DNA from: an uncultured Bacillota bacterium
Lineage (GTDB): Bacteria > Bacillota_I > Bacilli_A > RFN20 > CAG-288
DNA: 64,000 bases
Direction: 5' to 3'
Assembly (NCBI GenBank): GCA_949290645.1
Contig: CASESG010000003.1
Location: forward strand, 62,001-126,000
In this document: positions 1-64,000 of the stretch, in pieces
How the letters are laid out: each line of letters opens with the position of its first letter
Position numbering within the stretch: the first letter of the stretch is position 1
Position numbers and translations under genes: made by a program
The notes under the pieces: model-generated
Told to the model about the DNA's origin: nothing
Database searches by the model: none
The model's input: the letters and a program-made list of their open reading frames with translations, nothing else

Positions 1-939
1 AAGTCCGACCATTCCTTCGGCCGCACCGACGGTGGAAGTCTTGCCGGCGAGCTCGGCAGGCCATTCTTCGCCGTTTCCGTCCTTGAACCAACGATCGAGG
101 GCATCCATCGTGGATTCCTTCAGGCCCTTCATGGCCGAGGAGACGACGACATCCGGAGCCTGGCTGTACTGATCGACGTCGACACCGAAGACCTTGCGGT
201 TTTCCTTGTCCTTGCGGGCAGAGGCGACGACAGACTGGAAGATCTTTCCGCCACAGGAGAAGACCGCCTCGACGCCATTCTGATACCAGGTGTCGCAACG
301 AGTGACGATGGCATCGTCCGGATTGAAGGTTCCGGAGTAGTCGAACTCGACCTCGACCTCGACGTTCAGCTCCGTGGCCGCCTCGAGGATGCCGGAGAGA
401 TAGCCCCAGCCGTACTTCTGGACGGCATTTCCCTTCATGCCACCTTCGAAGGCGAGGTGACGATAGCCATCCTTGACGGCAGCATAGCCGAGAAGGAAGC
501 CGCACTCGTTCTCGCGGTAGAGGATGTTGTGGGTGTTGGAAGAGGTCTTGTAGGCAGAGGCTTCATAAATTCCGTCGGCGTGGGGTTCGCCGTCGAGGAG
601 CAGGAAGCCGACATCGGGGTACTTGTCCTGAACTTCATAGATGGCACCTTCGAAGAGGTAGCCAGGGCAGACAATGACCTTGGCTCCGCGGTTGATGGCC
701 TGCTCGATCGAGGAGACACGGTCGGCCGTCGTGTCATCGGCGGGACGGAAGTAGGCTTGGGTGAGATCGTTCTTCTCGGCATATTCGGTGACGCCCTCGT
801 AGGTGAACTGGTTGAAGGAACCATCGTCGATGTTGCCGACATCGGTGACCATCGCCAAATCGATGGGTTCGTCGCCACAGCTGACCAGCGACAGCGTGGA
901 GAGAAGGCTCAGAGACAGACCGAAGATTTTCTTGTTCAT
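1..939 (-). CDS. BMP-family nucleoside ABC transporter substrate-binding lipoprotein (3' end outside window)
   Basis: The reading frame is open from an ATG at 937-939 to the window edge (313 codons, no stop), so the C-terminus is missing. The first 21 residues form a lipoprotein signal ending in the lipobox LVSC (Cys21). The next part reads LAMVTDVGNIDDGSFNQ, the hallmark start of BmpA/Med/TmpC proteins, followed by family-typical stretches such as GAKVIVCPGY, GFLLLDG, GFLLGYAA and FSCGGKIFQSV. Known members are surface-anchored purine-nucleoside binding proteins of ABC importers; the ATPase and permease genes would lie to the left, outside the window. An AAGGAGG site precedes the ATG. The purine riboswitch just upstream independently supports a purine or nucleoside role. 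The exact substrate is not readable. Confidence 0.93.
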   Translation of the reverse strand, partial: MNKKIFGLSLSLLSTLSLVSCGDEPIDLAMVTDVGNIDDGSFNQFTYEGVTEYAEKNDLTQAYFRPADDTTADRVSSIEQAINRGAKVIVCPGYLFEGAIYEVQDKYPDVGFLLLDGEPHADGIYEASAYKTSSNTHNILYRENECGFLLGYAAVKDGYRHLAFEGGMKGNAVQKYGWGYLSGILEAATELNVEVEVEFDYSGTFNPDDAIVTRCDTWYQNGVEAVFSCGGKIFQSVVASARKDKENRKVFGVDVDQYSQAPDVVVSSAMKGLKESTMDALDRWFKDGNGEEWPAELAGKTSTVGAAEGMVGL

Positions 940-982
940 ACTTTCTTTTCCTCCTTGATTGTATGAAACGATTTTTTTGAAA

Positions 983-1114
983 AAATGGGCCCTTGATGAA
1001 TAATGAGCCCATTTAACTCGTCGAGTGATTTTCGGTGCTTTGAGTTAAATGGATAGTCCCCATTGTGGCTGGGGCTAGAGACAGGGCCGCCGTGAAGGCC
1101 CACTATACCCATTT
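983..1114 (-). promoter_or_regulatory. Purine (guanine-type) riboswitch with terminator/antiterminator, OFF type
   Basis: On the minus strand a three-way junction spans 1114 to 1047. P1 is AAATGGGTA (1114-1106) with TATCCATTT (1055-1047). P2 is GGGCC/GGCCC (1101-1097, 1088-1084) and P3 is CCCCA/TGGGG (1074-1070, 1062-1058). The P2 loop carries GG and the P3 loop CC, able to make the loop-loop contact. J2/3 reads TCTCTA, and J1/2 and J3/1 keep the purine-family pattern, with C at 1056 in the discriminator position that pairs guanine. The 3' side of P1, CCATTTAACTC (1052-1042), can instead pair with GAGTTAAATGG (1019-1009). That antiterminator excludes the hairpin AAATGGGC/GCCCATTT (1014-1007, 990-983), which is followed by a T-run. 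Ligand binding should therefore stop transcription of the lipoprotein gene. The loops differ from the common consensus. Confidence 0.88.
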
Positions 1115-1125
1115 CTTCGATAACA

Positions 1126-1131
1126 ATTGTA
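1126..1131 (-). promoter_or_regulatory. Extended -10 element of the riboswitch transcript
   Basis: TACAAT on the minus strand, preceded by TG one base upstream, sits about 12 bases before P1 of the riboswitch. Transcription would start near 1119, immediately before the aptamer. No good -35 is visible, which suits an extended -10 promoter. Confidence 0.5.
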
Positions 1132-1284
1132 ACACCTTCGCAAGTTCTTTACGAGACCCGCGGAAGAGATTCTTCGATAAAGCCCTTACATTCGAAATGC
1201 CACCCCATTGTATAAATGAGGAACCCTTTTCCGACATTTCCTTCTTTCTCTTCTTGACAGGGCCAAAAGGGATTCTTTTTCCGA

Positions 1285-1313
1285 TTGCAGAGAGCGGACA
1301 GAAACATTAGAAT
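1285..1313 (+). promoter_or_regulatory. Sigma-A type promoter of fba
   Basis: TTGCAG (1285-1290), a 17-base spacer and TAGAAT (1308-1313) lie 41 bases before the fba start codon. A TTGACA at 1254-1259 has no matching -10 at the right distance. Confidence 0.55.
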
Positions 1314-1353
1314 ATCCATGTCGTCAGTCATTCACAAGGGAGGTTTCCAAACC

Positions 1354-2229
1354 ATGTTAGTCAATGCTGCTCGGATGCTGAAGCTCGCCCGCGATGGCCA
1401 TTATGCCGTCGGACAGTTCAACATCAACAATCTGGAGTGGACCAAGGCGATTCTCACCACGGCCCAGGAGTGCAATTCCCCTGTCATCCTCGGCGTCAGC
1501 GAAGGCGCTGCGAAGTACATGACGGGCTTTGGCACGGTCGCCGCCATGGTCCGTGCAATGGATGAGAGCCTGGGAATCACGGTTCCTGTCGCCCTCCATC
1601 TCGACCACGGAACCTACGAAGGAGCCAAGAAGTGCATCGCCGCCGGATTCACGTCCATCATGTTCGACGGTTCCCACTTCGCCTTCGACGAGAACGTCGC
1701 CAAGACGACCGAACTGGTCAACATGGCCCACGATCACGGCCTTTCGATCGAGGCTGAGGTCGGTGCGATCGGCGGAACGGAAGACGGCGTCACGGCCGAT
1801 GGCGAAATCGCCGATCCGGAAGAGTGCCGCAAGATCGCCGCTCTCGGTGTCGATTTCCTCGCCGCCGGCATCGGCAACATCCACGGCATCTATCCCGCCG
1901 ACTGGAAGGGACTCCATTTCGATGCTCTGGAGAAGATTCACGAAGCGACCAACCACATCCCTCTCGTCCTCCACGGCGGAACGGGCATCCCCGACGATCA
2001 GATCCGCAAGGCCATCGCCAACGGCGTCTCCAAGGTCAACGTCAACACGGATTGCCAGCTTGTCTTCGCTGCGGCGACGGTCGAGTACTGCGCCGCGGGT
2101 AAGGCCGCTCCCGATCCGGACAAGAAGGGATTCGATCCCAGAAAGCTCCTCAAGCCTGGCTACGAAGCCATCAAGGCCAAGGTCAAGGAGAGAATGGAAG
2201 TCTTCGGCTCCATCGGAAAAGCCCTCTAA
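1354..2229 (+). CDS. fba: Class II fructose-1,6-bisphosphate aldolase
   Basis: A zinc-dependent glycolytic enzyme of 291 residues that splits fructose-1,6-bisphosphate into dihydroxyacetone phosphate and glyceraldehyde-3-phosphate in the cytoplasm. The HLDHG motif (residues 82-86) gives a zinc ligand and the catalytic Asp84. MFDGS, IEAEVG, LHGGTG and the phosphate-binding VSKVNVNTD follow in family order. The start at 1354 is chosen because AAGGGAGG lies 9 bases upstream; the frame is open further upstream but without a ribosome binding site. The gene stands alone with its own promoter and terminator. The GatY/KbaY tagatose-bisphosphate aldolases share the fold, but overall similarity to the Gram-positive FbaA type makes glycolysis the likelier role. 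Confidence 0.93.
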   Translation: MLVNAARMLKLARDGHYAVGQFNINNLEWTKAILTTAQECNSPVILGVSEGAAKYMTGFGTVAAMVRAMDESLGITVPVALHLDHGTYEGAKKCIAAGFTSIMFDGSHFAFDENVAKTTELVNMAHDHGLSIEAEVGAIGGTEDGVTADGEIADPEECRKIAALGVDFLAAGIGNIHGIYPADWKGLHFDALEKIHEATNHIPLVLHGGTGIPDDQIRKAIANGVSKVNVNTDCQLVFAAATVEYCAAGKAAPDPDKKGFDPRKLLKPGYEAIKAKVKERMEVFGSIGKAL

Positions 2230-2234
2230 ACACG

Positions 2235-2261
2235 AATGCCCGCCAAACGGCGGGCATTTCT
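2235..2261 (+). terminator. Intrinsic terminator of fba
   Basis: Perfect 10-bp stem AATGCCCGCC/GGCGGGCATT with an AAAC loop, 5 bases after the fba stop, ending in TTTC. Confidence 0.75.
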
Positions 2262-2280
2262 TATGCGATTTTTGCTTGGA

Positions 2281-2305
2281 AATGGGACAAATCGTCCCAT
2301 TTTTG
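2281..2305. terminator. Second hairpin between convergent genes
   Basis: ATGGGAC (2282-2288) pairs with GTCCCAT (2294-2300) and is followed by TTTTT on the plus strand. It also lies just past the stop of the leftward GH13 gene, so it may serve both directions. Confidence 0.55.
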
Positions 2306-2320
2306 TTGGAGAGGATTCTC

Positions 2321-3865
2321 TTACTTCAGCCTCAGGAGACAGGCGCTCTGAGGAGGGACAAGAATCTTCTTGCCCTGAATCTCGCTTTTGCGCTCGACGA
2401 AGAAAATTTCTTCTTCGATCTTCCTATCGAGAGAGAATTCCCGTGTTTCGGAAGAGACGTTGAAGAGGACAAGGAGATTCTTTCCGCGCAGGTAGGCGAG
2501 GAAGGGATCGTCCTTCTTGGCGGAGAGGACAGTCATTTCCCGGTCGTCCCAGAGCTCCTTTTCCCTCTTGCGGATGTGGAGAAGGCACTTCGTCAATCGA
2601 AGCAAGGACCGTGGATCCTTCTCTTCCTTCTCGACGTTGATCCTTCGGTAGGAAGGATCGACCTTGATGTAGGTCTTGTCATTGGTGGAGAAGCCGGCAT
2701 TCTTCTTGTCGTTCCAAGGCATCGGGGAACGGGAACCGGTCCTTTGGTATCCGCCTTCGACGGAGGGGAGACCTTCTTCGTAGGGAAGGCCGAGCTCGTC
2801 TCCGTAGTAGAGGAAGGGGACACAGGGCAAAGTGTAAAGGAAGAGGTAGTAGAGGGCGATCTCCTTGTTCGAAAGGGACTTTTTGAGCCGTATGGTGTCG
2901 TGGTTTCCCGTGATCATCGCCAGGTGGGCGTCGTACTTCCTGGCGTAAGTGAGCTGCTCCAGGTAATAGTTCATGAACACGCTGCTGTCGTGTGTGGGAC
3001 TGTTGAGCTTGAAGAAGGCCTCCTTGTCCCTTGTCATCCTCGAGTTGTACTGGTTGAACTCGTCCTGGAGCAGGAAGTCCATGTCAAAGCCCGCTTCCAA
3101 GGAGCGCCTGGGGCAGTTCCACTCGCTGACGAAGGCCGCCTCGGGATAGTCCTTGTCGATGCCGGCGAAGATCTCTTTCCAGATGGAGACGGTTCCCTCG
3201 AAGTCCTCGTCCCTCTTGACCAGCCATCCCGCCATGTCGCAGCGGAAGCCATCCGCTCCCTTGTCCAGCCAGAAGCGGATCACGTCCTGGATGGCCTTGA
3301 TGACCTTCTTCGGCCCTTCTCCCTTGTAGCTTTCCTCCCAGGGGTTCTCAATCTTGAAATAGCCGTAGTTGAGGGCGGGCTGGATGGAGAAGAAGTTGGT
3401 GATGACCGCTCCGTTTCTCTCCGCAAAGCCCCGGATCATGGGAAGGTCCTTGGGACCGCTCCAGACCCCGTCGGTCCAGAGGAAGTAGTCGGAATATTCG
3501 TTTTTCTTGGCCTTGCAGGATTTCGCAAACCAGGGACTGTCGATTGCCGTATGCCCGGCGACGAGGTCGAGAAGGACGCGGATTCCACGTCTGTGGCATT
3601 CCAAGAAGAGTTTCGTGAGCTCCTTGTTCGTTCCGTAGCGAGGAGCGACCTTGCGGAAATCGGTGACGTCATAGCCCGCATCGAAGAAAGGGGAGAGGAA
3701 GAGGGGATTGAGCCAGAGGGCATCAAAGCCCATGCTCTCGATGTAATCGAGTTTTTTCAGGATGCCCTTGATGTCTCCGATGCCATCGCCGTTCGTGTCG
3801 AGGAAGGATTGGGGATAGATCTCGTAGAAGTTGGCGGATTTCAGCCATTTGGGATTTCGTGCCAT
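2321..3865 (-). CDS. GH13 alpha-glucosidase (oligo-1,6-glucosidase-like)
   Basis: 514 residues without a signal peptide, so a cytoplasmic enzyme cleaving alpha-glucosidic bonds in maltodextrin, isomaltose or related oligosaccharides. The four GH13 regions are visible: DLVAGH (residues 100-105), GFRCDM with nucleophile Asp210, SEWN with acid/base Glu248, and GNHD with transition-state Asp323. The N-terminal DTNGDGIGD (residues 23-31) is the calcium loop typical of oligo-1,6-glucosidase and trehalose-6-phosphate hydrolase relatives. A C-terminal beta domain ends the protein. GGAGA precedes the start. It is the last gene of the fmt - ybaK - reductase operon, 22 bases after the reductase stop. 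Exact linkage specificity cannot be read. Confidence 0.88.
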   Translation of the reverse strand: MARNPKWLKSANFYEIYPQSFLDTNGDGIGDIKGILKKLDYIESMGFDALWLNPLFLSPFFDAGYDVTDFRKVAPRYGTNKELTKLFLECHRRGIRVLLDLVAGHTAIDSPWFAKSCKAKKNEYSDYFLWTDGVWSGPKDLPMIRGFAERNGAVITNFFSIQPALNYGYFKIENPWEESYKGEGPKKVIKAIQDVIRFWLDKGADGFRCDMAGWLVKRDEDFEGTVSIWKEIFAGIDKDYPEAAFVSEWNCPRRSLEAGFDMDFLLQDEFNQYNSRMTRDKEAFFKLNSPTHDSSVFMNYYLEQLTYARKYDAHLAMITGNHDTIRLKKSLSNKEIALYYLFLYTLPCVPFLYYGDELGLPYEEGLPSVEGGYQRTGSRSPMPWNDKKNAGFSTNDKTYIKVDPSYRRINVEKEEKDPRSLLRLTKCLLHIRKREKELWDDREMTVLSAKKDDPFLAYLRGKNLLVLFNVSSETREFSLDRKIEEEIFFVERKSEIQGKKILVPPQSACLLRLK

Positions 3866-3887
3866 GTTTTTTCTCCTTTTCTTGTCC

Positions 3888-4787
3888 TTACGGCAGACGG
3901 TTTCCCGTCGAGAGATAGAGCCGATACCAGTCTTCCTTCTCCAGACGGAGGTTTCTTGCCTGGATTGCGGTGACGAGGTAGTCCTTCTTCAGACCGCCGA
4001 CGATGACCTCGACGTTCTCTCCGAGGTTGAGAAGGAAGGCGAGGGCGATGGCCGGAGCGGAGACGCGATACTTGCTGGAGAGCTGATTCAGGAGGATGCG
4101 GCAGTTGGCCATGCTGGGATGGCGGAAGATGCTCCCCTCGAAGAGACCGACCTGGAAAGGAGACCAGCACTGGAGGTACATCTTCCTCTTCTTGAGATAG
4201 AAGAAGAGACCGTCGCTCTGGGTCGAAAAGGTGGAGGGGAGGTTGACGTTGAAGGTGGAGGAGACAAGGGAGAGCTGTCCAAGGCCGAGCTGCAACTGGT
4301 CGACCTCGAAATCGATGTCCTCTCCCTCGAGATATTCGATCTGCTCCCGGTCCATGTTGCTGACTCCGAAATGCTGGACAAGGCCCTCTTCCCTGAGCTG
4401 TCTCAGGGCCGAGAGGACTTCCTCGCGGTCCATGAAGATGTCCGGGCGATGGAGAAGCAGGGAATCGACATGGTCGAGACCCAGCCTTTGCAAGGACTCC
4501 TTGAATCCGGTGACGATGTGTTCCTTCGAGAAATCGTAGTAACCGGTATGTCCTTCCCTGTTGACGATTCCGACCTTGGTCTGGAGGAAGAAGGCATCCC
4601 TCAACTCCGGATGGAGCTTGAAGACCTGCCCCAGGACATCCTCCGCCCTTCCTCGAGAATAGACGTCGGCGACGTCGAGGTAGTCGATGCCGTTGTCCTT
4701 GGCGAAGAAGAGCAGTTCCTCAAGCTCTTCGACCGTCACATCGTCCATCCGCATCAACCCGAGAATCAATGGGCTTCTCTTTCTCAT
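3888..4787 (-). CDS. Aldo/keto reductase family oxidoreductase
   Basis: 299 residues with the AKR catalytic tetrad in order: Asp38 (in YLDVADVY), Tyr43, Lys71 (LQTKVG) and His113 (LLLHRPD). Members use NADPH to reduce aldehydes or ketones in the cytoplasm. The layout, with DHVDSLLLHRPD and a C-terminal ALAFLLNLGENVEVIVGG, fits the YdhF-like bacterial subgroup. The start overlaps the stop of the upstream ybaK-like gene by 4 bases, so the two are translationally coupled. The substrate is unknown; the neighbouring GH13 gene suggests sugar metabolism but does not prove it. Confidence 0.85.
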   Translation of the reverse strand: MRKRSPLILGLMRMDDVTVEELEELLFFAKDNGIDYLDVADVYSRGRAEDVLGQVFKLHPELRDAFFLQTKVGIVNREGHTGYYDFSKEHIVTGFKESLQRLGLDHVDSLLLHRPDIFMDREEVLSALRQLREEGLVQHFGVSNMDREQIEYLEGEDIDFEVDQLQLGLGQLSLVSSTFNVNLPSTFSTQSDGLFFYLKKRKMYLQCWSPFQVGLFEGSIFRHPSMANCRILLNQLSSKYRVSAPAIALAFLLNLGENVEVIVGGLKKDYLVTAIQARNLRLEKEDWYRLYLSTGNRLP

Positions 4788-5260
4788 ATGCTTTTCTCCT
4801 TGATATCTGCATAACTTCCGTCAACCAGTCGAATCAGATCGTCCGGAGCGATTTCGATTTGAAGGCCGATCTTGCCTCCGGAGACAAAGATGGTCTTCTG
4901 TTCCCTAGCGCTGATGTCCACATAGGTGGGATAGAGCTTCTTCATGCCCAGAGGGGAGCAGCCACCGTGGACATAGCCGGTCTTCGATAAAAGTTCCTTC
5001 TGGGGAAGCATCTCGACGTTCTTCTCTCCGCAGGAGGAAGCCGCCTTCTTAAGGGAGAGCTCCGCATTGCTGGGGATGACGAAGACATAGAGGTTGTGGC
5101 TCTTGCCGATCGTGACCAGGGTCTTGAAGACCTGCTCTTCCCTTTCGTTGAGGGAGCGGGAGACGCTCTTTGCATCGATTCCGTCCTTGGGGGAGTATTC
5201 GTGGACTTGATAGCTCACCTTCTCCTGGTCGAGATGACGCATCGCATTGGTCTTGTTCAT
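4784..5260 (-). CDS. ybaK: YbaK/EbsC-type Cys-tRNA(Pro) deacylase
   Basis: 158 residues covering the whole YbaK/aminoacyl-tRNA editing fold. Characteristic pieces are the N-terminal helix MNKTNAMRHLD, the FKTLV strand, KKAASSCGEKNVEML, and the GGCSPLGMKK segment carrying the conserved Gly-Gly-x-Ser-Pro. The family hydrolyses mischarged Cys-tRNA(Pro) in trans together with prolyl-tRNA synthetase. It overlaps fmt upstream and the reductase downstream, each by 4 bases. The link with fmt is a translation-quality theme. Confidence 0.9.
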   Translation of the reverse strand: MNKTNAMRHLDQEKVSYQVHEYSPKDGIDAKSVSRSLNEREEQVFKTLVTIGKSHNLYVFVIPSNAELSLKKAASSCGEKNVEMLPQKELLSKTGYVHGGCSPLGMKKLYPTYVDISAREQKTIFVSGGKIGLQIEIAPDDLIRLVDGSYADIKEKSI

Positions 5261-6183
5261 CGTAACACCTTTCCCTCCAGGGACAGGCCGTTGTTGAACT
5301 GCTGGGCCGTAAGTCTCTTCTTTCCCGGACGCTGGAGCATGTCCAGGGAGACGATCCCTCCCTTGAGCTGGAGCAGGATCTCGTTCTTGTGGGCAAGAAG
5401 GATCTTTCCGACTTCTCCCTTGGTCTCGTCGGAGACCTTGTGGGCCTTGTAGATCTTGAGGATCTCCTCTCCCAGAAGGAGATGACCGCCCGGCTCTTCG
5501 CTGAGGCTACGAACCTGGTTGACGAAGGAGTCGGGATTCTGATCGAGGATCAACTTCTCCTCTTCCTTCTTGATGGAGGGAGCGAAGCTGACCTTGCTTT
5601 CGTCCTGCTTTCGGGGGACAAGTCGGTTCTCGAAATAGAGCGGAAGATAATTGTTGCAGACTTCCAGGGCCAGAGTGGCAAGTTTTCTCGAGAGGGAAGT
5701 CGTGTCATTCCCCTCCTCGATTGGAAGCTCTTCCTGGGCATAGATGTCTCCGGCATCCATCTCCTTGACCATCTCCATCAGGGTGATTCCGGTCTTTTTC
5801 TCACCGTTTCGGATCGCGTATTGGATCGGAGCCGCCCCGCGATAAAGGGGAAGGAGGGAGGCGTGGAGGTTCAGAGGCTTGTAGCGGGAGAGAGAGAGGA
5901 CCTCCGGGGAGAGAATCTGTCCGTAGGCGAAAGTGAGAAGGAGGTCCACTCCGTCCAGAAGGAAGTCATGCTCCTTGTTCAACCGATGGGGTTTGTAGCA
6001 AGGAAGGGAGAGAGAATGGGCCATCTTGGCGACCGGGGATTCCTCGATGCGGTTGTTCCTTCCCCGCACCTTGTCCTCCTTGGTCACGACCAACTGGATG
6101 GAGAACCCGCTCTCCACGAGTCCCTTCAGGAGCGTTGCGGAGATCTCCGGCGTCCCGAGGAAGGCAATCGAGTGTTTGTCCAT
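5257..6183 (-). CDS. fmt: Methionyl-tRNA formyltransferase
   Basis: 308 residues. The enzyme formylates initiator Met-tRNA using 10-formyltetrahydrofolate. The catalytic block is present: NLHASLLPLYRGAAPIQ gives Asn105 and His107, and EMDAGD gives the conserved Asp. FLGTPEIS is the N-terminal Rossmann start. The C-terminal OB-like domain is present, so the length is normal. The start has AAGGAGG 7 bases upstream. This is the first gene of a four-gene leftward operon and is divergent from the membrane protein gene at 6247, with only 63 bases between the two starts. Confidence 0.95.
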   Translation of the reverse strand: MDKHSIAFLGTPEISATLLKGLVESGFSIQLVVTKEDKVRGRNNRIEESPVAKMAHSLSLPCYKPHRLNKEHDFLLDGVDLLLTFAYGQILSPEVLSLSRYKPLNLHASLLPLYRGAAPIQYAIRNGEKKTGITLMEMVKEMDAGDIYAQEELPIEEGNDTTSLSRKLATLALEVCNNYLPLYFENRLVPRKQDESKVSFAPSIKKEEEKLILDQNPDSFVNQVRSLSEEPGGHLLLGEEILKIYKAHKVSDETKGEVGKILLAHKNEILLQLKGGIVSLDMLQRPGKKRLTAQQFNNGLSLEGKVLR

Positions 6184-6246
6184 GTTCGCCTCCTTTTCTG
6201 TCGCATGGATATGGTATCATTATCTCAAACAGTTGGGAGGAAAAAA

Positions 6247-7200
6247 ATGCACTTTTTTCTCTATGACAAGGTGGATGTCACTCTCGGCATGACTCTCATC
6301 GTCTTTCTCTTCCTCTTCCTTCTCGGTTCGATGCTGGGATATCTCTTCGAAGTCCTCTTCCGTCGCTTCTTCTCCGCCAAGAAGTGGGTCAATCCCGGAT
6401 TCATGAAGGGGCCTTGGCTTCCTCTCTATGGCTTTGGCCTGGTCGTGATGATGACCCTGGTGATGGTGATCGTCTCCTTCTTCCCCGACGAGATGCCCTT
6501 CTACAATCCCATCGGGAATCTCCCTCGTCACGGGACGGCCCAAGGGCCCTGTGTCAACGACCTGATTCCCCTTTCCTTGATGTGGATCTCCTTGATCCTG
6601 TTGGAGCTTGTCGCCGGCTTGATCTTCGTCAAGGGCTTCAAGATCAAGCTCTGGGACTATTCCAACATGAAGTTCAACTTCATGGGAATCCTCTGCCCCG
6701 TCTTCTCCTTCCTCTGGCTTGTGGCCGCGGTTGTCTTCTACTATGCCCTGTTCCCCTTCGTCTACGCCCTCTTCCAGCACATGTTCGTCTTCTTCTACGG
6801 CTCGGAGACCGCCATCGCCCACTTCAGCTTCCTCTTCTTCTTTGGCGTGGTCTATGGCGTCTTCTTCGTCGACCTTGTCCAGTCCTTGGGTCTCTTCAAG
6901 AGAGTGCTCCATTTCGCAAGGAAGCAGAAGGTCCTTCTCTCCTATGACGACGAAGTCGCAAGGAGAAGAGCGGAGCTCAAGAAGAAGAGGCAGGAGCTTT
7001 GGGAAAACAGCCTTCCCCAGGAGACAAGAGACAACATCGCCCGAAGGAACAACGCCTACAGGGAATTCGCAGGAAAGATCACCGGCAAGATTCGCTCCTT
7101 TATCCTCATCGATCCTGACAAGAAGAAGAGCGAGAACTACGGCAAGGACGGAAGACCCATCTCGACCGCTGCGGAAGACGAGACGAAAACCTCAGAATGA
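6247..7200 (+). CDS. CmpB-like putative ABC transporter permease (polytopic membrane protein)
   Basis: 317 residues. About five hydrophobic segments occupy residues 14-230, followed by a charged C-terminal tail of some 85 residues rich in Lys, Arg and Glu. The stretch FMKGPWLPLYGFG matches the conserved RGPxxPIYGFG signature of the CmpB (ABC_trans_CmpB) membrane family, whose function is not firmly established. The start at 6247 is chosen for the GGGAGG at 6235-6240; the frame runs on upstream across fmt but without a ribosome binding site. The gene stands alone and is divergent from fmt. Confidence 0.72.
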   Translation: MHFFLYDKVDVTLGMTLIVFLFLFLLGSMLGYLFEVLFRRFFSAKKWVNPGFMKGPWLPLYGFGLVVMMTLVMVIVSFFPDEMPFYNPIGNLPRHGTAQGPCVNDLIPLSLMWISLILLELVAGLIFVKGFKIKLWDYSNMKFNFMGILCPVFSFLWLVAAVVFYYALFPFVYALFQHMFVFFYGSETAIAHFSFLFFFGVVYGVFFVDLVQSLGLFKRVLHFARKQKVLLSYDDEVARRRAELKKKRQELWENSLPQETRDNIARRNNAYREFAGKITGKIRSFILIDPDKKKSENYGKDGRPISTAAEDETKTSE

Positions 7201-7373
7201 AATACGTATCGGACAAAACAGAGAAGATGGAAAGAAACAATCTTTTTTCGATGGGCAAAGCGGATACTATTCCCTCACCGCTTTTGAAGAAAGAGATTTG
7301 CTTTCGCTCACTGGAACAGCCCTTCGAAAAGCCCATCAATCCACAAACAAGGAAAAGATGATTGATATCGATT

Positions 7374-7510
7374 TCAAAGTCTGATGAGAGGATGGGAAAA
7401 TCGAGGGAAACATTCCCTGATCATCCTATCCTTCCTGAGGTTCTTTATGGTTCGGGCAAGGATTGTCATCGACACGCCCCCAAGAACTTTTTGAGGGTGG
7501 AGAGCTTCAT
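7374..7510 (-). pseudogene. Possible frameshifted RelE/ParE-type toxin remnant
   Basis: An ATG at 7508-7510 overlaps the stop of the RelB-like gene, the usual toxin position. It reads MKLSTLKKFLGACR and then stops. In the next frame the sequence continues as GVSMTILARTIKNLRKD, recalling the ALKKLKKLD...I...I..NL start of RelE toxins. The rest of the fold is missing. The call rests on position and weak similarity only. The 170 bases between this remnant and 7200 hold nothing recognisable. Confidence 0.3.
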
Positions 7511-7791
7511 TTTCGTGAACCGAACTCAGTCGGACATCTGTCGTTTTTGAGTTCCTTCTCGACCTCATCCAAGGTATCGGTTCTTCGATCCTTCCGATAG
7601 GGCGCATAGGCCTTTTCGAAACATTCGAGGTCGTCGTTTTCCTCGATCGTCTCGAAGAAGGCAACCTTGACGCCCTTTTCGAGGGAAATGCCTTTCGTCT
7701 TGGCGCAGTTCTTGAGGACGCGATATTCCTCATCCGTGAATCTCAGGATATAACAGGCATAGTATCTCTCTCTTTGCACTGCAATCGTCAT
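7507..7791 (-). CDS. RelB-like antitoxin (DUF6290 / ribbon-helix-helix type)
   Basis: 94 residues from ATG 7789-7791. After a short N-terminal strand (MTIAVQRER) comes LRFTDEEYRVLKNCAKTKG and then ISLEKGVKVAFFETIEE, the strand-helix-helix pattern of DUF6290/RelB antitoxins, with a C-terminal acidic segment typical of the toxin-binding part. The N-terminal strand is followed by an unusual YYACYI stretch. No good Shine-Dalgarno sequence is visible. The expected toxin downstream appears eroded, so this may be a decaying addiction module or an orphan regulator. Confidence 0.55.
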   Translation of the reverse strand: MTIAVQRERYYACYILRFTDEEYRVLKNCAKTKGISLEKGVKVAFFETIEENDDLECFEKAYAPYRKDRRTDTLDEVEKELKNDRCPTEFGSRK

Positions 7792-7837
7792 CGAAAAGGA
7801 ACTGGATTTCCCAGACGTCCGAACCAACCCTGCATCA

Positions 7838-7862
7838 AAGAAAAAAGCTCGATTTCTCGAGC
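7838..7862 (-). terminator. Terminator after tRNA-Ala
   Basis: Minus-strand stem GCTCGA, loop GAAA, TCGAGC, followed by six T, 14 bases past the tRNA 3' end. Confidence 0.7.
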
Positions 7863-7875
7863 GAAAGAGCTGAAT

Positions 7876-7951
7876 TGGTGGAGCCAACGAGATTCGAACT
7901 CGCCACCCTCTGCTTGCAAAGCAGATGCTCTGCCAAATGAGCTATGGCCCC
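7876..7951 (-). tRNA. tRNA-Ala(UGC)
   Basis: 76 nt with encoded CCA. Acceptor GGGGCCA/TGGCTCC, anticodon stem CTGCT/AGCAG around TTTGCAA (anticodon TGC) and T-loop GTTCGAATC are all clear. It lies 36 bases downstream of mtaB. Confidence 0.95.
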
Positions 7952-7987
7952 AAACGGAAGAGAGTATAGACGAATCGGGGACGGATA

Positions 7988-9220
7988 TCAACTCAAAATG
8001 ACGTTGACGAAGGTGTTCTCGAGATCCTCGTCGCTCTTGAGCGAAAGGGGAAGGTAGTTCTCGCTGTAGCCGTGATAGAAACCGTCCTTTCCCTTGGACT
8101 CGACAAGCATCTGGACGGTCCGTCCTGTATAGCGATTTCGAAATCTTTGTTCTCCCTCCTTGCTGAGCAGGAGCAGTCTTCGGACACGCTCCTGTCTTGT
8201 CGAGGGTGGGACGGAATCGGAGAAACGGCTGGCGGCTGTCCGAGGGCGTTCGGAATAGGGGAAGGCATGAATGCGGAGGAAATCGACCTTCTTGAGGAAA
8301 GAGACGGTCTCCCGGAATTCCTCCTCTCCCTCTCCGGGGAAGCCGGCGATGACGTCGGTCGTCAGCGAGACGAAGTCGACTTTTTCCCGAATTTCATTGA
8401 CAATCTTGAGGAATCCTTCGGGATCGTACTTCCGATTCATCCTCTCGCAGATCTTCCTGGAACCCGACTGGAGAGGGATGTGGAAGTGGGGACAGATCTT
8501 CTCGTTCGTGGCAAAGAGGTCGATGAGGGCGGAATCGATCTGGGTGATCTCGACGGAGGAGAGGCGGATGCGGAAATCGCCGGGAAGGCTGGCGATGTCT
8601 TCCAGTAGCTGTTTGAGCCTTATTCCGGTCTCGGGATCTTGATAGCTTCCGGTGTCGATCCCACCGATCACGAGCTCGTGAACCCCGTTCGCGATCAAGG
8701 TCTGGCATTCTGCGAGGATGCTTCCTTCCTTGCGGGAGCGGCTATTTCCTCTCGCATAGGGAATCAGGCAATAGGAGCAGAAGTTGTCGCATCCGTCCTG
8801 AACCTTCACATAGGCCCTTTCGGGATGCTCACCCAGAGCGATCGGCGTGTCTTCGTAGTGGAGCTTTCGGTTGTCCTTCTCGACCTGGATTCTCTCTTCC
8901 TTCTCCCACTTCTCGCACGTCCCCTTCTTCGTCGTTCCGTAGATGGCGCTGACGAAGGGAAGGTCGTAGGACTTGGGATGGATTTGGCTGGAACAGCCAA
9001 GGACGACGATCTTGGCCTCGGGATCGTCGTTGTGGATCTTGCGGACTCTCTGGAGGTCTTTTCTCTCGGCCTCCTTGGTGACGGCGCAGGTGTTGACGAA
9101 ATGGATGTCGGCCTTCGATCCGGTGGATTCCAGATAGCCTTCCTGAAGAAGTCTTTCCCTCAGGGCCTCGGATTCATAGAGGTTGACCTTGCAACCGAAG
9201 GTATGGATGCGGAAAGTCAT
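7988..9220 (-). CDS. mtaB: tRNA t6A37 methylthiotransferase MtaB
   Basis: 410 residues of a radical-SAM methylthiotransferase that turns t6A37 into ms2t6A37 in tRNAs reading ANN codons. The N-terminal UPF0004 domain starts FRIHTFGCKVN and supplies the first iron-sulfur cysteines (Cys10 plus those in NTCAVT and LGCSSQ). The radical-SAM CxxxCxxC is in DGCDNFCSYCLIPYARG. A C-terminal TRAM-like part is present. The GCKVN opening and overall length favour MtaB over MiaB; RimO is encoded separately at 16.4 kb. Its start overlaps the stop of the upstream hypothetical gene by 4 bases. Confidence 0.92.
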   Translation of the reverse strand: MTFRIHTFGCKVNLYESEALRERLLQEGYLESTGSKADIHFVNTCAVTKEAERKDLQRVRKIHNDDPEAKIVVLGCSSQIHPKSYDLPFVSAIYGTTKKGTCEKWEKEERIQVEKDNRKLHYEDTPIALGEHPERAYVKVQDGCDNFCSYCLIPYARGNSRSRKEGSILAECQTLIANGVHELVIGGIDTGSYQDPETGIRLKQLLEDIASLPGDFRIRLSSVEITQIDSALIDLFATNEKICPHFHIPLQSGSRKICERMNRKYDPEGFLKIVNEIREKVDFVSLTTDVIAGFPGEGEEEFRETVSFLKKVDFLRIHAFPYSERPRTAASRFSDSVPPSTRQERVRRLLLLSKEGEQRFRNRYTGRTVQMLVESKGKDGFYHGYSENYLPLSLKSDEDLENTFVNVILS

Positions 9221-9963
9221 CGTGTCTTTTCTCCCAGTTCTTTGCGAAGACGATTGGCAAGATTTTCGGAGAGAAGTCTTCTCTCCACAAGGACAGAGAG
9301 AAATCCTTCCCGGTCTGCGGCAAAATATCTCTCCATCAAGAGGGAGAGGCTCTCCTTCGTGGGAGAAGTCCAGCCCTTGACCTTCTCGTCATGGAGAGGA
9401 ATCTCGTTTTCGAGGATGCCCTGTCTGTCGATGACAAGGATCGTCTCGAAGCTCTCGCTATAGAAGGCGGTTGTGCCGTCCTTCCAGGTCTCGATGACAA
9501 GAAGGGAAGGGATGTTTTGATAGGGGATGTTTCCGTAGAGGTCAAAGGGGAAGGGGAGGAAGTCCTCCGTGCTCTGAAGCAGGACCTGATAGGGGAAGGA
9601 CTTGAGCTGGTAGGCTTTCTTCTGATAGATCTCGTTGATGGTCTCTCCGTAGAAGGGGAAAAAGATCTTCTTGTTGTCGAAGAGGAAGAAACTTTTTCCT
9701 TCGAAGAGGGAGGAGAGGACCTCTTCCCTCTGAAGTTCCTCAGCGGAGAGGGAGAGGACCTTCTCGTCGACTTCCTTCTTCGCCTTCAGTCCCGCAAGCA
9801 GGATGTCACAGCGGATATAGGAAAAGAGATCGTCCGTCGGGCGATAACGGCGATAGCTTTCGGGAAGGAGAAGATGGTTTTCCTCGTAATATCTTCTCTC
9901 TTCCTTGTTGGCGGTGCTCTTGGGATTGAACCAGTTCAATCGTTCGATCAAGGTCTTTTTCAT
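9217..9963 (-). CDS. Conserved-looking hypothetical protein in operon with mtaB
   Basis: 248 residues, not recognised. It is soluble, without signal or membrane segments and rich in aromatic and charged residues (for example ERRYYEENHLLLPESYRRYRP near the N-terminus). It couples to mtaB through a 4-base ATGA overlap. The start at 9963 is the first in-frame ATG after the tRNA terminator, but no clear Shine-Dalgarno precedes it, so the N-terminus is uncertain. No function is proposed. Confidence 0.6.
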   Translation of the reverse strand: MKKTLIERLNWFNPKSTANKEERRYYEENHLLLPESYRRYRPTDDLFSYIRCDILLAGLKAKKEVDEKVLSLSAEELQREEVLSSLFEGKSFFLFDNKKIFFPFYGETINEIYQKKAYQLKSFPYQVLLQSTEDFLPFPFDLYGNIPYQNIPSLLVIETWKDGTTAFYSESFETILVIDRQGILENEIPLHDEKVKGWTSPTKESLSLLMERYFAADREGFLSVLVERRLLSENLANRLRKELGEKTR

Positions 9964-10045
9964 GAAGGGTCTTGCCTGTTTTTGTAATACAAATTCACTG
10001 CTTTTTAGATTACCACATGTTAAACAGGAGAGGGGAACTTCGGCA

Positions 10046-10068
10046 CGAAAAAACTCCCCGAAGGGAGT
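10046..10068 (-). terminator. Terminator after the tRNA-Asp/tRNA-Gly pair
   Basis: Minus-strand ACTCCC, loop TTCG, GGGAGT followed by six T, 11 bases beyond tRNA-Gly. Confidence 0.75.
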
Positions 10069-10078
10069 GATTTTCCGA

Positions 10079-10152
10079 TGGAGCAAGCGACGGGAATCGA
10101 ACCCGCATATCGACCTTGGCAAGGTCGTGTTCTACCACTGAACTACGCCTGC
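10079..10152 (-). tRNA. tRNA-Gly(GCC)
   Basis: 74 nt with encoded CCA. Acceptor GCAGGCG; anticodon stem CGACC/GGTCG around TTGCCAA (anticodon GCC); T-arm GCGGGTTCGATTCCCGT. Cotranscribed with tRNA-Asp two bases upstream. Confidence 0.95.
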
Positions 10153-10154
10153 GA

Positions 10155-10232
10155 TGGCGGATCTAGAGGGATTCGAACCCTCGATCTCCTCCGTGACAGG
10201 GAGGCGTGATAAACCCCTACACTATAGATCCG
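10155..10232 (-). tRNA. tRNA-Asp(GUC)
   Basis: 78 nt with encoded CCA. Acceptor CGGATCT/AGATCCG; anticodon stem CCTCC/GGAGG around CTGTCAC (anticodon GTC); T-loop GGTTCGAAT. First gene of the two-tRNA unit. Confidence 0.93.
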
Positions 10233-10371
10233 TGTGCTGTTTTGGGACAGCTCAAGTATTATCGCAGTTCGGGAAAGGAAATGCAAGAGAAAATTTTCCG
10301 CCAGAGATGATCCCTTTCTTTTTGCCTTCAATGCCGATAGAATAGAGCAAATCGGAAAAGGAGGACAAGAT

Positions 10372-10944
10372 ATGGAGAGACTGATCCTATCCGAGGACGA
10401 GATCGTCCGCATCTGCCAGAGACTGGGCAAGGAGATCGACGAGAGCATCGCCAAGGAAGAGAAGGCGGCGGTGGTCCTGGGCGTGATGAACGGAGCCCTT
10501 CCCTTCCTCTACGAGCTTGTCAAGCACATCCAGCATCCCGTCCTATTGGACACCATCAAGGTTCGGAGCTATGAAGGGACGGAATCGACAGGGGAAGTCC
10601 TGGTGGAGAAGCTTCCAGACTACGACCTGGAAGGAAAGGACGTCATCTTGGTCGAGGACATCATCGACACCGGAGTCACGATGCACTTCCTCAAGGAATA
10701 CATCCAGAAGAACTTCCATCCCAGAACCCTCAAGGTCTGCATCCTGATCAAGAGGAACAACCTGAGAATGAAGTTTGACGAAAAGGCCGATTTCACCGGC
10801 CTTGAGACCGACGAGCAGAAATACATCGTCGGCTTCGGCTTCGACTACCGGGGCCTTTTCCGCAACGTCCCTTACATCTTCGTCCCCTCCATCAAGGACA
10901 TCAAGTCCTGGGAGCCGTTCTTCGCCCACGAGAAAAACGACTGA
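10372..10944 (+). CDS. hpt: Hypoxanthine phosphoribosyltransferase
   Basis: 190 residues. The enzyme salvages hypoxanthine and guanine to IMP and GMP using PRPP. The PRPP-binding signature VILVEDIIDTGVT is intact, VVLGVMNGALPFLYEL forms the N-terminal substrate loop, and VGFGFDYRGLFRNVPYI is the purine-binding C-terminal segment. AAAAGGAGGA lies 6 bases before the ATG at 10372; the frame extends upstream without a site. The gene is monocistronic and convergent with the leftward cysS operon. Together with the purine riboswitch and BMP lipoprotein at the left edge it points to reliance on purine salvage. Confidence 0.94.
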   Translation: MERLILSEDEIVRICQRLGKEIDESIAKEEKAAVVLGVMNGALPFLYELVKHIQHPVLLDTIKVRSYEGTESTGEVLVEKLPDYDLEGKDVILVEDIIDTGVTMHFLKEYIQKNFHPRTLKVCILIKRNNLRMKFDEKADFTGLETDEQKYIVGFGFDYRGLFRNVPYIFVPSIKDIKSWEPFFAHEKND

Positions 10945-10956
10945 GGAAGAGGAAAG

Positions 10957-10983
10957 AAAAGTCCGGCTCAGATCGAGTCGGAC
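10957..10983 (-). terminator. Terminator of the rimO-cysS operon
   Basis: Minus-strand GTCCG-A-CTC, loop GATCT, GAG-C-CGGAC followed by TTTTCTTTC. It overlaps the last codons of the small gene ending at 10968 and stands between convergent genes. Confidence 0.6.
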
Positions 10984-11420
10984 CAGTAGACCTTGGTTCC
11001 TTCAGGGCCAAGAAGATTCTTGTATTCGTTGAGAACGGAGAGGAGATGTTCCTTCTCGCTCCGTTCTTTTTCATTGTAGGAAGAGGAGAGATGATCCCAT
11101 TCCGCAAGACGCTCGGGAAGGATCTCCACGGTCAAGGAGAGCTCGAGATGGATCTGATAGGCCTTTTCTCCGTCGTTGTCGACCGTCCTCGTGTCGGAAA
11201 GGGATGTGACATCGTCGAAGAGGGAGAACTCGACGTAGAGGTCCAGGATTCCCTTTCCCTCTTTGCTGTACCCGTCCAGGATCAGGCTCGGATAGGGAGC
11301 GGGGAAAGGGAATTCGTTCTTCTCGAAGATCTCGGCAAAGAGGAGGGCTTTCTTGTAGGGGTTTTCTTCCGCATCGAGACGCTTTTTCAGATCTTCGATG
11401 AATTGGTCAATGATTTTCAT
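10968..11420 (-). CDS. Hypothetical protein, last gene of the rimO-ABC-cysS operon
   Basis: 150 residues, not recognised. Acidic and soluble, with an N-terminal amphipathic helix (MKIIDQFIEDLKKRLDAEEN) and a middle part of alternating beta-like segments (SLILDGY, GILDLYVEFSLF, AYQIHLELSLTVEIL). It starts inside the cysS stop codon (4-base overlap), so its expression is tied to cysS. No function is proposed. Confidence 0.6.
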   Translation of the reverse strand: MKIIDQFIEDLKKRLDAEENPYKKALLFAEIFEKNEFPFPAPYPSLILDGYSKEGKGILDLYVEFSLFDDVTSLSDTRTVDNDGEKAYQIHLELSLTVEILPERLAEWDHLSSSYNEKERSEKEHLLSVLNEYKNLLGPEGTKVYWSDSI

Positions 11421-12757
11421 AGCAACCCTTTCTCCATGAGAAGAGGACGAAGCTCGTCGCTTCTCTTGTAGTCCTTTCTCGCTCTCGCCTCTTGGTACTC
11501 CTTGTAGTTCTTCCGGTCATCCTCGCTGAGAGAGACCACGGGAAGGGCAAAGCCGAGGACGGAAAGAAGTCTCTCCAAGGTGGAGACGACAGAGGGAAGT
11601 CTCTCTTTGTCCTTCTTCTGGAGAAGCTGGTTTGTCTCCTTGACCAGGGAATCGACGACCGTCAGGGCATTGGCGACGTTGAGGTCGTCGGAGAGGGCCA
11701 GCAGGAAGGACTGATATTCCTTCTCCAGCAGCTCTCCCTCCTCGATGTTTTCGAGGGCGAGGAAGGTCTTTCCTCTCTTGTCGGAGAGAAGGTAGCGATC
11801 GATCATCTTCTTGCTGGCTTCGAGGTTTTCCTCGGTGTAGTTGACCGGGGCGCGGTAGTGGCTCTGGTAGAAGAAGAGACGGACGGCGTTTCCGCCATAG
11901 CGGGCGATGACATCCTTGGCCAGAATCGAGTTTCCCAAAGACTTGGACATCTTCACCCCACCGGTGAGCAGGAAGCCGACATGCATCCAGAAGTTGGCAA
12001 GCTTGGTCTTGTCGTGGGCCAGGGATTGGGCGATCTCGTTTTCGTGGTGCGGGAACTTCAGGTCGAAGCCGCCGCCGTGGATGTCGATCATGGAAGTCTT
12101 GAAGACGTCATGGGCCATGACGACGCACTCCGTGTGCCAGCCCGGACGGCCCAGACCGATCTTGGTGTCGAACTTGATTCCCGCGTCGTCGGTGAGCTTC
12201 CAGAGGACGAAGTCCAGAGGGTCTCTCTTCTCGGAGTCGACCTCGATCCTCTTTCCGGCGTGGAGGTCTTCGATCCTTTGCTTGGAGAGTGTCCCGTACT
12301 CGGGGATCTTGCTGACGGCGAAGTAGATGTCGTTCTCTCCCTTGTAGGCATAGCCCTCCATCTCCAGATCGGCGATGAAGTCGACCATCTTGTCGATGTA
12401 TTCGCTGGCCTTGGGATGGGCGTAGAGGGGAAGGACGTTGAGCTTTTCCAGGCATTCCTCATAGGCCTTGATGTAGAAGAGGGAGAGTTCCTTCTCGCTC
12501 TTCTTCTCCTTCTGGCTCTCGCGGATGATCTTGTCGTCGATGTCCGTGTAGTTGCTGACGCACTTGACGTCATAGCCCTCCTCCTTGAGGAACCGGGTCA
12601 GAAGGTCGAAGGTGATCGTCGGCCGGAAGTTTCCCAGGTGCACGTAGTTGTAGACCGTCGGTCCGCAATAGTAGATGTCGACCTCGTTTCCCCTGAGGGG
12701 CTGGAAAGGACGCATCTTTCCTTCGTATGTATCGTAGAGCTTGATTTCGGTCTTCAT
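11417..12757 (-). CDS. cysS: Cysteinyl-tRNA synthetase
   Basis: 446 residues, full length for a class I enzyme charging tRNA-Cys. The HIGH-like block is PTVYNYVHLGNFRP, preceded by zinc ligand Cys31 (YYCGPT). The catalytic LGRPGWHTECVVMA and HHENEIAQS segments are present, and KMSKSLGN is intact. It overlaps the upstream ABC gene and the downstream small gene by 4 bases each. No T-box-like leader can exist here because the start lies within the upstream gene. Confidence 0.95.
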   Translation of the reverse strand: MKTEIKLYDTYEGKMRPFQPLRGNEVDIYYCGPTVYNYVHLGNFRPTITFDLLTRFLKEEGYDVKCVSNYTDIDDKIIRESQKEKKSEKELSLFYIKAYEECLEKLNVLPLYAHPKASEYIDKMVDFIADLEMEGYAYKGENDIYFAVSKIPEYGTLSKQRIEDLHAGKRIEVDSEKRDPLDFVLWKLTDDAGIKFDTKIGLGRPGWHTECVVMAHDVFKTSMIDIHGGGFDLKFPHHENEIAQSLAHDKTKLANFWMHVGFLLTGGVKMSKSLGNSILAKDVIARYGGNAVRLFFYQSHYRAPVNYTEENLEASKKMIDRYLLSDKRGKTFLALENIEEGELLEKEYQSFLLALSDDLNVANALTVVDSLVKETNQLLQKKDKERLPSVVSTLERLLSVLGFALPVVSLSEDDRKNYKEYQEARARKDYKRSDELRPLLMEKGLL

Positions 12758-14565
12758 GATTCACCTCCGGCTTGATCGAGCTGTTGTCGCATGTTCTGCA
12801 GGCGATAAAGATTATAGTAGATGCCGCGCCTCTTGAGGAGAGATTGATGGTCTCCCTCTTCGGCGACTTTTCCCTTGTCGACGACGAAGATGCAGTCGGC
12901 CTTCTTGATCGTGGAGAGGCGGTGGGCGACGATGACCATTGTCCCGATCTTGCCGACCTTCTCCAGGGAGGACTGGATGATCTGCTCCGTCTCCGTGTCG
13001 ATGTTGGCCGTCGCTTCGTCAAGCAAGACCATCGACGGGTGATACACCAGCGTGCGGGCGAAGGAGAGAAGCTGCCTCTGCCCGGCGGAGAAGTTCTCTC
13101 CCCTTTCCGAGACCTCTTCCTGATAGCCCCTGGGGAGGGCGCGGATGAAAGTGTCGGCCCCGACTTCCTTGCAGGCTTTTTCGACCTCCTCTTGGCTCAC
13201 CTTCTCCTCGCCCAGGGTGATGTTGTCCTTGATCGTCCCGGTGAAGAGGAAGACATCCTGGAGCATCAGGCCGATGTTTCTTCTCAGACAGGCCAGGGAG
13301 TAGTCGTTGACGTCGATTCCGTCGATCAGGATCTGCCCCTTGTTGGCCTTGTAGGTCCTCGTCAGGAGGTTGATGATGGTGCTCTTTCCGGCGCCGGTCG
13401 CCCCGACAAAGGCCGCGGTCTTTCCAGCCGGTATGTGGAAGCTCACGCCCTTGAGGACTTCCTCTCCCTCGACGTATTGGAAGTGGACGTCCTTGAACTC
13501 GATTTCTCCCCGGAAGGAAGGAACGTCGATTCCCTTCCTCTCCTCGTCCTTCTCCTCCTTCATCTTCAGGATCTTGTCGATCCTCTCCGCCGAGGAGATG
13601 ACTTGCTGGAGCGTGTTCAACTGCTGGGTGATCTGCTGGATCGGCCCGAAGAACTGGCCGGAGTAGGAATACAGGAGGTTGAAGTCTCCCAGGGAGAGAG
13701 CGCCCGAGAGCGCCATCGGGATCCCAAAGCCCATATTGATCAAGACCGCCGTGACCTGGAGCAGGTACATCGAGGGATAGAAGATGGCAAAGAGCTTCTG
13801 GCTCTTGAGGAAGCTGTGGTAGATTTCGTCGTTGTCCCGGTCGAAGAGAGTCTCCATCCTCTCCTCCTTGGCATAGCTCTTGATGAGCTGGATGCCGGAG
13901 AAGGATTCGCTCAGGAAGCTGTTCATCATCGAGACGGCCCTCTTCTCGTTGCGATAGTGGACCCTCGCCTTCTTGCGGAAGAGAGAGGAGAGGAGGAAGA
14001 CGATCGGAAGATAGGCCAAGAAGAGGAAGCCGTAGTAGTGGGTGAAGACAAAGGTCATGACCAGGATCAGGAGGAGGGAGAGAAGACTGCGCAAGACCGT
14101 CGGCAGGATGTCCGTGAAGGTCAAGGAGAGGTTCTGGGTGTCGTTTGTGACCCGTGTGACGAAAGAACCGATTGGCATCGACTTGAGGCTCTTGGTCGGA
14201 AGGGAAAGGATGTGTGAGAAGAGAACCTGCCTCAGATCGGAAATCGCCCTCTGCCCGATCTTCTTGAGATTGACGTTGACGAAATAGACACCGATGAGGG
14301 CCAGGACCATCAAGACAAGCTCGAGAGAGACGATCAGGATCGAGGTGAAGACGGCCTGTTGGAGAGTCATGGAACCATGAGAATACTCCGTCAGGGCATT
14401 GATGAGAAAACGCATCAGGACCGGCTCGAGGATGAAGGCGGCATTGACGAAAAGGTCCAGGAAGATCCAGAGCAGGAAGGCCTTCCGATAGGGCTTGAGA
14501 TAAGGAGAGAAGGTCTTCAGCAGGCTGAGGTCCTTGATGGAATAGGAATGCTCTTCCGGATTCAT
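12754..14565 (-). CDS. ABC exporter half-transporter, catalytic-site subunit of heterodimer
   Basis: 603 residues: six membrane segments (roughly 30-310) and a C-terminal ATPase domain. Walker A is GATGAGKST, Walker B ends in LLDEAT with the catalytic Glu, and the H-loop is VAHRLST. The ABC signature is non-canonical, FSAGQ. The partner encoded upstream has the mirror-image pattern, as in BmrCD, LmrCD or TM287/288 heterodimers. The start at 14563-14565 forms an ATGA overlap with the partner's stop, which places it better than in-frame starts further upstream. The substrate (drug, lipid or peptide) is unknown. Confidence 0.85.
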   Translation of the reverse strand: MNPEEHSYSIKDLSLLKTFSPYLKPYRKAFLLWIFLDLFVNAAFILEPVLMRFLINALTEYSHGSMTLQQAVFTSILIVSLELVLMVLALIGVYFVNVNLKKIGQRAISDLRQVLFSHILSLPTKSLKSMPIGSFVTRVTNDTQNLSLTFTDILPTVLRSLLSLLLILVMTFVFTHYYGFLFLAYLPIVFLLSSLFRKKARVHYRNEKRAVSMMNSFLSESFSGIQLIKSYAKEERMETLFDRDNDEIYHSFLKSQKLFAIFYPSMYLLQVTAVLINMGFGIPMALSGALSLGDFNLLYSYSGQFFGPIQQITQQLNTLQQVISSAERIDKILKMKEEKDEERKGIDVPSFRGEIEFKDVHFQYVEGEEVLKGVSFHIPAGKTAAFVGATGAGKSTIINLLTRTYKANKGQILIDGIDVNDYSLACLRRNIGLMLQDVFLFTGTIKDNITLGEEKVSQEEVEKACKEVGADTFIRALPRGYQEEVSERGENFSAGQRQLLSFARTLVYHPSMVLLDEATANIDTETEQIIQSSLEKVGKIGTMVIVAHRLSTIKKADCIFVVDKGKVAEEGDHQSLLKRRGIYYNLYRLQNMRQQLDQAGGES

Positions 14566-16367
14566 CGTTCCATCTCCCTCTCCAGCTCCTGGAGCGCGTC
14601 GAAAGCCCGATAGAGCGGGCAATTTGAAAGAAGCTCCTCATGCCTTCCCTGACCGACGATCCTTCCCTTGTCCAGGACCAGGATCTTGTCCGCGTCCTTT
14701 ATGGCCGAGATGCGGTGGGCGATGACGAAGGTCGTCTTTCCCTTCCGGTATTCCTTGATGTTCTTGAGGATCCTCTTCTCCGTGTCGGCATCCACCGCGG
14801 AGAGGGAATCGTCCAGGATCAGGATGGGCGGGTTCTTGTAGATGGCTCGCGCGATCGAGAGCCTCTGCCTCTGGCCGCCCGAGACGGTCGCCCCCTTCTC
14901 GCCGATGAAGGTGTCGTATCCCTTTGGGAAGTTCTCCTCGATATCCTTGTCGATGCAGGCGAAGAGACAGGCTTTCCTGACCTTCTCCATGTCCCTGTGG
15001 CCGGGATCGTCCTCGCTAAAGGAGACCACTTGCCAGAGAGGGCCGGAGAAGAGGAAGGCTTGCTGTGAGACTAGGCCGATCTCCCTTCTTAGATACGAGA
15101 GCGAATAGTCGTTGATGTCCTTCCCGTCGAGGAAGACGCGATCCTTGGGAAGAGGATAGAGACGGTCGAGAAGGGTGAGCAAGGTCGATTTTCCCGAGCC
15201 TGTCCTTCCGATGATTCCGACCATCTCCCCGGCCTTGATCCGGAAAGTGATGTCGGAAAGGTCCTCCTTCTCCTTGTCGGAGTCGGGATAGGAGAAGGAG
15301 AGGTGGTCATAAAAGACCTCTCCCTTCAGGGAAGGAAGGGAAAGGTCCTTCTCCTCTTTCTTTTCCAGAGGGACATCCAGGACCTGGGCCAAACGCTTGT
15401 AGGCTCCCCTTCCGCGGGAGATGTAGTCGATCAGAAGGCCCCCGGCGATCATCGGCCAGGAGAGGGTGTTGTAGAAGCCGATGAAGGTACTCAAGGCTCC
15501 GACATCGGTAATCTTGTAGGCAAGCTGTGGATTCTTGGAGAGGATGGCATAGGCACCAAGGCCGATGAGAATCGAGAAAGTGCAGGTGAGGAAGAAGTTG
15601 ATCCCGGAATCGATCAAGGTCGAGTAGCGCTGGTACTTGACCGCGGTCACGGCCGCCTTGTCGGCGAGCTTCCGGAATTCCTCTTCCCTCCTTTTCTCCT
15701 TGCGATAGAACTTCAGGACGGAGAAGCCCTGCAGGTTCTCTTCCGTGAAGTCGGAGAGCTCCTCATAGGCGTCGTTGCTTCTCTTGAAGCGGTCGGTCTC
15801 GATCTTCCCGACTTTGTAGCCGAAGATGGTGAAGCAGAAGAGGGGAAGGGTCGTGATCAATGTGATGGGCCAGGACATCAGCATCATCAGGGTGAAGTTG
15901 AGGATCCCGAGGACGACAAGGTCGGTCATCCAGATCAGGCACTCGCTGAAGAGCATCTTGATGGTCTGGAGGTCGTTTGTGAAGTAGGAAAGAAGGGCTC
16001 CGACCTTCTTGTCCTTGAAGTAGGTGAGGTCGAGCCTTTCGACGTGGTGGAAGAGCTCCTTTCGCATGTCCCTCTCGACATGGGCTCCGATGAGGGAGCT
16101 GAAATAGCGCCAGAAGAACCTTCCGACGACCAGGACCAGGCAGATGACGGAGATGAGGAGAAGAACCATCGTGAGGTCGCTGTGATAGAAGAGGCCGTCT
16201 TCCGGAACCAGGACGAAGGTCTCGTTCTCGATCTTCGTGATGACGTTTCCGACGAGGATCGGAATCAGAAGCTGGGCGATGTCGACGATGGTGTCGCTCA
16301 AGAAGACGGCGAGGAAGAGATACCAGTACTTGCGGTAATAGGGATTGACGTATTTTCCGAAGATCAT
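14562..16367 (-). CDS. ABC exporter half-transporter, degenerate-site subunit of heterodimer
   Basis: 601 residues: six membrane helices followed by an ATPase domain with Walker A GRTGSGKST, canonical signature VSGGQ and H-loop IAHRIS. Walker B reads LILDDS, with Asp in place of the catalytic Glu. In a heterodimer with the next gene, one ATP site would be fully canonical and the other degenerate. It starts inside the rimO stop codon and ends inside the partner's start codon, so the three are coupled. Confidence 0.85.
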   Translation of the reverse strand: MIFGKYVNPYYRKYWYLFLAVFLSDTIVDIAQLLIPILVGNVITKIENETFVLVPEDGLFYHSDLTMVLLLISVICLVLVVGRFFWRYFSSLIGAHVERDMRKELFHHVERLDLTYFKDKKVGALLSYFTNDLQTIKMLFSECLIWMTDLVVLGILNFTLMMLMSWPITLITTLPLFCFTIFGYKVGKIETDRFKRSNDAYEELSDFTEENLQGFSVLKFYRKEKRREEEFRKLADKAAVTAVKYQRYSTLIDSGINFFLTCTFSILIGLGAYAILSKNPQLAYKITDVGALSTFIGFYNTLSWPMIAGGLLIDYISRGRGAYKRLAQVLDVPLEKKEEKDLSLPSLKGEVFYDHLSFSYPDSDKEKEDLSDITFRIKAGEMVGIIGRTGSGKSTLLTLLDRLYPLPKDRVFLDGKDINDYSLSYLRREIGLVSQQAFLFSGPLWQVVSFSEDDPGHRDMEKVRKACLFACIDKDIEENFPKGYDTFIGEKGATVSGGQRQRLSIARAIYKNPPILILDDSLSAVDADTEKRILKNIKEYRKGKTTFVIAHRISAIKDADKILVLDKGRIVGQGRHEELLSNCPLYRAFDALQELEREMER

Positions 16368-17680
16368 CGTTCGTGATTGTTCTGTCTTCTCAGGATCTTG
16401 GTCACCTCTCCCTCCAGGTCATAGGGAAGGGCGTTGACGACCTTGGCCTCGACGAGGTCACCGACCTCCAAGGGAGCCTTGGAGAAGAGGATCATCTTTC
16501 CGTCGATGTCGTCGGGGGCATAGAGGTCGTTGACGCAGTCGTAGCAGAGGTGAATGGGATCATAGCCGGTGATGAGGCACTTGTAGGTCTTTCCGATCCT
16601 CTTCTTGTTGAGCTTGTAGGAGATCTTCCTTTGGAGGGACATGACCTTCTTGTAGCGCTCCTTCTTGACCTTCTCGGGAATCTGGTCTTGAAGAAGGGCT
16701 CCTCGTGTTCCCTCCTCGGGCGAGTAGGTGAAGCAGCCGAGATGGTCAAAGCCGACCTCCTGTATCGTGGAGAGAAGCTCCTGGAAGTCTTCCTCGCTCT
16801 CTCCGGGGAAGCCGACCATCACCGTGGTGCGAAGGATGGAGTCGGGAACTCTGGTGCGGAACTTGTCTAGAAGCGTGAGGATATCTTTCTTCGTCCCTCT
16901 TCTTCTCATGTTTTTGAGGACGGAGTCGGAGAAGTGCTGGACCGGGAGGTCGAAGTAGGGAGAGAGGTGGTTCTCCTTTGAATAGAGGTCGATGAGGTCG
17001 TCGCTGACCTCGTCGGGATAGAGATACATCAGCTTGACGAAGTCGAAGTAGGGATGCTTCTCGATCTCCTTCACGAGGTCGACCAAGTTCTTTCCGATGT
17101 CCTTTCCGTACATCGAGGTGTCCTGGCTGATGACGGTCAGGGAGCGAATGTCCTCCTTCTCCAGGACATCCAGTTCCTTGACAAGGGTGTCGAAAGGAAC
17201 CGAGCGGAAACGTCCCCGGATGTAGGGGATGGCGCAGAAGGCGCAGAAGTTGTTGCAGCCGTCGGAGATGCGAAGGTAGGCCTCATGGACGGGAGAGATG
17301 AAGGAGCGCTTGAGGGGATCGATCTTGCCCTTGTCGGGAAAGTCCTTGACGACCGAAAGAAGCTTCTCTCCGAAATCCTTGTAGTCGGAAAGGGGAAGGT
17401 AAAGGGCGACTTCCGGGATCTCCTTCTTGAGCTCGGAAAGATAGCGCTGGGCCAGGCACCCGGTGACGACGACCGGCTTCTTCGTCCCCAGCATATCCAG
17501 GATCGCCCTTATGCTCTCCTTCTTTGCGGAATCGATGAAGCCGCAGGTGTTGATGAGGATGAGGTCGCTCTCTTTTGGGTCTTTGACCGTCTTCATCCCG
17601 TTTTCTTCGAGATAGTGGAGGATCTCTTCCAGATCCACCTGGTTCTTGGCACAGCCGAGGGAAAGGACGCCGATGTTCAT
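16364..17680 (-). CDS. rimO: Ribosomal protein S12 methylthiotransferase RimO
   Basis: 438 residues. This radical-SAM enzyme methylthiolates the conserved Asp of ribosomal protein S12. It opens with IGVLSLGCAKNQVD, the RimO version of the UPF0004 start; further cluster cysteines are in NTCGFI and VTGCLAQ; the radical-SAM motif is DGCNNFCAFCAIPYIRG. A TRAM-like C-terminus follows. The start at 17680 has AAGGAGG 8 bases upstream; an upstream ATG lacks one. First gene of the five-gene coupled operon. Confidence 0.93.
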   Translation of the reverse strand: MNIGVLSLGCAKNQVDLEEILHYLEENGMKTVKDPKESDLILINTCGFIDSAKKESIRAILDMLGTKKPVVVTGCLAQRYLSELKKEIPEVALYLPLSDYKDFGEKLLSVVKDFPDKGKIDPLKRSFISPVHEAYLRISDGCNNFCAFCAIPYIRGRFRSVPFDTLVKELDVLEKEDIRSLTVISQDTSMYGKDIGKNLVDLVKEIEKHPYFDFVKLMYLYPDEVSDDLIDLYSKENHLSPYFDLPVQHFSDSVLKNMRRRGTKKDILTLLDKFRTRVPDSILRTTVMVGFPGESEEDFQELLSTIQEVGFDHLGCFTYSPEEGTRGALLQDQIPEKVKKERYKKVMSLQRKISYKLNKKRIGKTYKCLITGYDPIHLCYDCVNDLYAPDDIDGKMILFSKAPLEVGDLVEAKVVNALPYDLEGEVTKILRRQNNHER

Positions 17681-17750
17681 GGAAAAACCTCCTTGAGATA
17701 ACCTTTTCAGTCTATTCTTTTTCGCTGAGGAAAGCAAAGGAGAAGAAAGG

Positions 17751-17774
17751 AAAAGCGGAATCTTTCGATTCCGC
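17751..17774 (-). terminator. Terminator of the second ABC exporter operon
   Basis: Minus-strand GCGGAATC, loop GAAA, GATTCCGC then TTTTCC, 7 bases past the stop at 17781. Confidence 0.75.
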
Positions 17775-17780
17775 CTGTCC

Positions 17781-19688
17781 TCATTCGAGCTCGAAGGCTC
17801 CGGTGTAGAGCTGGTAGTAGGTGCCCTTCTGGGCGATCAGTTCCTCGTGCGTGCCACGCTCGATGATCCGTCCGTGGTCGAGGACCATGATGACATCGGC
17901 GTTCTGGATGGTGGAGAGACGGTGGGCGATGACGAAGACCGTCCTTCCCTTCATCAGGTTGTCCATGCCCTCGGTGACGATCTTCTCTGTGCGGGTGTCG
18001 ATCGATGAGGTCGCCTCGTCCAGGATCAGGACCGGGGCGTTGTTGACCGCGGCCCTGGCGATCGAGAGCAATTGCCTTTGTCCCTGGGAGAGGTTTCCGC
18101 CGTCGTTGGTGATGTAGGTGTCGTACCCTTTGGGGAGGCGGGAGATGAAGGAATCGGCGTTGGCGAGCTTGGCGGCGGCGATGCACTCCTCGTCGGTCGC
18201 GTCGAGCTTCCCGTAGCGGATGTTGTCCATGATCGTCCCGGAGAAGAGGTTGGTGTCCTGAAGGACCATGCCCAGAGACCGTCTGAGGTCCTTCTTGCAG
18301 ATCTTGTTGATGTTGATGCCGTCGTAGCGGATCTTGCCGTCGGCGATGTCGTAGAAGCGGTTGAGGAGGTTGGTGATGGTGGTCTTTCCGGCTCCGGTGG
18401 CACCGACGAAGGCGACCTTCTGTCCCGGCTTGGCATAGAGGGTGATGTTGTGGAGGACGACCTTGTCGGGATTGTAGGCGAAGTCGACGTCGAACATCCT
18501 TATGTCTCCCTCAAGGAGGGTGTAGGTGACGTCATGGGTGGCGGAGTGGGGATGCTTCCAGGCCCAGATGGTCTGCTCCTTCTCGTCGCACTCGACGATG
18601 TTGTGGTTCTCGTCGTATCGCGCGCGGACGAGGGTGACATACCCGTCGTCGATTTCCTTCTTCTCGTCGAGCATCTGGCAGACGCGGGAGGTTCCTCCCA
18701 CGGCCATGGCGATGGAGTTGACCTGGTTGGAGATCTCGGCCGTGTTGTTGGTGAACTGCTTGACCATCGGGAGGAAGGCGACGATGATGCCGATCGACAT
18801 CTCGGCGTTCTCCGGAAGGCCGGCGACGTTGGGGATGTGGTTGACGAAGAGGATCGAACCGACCAGGGCGACAAGGACGTAGAGGAAGTTTCCGATGTTG
18901 CCCAGAATCGGCATCAGGATGTTGGCGTAGGAGTTGGCCTTGGTGCCGACGTCCTGGAGCTCGTGGTTGATCTTGTCGAAGTCCTTCTTCGACTCTTCCT
19001 CGTGGCAGAAGGACTTGATGACCTTGAGTCCGATCATCATCTCCTCGACGAAGCCTTCCTGGCGCCCGATCATCTTCTGCTGGGCGATGAAGTTCTTCGA
19101 GGACCGTCCACCGACGTGGATGGTGACGAAGATCATCGCGGCGGCACCGACAAGGACGATCAGGGTCAGGTAGACGGAGAAGAGGATCATCATGACCAGG
19201 ACCGAGACGAAGGTGATGAAGCAGATCATGATGGTGTTGAGGGACTGGATGATCAGCTGTCGCACCGTGTCGACGTCGTTGATGTAGACGGACATGATGT
19301 CGCCCTTGTCGTTCCGGTCGAAGTAGCGGATGGGAAGGTCCTCCATGTGGCTGAAGAGATGCCTTCTTAGGTCGTTCATGTACTTCTGTCCGGCGATCGC
19401 CGTCACCTGGGAGTAGGTGAAGTTGCCGCAGATGGAGACGACGTAGCAGGCGATCAGGACGTAGATGTAGGAGAGGATCTCATTGACGGTCGTCTCGTAG
19501 GTGACGCTCTTGTCGACGATGTAGCGGTTGAGGGCGTCTGTGACGTTGCTGAGACAAAGCGGAGCGGCGATGTTACCGACGACGCAGAAGAAGATGCAGA
19601 CGACGGAGACCAAAAAGGCCCAGCGGTGCATCTTGATGTAGTCGAAGAGGATGCGGATCAGAGGGGATTTCTTCTTGTTCTTGTTCAT
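17781..19688 (-). CDS. ABC exporter half-transporter, catalytic-site subunit (second heterodimer)
   Basis: 635 residues: six membrane helices then an ATPase domain. Walker A GATGAGKTT, Walker B LILDEAT with catalytic Glu, H-loop IAHRLST, and a non-canonical signature LSQGQ. An insertion of about 40 residues just before the ATPase domain (around residues 350-390, Glu/His rich) makes it slightly longer than its relatives. It overlaps the upstream partner by 4 bases. Drug or lipid export is the family role; the substrate is unknown. Confidence 0.86.
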   Translation of the reverse strand: MNKNKKKSPLIRILFDYIKMHRWAFLVSVVCIFFCVVGNIAAPLCLSNVTDALNRYIVDKSVTYETTVNEILSYIYVLIACYVVSICGNFTYSQVTAIAGQKYMNDLRRHLFSHMEDLPIRYFDRNDKGDIMSVYINDVDTVRQLIIQSLNTIMICFITFVSVLVMMILFSVYLTLIVLVGAAAMIFVTIHVGGRSSKNFIAQQKMIGRQEGFVEEMMIGLKVIKSFCHEEESKKDFDKINHELQDVGTKANSYANILMPILGNIGNFLYVLVALVGSILFVNHIPNVAGLPENAEMSIGIIVAFLPMVKQFTNNTAEISNQVNSIAMAVGGTSRVCQMLDEKKEIDDGYVTLVRARYDENHNIVECDEKEQTIWAWKHPHSATHDVTYTLLEGDIRMFDVDFAYNPDKVVLHNITLYAKPGQKVAFVGATGAGKTTITNLLNRFYDIADGKIRYDGININKICKKDLRRSLGMVLQDTNLFSGTIMDNIRYGKLDATDEECIAAAKLANADSFISRLPKGYDTYITNDGGNLSQGQRQLLSIARAAVNNAPVLILDEATSSIDTRTEKIVTEGMDNLMKGRTVFVIAHRLSTIQNADVIMVLDHGRIIERGTHEELIAQKGTYYQLYTGAFELE

Positions 19689-21499
19689 CTTTGATCACCT
19701 CCGACGCGGTTTTGCATGTCGTAGATCTCCTTGTAGATGGGGGATGTCCTAAGCAAGGTGCCGTGCGTTCCCATGTCGACGATCTTGCCGTCGTCCATGA
19801 CCAGGATCTTGTCGGCGTCCTCGACCGAGGAGACGCGCTGGGCGATGATGATCTTGGTCGTGCCAGGAAGGGCGTTCTTGAGTCCTTCCCGGATGTAGGC
19901 GTCGGTCTTGGTGTCGACGGCGCTGGTGGAGTCGTCCATGATGAGGATCTTCGGCTTCTTGAGGATGGCCCTTGCGATGCAAAGCCTCTGCTTCTGACCT
20001 CCGGAGACGTTGCTTCCGCCCTGGAGGATCTCGCTGTCGTATTTCTTGGGGAAGGATTCGATGAAGGAATCCGCCTGGGCGATGTGGCAGGCTTCCTTGA
20101 TTTCCTCGTCGGTGGCATCGATGTTTCCCCATCTCAGGTTGTCCTTGATCGTCCCGGAGAAGAGGACGTTCTTCTGGAGCACCATGGAGACGTTCTCTCT
20201 CAAGGTGTGGATGTCGTATTCCCGGACGTCCCTTCCGCCGACAAGGACCTGCCCTTCGCTGACGTCATAGAAGCGGGAGATGAGGTTGACCAGGGTCGAC
20301 TTGGAGGAACCCGTCCCTCCGATGATTCCGATCGTCTCTCCCGGCCTTATCGTCAGGTTGACGTCGGAGAGAGCGAAGCGCTCGGCATCCTTCTTGTACT
20401 TGAAGAAGACGTGGTCGAAGACGATCGAGCCGTCTTCGACTTCCATCAGCGGATGCTCCGGGTTGGCGATCGTCGGCTTCTCGACAAGGACCTCGTAGAC
20501 ACGTCTCAGACACGCCGTCGACATCGAGATCATGACGAAGACCATCGAGAGCATCATCAAGGAGGAGAGGATCTGGGCTCCGTAGGTGATGAGGGCGGAG
20601 ATCTGTCCGATCTGGACAGAGCCCTGAAGCACCATGTAGGTTCCGTACCAGATGATGAAGAGCATGGAGACGTACATGAAGAAGACAAGGACCGGGTTTG
20701 AGAGGGCCAAAAGCCTCTCACCCTTGATGAACTGCGTCTGCATGTCGTCGCTGGCCTTGAAGAACTTCTTCTTCTCGAAGCCCTCTCGGGTGTAGGTCTT
20801 GACGACGCGGATTCCGCGGACGTTCTCCTCCACCGACTCGTTGAGCTCGTCATAGCGGTCGAAGACGCGGTTGAAGATCGGGACGGCCTTGACGATGAGG
20901 AAGAGGAAGCAGACCGCCAGGATCGGGATCAGGATGGCGTAGATCCAGGCCATCGAGGGAGCCATGACGCTGGCCATGATGACCGAGAAGAGAAGCATCA
21001 GGGGAGAGCGCATCGCGATGCGGATCAGCATCATGTAGCACATCTGGATGTAGGTGATGTCCGTGGTCTGTCTTGTGACCAAGGAGGAGACGGAGAACTT
21101 GTCGATGTTGTGGAAGGAGAAGGAGGAGACCTTGTAGAAGAGGTCCTTCCTCAGGTTCGTTGCGAAGCCGACGGAGGCCTTGGCCGAGATCTTTCCGGAG
21201 ATCATGCCACAGGCAAAGGAACAGACGGCCATCGCAAGGAGGATTCCCCCGTACGTCAGGACCTTGATCAAGAGCTGCCGTTCGTTGATGACGACATCCG
21301 GATTGTCGAGCTTCGTCAAGTCTGTGATCAAGAGCGACATCACGTAGGGAATCAGGCATTCGAACAAAGTCTCTAGGGCGATGAAGACGATCGAGAGGAT
21401 GCTCGAGGTCTTGTACTCCCTCACGGACTTGGAGAGCAGCTTGGCGATCTGCCAGTAGCCGACTCCCTTTTTCTTCTTCGACACGGCGTTTTTGGTCAT
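19685..21499 (-). CDS. ABC exporter half-transporter, degenerate-site subunit (second heterodimer)
   Basis: 604 residues: six membrane helices and an ATPase domain with Walker A GGTGSSKST and canonical signature VSGGQ. Walker B is LIMDDS (Glu to Asp) and the H-loop reads AQRVSS (His to Gln), so its own catalytic site should be inactive. It complements the downstream subunit, which has the catalytic Glu but an altered signature. GAGGTG lies before the ATG. Confidence 0.86.
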   Translation of the reverse strand: MTKNAVSKKKKGVGYWQIAKLLSKSVREYKTSSILSIVFIALETLFECLIPYVMSLLITDLTKLDNPDVVINERQLLIKVLTYGGILLAMAVCSFACGMISGKISAKASVGFATNLRKDLFYKVSSFSFHNIDKFSVSSLVTRQTTDITYIQMCYMMLIRIAMRSPLMLLFSVIMASVMAPSMAWIYAILIPILAVCFLFLIVKAVPIFNRVFDRYDELNESVEENVRGIRVVKTYTREGFEKKKFFKASDDMQTQFIKGERLLALSNPVLVFFMYVSMLFIIWYGTYMVLQGSVQIGQISALITYGAQILSSLMMLSMVFVMISMSTACLRRVYEVLVEKPTIANPEHPLMEVEDGSIVFDHVFFKYKKDAERFALSDVNLTIRPGETIGIIGGTGSSKSTLVNLISRFYDVSEGQVLVGGRDVREYDIHTLRENVSMVLQKNVLFSGTIKDNLRWGNIDATDEEIKEACHIAQADSFIESFPKKYDSEILQGGSNVSGGQKQRLCIARAILKKPKILIMDDSTSAVDTKTDAYIREGLKNALPGTTKIIIAQRVSSVEDADKILVMDDGKIVDMGTHGTLLRTSPIYKEIYDMQNRVGGDQR

Positions 21500-21563
21500 A
21501 TCGTTTCACCTCGGATTCATGGGCACAAAATAAAAAAGCATCATCGGTGCCTTGCGAAACATA

Positions 21564-21592
21564 CATATAAAGGATATTTCGAGGAAAGTCTA
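21564..21592 (-). promoter_or_regulatory. Candidate promoter of the second ABC exporter operon
   Basis: Minus-strand TAGACT (21592-21587), 17-base spacer, TATATG (21569-21564), about 65 bases upstream of the start codon. Confidence 0.4.
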
Positions 21593-21654
21593 GAATGTCT
21601 TTTCCCTATTTTTATACAAAAATCGGAAATTGTCAGATGAAAGCCTTTTCTCGA

Positions 21655-21686
21655 AGGAAAAGGAAAGCCCCGCCGAAGCGGGGCTT
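21655..21686 (-). terminator. Terminator of the 1002-residue lipoprotein gene
   Basis: Minus-strand AAGCCCCGC, loop TTCG, GCGGGGCTT then TTCCTTTTCC, 12 bases beyond the stop. Confidence 0.7.
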
Positions 21687-21697
21687 GAGTATGAGAC

Positions 21698-24600
21698 TTA
21701 AGCGTAGATGTCGATGGTCGTCTCGCCGTCGATCAGGACCGAGACTTTGTCGCCATCGTACGCAGTGTATTCCGTGCCATTGACCTCGTAGGTATAGCCC
21801 CAAGAAGGAGCGTTTGTGACGATGAAGGACAAGGTCGACCCGTTCTTGGCTTCGGTGGGAGTGTCGATCGGGGTACCGGATTCGTCATAGAACTGGAGGG
21901 TCGCCTCTCCATAGGACATGTAGTTGGTGAAGTTGACATGGACCGGAACGAAGGTTTCCTCGTCTCCGCCGGGGACGGGATCGGCGACATACTTCTCGAA
22001 GTATCCGTAGGTCGTCTTGTCGTAGTTGATGGCGATGACGAAGGTCGCTGTGCAGCCTTCCTTCAGGGTCTTGTCCTCGCCGAAGATGTCCTGGAGGTTG
22101 TCGTTGCCGTAGTCGACATCGAAGGCTCCGGAATTGTCGCGAAGAGTGAATTCGCCGTTGCTATCGAACTCCGACTTGGAGACGCGGGCGAATTCGATGC
22201 TCTGGCTGGGATCTTCCGTGTCGCTGAGGGAGAACCAATAGTAGCCCATGCCCGAATCCTCTGCATGGAGGACGCCGGTGACGCGATAGAGCTTGGTTCG
22301 GTCCTGATTGTCGATGTCCGAAAGAAGCTCGGCGATCGTCGTGTCGGTGATGGTACGATCGAGTCCCTCCTCCTTCTCGACTTCGCGGAAGGTCAATTTG
22401 AGATCGTTCTTGACGCCGGCCGTGAAGGAGTAAAGCGTTCCTTCATCATCGTGAGCGGAAAGGGAGACCGGGGTTCCGTCGATCGTCATCGCGTCCAAGC
22501 CATAGCCTTCTTCGGCCTCGACCTGGAAGTAGACGACCTCGCCATAGGTGGCCGTTTCGCTCGCCCGCGGACCATCGACGACATACTCTCCCGAGACATC
22601 ATCGTAATGGACATCGACGAGGGTGACTCTGCTTGTCGTCTCGATTTCCTCTTCCTCTCCGGAATCGTTTTGAACGAACGTCTGGAGGGTCATGTCGATG
22701 GCATAAGGAATGTCTTGCTTGTCCATGACCTTCTCCTCGAAGGCCCCTTCGAAGCCGTTGTCGAGCGTGTAGATACCGCTCACCTTGATGAGGTCTCCTT
22801 CCTCGAATGTCGTGCCGACGCCATCGACGAAGAGATCGCCGAGGTTCTCCGGATTCTCGAAGGAGAGGCGTCCGGTCTCGCTGTCGAAGGGGAAGAGGTC
22901 CTCGTCGAAGGAGGAAGCCAGTCCGGAAACGGTCAGTTCGCGGCCCGTATCCTTCTCAATTAGGACCATATCGCCGACGCGGGGATTGGGCTCGAGGGAT
23001 GTGACGACACCTTCGATCGTGTAGTAGTGGTCGACCATGTCGGCTTCGGAATCCAGCATTGCGGAGATGGTCGAATCCTTCTTCTCCGGAGTGGGCCACT
23101 GAGGATTCTCGAGCTTGAAGGTGACGTTCATCTCGTTAGGTCCCAGCTTGCCCAGGACTGAGTAGAGAAGCTCGCCATCGAGCGTGCCGAGAGGATTGAA
23201 CGAGACGGTGGCACCGTTGAACATGATCGTGTCGACAACATAACCAGCATCCGGCTTGGCCGTGAAATAGACCAGCTCTTGATAGCCGATTTCCTTGGGC
23301 ATCTCTCTCTCGCTTCCCTCGACGATGTCATAGACGAGCTCGCCCGTCTCGGGATCGGTGACCATCTTCGTGTCGACGCGAGCAATCGAGCCGTGCAGGA
23401 TATCGTTGATCTCAAGAGGATAGTAGAGACTCGCATTGGAGACGACCTTTTCGAGATAGCCCTCGAAGCCGGCATCGGACAGGATTCCGACGATTTGGAT
23501 TTCGGAACCTTCCCGAGCCTCGTATTGTTCGCCGAAGTTCTGGGGATTGGTGAAATGGAGTTCGCCCGAATCCCAGTGGAAGAGGGCGTCCATGTCGTTT
23601 CCGTCCTTGGCAAGGCCGTTGACGTTGATCGTCTTGCTCGTGTCGTCCTTGTCGACCAGGGTCATGCTGCCACTGGTGTCGTTGGTGAAGTTCGTTGCGA
23701 TGCCGGAGACGCGATAATACTTGGGGATGATCTCGCCTTCCTCGTCGCGGTCGATGTATTCGCCGCTCAGGATCTGGGAGATGGTGACATCCTTGACGGT
23801 GACATCCGAAGTCTCAACCGAAGCGGTCAGGACGGTGACCGAGCAGGTTGCGGTCTTTCCGCCAATCGAGCAGGTGATCGTAGCCGATCCCGGATGCATG
23901 CCGGAGACGAGGGTAATCGTTCCTTCTTGCACGTTTGTCGCGATGCGAACGATCGTCTCATCGGAAGACTTCCAAGTCAGGTCCGCGTCGAGATCTTCGC
24001 CGTCATAGTTGGTGACAAAGGCCTTGAGTTCCTTTTGGTCATAACCATAGCGAGTGGATTCCAGAACGATCGTGGTCTCGCTCAGGGAGAGCTCGATCTC
24101 AGGTTCGGGATCGGGAGGGATGACCTCACCGGAGAGGTCGGCCTTGGCTTGGTCGGAAGCGGCCTTGCAGATGTCGATGATGGCATCGGAGGTGATCGTC
24201 GCATGGGAGATGGACGTTCCCTCGCCCGTCGTTCCGATAAGGCCCAGGGCGTCGTCGGCGAAGTCCTCGTCCATGCCGTGGGTGGTCAATTTGCCGTCTG
24301 TGACATAGTCAAGGACGGTGTAGTCGGTCGCGGAGATGGTGACGTAGACGGAGAAGTTGACTGGACCTTTGGGGACGTTCACTTCGACCGTTCCCTTGTA
24401 GACCAGGGCGGTCAGGGTGTTGTCCTTGCGAACCTCATACTTGGCGTTGAGGACACCGGTGGCCGCAAACTCGGCCTTGGTGATGTCGCCTTCGGCGATC
24501 TGTCCGAGGAATTTCTTCTCCTCGTCGGAAATGCCTTCTCCGTAGGTGTTGCCTTCATGGCTGGGCGTGGTCGTGCCCGAGGATGTGGAGGAGTCGCTGG

Positions 24601-24706
24601 AGGGGAGGGAGGAAGAGGGATTGGACGAGATCTCGCGTAAGGAGCAGGATGTCGCTCCCAGGACACCAAGGAGGAGTAGGGAAAGGATCTTCTTCTTTGC
24701 GTTCAT
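21698..24706 (-). CDS. Large surface lipoprotein with Ig-like and repeated OB-like modules
   Basis: 1002 residues with a lipoprotein signal (LGATSC, Cys21) and a Ser/Thr-rich linker (residues 25-52). Around residues 205-295 is a Big-2-like bacterial Ig domain (LTWKSSDETIVRI ... GSATITCSIGG). Three repeats of about 115-130 residues follow, each starting with a TISxxL / TIxELL motif and continuing YYxIxGVxT ... LxFxNPxNxG ... FEGxFEKxV. Between them lie stretches resembling divergent InlB B-repeats. Cell-surface display is likely. The repeats recall OB-fold modules, but the ligand is unknown. A GAGG lies unusually far (15 bases) from the ATG. The gene is monocistronic. Confidence 0.75.
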   Translation of the reverse strand: MNAKKKILSLLLLGVLGATSCSLREISSNPSSSLPSSDSSTSSGTTTPSHEGNTYGEGISDEEKKFLGQIAEGDITKAEFAATGVLNAKYEVRKDNTLTALVYKGTVEVNVPKGPVNFSVYVTISATDYTVLDYVTDGKLTTHGMDEDFADDALGLIGTTGEGTSISHATITSDAIIDICKAASDQAKADLSGEVIPPDPEPEIELSLSETTIVLESTRYGYDQKELKAFVTNYDGEDLDADLTWKSSDETIVRIATNVQEGTITLVSGMHPGSATITCSIGGKTATCSVTVLTASVETSDVTVKDVTISQILSGEYIDRDEEGEIIPKYYRVSGIATNFTNDTSGSMTLVDKDDTSKTINVNGLAKDGNDMDALFHWDSGELHFTNPQNFGEQYEAREGSEIQIVGILSDAGFEGYLEKVVSNASLYYPLEINDILHGSIARVDTKMVTDPETGELVYDIVEGSEREMPKEIGYQELVYFTAKPDAGYVVDTIMFNGATVSFNPLGTLDGELLYSVLGKLGPNEMNVTFKLENPQWPTPEKKDSTISAMLDSEADMVDHYYTIEGVVTSLEPNPRVGDMVLIEKDTGRELTVSGLASSFDEDLFPFDSETGRLSFENPENLGDLFVDGVGTTFEEGDLIKVSGIYTLDNGFEGAFEEKVMDKQDIPYAIDMTLQTFVQNDSGEEEEIETTSRVTLVDVHYDDVSGEYVVDGPRASETATYGEVVYFQVEAEEGYGLDAMTIDGTPVSLSAHDDEGTLYSFTAGVKNDLKLTFREVEKEEGLDRTITDTTIAELLSDIDNQDRTKLYRVTGVLHAEDSGMGYYWFSLSDTEDPSQSIEFARVSKSEFDSNGEFTLRDNSGAFDVDYGNDNLQDIFGEDKTLKEGCTATFVIAINYDKTTYGYFEKYVADPVPGGDEETFVPVHVNFTNYMSYGEATLQFYDESGTPIDTPTEAKNGSTLSFIVTNAPSWGYTYEVNGTEYTAYDGDKVSVLIDGETTIDIYA

Positions 24707-24860
24707 AATGAATCTTGTTTACCTCGCCCAACTATTTTGCTGTTTCAGCATAATAAAAATCAAGGATAATGACTGAAATAAACGAAAACGCTTCATCCGT
24801 CGGATGGTTCGGCGAACTCCGAAAGTCGACGGCTCAAAAAATGTTGCTTCTCGGTAGAGC

Positions 24861-24883
24861 AAAAAAGCCCGAATCTCGGGCTT
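24861..24883 (-). terminator. Terminator after tRNA-Pro
   Basis: Minus-strand AAGCCCGA, loop GAT, TCGGGCTT then TTTTG, 12 bases past tRNA-Pro. The 154 bases between it and the lipoprotein gene hold only that gene's leader. Confidence 0.75.
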
Positions 24884-24894
24884 CTGTCCTCCGC

Positions 24895-24971
24895 TGGTCG
24901 GGACGATGGGATTTGAACCCATGGCCTCTTGCTCCCAAAGCAAGCGCGCTACCAAGCTGCGCAACGTCCCG
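24895..24971 (-). tRNA. tRNA-Pro(UGG)
   Basis: 77 nt with encoded CCA; acceptor CGGGACG/CGTCCCG, anticodon stem CTTGC/GCAAG around TTTGGGA (anticodon TGG), T-loop GGTTCAAAT. Confidence 0.95.
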
Positions 24972-24975
24972 GAGA

Positions 24976-24998
24976 CAAAAGCCCGGCGAACCGGGCTT
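24976..24998 (-). terminator. Hairpin between tRNA-Arg and tRNA-Pro
   Basis: Minus-strand AAGCCCGG, loop TTCG, CCGGGCTT then TTG. It lies only 4 bases upstream of tRNA-Pro, so it is either a terminator for the Gly-Cys-Arg unit or a processing signal. Confidence 0.55.
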
Positions 24999-25007
24999 AG
25001 TGAACGA

Positions 25008-25085
25008 TGGTGCGCTCGAAGAGACTCGAACTCTTGACCCTCTGATTCGTAGTCAGATACTCTAATCCAACTGAGCTACGAGCGC
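25008..25085 (-). tRNA. tRNA-Arg(ACG)
   Basis: 78 nt with encoded CCA; acceptor GCGCTCG/CGAGCGC, anticodon loop CTACGAA (anticodon ACG, read as ICG after deamination), T-loop AGTTCGAGT. Confidence 0.94.
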
Positions 25086-25086
25086 A

Positions 25087-25161
25087 TGGAGGTTCCGGCG
25101 GGATTCGAACCCGCGGTTGAGGATTTGCAGTCCTTTGCCTTGCCGACTTGGCTACGGAACC
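25087..25161 (-). tRNA. tRNA-Cys(GCA)
   Basis: 75 nt with encoded CCA; acceptor GGTTCCG/CGGAACC, anticodon loop CTGCAAA (anticodon GCA), T-loop GGTTCGAAT. One base separates it from tRNA-Arg. Confidence 0.95.
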
Positions 25162-25163
25162 GT

Positions 25164-25505
25164 TCAGAACAGGGAACCGGCATAGGCCCAGTCCGGCGTC
25201 TCGACGAAGGAGACGTAGACACGGTCTTCCTCGATGCCAAGGAGTGAATGGCAGAGTTCCGTAAGGTGAGCGGAGAGCTTTTCCTTGCCCTCCCGAGTGG
25301 CTTTCCCGTAGAGCTGGACCTGAATCATGGCGCAGGGAGTGTCCTTTCCTTGGAAGAAGAGGTCCTTCGCGCCTTCGATCTCGGCCATCAGCCAATGCTC
25401 GCTCTTTCCCGGAAGATCGACGATGTCCTGGCCCATCCTGGCCTTCAGGAGAAGAACTTTGTCCTTGTCGATCGTGACATTCGTTCTCAGATGGATGTAT
25501 GGCAT
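25164..25505 (-). CDS. MIF-like tautomerase (phenylpyruvate tautomerase-related)
   Basis: 113 residues, the usual MIF length. After Met removal the N-terminal Pro (MPYIHLRTNV) is the catalytic base of this trimeric superfamily. PGKSEHWLMAEIEG and the C-terminal GIEEDRVYVSF ... W.Y.GS.F pattern match bacterial MIF homologues. Members tautomerise keto-enol compounds such as phenylpyruvate in vitro; the physiological role in bacteria is unclear. AAGGAGG precedes the ATG. It sits inside a tRNA cluster, 2 bases from tRNA-Cys, and is probably cotranscribed with it. Confidence 0.88.
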   Translation of the reverse strand: MPYIHLRTNVTIDKDKVLLLKARMGQDIVDLPGKSEHWLMAEIEGAKDLFFQGKDTPCAMIQVQLYGKATREGKEKLSAHLTELCHSLLGIEEDRVYVSFVETPDWAYAGSLF

Positions 25506-25537
25506 ATTCCCTCCTTGGGACGATTCGAACCGAAGAC

Positions 25538-25611
25538 TGGAGCAGGCGACGGGAATCGAACCCGCATGATCAGCTTGGAAGGCTGAAGTTCTACCACTGA
25601 ACTACGCCTGC
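25538..25611 (-). tRNA. tRNA-Gly(UCC)
   Basis: 74 nt with encoded CCA; acceptor GCAGGCG, anticodon loop CTTCCAA (anticodon TCC), T-loop GGTTCGATT. Acceptor, D-arm and T-arm closely match tRNA-Gly(GCC) at 10.1 kb. Confidence 0.95.
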
Positions 25612-25662
25612 AGGACAGCCTATAAATTGTATCAAAACCGTTTTTCGACTGCAAGTGATTTT

Positions 25663-26574
25663 TTATCGGTAGACGAAGAGCTTCCTCGTCACGTAGTTGA
25701 AGACCATGACGATCAGGGTGCGGATGACGAAGTCCACCGGGTAGGAGAGGAAGAGGACATGGACCTTCAGGAAGAGATAGTCATAGAGGAGATACTGGAT
25801 TCCCATGCCGAGAAGAAGGCCAATGAGCGAGAGGACGAAGAAGAGGACCATTCCTTTGACGGTCTTGGAGGTATTGGTCTTGGCGTTCTTGTAGACCATG
25901 TAGGTCGACATCAGGTAGTTGATGAGAACGCCGACAAGGAAGCCACAGGCGGTCGAGACCAAGGTCACGTACCACGCTGTCCCGCCCGAGAAGGCGACGA
26001 ACTGGATGAGATAGCACATCAAAAAGTCGAAGACCGCGGCGACAAGGCCGACGATCGCGAAGCGGAAGATCTCCCAGAAGAGGAAGTTGGAATAGGTCCT
26101 CTCCTCGAAGTAGAGCTTGTAGAGAAGGAAGATATAGACGTTCACCAATGCGGAAGTGATCAGGGAAGTGAAAAGCGGAGCGAGACCAAAGCCCGAGAGG
26201 ACGATGGTCAAGACCACGTATGCCAATATGCCAAAGAGACTCAGGATCGAGAGAGGAAGGATGTTCTTTCCCTTCGCCCCGATATTCGGCTTCAATCCCG
26301 AGGGATGGAAGAAGGAAAGAAGGAGAAGAGTGAACAGTGGCGTCACGAAGGCCGGGACAAGGGCGTTGAGAAGGGCGCTCTTGTCGACCGTCAGAACCAT
26401 CCCTTCCGAGTAGGTGATCTCCAGCTGACCGAAAGCCTTGATCGGTGCGAAATGTTCAAACAGCATCGAAAGAGAGACCGCAAGGGCGAGGATGACGGCG
26501 GTCAGGGAAAACTCATGGAGAAAGCCGTTTGTGCCCTTCCGGACTTCGATGTTCTCTTTTTGCTTTTCTTTCAT
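25663..26574 (-). CDS. GtrA-like multi-pass membrane protein with N-terminal extension
   Basis: 303 residues. The C-terminal half (about 165-300) has four membrane segments with the GtrA pattern: FRFAIVGLVAAVFDFLMCYL, then INYLMSTYMVY and a final VIRTLIVMVFNYV. GtrA proteins are proposed flippases for polyprenyl-linked sugars in cell-surface glycan synthesis. The N-terminal half carries three or four further hydrophobic segments (30-50, 73-90, 104-155), so the protein is about twice the usual GtrA length. The adjoining genes do not include a glycosyltransferase. It starts divergently from tRNA-Ser. Confidence 0.75.
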   Translation of the reverse strand: MKEKQKENIEVRKGTNGFLHEFSLTAVILALAVSLSMLFEHFAPIKAFGQLEITYSEGMVLTVDKSALLNALVPAFVTPLFTLLLLSFFHPSGLKPNIGAKGKNILPLSILSLFGILAYVVLTIVLSGFGLAPLFTSLITSALVNVYIFLLYKLYFEERTYSNFLFWEIFRFAIVGLVAAVFDFLMCYLIQFVAFSGGTAWYVTLVSTACGFLVGVLINYLMSTYMVYKNAKTNTSKTVKGMVLFFVLSLIGLLLGMGIQYLLYDYLFLKVHVLFLSYPVDFVIRTLIVMVFNYVTRKLFVYR

Positions 26575-26575
26575 G

Positions 26576-26604
26576 TTGAGTTGTGCCTCGAAAAATACTA
26601 TACT
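26576..26604 (+). promoter_or_regulatory. Promoter of tRNA-Ser
   Basis: TTGAGT (26576-26581), a 17-base spacer and TATACT (26599-26604), about 30 bases before the tRNA. Confidence 0.7.
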
Positions 26605-26634
26605 TCTTTTTGCGCGCCTTGTGGTGCGAAAGTT

Positions 26635-26725
26635 GGAGCAGTACCCAAGAGGCTGAAGGGACTGGTTTCGAAAACCAGCAGTGGGCGCAAGCTCAGCCAG
26701 GGTTCAAATCCCTGCTGCTCCGCCA
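26635..26725 (+). tRNA. tRNA-Ser(CGA)
   Basis: 91 nt with encoded CCA and the long variable arm of type II tRNAs (GTGGGCGCAAGCTC region). Anticodon loop TTCGAAA gives CGA; T-loop GGTTCAAAT. The accessory region begins just downstream. Confidence 0.95.
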
Positions 26726-26739
26726 GTCTGAAAGCAAAT

Positions 26740-26775
26740 GAACCCCGTGTGCGATGGACATGGGGTTCTTTTTTT
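26740..26775 (+). terminator. Terminator of tRNA-Ser
   Basis: GAACCCC (26740-26746) pairs with GGGGTTC (26762-26768), with inner TGT/ACA pairs, followed by seven T. Confidence 0.85.
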
Positions 26776-26847
26776 GTTTCCGGGAAGAAGGCTTGCAAGG
26801 AAACAGTAGGACCTTCTCCTTTACTTTGATAGAATGATTTCGGAAAG

Positions 26848-26876
26848 TTGATTCGAGCTGGGCTGGTTAATATCGA
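26848..26876 (+). promoter_or_regulatory. Candidate promoter of the restriction-modification-like operon
   Basis: TTGATT (26848-26853), a 17-base spacer and TATCGA (26871-26876), about 55 bases before the first start codon. The -10 is poor. Confidence 0.35.
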
Positions 26877-26931
26877 TTGGGATTATCATAAGGTTCGATA
26901 AGACGATTCGGAATGCGAAGGAGGGCGGACG

Positions 26932-27579
26932 ATGGCGCGAAAGAAACAACCGAAGAGGACCAGAAGTGCACCGACAGTCGAGGAAATCGTTTCGCAGATC
27001 GTCGAACTGGAGAAACCGAGCTATGCCGCCTATGGCGAAAACGACGAGAACGGCTATCAGGTCTTCACTCCTTCTTTTATCGTGGAGGGAATGATCAAGG
27101 CCGTCGGCGAGAAGGAAATCGACGATTGGAACAGGACGATCCTCGAACCGACTTCGGGCGACGGCGCCTTCACCGGCCGCATCCTGGAGCGAAGGCTGAA
27201 GAAGGCGATGGGTGAGAAGGATTCCTTCCCTGCCAATGCCCTCCGTTCCTTGTCGACCCTTTATTCCGTCGAGATGGACAAGGAGCTGATGGAAAGGCAG
27301 AGGAACAACATCTTCACGATATTCATGAAAGCTGCTCGAAAGATGCAATCGCAGGACAATGCGGATTTGATAGCGAAGGCAAAGCGCATCATCGCCAACA
27401 ATTTCCTCTGGGCCATGACGAACATGGAGAACCCGATCACTCCGATGTCAGCGGACGTCGCCTATCGGATGCCCGAGGCACTGGAGGGAGAGCAGTTCGG
27501 AGTCGAATTCCCTGTCTGGACCATCGGAGACGATCTGACTTGCACGATGCATCGGGAACCTGTCGAGGTGGAGATATGA
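26932..27579 (+). CDS. Small N6-adenine methylase-like subunit with SAM-binding motif but no NPPY
   Basis: 215 residues. After a basic tail come QVFTPSFIVEGMI (residues 43-55, motif X of N6-adenine methylases) and a well-formed motif I, EPTSGDGAF (72-80), which binds S-adenosylmethionine. An acidic motif II-like YSVEMD (111-116) follows. No NPPY or DPPY catalytic motif is present and the protein ends soon after, so it cannot be a complete methyltransferase by itself. AAGGAGGG precedes the ATG. Its stop overlaps the start of the next gene by 4 bases. I infer a partner subunit of the downstream methylase. Base composition is like the core genome. Confidence 0.7.
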   Translation: MARKKQPKRTRSAPTVEEIVSQIVELEKPSYAAYGENDENGYQVFTPSFIVEGMIKAVGEKEIDDWNRTILEPTSGDGAFTGRILERRLKKAMGEKDSFPANALRSLSTLYSVEMDKELMERQRNNIFTIFMKAARKMQSQDNADLIAKAKRIIANNFLWAMTNMENPITPMSADVAYRMPEALEGEQFGVEFPVWTIGDDLTCTMHREPVEVEI

Positions 27580-29228
27580 GCGATAACCTGGAAGCGATCG
27601 AGACCTATCGCAAATACAAGACCAAGGTCGAGCAGACCGCGGAATATGTCGAGCATTTCGACATCCTGGAAACCATCACCAACGTTGGAAACGACGAGGT
27701 CTTCACGCCGAGGAAAGTCTGCGATGCCATGCTGGATTCCCTCCCGGAAGAAGTCTGGCACCATCCCGAATACCATTGGCTGAACCCCGCATCCAAGAAC
27801 GGAATCTTCGAGAGGGAGATTGCCCTTCGTCTCGACCAGGGCCTGAAAGACATCATTCCCGATGAACTGGAGAGAAAGAAGCACATCCTCCAGAACATGA
27901 TCTTTTCGATCGGACTGACCAAGTTCACCGCATTGGTCGCCCGAAGGACACTTTATTATTGTTCCTACGCCAACCGGAAAGACGACGGAATGAGAGATCC
28001 CAACGACGGCCATTCCGTCAACGGATACGCCATCGGCAACGGAACGTGGTTCGAGGACGAGGAAGGGAACGTCAAGACTCCCAAGGCCGAGCATGTCTTC
28101 GGAAACGACGGACGTTGCATCCATTGCGGGATCAACAGGAGCAGCAAGTATGCCGACGAGACGCAGATCGAGCATTACGCCTATGAATTCATCCACCAGA
28201 GGGATATTCACCAGTATGTCGCCGACACATTCTTCGGAGGAAACAAGGACATGAAATTCGACATCATCATTGGAAATCCGCCGTATCAACTGGATGATGG
28301 CGGTGCCGGCGCCTCGGCCAAGCCAATCTACCAGCTTTTCATCCAGAGGGCGATCGAGCTCAATCCCCGATATCTTTGCATGATCATTCCAGCTCGCTGG
28401 TATGCGGGTGGAAAAGGACTGGACGAATTCCGAAAGCAGATGCTTTCCGATAGACATATGAGAACGCTTGTCGATTTTCCGAATTCGCAAGAATGTTTTT
28501 CCAATTTCAATATAGCGGGGGGGGTATGTTACTTTCTTTGGGATTCTAGCCACATTGGAGAGTGTAACGTTTTCAACTTTAAAAATGGATTATGCGTTTC
28601 CTCTTCAAAACGAAATCTCGACGAATTTCCGATACTAATTCGGAATAATTATTCACTCGCCATCATTCAAAAAATCAAGAAAAAAGCAACCAAATTTCTA
28701 TCAGAAAAGGTATTTGCTAGAAATTATTTTTCGATTCCCACAACAATTAAGGGCACAAAGAACAAGGATGGAGTTCCTTGTTTGACTTCAAAAGGCCTCA
28801 TATTTCTTCAGCCAAATTTGATTTCGGATAAAAAAGGCATTTTCAACAAATATAAGATTGTAACGACATATGCGATGTCAGGCGGTAATAAACCAAGCAG
28901 AAACGGAAAGTATCAAGTGTTGTCATCATTACAAATTTTAAACCCAGGGGTTATTTGTTCTGAAACATATCTGATTTTGGATGCATTTGAGGACGAGAAT
29001 ATCGCTAACAACTATTTGAGTTATGCAACAACAAAATTTTATCGCTATCTCCTATTGCAATCGCTCACGTCGATTCACATCACGAAAGATACTTTCGCCC
29101 TTGTTCCGGATATTGATTTGAATAACAAAATAACTGACGATTTTCTTTCAAACCTGTTTGATTTGAGTGACGACGATAAGAGACAGTTTGATCAGACAAT
29201 TACTGAAATTTCTGACAAGGAAGATTAG
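27576..29228 (+). CDS. Eco57I-like DNA methylase subunit with NPPY and degenerate SAM motif
   Basis: 550 residues. EVFTPRKVCDAML (41-53) repeats the motif X found in the upstream protein. The motif I position reads NPASKNGIF (70-78), lacking the usual Gly-x-Gly. The catalytic IIGNPPYQ (231-238) is intact. An insert around residues 175-190 has a CxxC (CIHC) like a small zinc knuckle. The conserved IAGGVCYFLW (313-322) is encoded across a run of eight G at 28517-28524. From there the DNA turns strongly AT-rich; the C-terminal 230 residues are probably the target-recognition part. The gene starts by ATGA overlap behind GAGGTGGAG. Adenine methylation is the likely reaction. Confidence 0.75.
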   Translation: MSDNLEAIETYRKYKTKVEQTAEYVEHFDILETITNVGNDEVFTPRKVCDAMLDSLPEEVWHHPEYHWLNPASKNGIFEREIALRLDQGLKDIIPDELERKKHILQNMIFSIGLTKFTALVARRTLYYCSYANRKDDGMRDPNDGHSVNGYAIGNGTWFEDEEGNVKTPKAEHVFGNDGRCIHCGINRSSKYADETQIEHYAYEFIHQRDIHQYVADTFFGGNKDMKFDIIIGNPPYQLDDGGAGASAKPIYQLFIQRAIELNPRYLCMIIPARWYAGGKGLDEFRKQMLSDRHMRTLVDFPNSQECFSNFNIAGGVCYFLWDSSHIGECNVFNFKNGLCVSSSKRNLDEFPILIRNNYSLAIIQKIKKKATKFLSEKVFARNYFSIPTTIKGTKNKDGVPCLTSKGLIFLQPNLISDKKGIFNKYKIVTTYAMSGGNKPSRNGKYQVLSSLQILNPGVICSETYLILDAFEDENIANNYLSYATTKFYRYLLLQSLTSIHITKDTFALVPDIDLNNKITDDFLSNLFDLSDDDKRQFDQTITEISDKED

Positions 29229-29233
29229 ACAAT

Positions 29234-32215
29234 ATGAGAGTATTCCAATCGACAAATATCAACATTGTTGATAGTATCAAATTGAATGAAAAATCATGCG
29301 ATTTATTCTTGGATAAGAAATCGCCTCTTACCAAGAATTTGAGAATTATATACTTTTATACCCTTCCGAAAGCACAATGGCATGGCGTCAAGATTGGCAT
29401 GACGACGTGTCAACCGAACGAGACGATATGGGATGCCATTCGGAAACGCATCGAGAAGCAGGTGACGGAGCTCGCATTGTCGGAAGAGCAATATCGGAAG
29501 TTCGGTGATGTGAGAGAAGTCATCCATTGGGGCGTGGCCTTGGATTCCAAGAGCGAGGAGTTCAAGGACTACTATGTCCATGATGCCATCAAGAGGGCCG
29601 AACCGAAGATCGTCGTTCAGGACCAGGAGTGGTTCACAAACATCGAGCCGGATCGATTGATATCGATTTTCGAATCCTGTCGGAACAAGAACGTCTCCAA
29701 GGAGGTCTACACTCCGCGAAAGGAGCAGAGGGAATGCATCGATGCACTTCGAAAATATTTCGAGGACCATCCCATTGGCGGAAGGTTCCTTCTGAACTGC
29801 AAGATGCGCTTTGGCAAGTCGTTCACGACGTACAAGTACTGCGAGGAAGTCGGATTGGACAAGGTCTTGATCCTGACCTTCGTCCCGGCAGTGGAGGACT
29901 CCTGGAGAGAGGATCTGGAACACATAAAGAAGGAGTACGACTATTTCACCGATGCCGACCTGAGGAAGGATTCCTTCCTTCCGAATTTCCTTTCGAAGCC
30001 CTTTGTCCTGTTCCTAAGCCTTCAGAACTATCTTGGAAAGACCGAGGACCGGAAAGTCAAGCAGAAAATTCAGAAGCTCCAGGAAATCCCATTCGACCTG
30101 GTTGTCCTGGACGAATATCATTTCGGCGCCTGGAACGAGAGGACGCAGGACACGATCGTCGAGGACATCGACCAGAACTATCAGAAGGAACTTCTGAAGG
30201 CCCATGGACTCAAGGTCCTGGACAAGTTCCACATCCAGACCGAAAGGACCCTCTGCCTTTCGGGAACGCCCTACAAGGCGATTGCCAGGGGCGAATTCAA
30301 CTCCGAGAATACGTTCACCTATTCCTACTTCGACGAGCAGGAGAACAAATATCCCGATCCGGAGCATCCCTTGGTGGTCGACCCGGCATACGAGAAGTTC
30401 CCGGACATGAAGATCTTCGGATACAACATGGCCGAGCTCTTTCCGGACATGGCCTTGACCTGCGTTTCGGGCGACAAGATCCTGAAGAGAAACTATTTCT
30501 CGCTCAATCAGTTCTTTCGGACCGAAAAAGATGAGAACGGTGAAAGGCCCGCCAAGTTCGTCAACGAGGATCCGGTCCGCTATTGGCTGGACATCCTCAA
30601 GGGGAGAAGCGCCAGGGGAGAGAACTACCCGTTCGTCCATCCGCGGATGCTGCCCTCTGTGAAGGATTCTCTGTGGCTTTTGCCTACCATCCATTCCTGC
30701 AAGGCGCTTTCCGACCTGCTTGAGAAGGACGATTTCTTCAAGAGATACGAAATCATCAACCTCTCCGATCCGGACGTCGGGGCTGGGAAGAAAGCCCTGG
30801 ACTATCTCCATCTAAGGATGCGGGCGGCCGAGCAGTCGATTCCTCCGAAACTCGGGACGATTGCCATCACGGTCAACAAGCTCACCGTCGGCGTCACGGT
30901 CAAGCCCTGGTCCTCGGTCTTCGTGCTCAAGGACCTCACCAGTCCCGAATCCTACTTCCAGTCCATCTTCCGGATCCAGACACCCTATGTGAAGCAAGAC
31001 GGTTCCTTCAAGAAGGAGGGATTCGTCTTCGACTTCAACATCGACCGGGCCGCCTCCCTGCTTCTGAAGTATGCCGAGAATTCGGAAGGGAGCGGGAAGG
31101 TGGAGAAGATGAAGATCGCCTCTCTCATCGTCCGTCACCTTCCGATCTACATGAACGGAGACATGGACCATCCGATCTCGAAGGAGGTCTTCTACCAGCT
31201 GGCTCAGTTCGGCGACACCTCCGGAGAACCGCTGTCGAAGAAGATCGCGGACACCCGGAGGACCACAAGGATCCTCGACGACGAGACCATCGCCGAGATG
31301 CTCAACGACCCCAAGGTCCACGACATCATCAAGAAGGTCTTCGCCCATTCCAAGTTCCAGAAGGCCAAGACAAGGACACCGCCTTCCCTTCCCGACGACG
31401 ACTTCATCAAGAGGGAGACCGACGAGGGAAGAAAGATCGGATACGAGAAGGGAATCGCCGATTCCGGGAAATATGTGGATTACGATGACAAGGACATCCA
31501 GGATGCCTTCGACAAGAACATCCAGGAGTATCTGACCCAGTGCTGTCCCAAGGACTATGACGAAATCCGCGAGAAATGCTTCAAGAACGGCTTCTGTCGC
31601 GGCTATGAGAGAGGCGTCAACGCCCCTATCCGCAAGCTCAACTGCGGCAAGGAGGACGGAATCCAGTTCGTCGAAAGGGTGAAGGAGAGATTCGGGAAGG
31701 ACATCGTCTATGTCGAGAGGACAAGAAGGGACATCGAGAACTTCGTCCGTCACCATCTCAATGACATCCAGAACATTCCAGAGCAATACCGTCACTCCCT
31801 TTACCGGAGATGGTACTGCGATTCCTTCCAGAGGGCTCTCCGCTCGTCCCTGAGACCGAAAGTCCGACTGGAGGAAGGCGAATCGATCGAGGACGCCGAC
31901 AACGTCCTTCGACATATTCTCTCCCGACTTTTCGAGTTCCTCTACATCTCCGTCTATCGGGAGACGACCTTCCGGGAGATCTTCAAGAACGCCGATCCCA
32001 AGGTCTTCCTGGAAGCCGTCGGCATCAGCAAGGAAGACTTCGAGGCGCTCAACAAGTACAAGATCTTCGAGGAACGCACATTGGACAACTACATCAAGGA
32101 GTTCTTCGTCAACGAGGAGCTGGGGAAGAACACCATGGCGATGAGCGGAGAGGAGAAGGGAAAGTATCGCAACAGCTTCGACTGGTTCGGGTACGGAATC
32201 AAGGACGAGCGATAA
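29234..32215 (+). CDS. GIY-YIG-like domain fused to SF2 helicase (restriction subunit candidate)
   Basis: 993 residues. Near the N-terminus, IYFYT (39-43) and VKIGMT (52-57) resemble the GIY and YIG strands of GIY-YIG/T5orf172 nuclease domains. Helicase motifs follow: MRFGKSFTT as Walker A (191-199), LDEYHF as DExH box (292-297), LSGTPYKA as motif III (342-349), KLTVGVTVKPW as motif V (549-559) and QSIFRIQT as motif VI (576-583). The 400-residue C-terminus has no recognised domain. It begins 5 bases after the methylase stop, so the three genes form one operon. A DNA-translocating restriction subunit is the natural reading. Its first 140 bases are AT-rich like the end of the methylase gene. 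Confidence 0.75.
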   Translation: MRVFQSTNINIVDSIKLNEKSCDLFLDKKSPLTKNLRIIYFYTLPKAQWHGVKIGMTTCQPNETIWDAIRKRIEKQVTELALSEEQYRKFGDVREVIHWGVALDSKSEEFKDYYVHDAIKRAEPKIVVQDQEWFTNIEPDRLISIFESCRNKNVSKEVYTPRKEQRECIDALRKYFEDHPIGGRFLLNCKMRFGKSFTTYKYCEEVGLDKVLILTFVPAVEDSWREDLEHIKKEYDYFTDADLRKDSFLPNFLSKPFVLFLSLQNYLGKTEDRKVKQKIQKLQEIPFDLVVLDEYHFGAWNERTQDTIVEDIDQNYQKELLKAHGLKVLDKFHIQTERTLCLSGTPYKAIARGEFNSENTFTYSYFDEQENKYPDPEHPLVVDPAYEKFPDMKIFGYNMAELFPDMALTCVSGDKILKRNYFSLNQFFRTEKDENGERPAKFVNEDPVRYWLDILKGRSARGENYPFVHPRMLPSVKDSLWLLPTIHSCKALSDLLEKDDFFKRYEIINLSDPDVGAGKKALDYLHLRMRAAEQSIPPKLGTIAITVNKLTVGVTVKPWSSVFVLKDLTSPESYFQSIFRIQTPYVKQDGSFKKEGFVFDFNIDRAASLLLKYAENSEGSGKVEKMKIASLIVRHLPIYMNGDMDHPISKEVFYQLAQFGDTSGEPLSKKIADTRRTTRILDDETIAEMLNDPKVHDIIKKVFAHSKFQKAKTRTPPSLPDDDFIKRETDEGRKIGYEKGIADSGKYVDYDDKDIQDAFDKNIQEYLTQCCPKDYDEIREKCFKNGFCRGYERGVNAPIRKLNCGKEDGIQFVERVKERFGKDIVYVERTRRDIENFVRHHLNDIQNIPEQYRHSLYRRWYCDSFQRALRSSLRPKVRLEEGESIEDADNVLRHILSRLFEFLYISVYRETTFREIFKNADPKVFLEAVGISKEDFEALNKYKIFEERTLDNYIKEFFVNEELGKNTMAMSGEEKGKYRNSFDWFGYGIKDER

Positions 32216-32580
32216 AGGCATTTCCTGATAGCGGCCTTTTCACCCATTTCCGAGAACATTTTGCGTGTCATATTGTTTCGGAATTTGGGTGGACGCACGG
32301 AAACAATGGGGCAGCAAAAACAAGAAGAGACGGAATGCCTTCTTCCGTCAGAAGAAGGAGAGTCCGTAAGAAGACGGTCCCTTTTTAAGCACTTGGTCTA
32401 CCGAGACGAAATAGGACGTGATCCCGTCCTTGGATTCTCAATAACATTATTGAAATAGAAACCAAGTTTCTGTTCAAGACGTTTGCCAGATCCTCCTTTT
32501 CTTCCCGTATTAGGATTAACGGCTGCTATCGCTTGATTTTGCGGGGGTGTTATCTTTTTCTGAGGGAGAGATACTTTTTT
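32216..32580. other. Intergenic, no gene; possible terminator
   Basis: An 8-bp inverted repeat ATTGTTTC / GAAACAAT lies at about 32273-32307. Around 32351-32387 a short CCGT/ACGG hairpin ends in CCCTTTTT and may terminate the operon. The second half is AT-rich. No gene is seen. Confidence 0.4.
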
Positions 32581-32685
32581 ATGAGTAAGTTTGTCACAAA
32601 GCAAAGCGAGATCGAAGAGACCGGTATTTTGCTTCCGCCCAAACACGATTCTTATTACTTCTAAACGGATCATGTCGATTCGTTG

Positions 32686-33423
32686 ATGAATCCATTGGAG
32701 ATGTTCTTTGGGCTGGTCAGCAGTGACAGAAACAACGATCCACAGGAAACGACGCCGGAAATGGAAGGATATGTCTGCTTTTGTCGATGTCTTTCCTATT
32801 TTCAAAGCGAAAACGTCGCAATGTGGAAAATGTATGCAGATAAAAGAAAAGAAGAAAGCAGCAAAGCGATAATGAATGAAAAAGGAATTTGTTTTCGTTA
32901 CACTTCCTCAATTATTGAGAAATTTGAGGAGAAAGTGTGCCATCTAAGTATCGTTTTCAAAAACAACAAAGAAACGAGCACTCGTTATGATGCCAAGGAA
33001 CTCGTCCTGAAAGGACAGCTGCGCATCCAGCTTCGGAATGTTGTGTATTACAAGAAGGCGGGTCATGGCAATCTGCTGCTGAGATCGACGCACAAGGCCC
33101 ATGTGAGCGATGAAATCTTTGAATCTGTCTACTTGAAGAATCCGATGAAGAACATCTGCTGGTCCTACGAGACGGAAGCGAAACTTTATTGTTATCTCTC
33201 CGATTCATTCCTGAAGGGAATTGTCGGAAGGAAACCAATTACGGATGTCATCGACGGGATTGTCATTACCTTCAAGAATGATGAAAGAACGAGTATTCGA
33301 ATTCGAAGGCATCCCGAAGAGAGGAATGGGCTGAATCCACAAATTCATTACGACAAGAATGTACAAATCGAAGACTCTGAATTGAAGGGCCATGTCCGAT
33401 TGGAAGCAAATCAGTCTAAATAG
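32686..33423 (+). CDS. DUF2971-like protein, N-terminus interrupted
   Basis: 245 residues from ATG 32686. The core resembles DUF2971: CFCRCLSYFQSENVAMWKMY then KGICFRYT, and later ICWSYETEAKLYC, matching the (S)xxxxxxxMWxxYAxxxxGxCxxF and WxYExE pattern. DUF2971 genes often sit in defence or accessory islands, and their biochemical role is unknown. No Shine-Dalgarno precedes 32686. A better start (ATG 32581 behind GAGGGAGAG) lies in the same frame but meets a single TAA at 32662-32664, so the gene looks broken by one stop codon. AT-rich, unlike the core genome. Confidence 0.5.
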   Translation: MNPLEMFFGLVSSDRNNDPQETTPEMEGYVCFCRCLSYFQSENVAMWKMYADKRKEESSKAIMNEKGICFRYTSSIIEKFEEKVCHLSIVFKNNKETSTRYDAKELVLKGQLRIQLRNVVYYKKAGHGNLLLRSTHKAHVSDEIFESVYLKNPMKNICWSYETEAKLYCYLSDSFLKGIVGRKPITDVIDGIVITFKNDERTSIRIRRHPEERNGLNPQIHYDKNVQIEDSELKGHVRLEANQSK

Positions 33424-33434
33424 GAGGAATAAGT

Positions 33435-35666
33435 GTGTCCAAGATGAAAACAGTCGCAATGCCGTTGTTGTTATCTCTGTTGTTTCTGTTGACCATTGGG
33501 GGATGCGACAACGTTTCCTCGAGTTCTTCCAATTCCTCCATTTCCTTGAGTTCATCTAAGAAAGTCATCGTCACCTTCGATAAGGCCGGAGGCACGCAAG
33601 TCGAGCCTCAACAACTGGATGCTGGCGATGTCGTCACCGAGCCGACGGGTGTCGAGAAGGATGGATACGTCATCGATGGCTGGTTCTCCGACGGCGAGGA
33701 ATGGGATTTTGATACCCCTGTCTACGAAGACATGACCCTTGTCGCGAACTGGGTTTCCGACACGAGCGTCGTCAACTTCCTCCTGGATGGCGGCAGCATG
33801 CCCGTGACCTCGGAGACTTACCGGTACGGGGAGTCGGTCGTTCTCCCTATCTCGACGAAAGAAGGCTATGTCTTCACCGGTTGGTACTATGGGGATGAAC
33901 CTGTCCATGACGGCCCTTGGTCCATCCATGGCGATGTCACGCTTCTTGCCACGTGGGCGAAGGAAATGATCTCCTTGAGCTACTTCGATGGAGAGGAGCC
34001 GGTAGGAAAACAAGTCGTCGAGTACGGAAAGCCCTTTGCACTTCTGGACTATTCAAGCATGGGCGTTGGCGTTCGGGGATGGCTTCTGGGCGATGTCGTG
34101 ATTCCCCTCTTGGGCGAGTCCTGGGATTATTCCATCGACGACGCCATTCTTACGCCAGCGTGGGCGGATAAGACCTATTCCTTGTCCGTTCTAGGGATGG
34201 ATGAGGATGAATATACCTGTCCTACAAGTTTCGATATTCAACTCGGAAAGGAGAACCGGCTTCCCGTTCCTGTGGCAGACAATCAAATCGATTGTGGACC
34301 ATTTGTAGGATGGTTCCTGGACGGCAAGAGGGTGTCGGACGAGAATGGTCTTGTCTCTGCAGGCTGGTTTCCGGAGAGCGACGAGAGTGTCCTTGAAGGC
34401 GTCTTTGGCACCCCGATCGAAACCGCCGAGGAATTCGATGCGATCCGAGAAAACTTGGATGGCTTCTACTTCCTGACATCGGATATCGATTTCGGCGGCA
34501 CGGAGTGGATCCCGATTGGGATGGTAGAGGAACCTTTCTCCGGATGTCTTGTCGGTTTCGGCCATGAAGTACGCAATTTCAAGATTACACAGCCAACTTC
34601 ATATGCAGCTCTGTTTGCTTATTGCGAGTCGGCTACCTTCCAAGATTTCACAATATCCGAAGGCGTATTTCGACTTGACGCGCCACTAGGAGAGGATATG
34701 TATTGTGCAGGACTCTGTGCTGTGGCTCAATATACTCTTTTCAGTAGGATTATCTCGGCGGAAAGCAACGTCATCGATGTCAATTTGCGGGGAGGAAGAG
34801 GCTATGTTGCGGGTATCTCTGCAGAAAACGACTATTCTAAGTTTAATGACTGCATTAATCTCTGTAATATATCGTTAGCATCATCTTCATCTTCAGCCAA
34901 TAGTTATGCCTGCAGCATTGGGCAAGGGGATTCCTTTGACAATGTCACATTCATCAATTGCGTGAACTATGGTGACATCACCATCACTTCATCTTCATCT
35001 TCTTCATATTATGGCTATGGTATTGGAGAAGGGTCCAAATTCGTCAATTGCGTGAACTATGGTTATATTGACATTTCCTTCACTTCTTCTTATCTCTCTC
35101 ATGCCAGTGGTATTGGCGATGGTTCCACATTCTCCAATTGCGTGAACTATGGTACTGTTTCCGTTACCGAGACCACTAGTTCGGTTGATTCTACATTGGG
35201 AATAGGGCATGGGTTCAAGTTCTCCTACTGCATCAACATCGGAAATCTTACGGGGTCGCATGTTGGTCTATGTTCTCCAGTGGACTCGCTAGTCTCCCTT
35301 TCTTCAGTACTAAGTTGTTGCACTATGAGAGGGATGAATGAGATCGGTGCCTTGGTCTGGGGTGAGGTTAGCGATTACGATTGCGTCGATTCATACTATT
35401 CTAATTTTGACTTGGGAAGCGGTATAAGGGTCAATACTGACATTGGCAGTTCAGTGAGCATTCAAGACCTGGATGGCGATTTCCTGAGGAATCAGATGTA
35501 TTTCAATCCAGAGATCTGGAACCTTGATGGTGTCGATTTCGAGGCTAGAAGATATCCTTTGCACAAGGGAAAACCATTCGATGACCTGGAACAGTTGAAG
35601 GACGACACGCTCGATATCGAAATCGTTTTCGAAATCCTGGAAGGATGGCCTGTGGAAGAAGCCTAA
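33435..35666 (+). CDS. Mosaic surface lipoprotein with InlB-type repeats and NCVNYG repeats
   Basis: 743 residues from GTG 33435, chosen because AGGAGG lies 7 bases upstream (an ATG follows at 33444). Lipobox IGGC (Cys24), then a Ser-rich linker. Residues 46-105 and 110-172 are two Listeria-Bacteroides (InlB B) repeats, each ending in a Trp (YVIDGWFSDG ... LVANW; YVFTGWYYGD ... LLATW). From about residue 440 the protein changes to tandem repeats of about 30 residues with an NCVNYG core, probably a beta-helix. The first part has core-like GC and the repeat part is AT-rich. Likely a surface adhesin or binding protein; the ligand is unknown. Confidence 0.75.
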   Translation: MSKMKTVAMPLLLSLLFLLTIGGCDNVSSSSSNSSISLSSSKKVIVTFDKAGGTQVEPQQLDAGDVVTEPTGVEKDGYVIDGWFSDGEEWDFDTPVYEDMTLVANWVSDTSVVNFLLDGGSMPVTSETYRYGESVVLPISTKEGYVFTGWYYGDEPVHDGPWSIHGDVTLLATWAKEMISLSYFDGEEPVGKQVVEYGKPFALLDYSSMGVGVRGWLLGDVVIPLLGESWDYSIDDAILTPAWADKTYSLSVLGMDEDEYTCPTSFDIQLGKENRLPVPVADNQIDCGPFVGWFLDGKRVSDENGLVSAGWFPESDESVLEGVFGTPIETAEEFDAIRENLDGFYFLTSDIDFGGTEWIPIGMVEEPFSGCLVGFGHEVRNFKITQPTSYAALFAYCESATFQDFTISEGVFRLDAPLGEDMYCAGLCAVAQYTLFSRIISAESNVIDVNLRGGRGYVAGISAENDYSKFNDCINLCNISLASSSSSANSYACSIGQGDSFDNVTFINCVNYGDITITSSSSSSYYGYGIGEGSKFVNCVNYGYIDISFTSSYLSHASGIGDGSTFSNCVNYGTVSVTETTSSVDSTLGIGHGFKFSYCINIGNLTGSHVGLCSPVDSLVSLSSVLSCCTMRGMNEIGALVWGEVSDYDCVDSYYSNFDLGSGIRVNTDIGSSVSIQDLDGDFLRNQMYFNPEIWNLDGVDFEARRYPLHKGKPFDDLEQLKDDTLDIEIVFEILEGWPVEEA
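34955..35153 (+). repeat. Three direct copies of a 19-base core at 90-base spacing
   Basis: CAATTGCGTGAACTATGGT occurs at 34955, 35045 and 35135, exactly 90 bases apart. It encodes the NCVNYG core of 30-residue protein repeats; two degenerate repeats flank it (INLCN, INIGN). Confidence 0.85.
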
Positions 35667-36098
35667 CTTCTTTTGTTTATATTCGAGCGTGAGCAGGCGT
35701 AAAGGTTAGATGTGGATTCGAAAGGAAGAAGTCGAGCGTAAAACCTAGAATGAACAAATCCATCTAGGACAAGTTTTGTCTTGACGAACATTTGAAAGTT
35801 CGGCTTCTCGGAAGAGGATCCATCAACAGTCTCCTTGAACCACAATTCTGTCCCGACAGTGATGTCACTTTCACTAACACTGACCGAAGCGAGGCCGGGT
35901 TCCGTCAAGCCGTCAGTCACCAGGCGGGGTTCTGAATAACCGCTTTTTTGTGTTATAGACCTGTCTCAATCCGTCGTTTCCAGATTGCTATGAGAGACGA
36001 GATGGTTTCCTCAAGGAAGAATCATTCGTGTTTCTTTCAATAGGATCTCTGTTTCGTGCACCGACTTTCAGCTAAAATGGAGATGAGGTAAAAGAACC
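35667..36098. other. Intergenic region without a supported gene
   Basis: 432 bases. A leftward reading frame at 35663-35920 has no ribosome binding site and no recognisable similarity. It could be a remnant of an inserted gene. No RNA gene or clear terminator is seen. The end carries a TAAAAT box and GAGG for the next gene. Confidence 0.4.
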
Positions 36099-36587
36099 AT
36101 GGAAATGAAACCCACACCCGATTTGGAACGGAAGCGAAAGCAGCACGAGAGGACGAAGCTCGTCTTCAAGATCGTCGGTCCGATCCTCCTTGTCGCCGGG
36201 ATTGCCCTGTTTGTTGCCGGCGCAATCTTGAAGTGCACCGAAGATTATTTCTTCCTTTGCTTCATCGGCATCCCCTGCATCTTCTTCGGCGGCACGTTCA
36301 CGATGCTGGGCTACAGGCGCGAGACGGCGACCTACATGAAGAACGAGACGACACCGGTCCTCAACGAGGCGGCACAGGACCTGAGACCCTCGATGGAGAC
36401 CTTTGCCGACACCATCAAGGGAACGCGCGTCTGTCCCCATTGCGGAGCCAAGGCCGATCCCGATGCCCGCTTCTGCGACCATTGCGGAAAGGAACTGATC
36501 CGGGTCTGTCCGAAGTGCCAGGAGAAGAACGATGCCGATGCGACCTATTGCAAGAATTGCGGGACGAAGCTCGGGAAAGAGGAATGA
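36099..36587 (+). CDS. Membrane protein with C-terminal double zinc ribbon
   Basis: 162 residues. Two hydrophobic segments (about 24-45 and 50-70) are followed by a cytoplasmic-type tail with two zinc ribbons: CPHCG ... CDHCG (about 112-130) and CPKCQ ... CKNCG (about 136-155). Such DZR domains usually mediate protein contacts. GAGG lies 10 bases before the ATG. The gene is followed by the degV promoter. The role is unknown. Confidence 0.7.
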   Translation: MEMKPTPDLERKRKQHERTKLVFKIVGPILLVAGIALFVAGAILKCTEDYFFLCFIGIPCIFFGGTFTMLGYRRETATYMKNETTPVLNEAAQDLRPSMETFADTIKGTRVCPHCGAKADPDARFCDHCGKELIRVCPKCQEKNDADATYCKNCGTKLGKEE

Positions 36588-36593
36588 GTCTGT

Positions 36594-36621
36594 TTGGAAT
36601 CCGGCCGTTTTTAGATATAAT
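36594..36621 (+). promoter_or_regulatory. Promoter of degV
   Basis: TTGGAA (36594-36599), a 16-base spacer and a perfect TATAAT (36616-36621). Confidence 0.65.
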
Positions 36622-36653
36622 AATGCCCGATGTCTCACCGAAAGGAGAATGAA

Positions 36654-37535
36654 ATGAAGATTGGAATCGTGACGGACGACAACTCCGGTTTTCCGCAGGA
36701 AATCAGCAAGAAGCTTGGACTATACGTGATACCGATGCCGATCGTGATCGACGGCAAGGACTATTTCGAGAACCGAACCATCACTAGCGACGAGTTCTAC
36801 AAGCTCCAGGCCGAAGGGCATTCGATCCACACCGCCCAGCCGATGATAAGGGACTTCTACAAGATCTGGGACGAAGCCCTCAAGGAGAACGACCAGATCC
36901 TCTTCATCGGCATGTCCTCGGGACTCACCGGTGCGATCGACACGGCAAAGACCCTCGCCATGGACGACAAATACTCCGGGAAGGTCTTCGTCGTCGACAA
37001 CCACCGCATTTCCGTCACCCTTCGCCACTCCATCTACGATGCCCTGGCGATGATCAAGGAAGGACTCTCCGCCCAGGAGATCCAGTGGGAATTGGAAGCC
37101 CGGGCCAAGGAATCCATGATCTACATCATGGTCGATACCCTGGAATACCTCAAGAGAGGCGGAAGGATCACCCCCGCCGCTGCCGCCTTGGGCTCGGTCC
37201 TCAACATCAAGCCGGTCCTCAAGATCGAAGGCGGAAAGCTCGATGCCAAGAGCAAGCAGCTTGGTGCCCAGAGAGCCTGCGCCAACATGATCAAGTTCAT
37301 GAAGGACGATCTGGAAGGCATGTTCAAGGGCAAGGAGAACCTCGCTTTCGCCATCGCCTATACCCACAACCTCGAGAAGGCAAAGCTCTTCCGGAAGCAG
37401 GTCAGCGAGAACTTCCACGTCCCCGAGGAAAAGATCATGATGGATCCACTCTCCCTCTCTGTCGCTGTCCACATCGGGCCTGGAGCTTTGGCCATCGCCT
37501 GCTCCGAGCTCTATTCGAAAGACGAAATCCAGTAA
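36654..37535 (+). CDS. DegV family fatty-acid-binding protein
   Basis: 293 residues. The EDD fold is recognised from IVTDDNSGF at the N-terminus, FIGMSSGLTGA around residue 85 (acyl carboxylate contacts) and YLKRGGRI near the middle. Known members (FakB-like) bind a fatty acid for phosphorylation by FakA kinase, feeding phospholipid synthesis. No fakA gene is in the window. The start at 36654 follows AAAGGAG by 6 bases. The gene has its own promoter and terminator. Confidence 0.92.
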   Translation: MKIGIVTDDNSGFPQEISKKLGLYVIPMPIVIDGKDYFENRTITSDEFYKLQAEGHSIHTAQPMIRDFYKIWDEALKENDQILFIGMSSGLTGAIDTAKTLAMDDKYSGKVFVVDNHRISVTLRHSIYDALAMIKEGLSAQEIQWELEARAKESMIYIMVDTLEYLKRGGRITPAAAALGSVLNIKPVLKIEGGKLDAKSKQLGAQRACANMIKFMKDDLEGMFKGKENLAFAIAYTHNLEKAKLFRKQVSENFHVPEEKIMMDPLSLSVAVHIGPGALAIACSELYSKDEIQ

Positions 37536-37548
37536 GACTCAAGATTCA

Positions 37549-37576
37549 TGGCCACGGCACGACCGCGGCCTTTTTT
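37549..37576 (+). terminator. Terminator of degV
   Basis: GGCCACGG / CCGCGGCC stem with one A-C mismatch and loop CACGA, followed by six T. Confidence 0.75.
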
Positions 37577-37582
37577 CATCAG

Positions 37583-37607
37583 AAAAGCCGCCTTTGGGGC
37601 GGCTTTT
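37583..37607. terminator. Bidirectional terminator, mainly for the leftward membrane protein gene
   Basis: AAAAGCCGCC pairs with GGCGGCTTTT, giving T-runs on both strands; it lies 20 bases beyond the stop at 37628. Confidence 0.7.
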
Positions 37608-37627
37608 GAAGTCTTAATCGATTGGAA

Positions 37628-38233
37628 CTATTCCGACTTGGGGCCCAGAAGCGTGGCGACGGCCATCAGGATCGAAGCGGCGATAGCGAAGACTCCCGTG
37701 AGGATTCCGCCGACCATCAGGCCGGATTTCATCGTGAAGCCCAGGATTTCTTCCGTGCTGGTCTTGATCTCGGCGAAATTCGGCGCGAAGAAGGCCATCA
37801 CGCCACCGGCGACCAAGGCCAGGACGGCGACAAGTCCGACTCCCTTCTTGAGGCCGACGTTCTTCTTTCCCCAGGAGAAGAGGAAGTAGAGCAGGGCCAA
37901 CAGGGCTCCGACGGCCAGAAGGATGAAGGCGATCATGACTCCCGTGTTGGGCTCGATCTTCAGCGCGTCGCCGAACTCGTCGGGGAGCAGGTCCACCAAG
38001 TTGCTGGATTCCCCGTCGAGGGTCATGCTGACGACAGGTTCGCCGCCGAAGGCCATCGCGAAGCCGGAGAGCGTCGCGGCGGCCGCGATCTCCTTGCCCA
38101 GAACTGTGCCGCTCACCGTCTGTCCGACGAACGGTGTCGTCATCAGGATGATGGCCAGGATGGCGAGGGCGAGGCCGGCGAGAGAAAAGATGAGCTTGAA
38201 GAACTTTCGGAAGAAGCCAGATTTCTTTGCCAT
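37628..38233 (-). CDS. Four-helix membrane protein of unknown function
   Basis: 201 residues from ATG 38231-38233, preceded by AAGGAG. Hydrophobic segments lie near residues 17-35, 95-115, 125-145 and 165-190, with an extracellular-type loop of about 60 residues after the first helix. The layout is claudin/tetraspan-like but no family is recognised. An extended -10 (TG-C-TATAAT, 38262-38270) with AAGGAG downstream marks a short leader. Monocistronic. Confidence 0.65.
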   Translation of the reverse strand: MAKKSGFFRKFFKLIFSLAGLALAILAIILMTTPFVGQTVSGTVLGKEIAAAATLSGFAMAFGGEPVVSMTLDGESSNLVDLLPDEFGDALKIEPNTGVMIAFILLAVGALLALLYFLFSWGKKNVGLKKGVGLVAVLALVAGGVMAFFAPNFAEIKTSTEEILGFTMKSGLMVGGILTGVFAIAASILMAVATLLGPKSE

Positions 38234-38355
38234 AATTAAGATCTCCTTGATTATTGACTCCATTATAGCAAGTGAGCGATGGGGGAGACACAAAAATCGA
38301 AAAAAATAACGAAACATTCGCACATTCCCTTTCGACTGTGCTATGATTTCCTTGT

Positions 38356-38513
38356 ACTTTACAGCGGGACTGCGAAAGCAGTTGAGAAGGTTCAAACCTG
38401 ACGCTTGGAACCTGTTGGTCAAGACCATCGTAGGGAGTGAAGTCCATCGCTTGAAACAAACAAGAGATCACTTTGCCTGCTTGGTGCCTTGACCTTGGGT
38501 CAGGGCGCTTTTC
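38356..38513 (+). promoter_or_regulatory. TPP (thiamine pyrophosphate) riboswitch with terminator
   Basis: Aptamer 38356-38443: ACTT/AAGT closing stem, AGCG/CGCT P2, ACTGC-GAAA-GCAGT P3, the TTGAGA pyrimidine-sensing motif, then TTGGAACCTG, P4 TGGTC/GACCA and TCGTAGGGA, all in THI-element order. The expression platform at 38486-38513 has GCC-T-TGACC pairing GGTCA-G-GGC, followed by GCTTTTC. A TG-C-TATGAT extended -10 lies at 38339-38347. Binding of TPP should reduce expression of the downstream thiamine transporter. Confidence 0.93.
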
Positions 38514-38534
38514 ATGCCCGGAAAGGATCTCTTT

Positions 38535-39524
38535 ATGGAACGACATTCGACAAGGACGGAGAACAACAGAGCCATCATCTCCATGGTCACCAGCGCTATG
38601 ATGCTGGCGCTGGCCCTTCTGACGGACTTCATCTGCAACTACATCCCTGGCCTGAACTGGCCAAACGGCGGGACGATCACCCCGGCGATGCTTCCCCTGT
38701 TTCTGACCGGGTTGATCTGCGGACCTCTCTGGGGCTTTGGGGTCTCCTTCCTCTTCGGGCTTCTCTCCTTCTTCATCAGCGGATGGGGATACAACTGGTG
38801 CTCCGTGCTTCTGGACTACATCCTGGGCTTTTCGGTCTGTGGCGTCTGCGGATTCTTCTCCCGCTTCTTTCATCGGAAGGAAATCGGTTTTCCGATTCTC
38901 TCCATGATCTTGGCCGGAATCCTGCGCTTCATCTGCTCCTTCTTCTCCGGCTGCCTTGTTATGTGGGACGCAAACGGATCCTCTTTCCTCGAACCTCACT
39001 TCGATGCGGGAACGGTGACCTATTCCGCGGTCTATAACCTCGGCTACATCATCCCCTGCATCGTGATCTCGATCGTCCTCTTCGTCTTCTTGGCCAAGCC
39101 ACTCTTTGTCGTGATGGACGACCCTCGCTTCAAGGACCTCAATCCCGACGCGGAAGAGAAGACTTCCGGTGTCTTGGGACGTTTCGATCTGGAGACCATC
39201 TCGCCCTTCCTCGGAATTGGCATGGTCCTTCTCTCTGCCCTGTCCTTTATTCCGACCATCCACTATGCGGTCGACGGAAGCGAATATGTCGTCGACTTCC
39301 TGGCATTCTCCTATGTCTCCCTCATCATCGGCGTCCTTCTTCTCGCCTATGGCATCTTCCTTCTCTTCGTCAAGAAGGAATACGAGAAGAACGGTATCCT
39401 TGCCAAGATCTTTCCCAGCCGTCTTGTCCTTGCCATCGTCCTTGTCGTCTTGGCTGTCTTGACGATCGTTCTCTCCGGCGTCTCTCTCTATCTCCACTAC
39501 GCCGTCTATCTCCCCTTGGAATAG
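38535..39524 (+). CDS. thiT: Thiamine ECF transporter S component ThiT with C-terminal extension
   Basis: 329 residues from ATG 38535, chosen over ATG 38514 because GGAAAGGA precedes it. Residues 15-190 are ThiT: GWGYNWCSVLLDYILGF, RFICSFFSGCLVMW and TYSAVYNLGYIIP carry the aromatic thiamine-site pattern. It binds thiamine and works with a shared EcfAAT energising module encoded elsewhere. The TPP riboswitch upstream confirms the vitamin. Unusually, about 130 further residues follow, with three more hydrophobic segments (around 222-245, 255-280, 298-322); normal ThiT is under 220 residues. Confidence 0.9.
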   Translation: MERHSTRTENNRAIISMVTSAMMLALALLTDFICNYIPGLNWPNGGTITPAMLPLFLTGLICGPLWGFGVSFLFGLLSFFISGWGYNWCSVLLDYILGFSVCGVCGFFSRFFHRKEIGFPILSMILAGILRFICSFFSGCLVMWDANGSSFLEPHFDAGTVTYSAVYNLGYIIPCIVISIVLFVFLAKPLFVVMDDPRFKDLNPDAEEKTSGVLGRFDLETISPFLGIGMVLLSALSFIPTIHYAVDGSEYVVDFLAFSYVSLIIGVLLLAYGIFLLFVKKEYEKNGILAKIFPSRLVLAIVLVVLAVLTIVLSGVSLYLHYAVYLPLE

Positions 39525-39531
39525 AGATGAC

Positions 39532-39560
39532 TTGTCCTTCCTACCTCCTTTCCCTATAAT
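39532..39560 (+). promoter_or_regulatory. Promoter of the mgtC-like gene
   Basis: TTGTCC (39532-39537), 17-base spacer, TATAAT (39555-39560). Confidence 0.65.
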
Positions 39561-39593
39561 GGTATCCACATCTTATTTTGGCAGGAGGCAGAT

Positions 39594-40319
39594 ATGGATC
39601 AGTGGCTTTTGTTCATTGCGGAACAGGACCTTTGGGGACTTCCCGTCTTCATCCTTTTCACAACCCTCATCAGCGGAATCCTCTCCGGCATCATCGGCTT
39701 CGAGAGGGAAATCCGCGGACAGTCCGCTGGACTGAGAACCCATGTCCTATTGGCCGTCGGTTCGGCCGTGATGATGTCCATATCCATCTTCGCCATCCAG
39801 GCGACCGGAGTCGAGTTTGACGCTTCCCGGATCGGAGCCGGTGTCGTCTCCGGCATCGGATTCCTCTGCGCCGGATGCATCATCCGCACCCACTCCTCCA
39901 TCAAGGGACTGACGACCTCGGCGACCTTGTGGATCTGCGGCGGCTTGGGTCTGGCCTGCGGGGCTGGATTCGTGGTCGAGGCCTTGATCGCAACCTTGGT
40001 CTCTCTCTTCTTCCTTCTGGGCCTTGTCCATCTCGAGAAGGCCCTCGACCGGAAGGCGCCCACTGTCCTCATCCGCTGCGACGGCGACCTTGCCATCCTC
40101 TCCTTGATCCATCAGGAAGCGGACACGCTCAAGCTCACCATCAAGGACATCCACTCCAGGAACTTCGAGCAGAATGGCTATCCCGGAATGGAGGTCATCG
40201 TCGTCTTCGCCTTCAAGTCGACCCACTTCTCCGTCGAGGAGTTTCTGGAGCACTTCCAGCACCTGGAGAAGGTCCGCTATTGCCGCCTTGGCAAGTTTGC
40301 GGAGGATTTCAGGGAATGA
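39594..40319 (+). CDS. MgtC/SapB family membrane protein
   Basis: 241 residues. Five hydrophobic segments at residues 15-150 carry the MgtC signature: GFEREIRGQSAGLRTHVLL and then GIGFLCAGCIIR and GLTTSATLWICGGLGLACGAG. The C-terminal cytoplasmic domain (about 155-241) looks like an ACT-type fold. MgtC proteins affect magnesium limitation survival and membrane energetics; they are not proven Mg2+ pumps. GGCAGGAGG precedes the ATG. The next gene starts inside its stop codon. Confidence 0.9.
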   Translation: MDQWLLFIAEQDLWGLPVFILFTTLISGILSGIIGFEREIRGQSAGLRTHVLLAVGSAVMMSISIFAIQATGVEFDASRIGAGVVSGIGFLCAGCIIRTHSSIKGLTTSATLWICGGLGLACGAGFVVEALIATLVSLFFLLGLVHLEKALDRKAPTVLIRCDGDLAILSLIHQEADTLKLTIKDIHSRNFEQNGYPGMEVIVVFAFKSTHFSVEEFLEHFQHLEKVRYCRLGKFAEDFRE

Positions 40320-40996
40320 AGATCCACAACTGCTATTTTCAGGACAAGGTCTACAAGGAGATGATCTCCCTTCACGATGTCTTTCTGATGCTAGGAAGGA
40401 AGCATGAACTCGTTCTTGAGACCTCTCCGGAAGTCGGGGTATCGGATTGGCAAGGGATAAGCGACGCTCCTCTTTCCTTCACGATTGAAGGAAAGAAATT
40501 CCACATCGATCTGACCAAGGAGACGAAAGAGAGGGAGGTCAAGATCGTCCTTTCCTCCAAGGAGAACGACTTCTCCGAATGGTTCCTTCTTCATCTCTTT
40601 TCTCCCATCAGGAAGGAGGATCTCTACGGGACGTATCGTTGCTTGGACAACAAGAGACAGGTCCTGGTCCTCGGGGAGAAGAAAACCTCGCTTGACCTTG
40701 ACGACCTGGCCGATGACTTGAAGGCATATGAAAGCGACGGTTTTTCCTTCGATCCTCTGTCGATGGAGATCTCCCTCAAGCTGAAGGAACAGGCCGTGGA
40801 TGGTGTGACGTTTGTCGCCCATCCCGACTTCCTCTACTCTCCCAAGAGAAAGACCATCGTCGGAGCCTGTAGCCTCGAGGCCTATTCCGAGGAGGGAAGG
40901 GATGAGATCTATCTCATCGGAGACGGGGACGAGGACTCGACGATCGAGAGAAGTTCCTTCCTACTCGCGGACAAGGAAGAGGGGATCACTCACTGA
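40316..40996 (+). CDS. Hypothetical protein coupled to the mgtC-like gene
   Basis: 226 residues, soluble, not recognised. It starts with an ATGA overlap on the MgtC-like gene, so the two are translated together. Its last 36 bases overlap the end of the convergent GH13 gene. Beta-rich pattern with many Lys/Asp; no cysteine-rich or catalytic motif is seen. Confidence 0.6.
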   Translation: MKIHNCYFQDKVYKEMISLHDVFLMLGRKHELVLETSPEVGVSDWQGISDAPLSFTIEGKKFHIDLTKETKEREVKIVLSSKENDFSEWFLLHLFSPIRKEDLYGTYRCLDNKRQVLVLGEKKTSLDLDDLADDLKAYESDGFSFDPLSMEISLKLKEQAVDGVTFVAHPDFLYSPKRKTIVGACSLEAYSEEGRDEIYLIGDGDEDSTIERSSFLLADKEEGITH

Positions 40997-42247
40997 CAAT
41001 CCATCCTCCGAGACAAGAACTTCCTTTCCGCTGAGAAGATCCTTGTACTTCCCTGTGGGGAGATGTTCGAAAGAGACCTTCTCCTTCTTGGTGGAGAGAT
41101 TGAAAAGGCCGTAGACTTCTCTCTCCAAAGAGACGTTCTTGGCAAGAAGGACATGTCCTTGCGCCTCGAGATAGAGGGTCGCAAGGATTTTTTCTTGGAA
41201 ACTTCCTTTCTTCCACTCGACAAGCTTTTGGAAGAGTTCTTCGTAGTCCTTCTCCGGCTTGGGGAAGGAGAGCATCTCCTGTTCGAAGAGGGACGGGAGA
41301 TGCTTTTCTTGGCACTCCTCTCCGAAGTAGACGAAGGCCGGCCCTCTCTCGAAGAAGGTGAAGGCAAGAAGGTTTCTTGCCAAGAGAGGACTGTCGTGGT
41401 AGGAGTTGATCCTTCGGCGGTCGTGGTTTTCGACACAGCGGGTGAGGAAGTGATCCTGTGGGATTGTGGCCTCCTCCAGCTTCAGGGCGACAAGGGCGGA
41501 ACTGAGGTCTTCTTCCCTGAGGGAGAGGAGATAGTTCTCCAGAAAGGCGAAGGAGGCATAGGGATAGAGGAAGTCGATTCCGTTTTCGACGAGTTCGGCA
41601 TTGGTGAGAGTTCTGACACCCTTGGAGCGGAGGAAGTTGAGGAAGTCCGTGTCGATGCATTCGGCAAGGAAGATACACTCCTCGCCGAGCTTTTCCCGAG
41701 CAAGCCGATAGAAGGAAGAGGGAAGAAGAGAGGCGACATCGAAGCGGAAGCCGTCGATTCCTAGTCCTTGGTATTTGAGAAGATAGGAGACGAGAAGGTC
41801 GTCCAGTCCTTCCTTGGAATGGTCGAGGTCATAGACATCGCTCCAGGCTCCGGCCTTGTTGCCGAAGTTTCCGTCCTTGTCCTTGTAGAAGTATTCGGGA
41901 TGCTCCTTCAGGAGGACGCTGTCCCGTGCGGTGTGGTTGTAGACGACATCCAGGATCACCTTCATGCCCAGAAGGTGGGCCTTCTCGCAGAGCTTCTTGA
42001 AGTCCTCCTCCGTCCCGAGACTTGGATCGATTTCACCATAGTCCTCGATCGCGTAGGGAGAGCCTAAACTTCCCTTCCGTCCAACTTTTCCGATCGTCTG
42101 GATGGGCATCAGGTAGAGGATGTCCGCACCGAGATCGTGGATTCTCTTCAGGTCGTCCTTGACATCCCTCAAGGTTCCATGAGGAGGGTAGTCCCTCACG
42201 AAGACCTGATAGAGCACTTTCGTCAGAAGTTCTTTCTTTGCCTGCAT
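40961..42247 (-). CDS. GH13 alpha-amylase family glycosidase
   Basis: 428 residues without signal peptide, so cytoplasmic. GH13 regions: DVVYNH (100-105), GFRFDV with nucleophile Asp170, AECID with acid/base Glu196 and ENHD with Asp276. A beta-sandwich C-terminal domain begins near 350. It likely acts on maltodextrins alongside MalQ, encoded divergently from here. The ribosome binding site is weak (AAAGGGAAA). The gene converges on, and overlaps by 36 bases, the hypothetical gene ending at 40996. The exact specificity (amylase, maltogenic or other) is not clear. Confidence 0.87.
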   Translation of the reverse strand: MQAKKELLTKVLYQVFVRDYPPHGTLRDVKDDLKRIHDLGADILYLMPIQTIGKVGRKGSLGSPYAIEDYGEIDPSLGTEEDFKKLCEKAHLLGMKVILDVVYNHTARDSVLLKEHPEYFYKDKDGNFGNKAGAWSDVYDLDHSKEGLDDLLVSYLLKYQGLGIDGFRFDVASLLPSSFYRLAREKLGEECIFLAECIDTDFLNFLRSKGVRTLTNAELVENGIDFLYPYASFAFLENYLLSLREEDLSSALVALKLEEATIPQDHFLTRCVENHDRRRINSYHDSPLLARNLLAFTFFERGPAFVYFGEECQEKHLPSLFEQEMLSFPKPEKDYEELFQKLVEWKKGSFQEKILATLYLEAQGHVLLAKNVSLEREVYGLFNLSTKKEKVSFEHLPTGKYKDLLSGKEVLVSEDGLSVSDPLFLVRE

Positions 42248-42313
42248 CTTTTTTTCCCTTTCTTTTCAAGCTATCATATTTCCAGCATAAGTTTACAATG
42301 AAACGAGGACAAC

Positions 42314-43822
42314 ATGGACAAGAAACAAAGACGTTCGGGAATTCTTCTTCCCATCTCCGCCCTTCCCTCCCCTTACGGCATCGGAACCCTGGGCAAGGAG
42401 GCCTATGGTTTTGTCGACTTCCTCTCCCGCTCCGGCTCCAAGATTTGGCAGATCCTGCCTCTTGGCGTGACAAGCTATGGCGACAGCCCCTATCAGTCCT
42501 TCTCCGCCAAGGGACTCAACTACTACTTCCTCGACCTCGACATCCTCATCGAGAAGGGACTCCTCACCAAGGAAGAGGTCATGAGCTGCGACATGGGGGA
42601 CAACCCCTCCAAGATCGACTACGGGAAGCTCTTCGAGAACCGCATTCCCCTTCTCAAGAAGGCCTTCTCCCGCTTCGATCGCACCAACATCGCCTTCGAG
42701 ACCTTCGTGAGGGAGGAGGAGTACAAGGACTTCGCCTTTTACATGACCTTGAAGTCCCTCCACGACTTCCGTCCCTATTACGAGTGGAAAGACGAGTCCA
42801 GACACTACTCCAGGGAGCTTGAGGAGAAGGTCATCAAAGAGCACGAGGACCTCTATCTCTTCTACGTCTGGACACAGTACGAATTCCTCATCCAGTATCA
42901 CAAGCTCAAGCACTACGCCAACGCCCGCGGAATCGAGATCATGGGAGACATCCCCCTCTATCTCTCAAGGGATTCGGTCGAATGCTACAAGAATCCGGAA
43001 CTCTTCCTCTTCGACCAGAAGGGAGAGCCGACCTATGTCGCCGGCTGCCCTCCGGACTACTTCGCTCCCAAGGGACAGCTCTGGGGAAACCCCATCTTCG
43101 ACTGGGAGAGGATGAAGGAGAACCACTATGCGTTCTTCCGCAATCGCCTCGACTATTCCCTGAGCCTCTATGACATCCTTCGCATCGATCACTTTCGCGG
43201 CCTTGCCGCCTACTACCGCATCCCTTACGGCAGGGAAGATGCCGTCGTCGGGGAATGGGTCGACGGCCCGGGCATCGCTCTCTTCGAGGGGAGGCTGGAC
43301 GATCCGATCGTCGCCGAAGATCTCGGCTTCATGGACGACAAGGTGAGGAAGCTCCTCAAGGAGACGGGCTTCCCAGGAATGAAGGTCCTGGAATTCGCCT
43401 TCGACGGAAGCAAGGACAACGAACACCTTCCTTCCAACTGCACGGAGAACTACTTCGGCTATACCGGGACGCACGACAACATGCCGATCTACGGCTATCT
43501 CACGACGCTCGACGAGAACGGACTTCAGACCTACCGCAGGACCCTGAGGGAGGAGTGCGAGAAGTTTGGCGTCCCCTATCGGGGCGACGCCCCCAAGGAT
43601 TTGGCCCGGACGACCGTCTCCCTCAGCTACTGTTTGAAGACGATGGCCAACATCGTCCCCATCCAGGATCTGCTCCTTCTTGGAAACGAGAGCCGGATGA
43701 ACACGCCTTCTTTGCTCTCCGACCAGAACTGGAGCTATCGGACAAAGAAGGAAAACTTCAGCGAGGCACTGGTCAAGCAGATCCAGGAAGACCGCCATCT
43801 GGGAAGAAGGGACGGAAATTGA
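42314..43822 (+). CDS. malQ: 4-alpha-glucanotransferase (amylomaltase)
   Basis: 502 residues, full-length GH77. The enzyme transfers maltosyl units between maltodextrins in the cytoplasm. SGILLPISALPSPYGIG is the family N-terminus; the nucleophile Asp is in ILRIDHFRG; the acid/base Glu in VAEDLGF; the C-terminal GTHDN motif is intact. GAGG precedes the ATG. It is divergent from the GH13 gene and coupled to the next gene by a TTGA overlap. Together with the two GH13 enzymes it gives a cytoplasmic maltodextrin pathway. Confidence 0.94.
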   Translation: MDKKQRRSGILLPISALPSPYGIGTLGKEAYGFVDFLSRSGSKIWQILPLGVTSYGDSPYQSFSAKGLNYYFLDLDILIEKGLLTKEEVMSCDMGDNPSKIDYGKLFENRIPLLKKAFSRFDRTNIAFETFVREEEYKDFAFYMTLKSLHDFRPYYEWKDESRHYSRELEEKVIKEHEDLYLFYVWTQYEFLIQYHKLKHYANARGIEIMGDIPLYLSRDSVECYKNPELFLFDQKGEPTYVAGCPPDYFAPKGQLWGNPIFDWERMKENHYAFFRNRLDYSLSLYDILRIDHFRGLAAYYRIPYGREDAVVGEWVDGPGIALFEGRLDDPIVAEDLGFMDDKVRKLLKETGFPGMKVLEFAFDGSKDNEHLPSNCTENYFGYTGTHDNMPIYGYLTTLDENGLQTYRRTLREECEKFGVPYRGDAPKDLARTTVSLSYCLKTMANIVPIQDLLLLGNESRMNTPSLLSDQNWSYRTKKENFSEALVKQIQEDRHLGRRDGN

Positions 43823-44700
43823 AGAATCTCCGCCGCATCGCCTTCTATCCGACGGCACAAGCGCTGATCGCCTGTCAAAAGGGCTTCCTAGTCAAGAACC
43901 GGGAGGAGCTTTCCTATTACGAGGGGAAGAGGAAAGGATACACTCTTTTCCCCTGTCCGATGTACAGCCGGAAGATCGTCCTCTCCCCAGACGGGAAAAG
44001 GGCCTTCCTTCAGAACGGACTCTTCTCCGCAAAGGGCTTTTTCTTCGAACTTGACAAGCCCAACCAAAGACAGGAACTGGAGCTTGATTCGGGGACGATC
44101 CTATTGGATTGCTGCTATTCCGAAGACGGGTCGTTCTTCTACTTGACCAGGGACAAGAGCAAGACTTCCCTGTGGAAGATCAGGGATGGTCTAAGAGAGA
44201 AAGTTTTGGACATCTCCTCGATGGATGACCGGATTGGCTATTCGAGACAGTGGAATGTCTTGATTCTCTTTGACCGGAGAGGACGCTTCTCCTTTGTCAG
44301 CCAAGGAGAAATCTGCTTCTCTTTCCTTCACCCAGGTTCGAGAAAGGTCTATCCCTATCGGGAAGGAAACCTTCTCCTTGCCGATTCCCCGAAGGGATTC
44401 CTCCTTCTCAGCCGCAGCGGGAAGGTCCTCAAGAGGATGGATTTCCTTCTTCCCTCGGAGGAGAAGGAGGAGATCGTCGACTTCGTCCTTCTTGAGGAGA
44501 AGGATCGGATCTTCGTCCTGACGAAGAGGGCACAGAGGAGCAACATCTATGTCTTCGGGGCCAAGGACTTTGCGCTGAAGGAAGCTTTCCTCGACAACAA
44601 AAAAGAGGTTGACGGCATCGCCACGGATGGCAACACCATCAGCCTCAAGTCTCGATTCGGAATCGAACTCTTTTCGGTGAGGGCCGAGAGAGAGGATTAG
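43819..44700 (+). CDS. Hypothetical beta-propeller-like protein coupled to malQ
   Basis: 293 residues starting at TTG 43819, inside the malQ stop (TTGA overlap); GGGAAGAAGG upstream fits a ribosome binding site. Repeats such as LSPDGKRAFL, YSEDGSFFYLT and GNLLLAD with alternating hydrophobic strands suggest a six- or seven-blade propeller. No signal peptide. Not assigned to a family; the coupling suggests a role near glycogen or maltodextrin metabolism, which is inference only. Confidence 0.55.
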   Translation: MKNLRRIAFYPTAQALIACQKGFLVKNREELSYYEGKRKGYTLFPCPMYSRKIVLSPDGKRAFLQNGLFSAKGFFFELDKPNQRQELELDSGTILLDCCYSEDGSFFYLTRDKSKTSLWKIRDGLREKVLDISSMDDRIGYSRQWNVLILFDRRGRFSFVSQGEICFSFLHPGSRKVYPYREGNLLLADSPKGFLLLSRSGKVLKRMDFLLPSEEKEEIVDFVLLEEKDRIFVLTKRAQRSNIYVFGAKDFALKEAFLDNKKEVDGIATDGNTISLKSRFGIELFSVRAERED

Positions 44701-45422
44701 CGGGAAGCGAAGGAGCAACTCTTGATCAGGGTCGTTCCCTCCTGCTTGCAGATCCTCTCCGCTTCGTCGATCAGAAACGTCCCCAGTCCCTTGCTGCGAT
44801 AGCCTTCGCTGACATAGGTGCGGGAGAGAACCCTTTCGGTCTTGTTCCTCTTTCCCATGTCGACATAGGCGACGACAGTTCCCCTGCGGTCGATGAGAGA
44901 GATGCGGACGCCGTCGAAGATCTTGTCCAGGAGCATGCCCTGCAGCAGGCCTTTCTTCTGAGGGACGGCCTTGGGGAAGTATTTCTCAAGCTCGGCAAGA
45001 AGCTTCTCCTTCATGCTCTTGAGCTCCCCGGTGGTGAAGCGGTTCTTGTCGCTGAGGAAGTCCACCTGCGGAAGGGAGAAGGCCGGCTTGTAGTCGAGAG
45101 CCTTCAGGTCATCCTCCTTGCGGGGGACAAGAAGGGTGTCCAGATGTCCGTCCTTGGAGGAGCACATCTCGATGTCGACTCTCACGGCATTTGTGGCATC
45201 GTGGATGGCGTGGGCGATCTGTCCCATCTCCGTCAGGTATTCGTTTCTCTTGTGGAATTCCAGCTCGTAGATGGCCTGGACATGCTCCTTGCAGAGGAAG
45301 AGACACATTCCGGGATAGGGCTGATGCTCATGAAGCATCAAGTATCCCGCCTTGGTCTCGACCAAGAAGTAGGGATTCCTCCCCTCCTTCAGCTTTTCGA
45401 TCAGTTCACAGTTCTCGCACAT
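44697..45422 (-). CDS. HIT-like domain fused to GNAT acetyltransferase
   Basis: 241 residues from ATG 45420-45422, preceded by AAGGAGAG. Residues 1-115 follow the HIT fold: CENCELIEKL, GYLMLHEHQPYPGMCLFLCKEHV and DGHLDTLLVPR. The last should be the His triad HxHxH, but here it is H-L-D-T-L, so normal hydrolase chemistry is doubtful. Residues 150-241 are an acetyltransferase fold: ISLIDRRGTVVAYVDMG, TYVSEGYRSKGLGTFLIDEA (the acetyl-CoA loop) and IKSCSF. The last 4 bases overlap the convergent gene. The substrate is unknown. Confidence 0.7.
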   Translation of the reverse strand: MCENCELIEKLKEGRNPYFLVETKAGYLMLHEHQPYPGMCLFLCKEHVQAIYELEFHKRNEYLTEMGQIAHAIHDATNAVRVDIEMCSSKDGHLDTLLVPRKEDDLKALDYKPAFSLPQVDFLSDKNRFTTGELKSMKEKLLAELEKYFPKAVPQKKGLLQGMLLDKIFDGVRISLIDRRGTVVAYVDMGKRNKTERVLSRTYVSEGYRSKGLGTFLIDEAERICKQEGTTLIKSCSFASR

Positions 45423-45497
45423 GACGTTCTCTCCTTCGGAATGAAATTGTAAAGACAACAAACATTTTAGCATAAAGGAAGAGGGACAACCTAGAGA

Positions 45498-46439
45498 TCA
45501 TTCTTTCTCTTCTTCCTTCTCAAGATAGAAAAGGACATCCTTGACCTGGGAGAGGCTAGAAAGAGGAGAGCCGGAGGCATTTCTGTGACCTCCCCCTCCG
45601 AAATGCCTTGCGATCTTCTCGACATCGCCGGTGGTGTTGGCTCGATATTCGACCCGGATTCCGCTGTCCTCCTTCTCGACGAAGAAGATAGCGAATTCCT
45701 TGTCATCGAGACCCAAGATCATCGAGACCTCGTTGCTGATGTCGTTCTGCCCTAGGCCCAGGGGAAGGTAGTCTTCCTTCCTGATCACGCAATAGCAGGC
45801 ATTTCTCGTGAACCGGTAATGGGTGTAGAGGAAGGAGAGGAACTTCAATTTGGACTCGTTCGGCTTGTTGACTTCCTTGAGGATCTGGGAAGGATCCTTG
45901 ATCTTCGCAGCGAATTTCATCGCCGCCTCGAAGGTCTCCTTCCGGGCGTCCAGGCGGAAGGTGTCGCTGTCGGTGACAAGGCCCAGGAAGAAAGCCTTGG
46001 CGCACTCTTCGTCATAGTCCAGATGAAGTTCCTCCAAAAAGAGGGAGAGGACATAGGTGCAGCTCGGGGCATCGACGATCCGGTAGCTCAGTTTGTCCCT
46101 GCCCTTCGTCCCAGGGATGTGATGGTCGATGATGACGATTTCCTTGGCGAGAGAGGATCGCCGGTCTTCCGAGCGTTCGGTGTCGGAATGGTCGAGAAGG
46201 ATTCCGAGGCTCTCCTTGATCGTCTTCTCGTCGACCTCGTCTCCTTCCTCCAGAAAAGCAGGAAGAGAGGAAGGCCTTGTTCCGCTGACGAGGACTCTCT
46301 TGTCTGGAAAAAGAGATTGAAGGAGATGCTTCAATCCCCTTGTCGAACCCACGCAATCGCCGTCGGGATCCTTGTGCCCGAAGAGGACGATGGACGGATA
46401 TTCCTTGATCTTCGTATAGATTCTCTCCGCGATGGTCAT
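45498..46439 (-). CDS. nrnA: DHH/DHHA1 phosphoesterase (NrnA-like nanoRNase / pAp phosphatase)
   Basis: 313 residues. GHKDPDGDCVGS gives the first metal-binding motif, IIDHHI the DHH motif, and GGGGHRNASG the DHHA1 substrate motif. NrnA degrades 2-5 nt RNAs and, in several Bacillota, dephosphorylates pAp. The start at 46439 has AAAGGGGAG upstream. Monocistronic, divergent from the phn-type operon. Confidence 0.9.
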   Translation of the reverse strand: MTIAERIYTKIKEYPSIVLFGHKDPDGDCVGSTRGLKHLLQSLFPDKRVLVSGTRPSSLPAFLEEGDEVDEKTIKESLGILLDHSDTERSEDRRSSLAKEIVIIDHHIPGTKGRDKLSYRIVDAPSCTYVLSLFLEELHLDYDEECAKAFFLGLVTDSDTFRLDARKETFEAAMKFAAKIKDPSQILKEVNKPNESKLKFLSFLYTHYRFTRNACYCVIRKEDYLPLGLGQNDISNEVSMILGLDDKEFAIFFVEKEDSGIRVEYRANTTGDVEKIARHFGGGGHRNASGSPLSSLSQVKDVLFYLEKEEEKE

Positions 46440-46850
46440 CTTTCTTCTCCCCTTTCCTTGACTTGAAGACGATTCATTTTTGAATCGCCCCTCTTCCCTG
46501 TCAAGGAAAAACGAAGAAAAATGGAAAGAAAGAGACGGCAAATGGCGAAAGGCCTTACATCCTCGCTTGCTGGAACGGGGAAGGACTCGGGAGGGAGAAA
46601 GAAAAGAAGGAGAGGAAGAGAAATAATAATTCGACGGAAAGACCGAAAGAGATGAGCTCACGGAAGGGGAGGAAAGACGTTTTCAAGTGAAAGAAACCCC
46701 TTACATCACTGCTCTGAAAATATGCCAAATATCATCAGAATATGAAAAAAATCAACAAAAATTTAACGATTATTTTACAATTGGGGAATGGCAAGAAAGA
46801 AATCGGTGGTATTATGGAAGTCGAAGAACAGACTTTTCAAGGAGGAAACA
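46440..46850. other. 411-base intergenic region with purine-rich tract and phn promoter
   Basis: From about 46500 to 46690 the plus strand is almost pure A/G, with no gene. The nonamer CCTTACATC occurs at about 46553 and again at about 46702. A candidate promoter reads TCAACA (46752-46757), 18 bases, TACAAT (46776-46781). No riboswitch fold is recognised. Confidence 0.5.
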
Positions 46851-48026
46851 ATGAAAAAGTCCAAGTCTCTGTTGCTGTCTGTGTTGATGGCCGGTGCGAC
46901 TCTTCTTCCCTTGTCCTCTTGCGGAAACAACGACAAAGTCATCCGTCTTCAGCTGACCGCCTCCAAGCCGGGCGATGTCCTCACTCAGTCTGCCACGGCC
47001 CTGGAACCCTATCTCGAGGCGGAGATGCCGGGCTATGACTTCAAGATCACGGTCGGAACGGATTTCGCCGCCGACGGAACGGGTCTTGCGGCCGGCACGA
47101 TTGATGCGGCGTTCATGACGGCTTCCACCTTCGCCACCACCGAGATCGCCGAGCCGGGCAAGGTCGAGATGATCCTTCGCTCCACCCGAGCTGGCTTCAA
47201 GGTCATCGAAGACTTCGCCGACAAGGATGGCGATCACACCAGCGCAGAGGCTCGTGAGCTCCAGCTTGCGGCCATGAACGGCAAGGACGGATACAAGTAT
47301 CGTGGCGAGGCCAGCAAGGATCCGGTTTCCTACTATTATGCCGAGTGCATCATCAAGAAGGACAAGGTCGCCGAGTTCGATCTCAACAAGGATGGTGCCA
47401 TCACTCTCGACGAGCTCGCCGGCAAGACGATCTGCATGCAGGCTGCCACCTCTCCGGCTGGCTACTCCTATCCTCGCTATGCCTTCAGCCAGGTCAAGGA
47501 AGGTCCCAATGGCGAGAAGTGGGAGAACGGAATGACCATGGTCACCTCCGGAACCCCCGATGCATCCAAGGGCGAATACCTCTATGTCAAGGGAAGCGGC
47601 TATTCCACCGACTTCAACAACCTCATGGACGGACAGTACGATGCCCTGTGGGGATACATGGACGTCCGTCTTGATGCCTTCAATGGCGGAAGCGGCTGGG
47701 AGAAGTGGAAGGGAGACGAAGGTGTCTTCCAGGACAAGACCTACACGGTCGCTCTGACCCAGGGCATCCTCAACGACGGTGTCGCCGTCCGTTCGAGCCT
47801 TGATGCCGAGGTCAAGAAGGGCATCGCCGATGCCTTCAAGAAGCTCGTCAAGGAAGGCGACATGAAGGACGACGGCAAGGTCAACGACGTCGATGGCGAC
47901 GGCAAGGCCTCTCCGGCTTACATCATCAACTCACTCTACACCCACACCGGCTATGTGGATGCGAAGAATTCGGACTACGAGGAAGAGATCGAATTCCAGA
48001 AGTGGTCCGCTCAGAACCTGAAGTGA
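46851..48026 (+). CDS. phnD: PhnD-like phosphonate/phosphite-type substrate-binding lipoprotein with EF-hand-like loops
   Basis: 391 residues from ATG 46851 (AAGGAGG 5 bases upstream). Lipobox LSSC with Cys24. The periplasmic-binding-protein core follows the PhnD pattern: lobe I VGTDFAADGTGLAAGTIDAAFM, then ICMQAATSPAGYSYPRYAF. Three Asp-rich loops resemble EF-hands: DKDGDHTS (124-131), DLNKDGAITLDE (177-188, a complete 12-residue loop) and DVDGDGKAS near the C-terminus. Such calcium loops are not usual for PhnD. The gene heads a four-gene importer operon. The substrate could be phosphonate, phosphite or another oxyanion; no C-P lyase genes are present. Confidence 0.85.
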   Translation: MKKSKSLLLSVLMAGATLLPLSSCGNNDKVIRLQLTASKPGDVLTQSATALEPYLEAEMPGYDFKITVGTDFAADGTGLAAGTIDAAFMTASTFATTEIAEPGKVEMILRSTRAGFKVIEDFADKDGDHTSAEARELQLAAMNGKDGYKYRGEASKDPVSYYYAECIIKKDKVAEFDLNKDGAITLDELAGKTICMQAATSPAGYSYPRYAFSQVKEGPNGEKWENGMTMVTSGTPDASKGEYLYVKGSGYSTDFNNLMDGQYDALWGYMDVRLDAFNGGSGWEKWKGDEGVFQDKTYTVALTQGILNDGVAVRSSLDAEVKKGIADAFKKLVKEGDMKDDGKVNDVDGDGKASPAYIINSLYTHTGYVDAKNSDYEEEIEFQKWSAQNLK

Positions 48027-48052
48027 CAAGCCTTCGCGCTTTGAGGTAAATC

Positions 48053-48817
48053 ATGATTCGTTTTGAAAACGTCTCCAAAGTTTACCCCGAAGGCACCAAG
48101 GCATTGGCCAATGTCAACCTCACCATCCAGGATGGGGAGTTTGTCTGTATCATCGGTCTCTCAGGAGCGGGCAAGTCCACGCTCCTGAGGACCATCAACA
48201 GGATGCACGACATTTCGTCGGGCACCCTTTTTGTCAACGATGTCAACGTCAGCCAATGCAATGGCAAGAAGCTTCGGGAACTTCGCCGTGGAATCGGCAT
48301 GATCTTCCAGTCCTTCAACCTCGTCTCTCGCGTCAACGTCTACAAGAACGTCCTCTCCGGAAGGGCCGGATATCACAGCTTTTGGGGTGTTCTCTTCTCC
48401 CATTATTCTCAAGAAGAGAAATTGCTTGCGTTGAAGAACCTTGAATTGATGGGCATTCTCGACAAGGCGTATCAAAGAGCGGACAAGCTCTCCGGTGGTC
48501 AGCAACAACGCGTTGCCTTGGCCAGGGCCTTGACCCAGAACCCCAAGATCATCCTGGCTGACGAGCCGACTGCCTCCCTTGATCCCTTGACGTCGAGGCA
48601 AGTCATGGATGACTTCCTTCGCATCAACAAGGAACTCGGAATCACCATCATCGCCAACATGCACCATGTCGACCTGTCCAAGAAATATGCGACGCGGATC
48701 CTCGGGATCAAGGCGGGGGAGATCGTCTTCGACGGAACGCCGGAACAGTTGGACGACAAGGCGCTTCGGACGATCTACGGAAGAAGCCTGAATTCCAGCG
48801 AGATCCTGGAGAAGTGA
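48053..48817 (+). CDS. phnC: Phosphonate-type ABC transporter ATP-binding protein
   Basis: 254 residues: Walker A GLSGAGKST, PhnC-typical FQSFNLVSRVNVYKNVLSGR, signature LSGGQQQR, Walker B ILADEPT, and the H-loop HHVD. It powers import through the two permeases that follow. GAGGT precedes the ATG, 26 bases after phnD; one base separates its stop from the next start. Confidence 0.92.
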   Translation: MIRFENVSKVYPEGTKALANVNLTIQDGEFVCIIGLSGAGKSTLLRTINRMHDISSGTLFVNDVNVSQCNGKKLRELRRGIGMIFQSFNLVSRVNVYKNVLSGRAGYHSFWGVLFSHYSQEEKLLALKNLELMGILDKAYQRADKLSGGQQQRVALARALTQNPKIILADEPTASLDPLTSRQVMDDFLRINKELGITIIANMHHVDLSKKYATRILGIKAGEIVFDGTPEQLDDKALRTIYGRSLNSSEILEK

Positions 48818-48818
48818 C

Positions 48819-49955
48819 ATGAGCGCAGTCCAAGATCCCAATTACGGACGCTATGTCCTGCCCCGGAAGGAACGCTATTCCTCCTTCCAGGCCCGCTATC
48901 GGGAAATCCATGAGGAGAAAAAGAAGGAGAGAGAAGAATACCTCTCTTCCAAGAAGAAGCTCCTGAGCATCCGGAAGGAGAAGAGGAAAGAAGGGATGGG
49001 CTATCTTGCCTCCCGTAACTTCGTCCTTCCCTCCCTGCTCAACCTCACGCAGAAGCACAAGGCCAAGATCGATGAGATCAAGGGCGAGAGCAAGGAAAAC
49101 CGGATGGTCGTCTTCCCCTTCCGCCTCTTCTACAAGCCGATTTCCTATAACGGCAGCCACCTTCTCAAGCCTCAGGGCAAGAGCATCGTCGTCGGCCTTG
49201 TCCTCTTGGCCATCTTCGTCTTCTCCTTCTACATGTGCGATCCCGCAAGCGCCGTCTTCAACCCCGACCAGATCGGAGCCATCTTCAGCCAGCTCTTCGG
49301 CCCGCAGGGAGGCATGTCCTCCATCCACACCTGGGCGGATTGGTGGGCCTACATGGGAAATACCGCTGTCCCCCTCATCTGGGAGACCTTCATGATGATG
49401 TTCGTCGCCACGGTCATCGGCTGTCTCCTCTCGATTCCCTTCATGATCCTGTGCTCCACCAACATCATCAAGAACAAGGTCGTCACCGGGACGAACCATG
49501 TCCTGCTCAACATCATCCGCACCTTCCCGACGGTCGTCTTGGCCATCATCGGCGTCGCCTTCTTCGGCATCTCCAACCTGGCCGGCATCTTTGCCATGGT
49601 CGTCTTCACCGCCGGCATCATGATCAAGATCATGTTCGAATTCATCGAGACGGTCGACATGAATCCCTATGAGGCCTCCGTCTCCACGGGCGCAAGCAAG
49701 CCCCAGGCCTTTGTCGTCTCCATCGTCCCGCAGATCATCCCTGCCTTCCTCTCCAACGCCCTCTACACCTTCGAGATCAACATCCGCGCCTCGGTCGTGC
49801 TCGGCTTTGTCGGAGCGGGCGGCATCGGAATCGAGATTTCGAACTCCATCGGCGAGTACAAATACAATCAGGTCGGAGCCATCCTCGTCCCCCTCTTCAT
49901 CCTGGTCGTCGTGCTCCAGCTGATCTCCAATACGCTCAAGAAGAGGACGATGTGA
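48819..49955 (+). CDS. phnE: Phosphonate-type ABC permease with long cytoplasmic N-terminus
   Basis: 378 residues. The first 120 are highly charged and helical (runs of Lys, Glu and Arg), then six membrane helices with the permease EAA loop (YEASVSTGASKPQ ... PQIIPAF). A normal PhnE is about 260-290 residues, so the N-terminal part is an addition. Translation is nearly continuous with phnC. Confidence 0.87.
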   Translation: MSAVQDPNYGRYVLPRKERYSSFQARYREIHEEKKKEREEYLSSKKKLLSIRKEKRKEGMGYLASRNFVLPSLLNLTQKHKAKIDEIKGESKENRMVVFPFRLFYKPISYNGSHLLKPQGKSIVVGLVLLAIFVFSFYMCDPASAVFNPDQIGAIFSQLFGPQGGMSSIHTWADWWAYMGNTAVPLIWETFMMMFVATVIGCLLSIPFMILCSTNIIKNKVVTGTNHVLLNIIRTFPTVVLAIIGVAFFGISNLAGIFAMVVFTAGIMIKIMFEFIETVDMNPYEASVSTGASKPQAFVVSIVPQIIPAFLSNALYTFEINIRASVVLGFVGAGGIGIEISNSIGEYKYNQVGAILVPLFILVVVLQLISNTLKKRTM

Positions 49956-49956
49956 C

Positions 49957-51075
49957 ATGGAAAAGATCAACATGGAACTGGAACGGGAAAGAGCGGAATC
50001 CAAGAGAAGAAATGCCCTCGCCCGTGCCCAAGCCAAGAAGGAAAAGAGCGAGCAGCTCTTCGCCTTGAGGAAAGAGATCGAGACGAGAAAGGAAAGCCTG
50101 CTTGCGGAGATCGAGGAGAAGAAGAAGGACGAGACCCTCTCGGAAGAAGAGAGAAAGAACCAGATTCAGATTCTCAGGAAGGAGGCCAAGAAGCTCTCTC
50201 CCTATTTCCGCAGGGAGAAGAAAAACATCAACACCCAGTGCCGCTTCCAGTCCCGCAACCGCCACTTCCTCTCGGCCTTGGATGCCTTCCTCTCCCGCCC
50301 TCCGATGTGGGTCGTCAATCTCGTCACCGTCCTCATCTTCCTCGGAATCTTCCTCTACTTCGGAATCGGCTCCGGACTCTTCTCTCCCAGCAGCGGCTCG
50401 AGCACGAACCTGTCCCTCTTCTTTCACGGGCTCTTCGTCCCCGACTACGACCTCTTCTTCGGGACGGGAAACTACGACTTCATGCAATCTGTCCTCTACC
50501 TCTGCCTCCAGACCTTCGGCATCGCCTTCGTCGGAACCCTCTTCTCCGCCATCCTCTCACTGCCCTTCGGTTTCTTTGCCAGCAAGAAGCTCTTCGGAAG
50601 GTGGTCTTATATCTCGATGGTCCTTCTCATCGTCATCCGCACCATCCCCGAGATCGTCTTCTGCTTCGTCATGGTTCGCATCACCGGCTTTGGTCCTATC
50701 ACGGGCGTTGTCGTCCTCTCCATCCAGTCCATCGGCATGATCGGCAAGATGTATTCCGACAACCTCGACTCCATCGACATGACTTTCCTGGAAGCCTTGG
50801 ATGCCGCCGGGGCCAGCCCACTTTCCAAGATCCGTCTCGGTGTCCTTCCCCAGGTCTTCCCCAACTTCATCTCCACGATCCTCTACCGCTTCGACCTCAA
50901 CCTCCGCACGGCCTCCATCCTTGGACTTGTCGGCGCAGGTGAGCTCGGAAGACTGATCCTCACCTATTCCGCCAATGCCAACTGGCCGCAGCTGGGAGCC
51001 CTCATTTGGGGACTTCTTGTCATGGTTCTTCTTGTCGACTTCTGCTCCACCAAAATCCGCAAGCATCTCGTCTAA
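49957..51075 (+). CDS. phnE: Second phosphonate-type ABC permease with coiled-coil-like N-terminus
   Basis: 372 residues. Residues 1-108 are a charged, Glu/Lys/Arg-rich, coiled-coil-like segment; six membrane helices follow with EAA loop LEALDAAGASPLSK ... PQVFPNF. It should pair with the preceding permease to form the channel. One base separates the two genes; a strong terminator follows. Confidence 0.87.
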   Translation: MEKINMELERERAESKRRNALARAQAKKEKSEQLFALRKEIETRKESLLAEIEEKKKDETLSEEERKNQIQILRKEAKKLSPYFRREKKNINTQCRFQSRNRHFLSALDAFLSRPPMWVVNLVTVLIFLGIFLYFGIGSGLFSPSSGSSTNLSLFFHGLFVPDYDLFFGTGNYDFMQSVLYLCLQTFGIAFVGTLFSAILSLPFGFFASKKLFGRWSYISMVLLIVIRTIPEIVFCFVMVRITGFGPITGVVVLSIQSIGMIGKMYSDNLDSIDMTFLEALDAAGASPLSKIRLGVLPQVFPNFISTILYRFDLNLRTASILGLVGAGELGRLILTYSANANWPQLGALIWGLLVMVLLVDFCSTKIRKHLV

Positions 51076-51092
51076 AAGGAAAACAGCAAATC

Positions 51093-51140
51093 AATCGGCT
51101 TCTCTCCTCTTGAAAGAGAGGAAATAAGCCGATTTTTTTG
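51093..51140 (+). terminator. Terminator of the phn-type operon
   Basis: AATCGGCTT pairs with AAGCCGATT around an inner CTCTCCTCT/AGAGAGG stem, followed by seven T. Confidence 0.8.
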
Positions 51141-51395
51141 TGGGAAGAGGAAATGGATAGCGTTGCGCAGAGTGCGAGGAGATCTATTGGAAGACAGAAA
51201 GAACGGAAAAACATGGGAGTGATACGCACGCTGTAATCGGAGGAACATTTCCTATTGCTTGGGGCCTTCGACCGTATGTGGTTGCAGGAGAGGGATAGAT
51301 CACCAGAACAAAGACATACTCGGGAAGTAAGCGCCAAAGATCCGGTCTTGCAAAATCCTGGGAACCCCGGCGCCACATCGAAAAAGAGGAGGGTT

Positions 51396-52161
51396 TCAGT
51401 CCTCACCCAAGGTCACGTTCTCGGGCATGTAGCTGTCGTAGCCGAAGCCCTTGTCTTCCCTGTGGGGGAGATCCTTCTAGGTCCTCGTCAGGTACATGGC
51501 CGGGCTCAGCCCGTTCTCCACCGCCGTCTTGATCAGGGAGTAGTGCATCAGGGTAAAGTCCGCCTCCTTGCTGGTGTTGGCGAGCATCCATTTTTTCCTC
51601 CCTATCACGCCGTCCTCGATCCTCCTCTCGCTTGCGCTGTTGCCCAGCCCCAGCCTTCCGTCCTTGAACACTTCCCCGAAGACCGTCACGTGCTCTTGAA
51701 ACACTGGACCGCCTTGCACAGTCCCGACTGTCGGTCGGCTTGTCCTTGAAGCTGCCGATATATGGCTCCAGCTCCTTCGGTATCGGAAGATCCCTCTCGT
51801 TCCCCTGCCTGGCCGTCTCCTCGTAGCTCGGTGAGGATTCCTTTATCTTCCTTTCTTCCTCGGCATAGATCCTGTCGATGAGGTAGTCGTCCTCAAGGCG
51901 CACGTCAAGCCAGTTGACCTTTTCCATGGCCTTCCCTTTCTTTTCGGCGACCTTTTCCTCCAGGTCCACCGCTTCCTGCTCGGCCTCCACCCCGTCGAAC
52001 AGGGAGAGCTGGTCGCTCAGGGCCTCCTTCTGCCTTGCGAACTGCACCTTGGCCTTGGTGCCGGCAAGGTCCTTGTAGTGGACCATCTCGAGGTAGAGAT
52101 GCTGGTTCTTCTCTTGCGATTCCCTGATCATCTCCTCCTGCCAACCGAGTTTCTTGGACAT
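51396..52161 (-). pseudogene. IS66-family tnpC (transposase) remnant
   Basis: From ATG 52159-52161 the sequence resembles the N-terminal third of IS66 TnpC (a coiled region with LSDQLSLFDGVEAEQEAVD). About 150 codons later it jumps, with frame changes near 51720, to the C-terminal end: LGNSASERRIEDGVIGRKKWM and SLIKTAVENGLSPAMYL, the typical IS66 tail. Most of the catalytic domain is deleted, so it is dead. The 255 bases from 51141 to 51395 hold nothing else recognisable. Confidence 0.75.
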
Positions 52162-52424
52162 GGAGGAATTGTTATCGTCTTTGCAGTCGGGCAAAGAGAC
52201 GATTGTCTCGTATTATTCCTGAGACCAAGAGTTTCTGAGCACTTAATCTACAGCTTTGTCCATGTCAATATTTCATCTGAAAACATGTCCGAAAGAAAGC
52301 GAAGACCCTCATAGAATCGAGCTTTTCGTGCATTCCCCGATGTATCCTTCGGCTCTATTTCCAGCCCGTTGAGGAGTCCTCCCATCTGCTCCTTTCATAT
52401 CTTCCGCTTGCCCTTCTCCCATGG

Positions 52425-52672
52425 TCACCTGAACTTCCCTTTTTCCAGCCTGCAGGTCGACAGCCAGAAGCCGCTCCGGCCCCAGTAGAGCGTCTTCAAC
52501 TTGTCCCTGCTCTTGGACATGAAGACGAAGAGGCAGTTGTCGAAGGAATCCAGCAAAACTGCTGGACAAGCCTCGCACTCAGCGAGTTGATGGCGGACTG
52601 GACGCATCGGCAGAGGAACTTTCTTACATCGCCCATTTCCTCGGCGAAGTCGTAAGTGGTCGAATCTTTCAT
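52425..52672 (-). pseudogene. IS66-family tnpB remnant
   Basis: Begins MKDSTTYDFAEEMGDVRKFL, runs out of frame near 52560 and continues as FDNCLFVFMSKSRDKLKTLYWGRSGF ending in LEKGKF, the diagnostic TnpB (Orf2) signature. The frameshift and short length show it is not functional. Same orientation as the tnpC remnant, with about 260 bases of degenerate sequence between. Confidence 0.7.
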
Positions 52673-53073
52673 GGCAGTTGGGTCCTTTCTTTGTTCGTTT
52701 TGTGCAAAACCAGGATACCCAACTGCCTATCTCGATTCACTCCGTTCGCGGCCCGGCTTCTTCCTTGATTGAGCATGCGAACGAGGAGAAGCCCAAGCGT
52801 CAAAGGGCTACACACAATTTTTCGCGGCTTCCAAGCTTTCAGCCAAGAATTTGGCTAAATTACCGAACAAAAAAGGAAACGTGAATTTCAAATGACAAAG
52901 CTTATCATCCTCTCTCTGTATCCAAATTCATAAATTGCGAATGTTTGAACCCGAAACGCTATTGCGGTGTGCGTATTGCAGTGGTTCGAACTTTCAGGGG
53001 AATTTTGACGGTAATCCTGATAACCTAAATTTTAGTGATATGACATAACGAGCACAAATTGGTAAGATTTGGC
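52673..53073. other. AT-rich intergenic region without a gene
   Basis: About 400 bases between the dead IS66 element and the rpsD/tRNA-His terminator. Neither inverted-repeat ends of the element nor any gene could be identified. Confidence 0.5.
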
Positions 53074-53109
53074 AAAAAAATAACCCATAATGATTGAACA
53101 TTATGGGTT
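53074..53109 (-). terminator. Terminator after rpsD and tRNA-His
   Basis: Minus-strand AACCCATAATG / CATTATGGGTT stem (11 bp) with loop TTCAAT, followed by ATTTTTTT. Confidence 0.85.
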
Positions 53110-53121
53110 TCTTGTCAGAAG

Positions 53122-53198
53122 TGGGGCGGCTAATGGGACTTGAACCCATGAATGAGCGGTTCACAGCCGCTTGTGTTAACCACTTCACCATAGCCGCC
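53122..53198 (-). tRNA. tRNA-His(GUG)
   Basis: 77 nt with encoded CCA and the extra 5' G typical of tRNA-His (8-bp acceptor GGCGGCTA/TAGCCGCC). Anticodon loop CTGTGAA gives GTG; T-loop GGTTCAAGT. Probably cotranscribed with rpsD. Confidence 0.95.
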
Positions 53199-53236
53199 AT
53201 CAAGGATGCCCGAAGGCATCCGTGTTTCGAATCGAA

Positions 53237-53848
53237 TCAGAGCTTACGGTTGTAGAATTCGACGACCTGAGCTTCGTCGATATCGGCGTAGAGTTCGCTT
53301 CTCTCGGGGAGACGGACGAACTTTCCCTCGATCTTGTTGGCATCGACTTCGACGAAGGGAGGAATGCTCGGCTTCTTGTCGATGGCCTCATGGACGATCT
53401 TGAGAGACTTGGACTTCTCCTTGAGGGAGATGACGTCGTTGACGGAGCAGAGATAGGAAGGGATGTCGACCTTCTTGCCGTTGACCGTGACATGGCCGTG
53501 GTTGACCAGCTGACGGGCCTGACGACGGGTCGTGGCGAAGCCCATCCGGTAGACGAGGTTGTCCAGACGGGACTCGAGGATCTGCATGAAGTAGGTTCCA
53601 GTGACCTTGGTGCGATCGCCTTTGGCAATCTTGAAGAGACGCTGGAACTGCTTCTCGCTGACGCCATAGGTGAAGCGAAGCTTCTGCTTCTCCGTCATCT
53701 GAAGGCCGTATTCGGTCTTCTTCTTGGGGCGGGCATCGCCGTGCTGGCCGGGAACGGTCTGACGCTTCTGAAGCTCCTTGCCGCTTCCGAGGATGGAATA
53801 TCCGAGACGGCGAGAGACTCTCCAGACAGGACCTGTGTAACGTGACAT
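53237..53848 (-). CDS. rpsD: 30S ribosomal protein S4
   Basis: 203 residues, normal length. MSRYTGPVWRVSRRLGYS is the conserved start; LRFTYGVSEKQFQRLF and the S4 RNA-binding domain (LDNLVYRMGFATTRRQARQLVNHGHVTVNG, split here by description only as residues 95-125) are intact. It nucleates 30S assembly on 16S rRNA. AAAGGAG precedes the ATG. The N-terminal zinc cysteines of some S4 proteins are absent (C-minus form). A 140-base leader and a strong promoter lie upstream; tRNA-His follows. Confidence 0.97.
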   Translation of the reverse strand: MSRYTGPVWRVSRRLGYSILGSGKELQKRQTVPGQHGDARPKKKTEYGLQMTEKQKLRFTYGVSEKQFQRLFKIAKGDRTKVTGTYFMQILESRLDNLVYRMGFATTRRQARQLVNHGHVTVNGKKVDIPSYLCSVNDVISLKEKSKSLKIVHEAIDKKPSIPPFVEVDANKIEGKFVRLPERSELYADIDEAQVVEFYNRKL

Positions 53849-53991
53849 GAGAAATTCTCCTTTCTATATGCGTTACGATGCATAAGATAGGCGATGAGCC
53901 GGCCTTCCCGGATGAGCGTCGTTCACCTTCGTAGCAAGGCTACTGTCGTCAACGTCATCGGACGGAAAGTCATCATCGTGCTACTGATGCG
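53849..53991 (-). promoter_or_regulatory. Putative S4 autoregulatory leader
   Basis: About 140 bases separate the predicted transcription start from the rpsD ATG. The stretch contains several complementary segments (for example CAGTAGC/GCTAC and GGGAAGGCCGGC parts) able to form a structured leader. In Bacillota, S4 represses its own mRNA through such a leader. I could not match the consensus pseudoknot by eye. Confidence 0.4.
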
Positions 53992-53997
53992 AGGGGT

Positions 53998-54026
53998 ATT
54001 CTAACAGAGTGGGGATGAGATTTCAA
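53998..54026 (-). promoter_or_regulatory. Promoter of rpsD
   Basis: Minus-strand TTGAAA (54026-54021), 17-base spacer, TAGAAT (54003-53998). The -35 overlaps the last codons of the upstream gene. Confidence 0.8.
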
Positions 54027-55276
54027 CAGGAACTTTCGGGGAAGGCGAGATGATAGACGTGGTCCGGGTCGTCGAAGCGTTCGTTGCTCACCCAGGTCAC
54101 TTCGCCCGTCGTCAGGTTGTAGAGCGAGGACCAGACCGTGATGGAGTTGCTGTCGCTTCCCCCATGCTGGGCGTCCCAGCGCCTTCGTCCGAGCTCCTGG
54201 AGCAGGTCCAGGGCCTGCTCCTCGGTGAAGATTCCTTTCGGATTCGTTCCGTCCGGATCGATGCGCTCCTGAATGTGGAGGTAGCGGTCGTATCCGCCCT
54301 TCCGGCTGTCGTCCCGGCCCTCGTAGTATCCCGGAGTGACGAGGAAGTTGGTGATGTACTGGAAGTCGTGCTTCCCCTCTCCCTCCTCCAGGGCGTCGTC
54401 CTGGTCGTTGTAGTAGACTTTGAGCTCCCTCTTCGTCCCGTCGTCGTCCCCGTCCTTGCCCGCGACCCATTCGAGGATGGCGCTTCTTCCGGTCCGGTCG
54501 GCCACCATGTAGTGGAAGGAGGTCGAGGCCGAATCGTGGAAGTCGTACTGGCGGACGAGGGAGACGGCCTCGTCGACGTCGTCGGCATAGTCGAGGATCA
54601 TGCGGAGCATCGTCGTCGACGTCAGGTCCGGAAGGCCGCTGTTCTGGTCGGTGCTGACGACCGCTTCCTGACCGTCCTCGCCGACGTCCTTCTGATAGGA
54701 CATGTAGATTCCGCAGCTGACGCCGGCGTCGTTGATCCCGTCCAGCGGGACGTAGGGGCTGACGAGGGCGAGGCACTTCTCCATAAAGGAGGTGATCTCC
54801 GCGCAGTCGGTGATGCCCAGGAACTGAAGGTCGGCGCTGCTGACGGAGGCGTGGCGGCCGTCTCCGGGTGCGGTGCGGACGATCATCGACGTCGTCGGCG
54901 AAAAGTCGTAGTTGCGCGCGAAGTAACGGTCGCCTTCGGGCGTCTGGAAGGTGAAGGAGGAGCAGCCGACGGTCGGCGCCTCCAGCTCGATCGGAACGAT
55001 GCCCTTCGTGAGGTTCTGGACGAGGAAGTCGATCAGCTCCTGGTCGTTGCGGGCGCCGCCCTGCTCGAGGAACTTGTCGAAGTAGTAGCCGCCGGAGACG
55101 TCGATCGTGTAGAGGGGGCCCGAACGGTTCTCGGGATCGGCGTCCTCCAGCTTCTCGATCGTCGCCATGTTCTTGATTTCGTCGTGCCAGAGGCCGAGGA
55201 CCGTTCCTCCCACCCCGAGGGCGACGACGAGGACGGCCGTTGCCGTCCCAAGGACGAATTTCTTCCAAAGTTTCAT
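54023..55276 (-). CDS. Membrane-anchored Ntn-hydrolase (choloylglycine hydrolase / acyltransferase-like)
   Basis: 417 residues. One N-terminal hydrophobic helix (about 8-30) without lipobox anchors or exports it. GCSSFTF then GDRYFARNYDF (around residues 104-124) is the Cys-containing signature of linear-amide C-N hydrolases; Cys would be the N-terminal nucleophile after processing or, as here, with a propeptide of about 100 residues. GINDAGVSCGIYM, MILDYADDVDEAVSLV and LEWV follow the family. It probably cleaves an amide bond outside the membrane; substrate unknown. AGGAGA precedes the ATG. Confidence 0.75.
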   Translation of the reverse strand: MKLWKKFVLGTATAVLVVALGVGGTVLGLWHDEIKNMATIEKLEDADPENRSGPLYTIDVSGGYYFDKFLEQGGARNDQELIDFLVQNLTKGIVPIELEAPTVGCSSFTFQTPEGDRYFARNYDFSPTTSMIVRTAPGDGRHASVSSADLQFLGITDCAEITSFMEKCLALVSPYVPLDGINDAGVSCGIYMSYQKDVGEDGQEAVVSTDQNSGLPDLTSTTMLRMILDYADDVDEAVSLVRQYDFHDSASTSFHYMVADRTGRSAILEWVAGKDGDDDGTKRELKVYYNDQDDALEEGEGKHDFQYITNFLVTPGYYEGRDDSRKGGYDRYLHIQERIDPDGTNPKGIFTEEQALDLLQELGRRRWDAQHGGSDSNSITVWSSLYNLTTGEVTWVSNERFDDPDHVYHLAFPESSC

Positions 55277-55304
55277 GTTTTTCTCCTGATATCAACGAAC
55301 AAAT

Positions 55305-55333
55305 TTCATAGGGGAAGTCTCTGGAAAAGACAA
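55305..55333 (-). promoter_or_regulatory. Promoter of the Ntn-hydrolase gene
   Basis: Minus-strand TTGTCT (55333-55328), 17-base spacer, TATGAA (55310-55305), about 30 bases before the start. Confidence 0.5.
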
Positions 55334-55476
55334 GTGATTTCGAAAAAAAGTTTGACATTTTTAGGCATTTGTCCGAAGTAATCGACAGACTGTCTACAAA
55401 AAGGAAAAGGAAGGAAATCCCCGGAGGACGTTGTATAATAGGACGGTTTGATTCCGTGAAGAAAAGGAGAAACACC

Positions 55477-57882
55477 ATGCCCTACGATTTCAAGGAGATT
55501 GAAGAGCGTTGGGAGCGGATCTGGGAGGAGGAGAAGACCTACCGAACCGACGCCTACGACTTTTCCAAGCCGAAGTTCTACGTCCTCGACATGTTCCCCT
55601 ATCCCTCGGCCGTCGGCCTCCACGTCGGCCATGTCGAAGGCTATACGGCCACCGATGCGCTGGCCCGCATGAAGAGGATGCAGGGATACAACGTCCTCCA
55701 TCCGATCGGCTATGATGCCTTCGGACTTCCGGCGGAGCAGTTTGCCATCAAGAACAACCAGAACCCGGCCATCTACACCGACAAGAACATCGCAAACTTC
55801 CGCAAGCAGCTCAAGAGGCTGGGCTTTTCCTACGATTGGGACAGGGAGATCAAGACGAGCGACCCTTCCTATTACAAATGGACCCAGTGGATCTTCACCA
55901 AGCTCTACGAGAAGGGCCTCGCCTATGAAGACGATCGCCTTGTCAACTACTGCCCGGCCTTGGGAACCGTCCTCGCCAACGAGGAAGTCATCGACGGAAA
56001 GAGCGAACGAGGAGGCTATCCCGTCGTCCGCAAGCCGATGCGGCAGTGGTGTCTGAAGATCACGGCCTATGCCGAGAAGCTCCTCTCCGGCCTCGAGACG
56101 ATCGATTGGCCTTCCTCGACCTTGACGATGCAGAGAAACTGGATCGGCAAGAGCAAGGGAACGCTCATCACTTTTGATGTTGTCGGAAAGGATCTCTCCT
56201 TCGAAGTCTTCACCACTCGTGCCGACACCCTCTTCGGCTGCACCTATTGCGTGTTGGCTCCCGAGCATCCACTGGTTTCGAAGCTCACGGCCAAGGAGCA
56301 GGAAGAGGAAGTCCGCAAGTATCAGGAGAGCTGTCAGAAGAAGAGCGATCTCGAAAGGACAGATACCAGCCGCGAGAAGACCGGTGTCTTCTTGGGCTCC
56401 TATGCCATCAATCCGATCAACGGAAAGGAAGTTCCGATCTACATCGGCGATTATGTCCTTGCGACCTATGCGACCGGTGCCGTGATGGCCGTTCCGGCCC
56501 ACGACCAGAGAGACTACGACTTCGCCAAGAAGAAGAACCTTCCGATCCTTCCGGTCATCGAAGGCGACATCAGCGAACACGCTTTCGAAGGAGACGGCAT
56601 CCACAAGAATTCCTCCTTCGCCGACGGAATGGACAACCAAGACGCGAAGAAAGCCATCACCGAGAAGCTGATCGAGCTCAAGAAGGGCTCCTACAAGATT
56701 TCCTACAAGCTGAGGGACTGGCTCTTCTCCAGACAGAGATATTGGGGCGAGCCGATTCCGATCCTCCACATGGAAGATGGGTCGACCGTCTGCGAGACTT
56801 CCCTTCCCCTTGTCCTTCCCGAGCTTGACGACTACAAGCCCACCGGAGACGGAAAGCCGCCTCTGAGCAAGGCCAAGAGCTGGGTCGAGGTCACCATCGA
56901 CGGCAAGAAAGGCGAACGGGAGACAAACACCATGCCGCAGTGGGCCGGTTCCTCCTGGTATTACGCCCGCTATATCGATCCCCACAACGACAAGGAAATC
57001 GGCGACAAGAAGCTCCTCGACCACTGGCTTCCGGTCGACGTCTATGTCGGTGGGGCGGAGCATGCCGTCCTTCACCTGCTCTACGCCCGCTTCTGGCACA
57101 AGTTCCTTCACGACCTCGGCATCTTCTCCTCGGAGGAGCCCTTCCAGAAGCTCTATCATCAAGGCCTGATCCTGGGAAGCGACGGGCAGAAGATGTCCAA
57201 GTCCCTGGGGAACACGGTCTCTCCCGACGACGTCATCGGGGAATACGGGGCCGACAGCCTCCGTCTCTACGAGATGTTCAAGGGCCCGGTCGACCAATCC
57301 CTGCCCTGGTCCAACGACGGCCCCAAGGGAGCCAAGCGCTTCCTGGACAAGGTCTATCGCCTCTACAGCGACGAGAACTTCGTCCGCCTGTGGAGCGACA
57401 AGGACAATCCGGAGCTTGCGTTTGTCTATCACCAGACCGTCAAGAAGTGCACCAACGACTACGAGATCCTGCACTTCAACACGGGAATCAGCCAGATCAT
57501 GATCTTCGTCAACGAGCTGTACAAGGCCAAGTCCCTTCCCAAGGAGATGCTGAAAGGATTGGCCCAGCTCCTGGCTCCGATCTGCCCGCACATCGCCCAG
57601 GAATGCTATACGCTCCTTGGAAACAGCGGCTTGATCGACTTCGTCCCCTGGCCGAGCTATGACGAGGGAAAGATCTCCGAGAAGCCCATCACCTACGCCA
57701 TCCAGGTCAACGGCAAGCTCCGCGCGACCTTGGACTATCGCAAGGACTGCACGGACGAAGAGCTCGAGGAGCTCAAGAAGAAGGCCCTCGCCCTGGAGAA
57801 GATCCAACCCTTCCTCGAAGGGAAGACCATCGTCAAGGTGATCGCGGTGAAGAACCGCATCGTCAACATCGTCGTTCGCTGA
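55477..57882 (+). CDS. leuS: Leucyl-tRNA synthetase
   Basis: 801 residues, normal for a bacterial class I LeuRS. HIGH-type motif [16 protein letters not shown] near residue 40, the CP1 editing domain (residues about 220-400, with [11 protein letters not shown] and [16 protein letters not shown]), and [10 protein letters not shown] near 570. The start at 55477 follows AAAAGGAG; a TATAAT lies at 55434-55439. No T-box leader is recognisable in the 200-base upstream gap. A bidirectional terminator follows. Confidence 0.96.
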
Positions 57883-57887
57883 GCATC

Positions 57888-57926
57888 CAAAAAAGCCCTC
57901 CCGCCTTGCTTCGGAAGGGCTTTTCC
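57888..57926. terminator. Bidirectional terminator between leuS and pepC
   Basis: AAAAGCCCT (57891-57899) pairs with AGGGCTTTT (57916-57924); T-runs on both strands, between convergent genes. Confidence 0.7.
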
Positions 57927-57942
57927 CTTGTTCGGATTTCTC

Positions 57943-59277
57943 TTAGAGGGCCAGAGATCCCATCGGATCCCAGGGACTCAGGACGATCGGCTCCTCCTCA
58001 TAGGCCTGAAGCTGCTTCGGAGAGAGGAACTTCTTGTTGATGACGGCCTGGTAGACGAAGTTGTCGAACCAGTCCTCGTCCATCGCGTAGAAGCCTTTGT
58101 AGCCGACATTGTCTCCCCAGGAGTTCTCGACCTTGAAGCGATTGGCCTTCCCGTCCTTGCCGATGTTGACGCCGGTGAAGACCATTGCGTGGGTCATCAG
58201 GGATTCGCCATAGTCGAGCCGCTCCTCCTTGGTCATGTCGAAGGAGGTTCCGAAGAGGTTCTCGAGGTCGAAGTTCTTGCGGGAGAGGAAGCCGTTGGTG
58301 CGGTTAGAAAACTGTCCGACGTCGGAGCCGAACCAGACGACCTCACCGGAAGAGAGCTGCCTCACGACCAGTTCCTTGAGCTCCTCGATCGGAAGGTTGA
58401 CGTAGCGAACCTTCTCGCCGACGATGTTTCCGAGGTAGCTGACCGTGAAGGAGCGATAGAAGGGCTTGTCCTTGGTGGGGGCGTTGATGACCGAGACATA
58501 GTCGTCGAGATCGATCCCGACATAGCGGTCGAAGAATTCCTTGGGGGTGATGTCCGAGACGCGGACGAACTTCTTATCCTTGTCGATCGTCTCGTAGGTG
58601 AACGCGACAGGCGGCTTTCCCAGAGAGAGGACGAGGATCTGATAGATGCTTGAGAGGATGTCCTCCTTCTTTTTGCGGAGTTCGTCGATCGACTTTCCTT
58701 CCTCGTGCAGCTTCCTTAAGGCGCAGGCACCCTGACGGAGCTTGAGGGTGATATAGCGGTCCATCTCGCGGGTCGAGGAGGAGCAGCTTGTCTCCGGCAT
58801 CAGCTCCTTGGGGCAGACGCCGTACTTCTTCGTCAGGCCGACGAACATGTTCCACTGTCCGCCGTCCCCGATGGGATCCTTGAGGAGGTGGGCCATGAGA
58901 CGAGAGGAGAGTTCTTCGTCAAGGGTGGAGAGGATGTTTTCGAGGAAGAAGTTCGATTTCTCGAGCTTGTCGTAGAAGAGAGGATAGTTCTGGCTTAATT
59001 CCATGTTCTCGAGGTTTAGCTTCTTCATGACCTCGAGGCGGAAGACGTTGTAGGCGGCAAACATCCAGCAGCGCCCGGACTGTTTCTGGTTGCAGACCTT
59101 TCCGGCCTCGAGCTCGATCGAATAGTGCTCGGGCAGGGAGCGGAGGGTCTTGTAGTCCATGGCGGACTGGTTGATTCCGTTTGCGTTGACGGCGGCGATG
59201 AGGACGTTGTTCTTCTTGTCGCTGTCGAGACGCTCCTCGAATTGGTTCAAAAGTTCTTTCGTGATCTCTTTGTTCAT
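57943..59277 (-). CDS. pepC: C1-family aminopeptidase C (bleomycin hydrolase-like)
   Basis: 444 residues. Papain-like catalytic residues: Cys70 in KQSGRCWMF, His in MTHAMVFTGV and Asn in VENSWG. PepC is a cytoplasmic hexameric aminopeptidase that trims peptides imported by fermentative bacteria. The C-terminal tail, which acts as the specificity lid in homologues, ends in SPWDPMGSLAL. A second copy lies 16 bases upstream, so the two are cotranscribed. Confidence 0.93.
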   Translation of the reverse strand: MNKEITKELLNQFEERLDSDKKNNVLIAAVNANGINQSAMDYKTLRSLPEHYSIELEAGKVCNQKQSGRCWMFAAYNVFRLEVMKKLNLENMELSQNYPLFYDKLEKSNFFLENILSTLDEELSSRLMAHLLKDPIGDGGQWNMFVGLTKKYGVCPKELMPETSCSSSTREMDRYITLKLRQGACALRKLHEEGKSIDELRKKKEDILSSIYQILVLSLGKPPVAFTYETIDKDKKFVRVSDITPKEFFDRYVGIDLDDYVSVINAPTKDKPFYRSFTVSYLGNIVGEKVRYVNLPIEELKELVVRQLSSGEVVWFGSDVGQFSNRTNGFLSRKNFDLENLFGTSFDMTKEERLDYGESLMTHAMVFTGVNIGKDGKANRFKVENSWGDNVGYKGFYAMDEDWFDNFVYQAVINKKFLSPKQLQAYEEEPIVLSPWDPMGSLAL

Positions 59278-59293
59278 TGTGCACTCCTTGCTT

Positions 59294-60619
59294 TCAGAAA
59301 ATCGTTGTGATCGGATCGACTTCCACGATCGGCGCTTCCTCGTATTCCTTCCTCAGAAGCTCGGGGACATACTTCTTGTGGACGATCAGTTGGTAGAGGT
59401 TGTTGGTGAACCAGTCGTCCGACATCACGTAGAAGCCGTCCTTGCCGTTCTCCTTGCCCCAGGAGTTCTCGACCTTCCAGCGGTTGGGCCTTCCGTTCTC
59501 GTCGAGGTTGACACCGGTGAGGCACATCGCATGGTTGCAGAAGCTGTGCCGGCTGGAGAGGCGGTCTCCCTTGTCTTTGAGCAACTGGATGCCAAAGAGG
59601 GAAGAGAGGTCGAGGATGTCTTCGGCAAGATAGCCTTCCTTCCGCAGGGATTGCTCCGTGACATCGGCGGCAAACCAGAGGGGCATGTTGTCCTTGAGGG
59701 ATGAGATGGCGAGTTCTTTGAGCGTGTCGATGGGGACGTTGTAAAAGACGACCTTCTCTCCGCCGATGACGTTGTGGACATAGGGGGAGGAGTACTTGAC
59801 ACCCTTCTTCCATCCGCGCAAGGGAGCGTCGGAAAGAGCCAGGAAGTCATCAAGGTCGATTGTGACATAGTCTCTGAAGAAGGAAAGGGGAGAATCGCTG
59901 TGGATGTGGTGATAGACGTTGTCCTTGTCCCGATAATCGTAGTCGACTGCGGTCGGGACTTCTCCAAGGGCGAGGGAGAGGACGTGATAGATTTCGGAGA
60001 GCATCTCCTTCTTGAGCTCTTCTGCCTTTTCCCTTCCCTCCTTGGAAAGAAGATCTCGGAGGGCGAGGACATCCTTGGCGAGGATCTTCGTGAGCAGGGG
60101 ATTGAGCTCGGTGGTGTCGGCGGAGACGGTCGTGTCGGGCATCGACTCCTGCGGGACGAGGCCGTATTTCTTGACGAGGCTGACAAACATCGCAAAGTGT
60201 CCGCCATCTCCGATACCGCTGTCAAGAAGGAAGACGTTGTGCGGGGAATAGAGGCTTTCTTCGTGGCAGTCCATCGCCATTTCCAGGACGAAGTTGGACT
60301 TCTCCAGCTTGTCGTAGAACTGGAGATAGGCCTGGGAGAAGGAAAAGTCCTTCGCCTTGAGCTTGTCCATCACGAGACGGCGAAGCATGTTGAGACCGGC
60401 GAACATCCAGCAGCGTCCGGATTTCTTCTGGTTGGTGATGCTTCCGCAATCGACGTCGATTGAGAAGACGTTGGGAAGGGACTGGATCTTGGAAAGGTCG
60501 GTCGCGCTCTTAGAGATGCCGTTGTTGGTGATGGCGTGGCGGAGAGCGACGTCTTCCTTCCGCTCTTTTTCTTTCTGACGGAATTCCTGAATGTCGTTCA
60601 ATTGTATGGATTCTTTCAT
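59294..60619 (-). CDS. pepC: C1-family aminopeptidase C, second copy
   Basis: 441 residues from the second of two adjacent ATG codons, which sits 7 bases after GGAGG (the first, at 60622, is only 4 bases away). Catalytic residues: Cys in KKSGRCWMF, His in CNHAMCLTGV and Asn in VENSWG. Clearly a paralogue of the next gene with considerable divergence, so an old duplication, perhaps with different peptide preference. Confidence 0.92.
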   Translation of the reverse strand: MKESIQLNDIQEFRQKEKERKEDVALRHAITNNGISKSATDLSKIQSLPNVFSIDVDCGSITNQKKSGRCWMFAGLNMLRRLVMDKLKAKDFSFSQAYLQFYDKLEKSNFVLEMAMDCHEESLYSPHNVFLLDSGIGDGGHFAMFVSLVKKYGLVPQESMPDTTVSADTTELNPLLTKILAKDVLALRDLLSKEGREKAEELKKEMLSEIYHVLSLALGEVPTAVDYDYRDKDNVYHHIHSDSPLSFFRDYVTIDLDDFLALSDAPLRGWKKGVKYSSPYVHNVIGGEKVVFYNVPIDTLKELAISSLKDNMPLWFAADVTEQSLRKEGYLAEDILDLSSLFGIQLLKDKGDRLSSRHSFCNHAMCLTGVNLDENGRPNRWKVENSWGKENGKDGFYVMSDDWFTNNLYQLIVHKKYVPELLRKEYEEAPIVEVDPITTIF

Positions 60620-60740
60620 CATTAGACCTCCGAAATGTTAATATATCACAACAACGAGGCGTTTTGTTCCTGCAAGAATGGCCCTTTGGACGACAATAGA
60701 GAGTGAGGGAGGAAACGTCTTCTCGGGAAAGGAGTGAACC

Positions 60741-62873
60741 ATGCCAATCGACAAATGCCGACAGATCAGTGTTGAACTGAAATTGCCCGAAAAAGGTGTC
60801 GAGGCCGCGATCGGCCTCTTGAGGGAAGGATATACCGTTCCCTTCATCGCCCGCTATCGCAAGGAGAAGACAGGTTCTCTCACCGACGAGAACCTCCGCG
60901 ACCTGGAAGAGCGGCTGAACTATCTCGACAACCTCGAGGAGAGGAAGAAAACGGTCTTCAAGAGCCTGGACGAGCAGAAGATCGAGGACGAAGACCTGAG
61001 AGGAAGGATCGACGAAGCCTTGACCCTCAACGAGGTAGAAGACCTCTATCGCCCCTACAAGCCCAAGAAGATCACAAGAGGGGTCAAGGCGAGAAAGGCC
61101 GGACTTTTGAGCCTCGCCCTCTATCTCGAGAAGGACAAGACCGGAAACCTGGAGGAAGAGGCGAAGAAATATCTCACGGAAGGATACGAAACGGTCGAAA
61201 AGGCAATCCAGGGAGCGATGGACATCCTGGCCGAGGACATCTCCGACAATCCCAACTACCGAGTCTTCATCAAGGACCTGGCCAACAAGCGCGGCTATGT
61301 CGACTGCACAAAGACAAAGGAATGCGACAGCGACGTCTTCGACCACTACGACAACTACCATCGTCCGCTCTCGGCCTTGCGGGGATACAACATCCTCGCC
61401 ATCAACCGCGGCGTCAAGAGAAAGTGCCTTACAAGAAAACTCGTCCTACCCGAGGAGAACATCATCGAGCACATCCTCACCTTCTCCTTCCCCACCCATT
61501 CCCCCTATTCGGAGATCCACCGGGAAATCGCCACGGACAGCTACAAGCGCCTGATCTTCCCCTCGATCGAGAACGAGATCTTCTCCACCCTCTTCGACAG
61601 GGCTAGCGAGGAGGCCATTTTGACCTTCAAGTCCGCCCTCCGGGCGACCCTCCTTGTTCCTCCTCTCAAGGGAAGGAGGGTGATGGGCTTTGACCCTGGC
61701 TTTGCCCACGGCTGCAAGCTGGCGATGGTCGACGAGAACGGAGTCGTCCTGGACACGGCCGTCCTCAACAACCCGTTCCAGAACGAGAGATTGCGCACAC
61801 TCGCCCTCTCCCAGCTGGAGAAGTATGTCACAAAGGACAAGATCGACACCATCGCCCTCGGAAACGGACACGCCTCAAGAGAGAGCGAAGAGCTTCTTAA
61901 GGAGCTCAAGAAGAGAGAGAGCTGCTCCAAGCTCGATGTCGTCATCGTCTCCGAAAGCGGCGCCTCGATCTACTCGGCGACCAAACTCGCCCAGGAGGAA
62001 TTCCCTCAGTACGAGCCCAACATCCGCTCCGCCATCTCCATCGCCCGACGCCTTCAAGACCCCTTGGCGGAACTGGTCAAGATCCCGCCGATGTCGATCG
62101 GCGTCGGCCAATATCAGTACGACATCGACGAGAAGAAGCTCTCAGAGAACCTCGCCAACGTCGTGGAAGATGTCGTCAACTACGTCGGAGTCGATGTCAA
62201 TTCGGCTTCCGCTTCCTTGCTGTCCTACGTCTCGGGAATCAACAGCAAAATCGCACAATCCATCGTCTCCTACAAGGAGAAGAATGGCTTGATCCATTCG
62301 AGAGAGGAACTCCGCCAGGTCCCCTATCTCGGACCCAAGGCCTTTGCCAACTGCGCCGGCTTTCTGAGAATCCCGGAGAGTGCGGAACCTCTCGACAACA
62401 CCGCCGTCCATCCGGAATCCTATCCGATCGCGAGGAAGATCCTCGCCCTTCACACCAAGGAAGAGCTCATGGCAATTACGGAGAGCGAGAAGGAGAAGCT
62501 CGTTAAGGGACTTGGAATCGGAAAGGAGACATTCGACGACATCCTGAAGGAACTTGTCTCTCCAAATAGAGATCCCAGAAAGGAAGCGAAGACCGCAAAG
62601 CTTCGAGAGGACGTCAAGGACATCGACGACCTCAAGGCAGGGATGGTCCTGGAAGGGACGATTCGGAACGTGACGGGATTCGGCTTCTTCGTCGATCTCG
62701 GAATCGAGACAAACGGCCTTGTCCATATCTCGGAGATCACGTCGGCGACAAGACATGTCGAGAATCCGGAGCTCTACGGAAAGCCGGGCGACATCGTCAG
62801 GGTCAAGGTCCTTAATGTCGACAGGCAGAGGAAGAGAATCTCCCTTTCGATGAAAGGGGTCAAGCAGAACTAA
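60741..62873 (+). CDS. tex: Tex-family RNA-binding protein with S1 domain
   Basis: 710 residues, full length for Tex. The N-terminal helical region contains PFIARYRKEKTG and EDLYRPYKPKK; a YqgF-like RNase H fold includes MGFDPGFAHGCKLA; paired helix-hairpin-helix elements surround VVNYVGVDVNSAS and VPYLGPKAFANCAGFLRI; the C-terminal S1 domain reads GTIRNVTGFGFFVDLG ... GLVHISEI. Tex binds nucleic acids and influences transcription and ribosome-related processes. AAAGGAG precedes the ATG. Divergent from pepC. Confidence 0.93.
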   Translation: MPIDKCRQISVELKLPEKGVEAAIGLLREGYTVPFIARYRKEKTGSLTDENLRDLEERLNYLDNLEERKKTVFKSLDEQKIEDEDLRGRIDEALTLNEVEDLYRPYKPKKITRGVKARKAGLLSLALYLEKDKTGNLEEEAKKYLTEGYETVEKAIQGAMDILAEDISDNPNYRVFIKDLANKRGYVDCTKTKECDSDVFDHYDNYHRPLSALRGYNILAINRGVKRKCLTRKLVLPEENIIEHILTFSFPTHSPYSEIHREIATDSYKRLIFPSIENEIFSTLFDRASEEAILTFKSALRATLLVPPLKGRRVMGFDPGFAHGCKLAMVDENGVVLDTAVLNNPFQNERLRTLALSQLEKYVTKDKIDTIALGNGHASRESEELLKELKKRESCSKLDVVIVSESGASIYSATKLAQEEFPQYEPNIRSAISIARRLQDPLAELVKIPPMSIGVGQYQYDIDEKKLSENLANVVEDVVNYVGVDVNSASASLLSYVSGINSKIAQSIVSYKEKNGLIHSREELRQVPYLGPKAFANCAGFLRIPESAEPLDNTAVHPESYPIARKILALHTKEELMAITESEKEKLVKGLGIGKETFDDILKELVSPNRDPRKEAKTAKLREDVKDIDDLKAGMVLEGTIRNVTGFGFFVDLGIETNGLVHISEITSATRHVENPELYGKPGDIVRVKVLNVDRQRKRISLSMKGVKQN

Positions 62874-62915
62874 TCGTTATGTTACAATAGTAAAGTTATT
62901 TGGAGGTCTTTGACT

Positions 62916-63266
62916 ATGGAATATCTCTTGCTCGGCTCGGGAAAGAACGGACTCAAGGGAGTCTCGCCCTATGTCCTGAACCAGATTGCGATCGATGCCA
63001 TCCTCTCCCTGCTCGACGGAGGGCTGAAAGGCCAGTTCGAACTCGACAAGACGAGGAAGGGCTACAAGGTGGCTTCGCATGTCGACAAGCGCAACAAAGC
63101 GACGATCGACATCGAGATTTCGGTGATGGACGGCTTGGATGCCTCATCGATCTCCGCTCGCGTCCAGAAGGAATGCTATGAGGCCCTGCTCGATTTCCTC
63201 GAGGTGAAGCCGGCGAAGGTCAACGTCAAGGTCTCCCACATCCGCAAGACGGCCAAGAAAGGATGA
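62916..63266 (+). CDS. yqhY: Asp23/Gls24 family protein YqhY
   Basis: 116 residues from ATG 62916 (GGAGG 9 bases upstream; extended -10 TGTTACAAT at 62880-62888). The sequence follows the Asp23 fold: GVSPYVLNQIAIDAI, then VDKRNKATIDIEISV, and a helix with ARVQKECYEALLDFLEV followed by VNVKVSHI. YqhY-type members sit directly before nusB in Bacillota and are linked to fatty-acid synthesis control. Here one small membrane protein gene intervenes, overlapping by 4 bases. Confidence 0.85.
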   Translation: MEYLLLGSGKNGLKGVSPYVLNQIAIDAILSLLDGGLKGQFELDKTRKGYKVASHVDKRNKATIDIEISVMDGLDASSISARVQKECYEALLDFLEVKPAKVNVKVSHIRKTAKKG

Positions 63267-63769
63267 AACTCCCGACTTTGAAGGGCGAGAAGCTTCTCAC
63301 CTATCTCCTCTCCCTTCCGATCTTCATCGCCATCCTCTCCCTCATCGGCCAGGTCTTTCTCCAGAGCACCTTCGTCCTGGACGAGACGATGACCTATTCG
63401 ACGCCTCAGACTTCCTTCCTCCTCTTCGCCTTGGCGGACATCCCGCTTTATGCGATGCTGGAAAGCTATGACGTCTCCTTAATCCAGAGCGTCGTCGCCG
63501 TCGTCAACATCCTTCTTGCCCTGTCCTTCATCTTCCTCTCCTCGGCGGCCATCAAGGGAAGGGCGCTCTTCTATCATCTTTCCACCTTGATCTATGCTCT
63601 GGACAGTGTCGCGACTGTCGTCTTCCTCAGCCTTGCGGGTGCCCATGTCTTCCTTCTCGACTTGTGGATCGTCGACTTTGTCCTTCTCTCCCTCTTGCAC
63701 CTCCTCTTCCTGGGCCTTTTGGTCTATGGATCTCTGCTTCTCTATCAGAAAGGAAAAAAAGATGCCTGA
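63263..63769 (+). CDS. Small four-helix membrane protein between yqhY and nusB
   Basis: 168 residues with hydrophobic segments near 11-33, 45-65, 70-100 and 115-160. No family recognised. Starts inside the yqhY stop (ATGA) and overlaps the nusB start by 8 bases, so it is part of that operon. Confidence 0.65.
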   Translation: MKLPTLKGEKLLTYLLSLPIFIAILSLIGQVFLQSTFVLDETMTYSTPQTSFLLFALADIPLYAMLESYDVSLIQSVVAVVNILLALSFIFLSSAAIKGRALFYHLSTLIYALDSVATVVFLSLAGAHVFLLDLWIVDFVLLSLLHLLFLGLLVYGSLLLYQKGKKDA

Positions 63770-64000
63770 ATACAATCGTACGGACGAGCGCACCAAGACC
63801 ATGTCCGCTCTCTACCAAGTCTTCCTCTTCCTGGAAAACCACGAGGATTTCGATGCGACCGAGGTTATCAAGGGACAGTATGGAGTGGACGACTTCGAAG
63901 AGGTCCCCGTCTTTTCCCGTTGCGTCTATGCCTTGGCCTTGGAACACTATGACGAGATCGTGAAGTCGATCGAGGAACACCTCGTCAACTGGACCTTCTC
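63762..64000 (+). CDS. nusB: Transcription antitermination factor NusB (3' end outside window)
   Basis: Open from ATG 63762 to the window edge (79 codons). After a short N-terminal stretch, TMSALYQVFLF and the helical pattern of FSRCVYALALEHYDEIVKSIEEHL match the NusB fold. NusB with NusE forms the rRNA antitermination complex. Placement after yqhY supports the call. The C-terminal half is not seen. Confidence 0.8.
   Translation, partial: MPEYNRTDERTKTMSALYQVFLFLENHEDFDATEVIKGQYGVDDFEEVPVFSRCVYALALEHYDEIVKSIEEHLVNWTF

Follow-up and report, generated by a model that had tools for sequence, protein, structure and literature searches.

A predicted three-gene restriction-modification locus with the SAM-binding and catalytic motifs of a predicted N6-adenine methyltransferase in different proteins

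Three compact open reading frames, all on the + strand, occupy positions 26932-32215 of the 64,000-nt window (the whole stretch of DNA that was analysed, to which all coordinates refer). We consider it likely that these genes (1, 2, and 3, with the products P1, P2, and P3) form a restriction-modification (R-M) system with a heteromeric N6-adenine methyltransferase that combines P1 with the half of P2 containing the NPPY motif and the recognition domain. What the sequences alone establish is the complementarity and invariance of the motifs, the linkage of the genes, and the existence of natural fusions and of minimal versions in phages. The formation of the heteromer, the shared active site, the N6-adenine chemistry, methylation itself, phage restriction, and the role of the remaining half of P2 are inferred, and no experiment on any member of the family was found. 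In the proposed mechanism, gene 1 would supply the SAM-binding half (motifs X, I, II, and III), the C-terminal part of gene 2 would supply the NPPY catalytic half together with the target-recognition domain, and the product of gene 3, in which a helicase-translocase is joined to a GIY-YIG-like nuclease end, would cleave DNA that lacks the methyl mark. The remaining, N-terminal half of gene 2 would be a second, SAM-blind copy of the gene 1-like module, with KxG in place of GxG and the motif II acid lost, that links site recognition to the restriction subunit.

Motif content and composition of the locus

The protein encoded by gene 1 contains motifs X, I, and II and a motif III-like stretch but not motif IV (Table 1); the pattern [NDS]PP[YFW] was not found in it, and a Pfam search with this protein produced no match. 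Gene 2, the start of which overlaps the end of gene 1 in an ATGA, matches Eco57I (PF07669, E 8e-34) in Pfam and consists of a pseudo-SAM half (P2N), a zinc-ribbon-like insert, and the NPPY catalytic core with the target-recognition domain (P2C). In P2N, K74 stands at the position of the first motif I glycine, and the motif II acid is missing, with SIGLT where gene 1 has SVEMD. A first-pass annotation of this locus had noticed VFTP and EPTSGDGAF without NPPY in the first protein, and VFTP, NPASKNGIF, and NPPY in the second, such that each carries what the other lacks; these observations hold and turn out to be a rule across 83 complete systems (see below). The accompanying proposal of a two-gene methylase gained comparative support from motifs, fusions, and phages, although no biochemistry, and has to be amended because gene 2 is not merely an NPPY half: its NPPY/recognition half follows a gene 1 homolog in which lysine fills motif I, and the loss of the motif II acid in gene 2 had been missed. 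Gene 3 contains SF2 helicase motifs with a ResIII match in Pfam, where an Mrr match was not found, and has a GIY-YIG/T5orf172-like N-terminus; one homolog is annotated as 'GIY-YIG nuclease family protein'. A search for mobile-element borders identified no direct repeat of the upstream tRNA-Ser downstream of the locus.

Table 1. Features of the locus, with positions in the 64,000-nt window
Feature	Coordinates	Strand	Assignment, conservation, or basis
Gene 1 (P1, 215 aa)	26932..27579	+	Predicted SAM-binding half of a gamma-class N6 methyltransferase; from homologs and motif conservation
Gene 1 motif X, VFTP, aa 44-47	27061..27072	+	
Gene 1 motif I, EPTSGDGAF, aa 72-80	27145..27171	+	E and both G invariant, 59/59 P1a
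Gene 1 motif II, SVEMD, aa 112-116	27265..27279	+	SAM ribose acid; 58/59 P1a, 24/24 P1b
Gene 2 (P2, 550 aa)	27576..29228	+	P2N, zinc-ribbon-like insert, and P2C; from Pfam Eco57I and AlphaFold2 model
Gene 2 motif X, VFTP, aa 42-45	27699..27710	+	
Gene 2 altered motif I, NPASKNGIF, aa 70-78	27783..27809	+	K 83/83, second G 83/83
Gene 2 zinc-ribbon-like insert	28092..28196	+	Invariant H173, C181, C184, H207
P2C, NPPY half and recognition domain	28251..29225	+	Module carried by phages with gene 1 alone
Gene 2 motif IV, NPPY, aa 234-237	28275..28286	+	
Gene 2 target-recognition domain	28566..29210	+	Foreign composition; divergent among close relatives
Gene 3 (P3, 993 aa)	29234..32215	+	SF2 helicase-translocase with GIY-YIG/T5orf172-like N-terminus; predicted restriction subunit

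The nucleotide composition changes along the locus. GC3 lies at 0.73-0.74 for gene 1 and P2N and at 0.73-0.85 for most of gene 3, but the first 110 codons of gene 3 have 0.56 and the recognition domain of gene 2, a gene present in a single copy in this genome, about 0.36; in the nine relatives compared, such steps are smaller or absent. The window copy thus likely swapped its recognition domain recently, and a recent exchange of this kind is a sign of selection on the system to change specificity.

Conservation and natural rearrangements of the modules

Full-length homologs of gene 1 were identified in 10 further genomes (41-49% identity) among the 279 genomes of the order that were searched, and wherever the contig was long enough, homologs of genes 2 and 3 follow immediately downstream; given this linkage, the complementary trio is not a chance arrangement. 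Relatives of gene 2 are also present on plasmids of Enterococcus, Lactococcus, Lactiplantibacillus, Corynebacterium, Variovorax, Rhizobium, and others, and in the plasmid loci examined, a gene 1 relative lies just upstream. These gene 1 relatives are annotated as 'N-6 DNA methylase', 'hypothetical protein', or otherwise. Scans of IMG/VR contigs contributed more than 100 additional loci. Using profile models of the modules, we assembled 83 complete, sequence-distinct systems from Bacillota, Actinomycetota, Pseudomonadota plasmids, and viral contigs, all of which show the complementary motif pattern. The first-pass annotation had proposed looking for the trio in other genomes, where it is indeed present in the same order, and had named loci consistently lacking gene 1 as a potential refutation; no such class was found, as all 83 complete systems with the KxG half include gene 1. 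There are 80 loci with all four modules. The KxG-half loci without gene 1 are contig ends or fragments, plus L162, a 30.7 kb contig fragment that encompasses gene 2 and the helicase but no recognizable gene 1.

Across the 83 systems, gene 1 keeps motif I (E..xGx[G/A]) in every case and the motif II acid in all but one (82/83), and lacks an NPPY of its own. The motif I residues E, P, G, G, and F are invariant in the short form of gene 1 (P1a, n=59), and the long form (P1b, n=24) has E..CGE[A/G]P, the second glycine being mostly replaced by alanine. In P2N, lysine occupies the position of the first motif I glycine both in separate genes (53/53) and in helicase fusions (30/30), the second glycine is always present, and threonine replaces the motif II acid throughout the separate-gene group (53/53). 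L214, an incomplete-scoring relative, has arginine at the lysine position. Comparison by HHalign shows gene 1 to be homologous to P2N (probability 97%, E 1e-10), so that, considered together with the motif pattern, the system contains two copies of one half-methylase, of which gene 1 is predicted to bind SAM and P2N should not.

Among close relatives, identity to the window copy is 70-86% for P2N, against 23-33% for the recognition domain and about 38-45% for gene 1. Within the separate-gene group, 95% of the system pairs show stronger conservation of P2N than of gene 1, the distances of the two co-vary (r 0.93), and the H/C/C/H residues of the insert are invariant. In the helicase fusions, P2N varies more than gene 1 does, except at T, P, K, G, and Y. 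The best reading of these patterns is that P2N is not junk but a conserved pseudo-module tied to the helicase, its SAM-blindness being predicted from the motifs.

The modules are combined in several ways. Gene 1 followed by a P2N-NPPY half gene and a helicase gene is the layout of 46 loci; in 18 loci, including both forms of gene 1, it is followed by a single gene for a helicase-P2N-NPPY half protein. In five complete fusions (L077, L087, L094, L095, and L096), gene 1 is joined straight to the NPPY half, in the canonical motif order, and the helicase carries P2N at its end; L082, at a contig end, is a gene 1-NPPY fusion as well. Yet another five loci (L055, L103, L111, L181, and L187) encode three proteins, namely, gene 1, the NPPY half, and a helicase-P2N fusion. 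Because fusions and splits both occur at the joint just before NPPY, this joint is a true module border.

Minimal versions are found in phages. Two viral contigs, L216 and L220, have gene 1 fused with the NPPY half, and in L197, also a viral contig, the two are adjacent genes; neither the helicase nor P2N was found in the available contig records of these three. The complete genome of Tenacibaculum phage PTm1 (224,680 bp) encodes the long form of gene 1 (ORF279) and the NPPY half (ORF277, which starts MKFDIIVGNPPY and lacks motif I), and a search of the whole record detected neither helicase nor P2N. In Fusobacterium phage FNU4_28, a single ORF fuses gene 1 to the NPPY half, without the KxG half or helicase. 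L220 shares 81% identity with gene 1 of the trio L173, and its C-terminal part closely tracks the NPPY half of L173 gene 2, P2N of L173 being missing. The phages carry these two modules and nothing else of the system, which indicates that gene 1 and the NPPY half belong together. Plausibly, a phage thereby gains immunity, the modifying part retaining the specificity of the trio without the cutter, but this is an inference, and the methylase-only phages are no more than indirect evidence of a working R-M system. P2N seems dispensable for methylation, itself inferred, and goes with the helicase; the simplest guess as to its function, and the most likely one, is therefore a link between recognition of the site and the restriction subunit.

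Structure models and alternative explanations

AlphaFold2 modeled gene 2 alone (37 sequences) with pLDDT 83.9 and pTM 0.83. The model has a gamma-methyltransferase fold with a recognition domain and superposes on CamA (Z 22.9, rmsd 4.3, 407 residues aligned, model residues 28-530) and also on BrxX, M.TaqI, and LlaGI (Z 19.0). P2N sits at the usual place of the SAM half in this model, leaving gene 1 without an obvious seat. The model of the L220 fusion (pTM 0.61) places the gene 1 part outside the canonical position, and its match to CamA is confined to residues 188-492; P2N rows were mixed into the gene 1 part of the alignment and may have misled the placement. A composite active site was not seen in these single-chain models of gene 2 and of the L220 fusion, and, in the absence of a prediction for the complex, the shared active site remains inferred. 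Sequence searches of the PDB with genes 1 and 2 yielded nothing useful; a gene 1 profile matched only HsdM-type M subunits, weakly. We count the complete CamA-like model of gene 2, the L220 model, and L162 without gene 1 against the split-methylase reading.

The whole CamA-like fold of residues 28-530 is the best support for the possibility that gene 2 alone is a complete N6 methyltransferase that binds SAM via a relaxed KxG motif, with gene 1 as an accessory or regulatory protein. The methylase core and the recognition domain are both in gene 2, the KxG half is its best conserved part in close relatives (70-86% versus 23-33% for the recognition domain), and relaxed motif I glycines are possible in active enzymes such as M.TaqI. 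However, the canonical contacts with SAM are changed in gene 2 (K in 83/83, motif II acid gone) and kept in gene 1, phages discard the KxG half and retain gene 1, and some bacteria have the KxG half on the helicase and gene 1 fused to NPPY. This explanation is less likely than the heteromer and, in our judgment, improbable, but it is not excluded, since the AlphaFold2 model of gene 2 alone is that of a whole methylase. Another conceivable explanation, that genes 1 and 2 are independent methylases or degenerate remnants of a decaying system, without joint function, draws on the defective appearance of each protein by itself and on the database models PDLC03390 and PDLC03375, which give the pieces as distinct type II methylases, but it can hardly be reconciled with motifs that are invariant over 83 systems, linkage across phyla, fusions, acquisition by phages, and the apparently recent exchange of the recognition domain in the window copy, and we give it very little credence.

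Within the preferred explanation, a heteromer of gene 1 and the NPPY/recognition half of gene 2, we tentatively entertain, without regarding it as probable, a switch in which gene 1 and the KxG half compete for one NPPY/recognition half: docking of gene 1 would lead to methylation, whereas with the KxG half docked, the complex would be SAM-blind but still recognize the site and recruit the helicase for restriction. The homology of gene 1 and the KxG half, the seating of the latter at the SAM-half position by AlphaFold2, and its association with the helicase (80 four-module loci; phage minimal versions without both) speak for such a switch, but there is no structural evidence of gene 1 displacing the KxG half, and a fixed assembly of all modules fits equally well.

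Relationship to known systems and implications

Gene 2 resembles CamA, the orphan N6-adenine methylase of Clostridioides difficile, and Eco57I/M.TaqI-type enzymes in its fold and recognition domain; unlike these, the trio has its SAM motifs in the other protein, and motifs I/II of gene 2 are KxG/T. The set of motif X, a GxG motif I, the motif II acid, and NPP[YFW] in one chain is met by neither gene 1 nor gene 2, and the gamma-class order in one chain is seen only in fusions such as L077, L087, L094-096, L216, L220, and FNU4_28. The trio shares with the Type ISP enzymes LlaGI and LlaBIII the SF2 helicase, gamma methylase, and recognition domain, and the fused helicase-P2N-P2C relatives have a similar order; in contrast to Type ISP, the trio consists of separate polypeptides with an end that reads as GIY-YIG-like and an additional SAM-half gene. 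Several assignments were rejected: a Type ISP single polypeptide, because there are three ORFs (and even fused relatives keep gene 1 separate); Type III Mod/Res, because the beta-class order is absent, motif I preceding NPPY in fused relatives, although gene 3 has ResIII; Type I, as there is no HsdS/S gene between 26932 and 32215 and the recognition domain is inside gene 2; a combined Type IIG endonuclease-methylase chain, as genes 2 and 3 encode separate proteins; and an M.AquI-like cytosine split, as the motif classes differ.

A need for two chains in one methylase, as proposed for genes 1 and 2, is also seen in METTL3-METTL14, TRM61-TRM6, and the artificially split M.HhaI and M.SssI. A degenerate SAM site is possible in one partner of such a pair; METTL3 and TRM61 hold the SAM and catalytic sites together in a single subunit, whereas the trio has motif I and NPPY in different proteins. 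The splits of the cytosine methylases M.HhaI and M.SssI are artificial (PMC3439449, PMC6298699), and Type ISP enzymes carry an Mrr nuclease (PMC4666363). In Bacillus subtilis, DnmA-YeeB-YeeC similarly places an adenine methylase beside helicase and T5orf172/GIY-YIG genes, but DnmA is one MmeI-like chain, and the gene 1/KxG-half arrangement is not described there (PMC9973331).

Among the PADLOC models, PDLC03626 (type IIG) matches the fused helicase-gene 2 form, with gene 2 aligning to profile positions 999-1345 and gene 3 to 141-600 as separate proteins, PDLC03375 (type II methylase) matches the NPPY half, and PDLC03390 (type II methylase) the long form of gene 1; each piece is treated as its own enzyme, and the split of one active site is unrecorded. 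In the full-text literature, excluding REBASE and subscription journals, neither the gene 1/gene 2 pair nor a natural split between the SAM motif and NPPY was found, and a survey of jumbo phages mentions circularly permuted methylases but not split ones. As far as we could find, then, the pieces are already catalogued but the split is not noted in accessible sources, none of the nearest known ideas combines a pseudo-SAM twin with a distribution of motif I and NPPY over two proteins, and the system is a previously unnoted variant of R-M with a gamma-class methylase.

Going by their database names, the pieces are separate and complete type II/IIG methylases, yet half of the active site expected of such an enzyme is missing from each. 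How an R-M complex decides between methylation and cleavage is a question for which the invariant KxG half offers a ready target, and phages PTm1 and FNU4 provide minimal versions open to direct testing. If the proposed explanation is true, methylome assignments at such loci would require both genes, and the family would be a natural example of an N6 methylase with a single active site assembled by two chains, the split falling between motifs III and IV.

Recognition-domain composition and the downstream neighbour

Within gene 2 of the window trio, the half-methylase gene that carries the catalytic NPPY motif and the recognition domain, GC3 drops abruptly from about 0.74 to 0.36 at the recognition domain, and stands at 0.56 at the start of the helicase gene, gene 3. 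Thus, the recognition domain in this trio likely was exchanged recently. The small ORF that follows the trio shows weak likeness to DUF2971 (E 0.015) and to the PADLOC candidate PDC-S31 (E 4e-4).

Features and loci discussed in this part
Sequence	Coordinates	Feature
Window	28416-29560	GC3 shift, gene 2 recognition domain to gene 3 start
Window	32683-33423	Small ORF downstream of gene 3
L073	4789-5981	Two gene 1-type genes (170 and 223 aa) ahead of one gene 2
L051, Enterococcus faecium plasmid pEfmO_03	53-11062	Helicase-fused relative, optrA, fexA
L276, phage PTm1	6010-8442	ORF277 and ORF279

Unusual copies and a plasmid relative

In one locus, L073, the gene 1-type genes form a tandem pair. 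The trio copy of L069, a genome from the same order as the window, is broken, with genes 1 and 2 reduced to frame-shifted pieces. On pEfmO_03, the helicase-fused relative of the system is located next to the resistance genes optrA and fexA.

Half-methylases and gene 1-like proteins in phages

In the isolated phage PTm1, each half-methylase has a gene of its own; the annotations of these genes read 'DNA methyltransferase' and 'restriction endonuclease subunit M'. Many loci in IMG/VR viral contigs (for example, L189, L201, and L217) encode short, stand-alone gene 1-like proteins of 130-165 aa, for which no neighbouring NPPY half was found. In a distinct group of phages (L128, L129, L133, L135, L136, and L137), a gene 1-like protein is encoded downstream of NPPY methylases, which in L129 and L137 have their own intact SAM-motif glycines (GxG); in L137, several methylase genes lie in tandem. 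This group possibly represents the ancestral state that preceded the motif loss.
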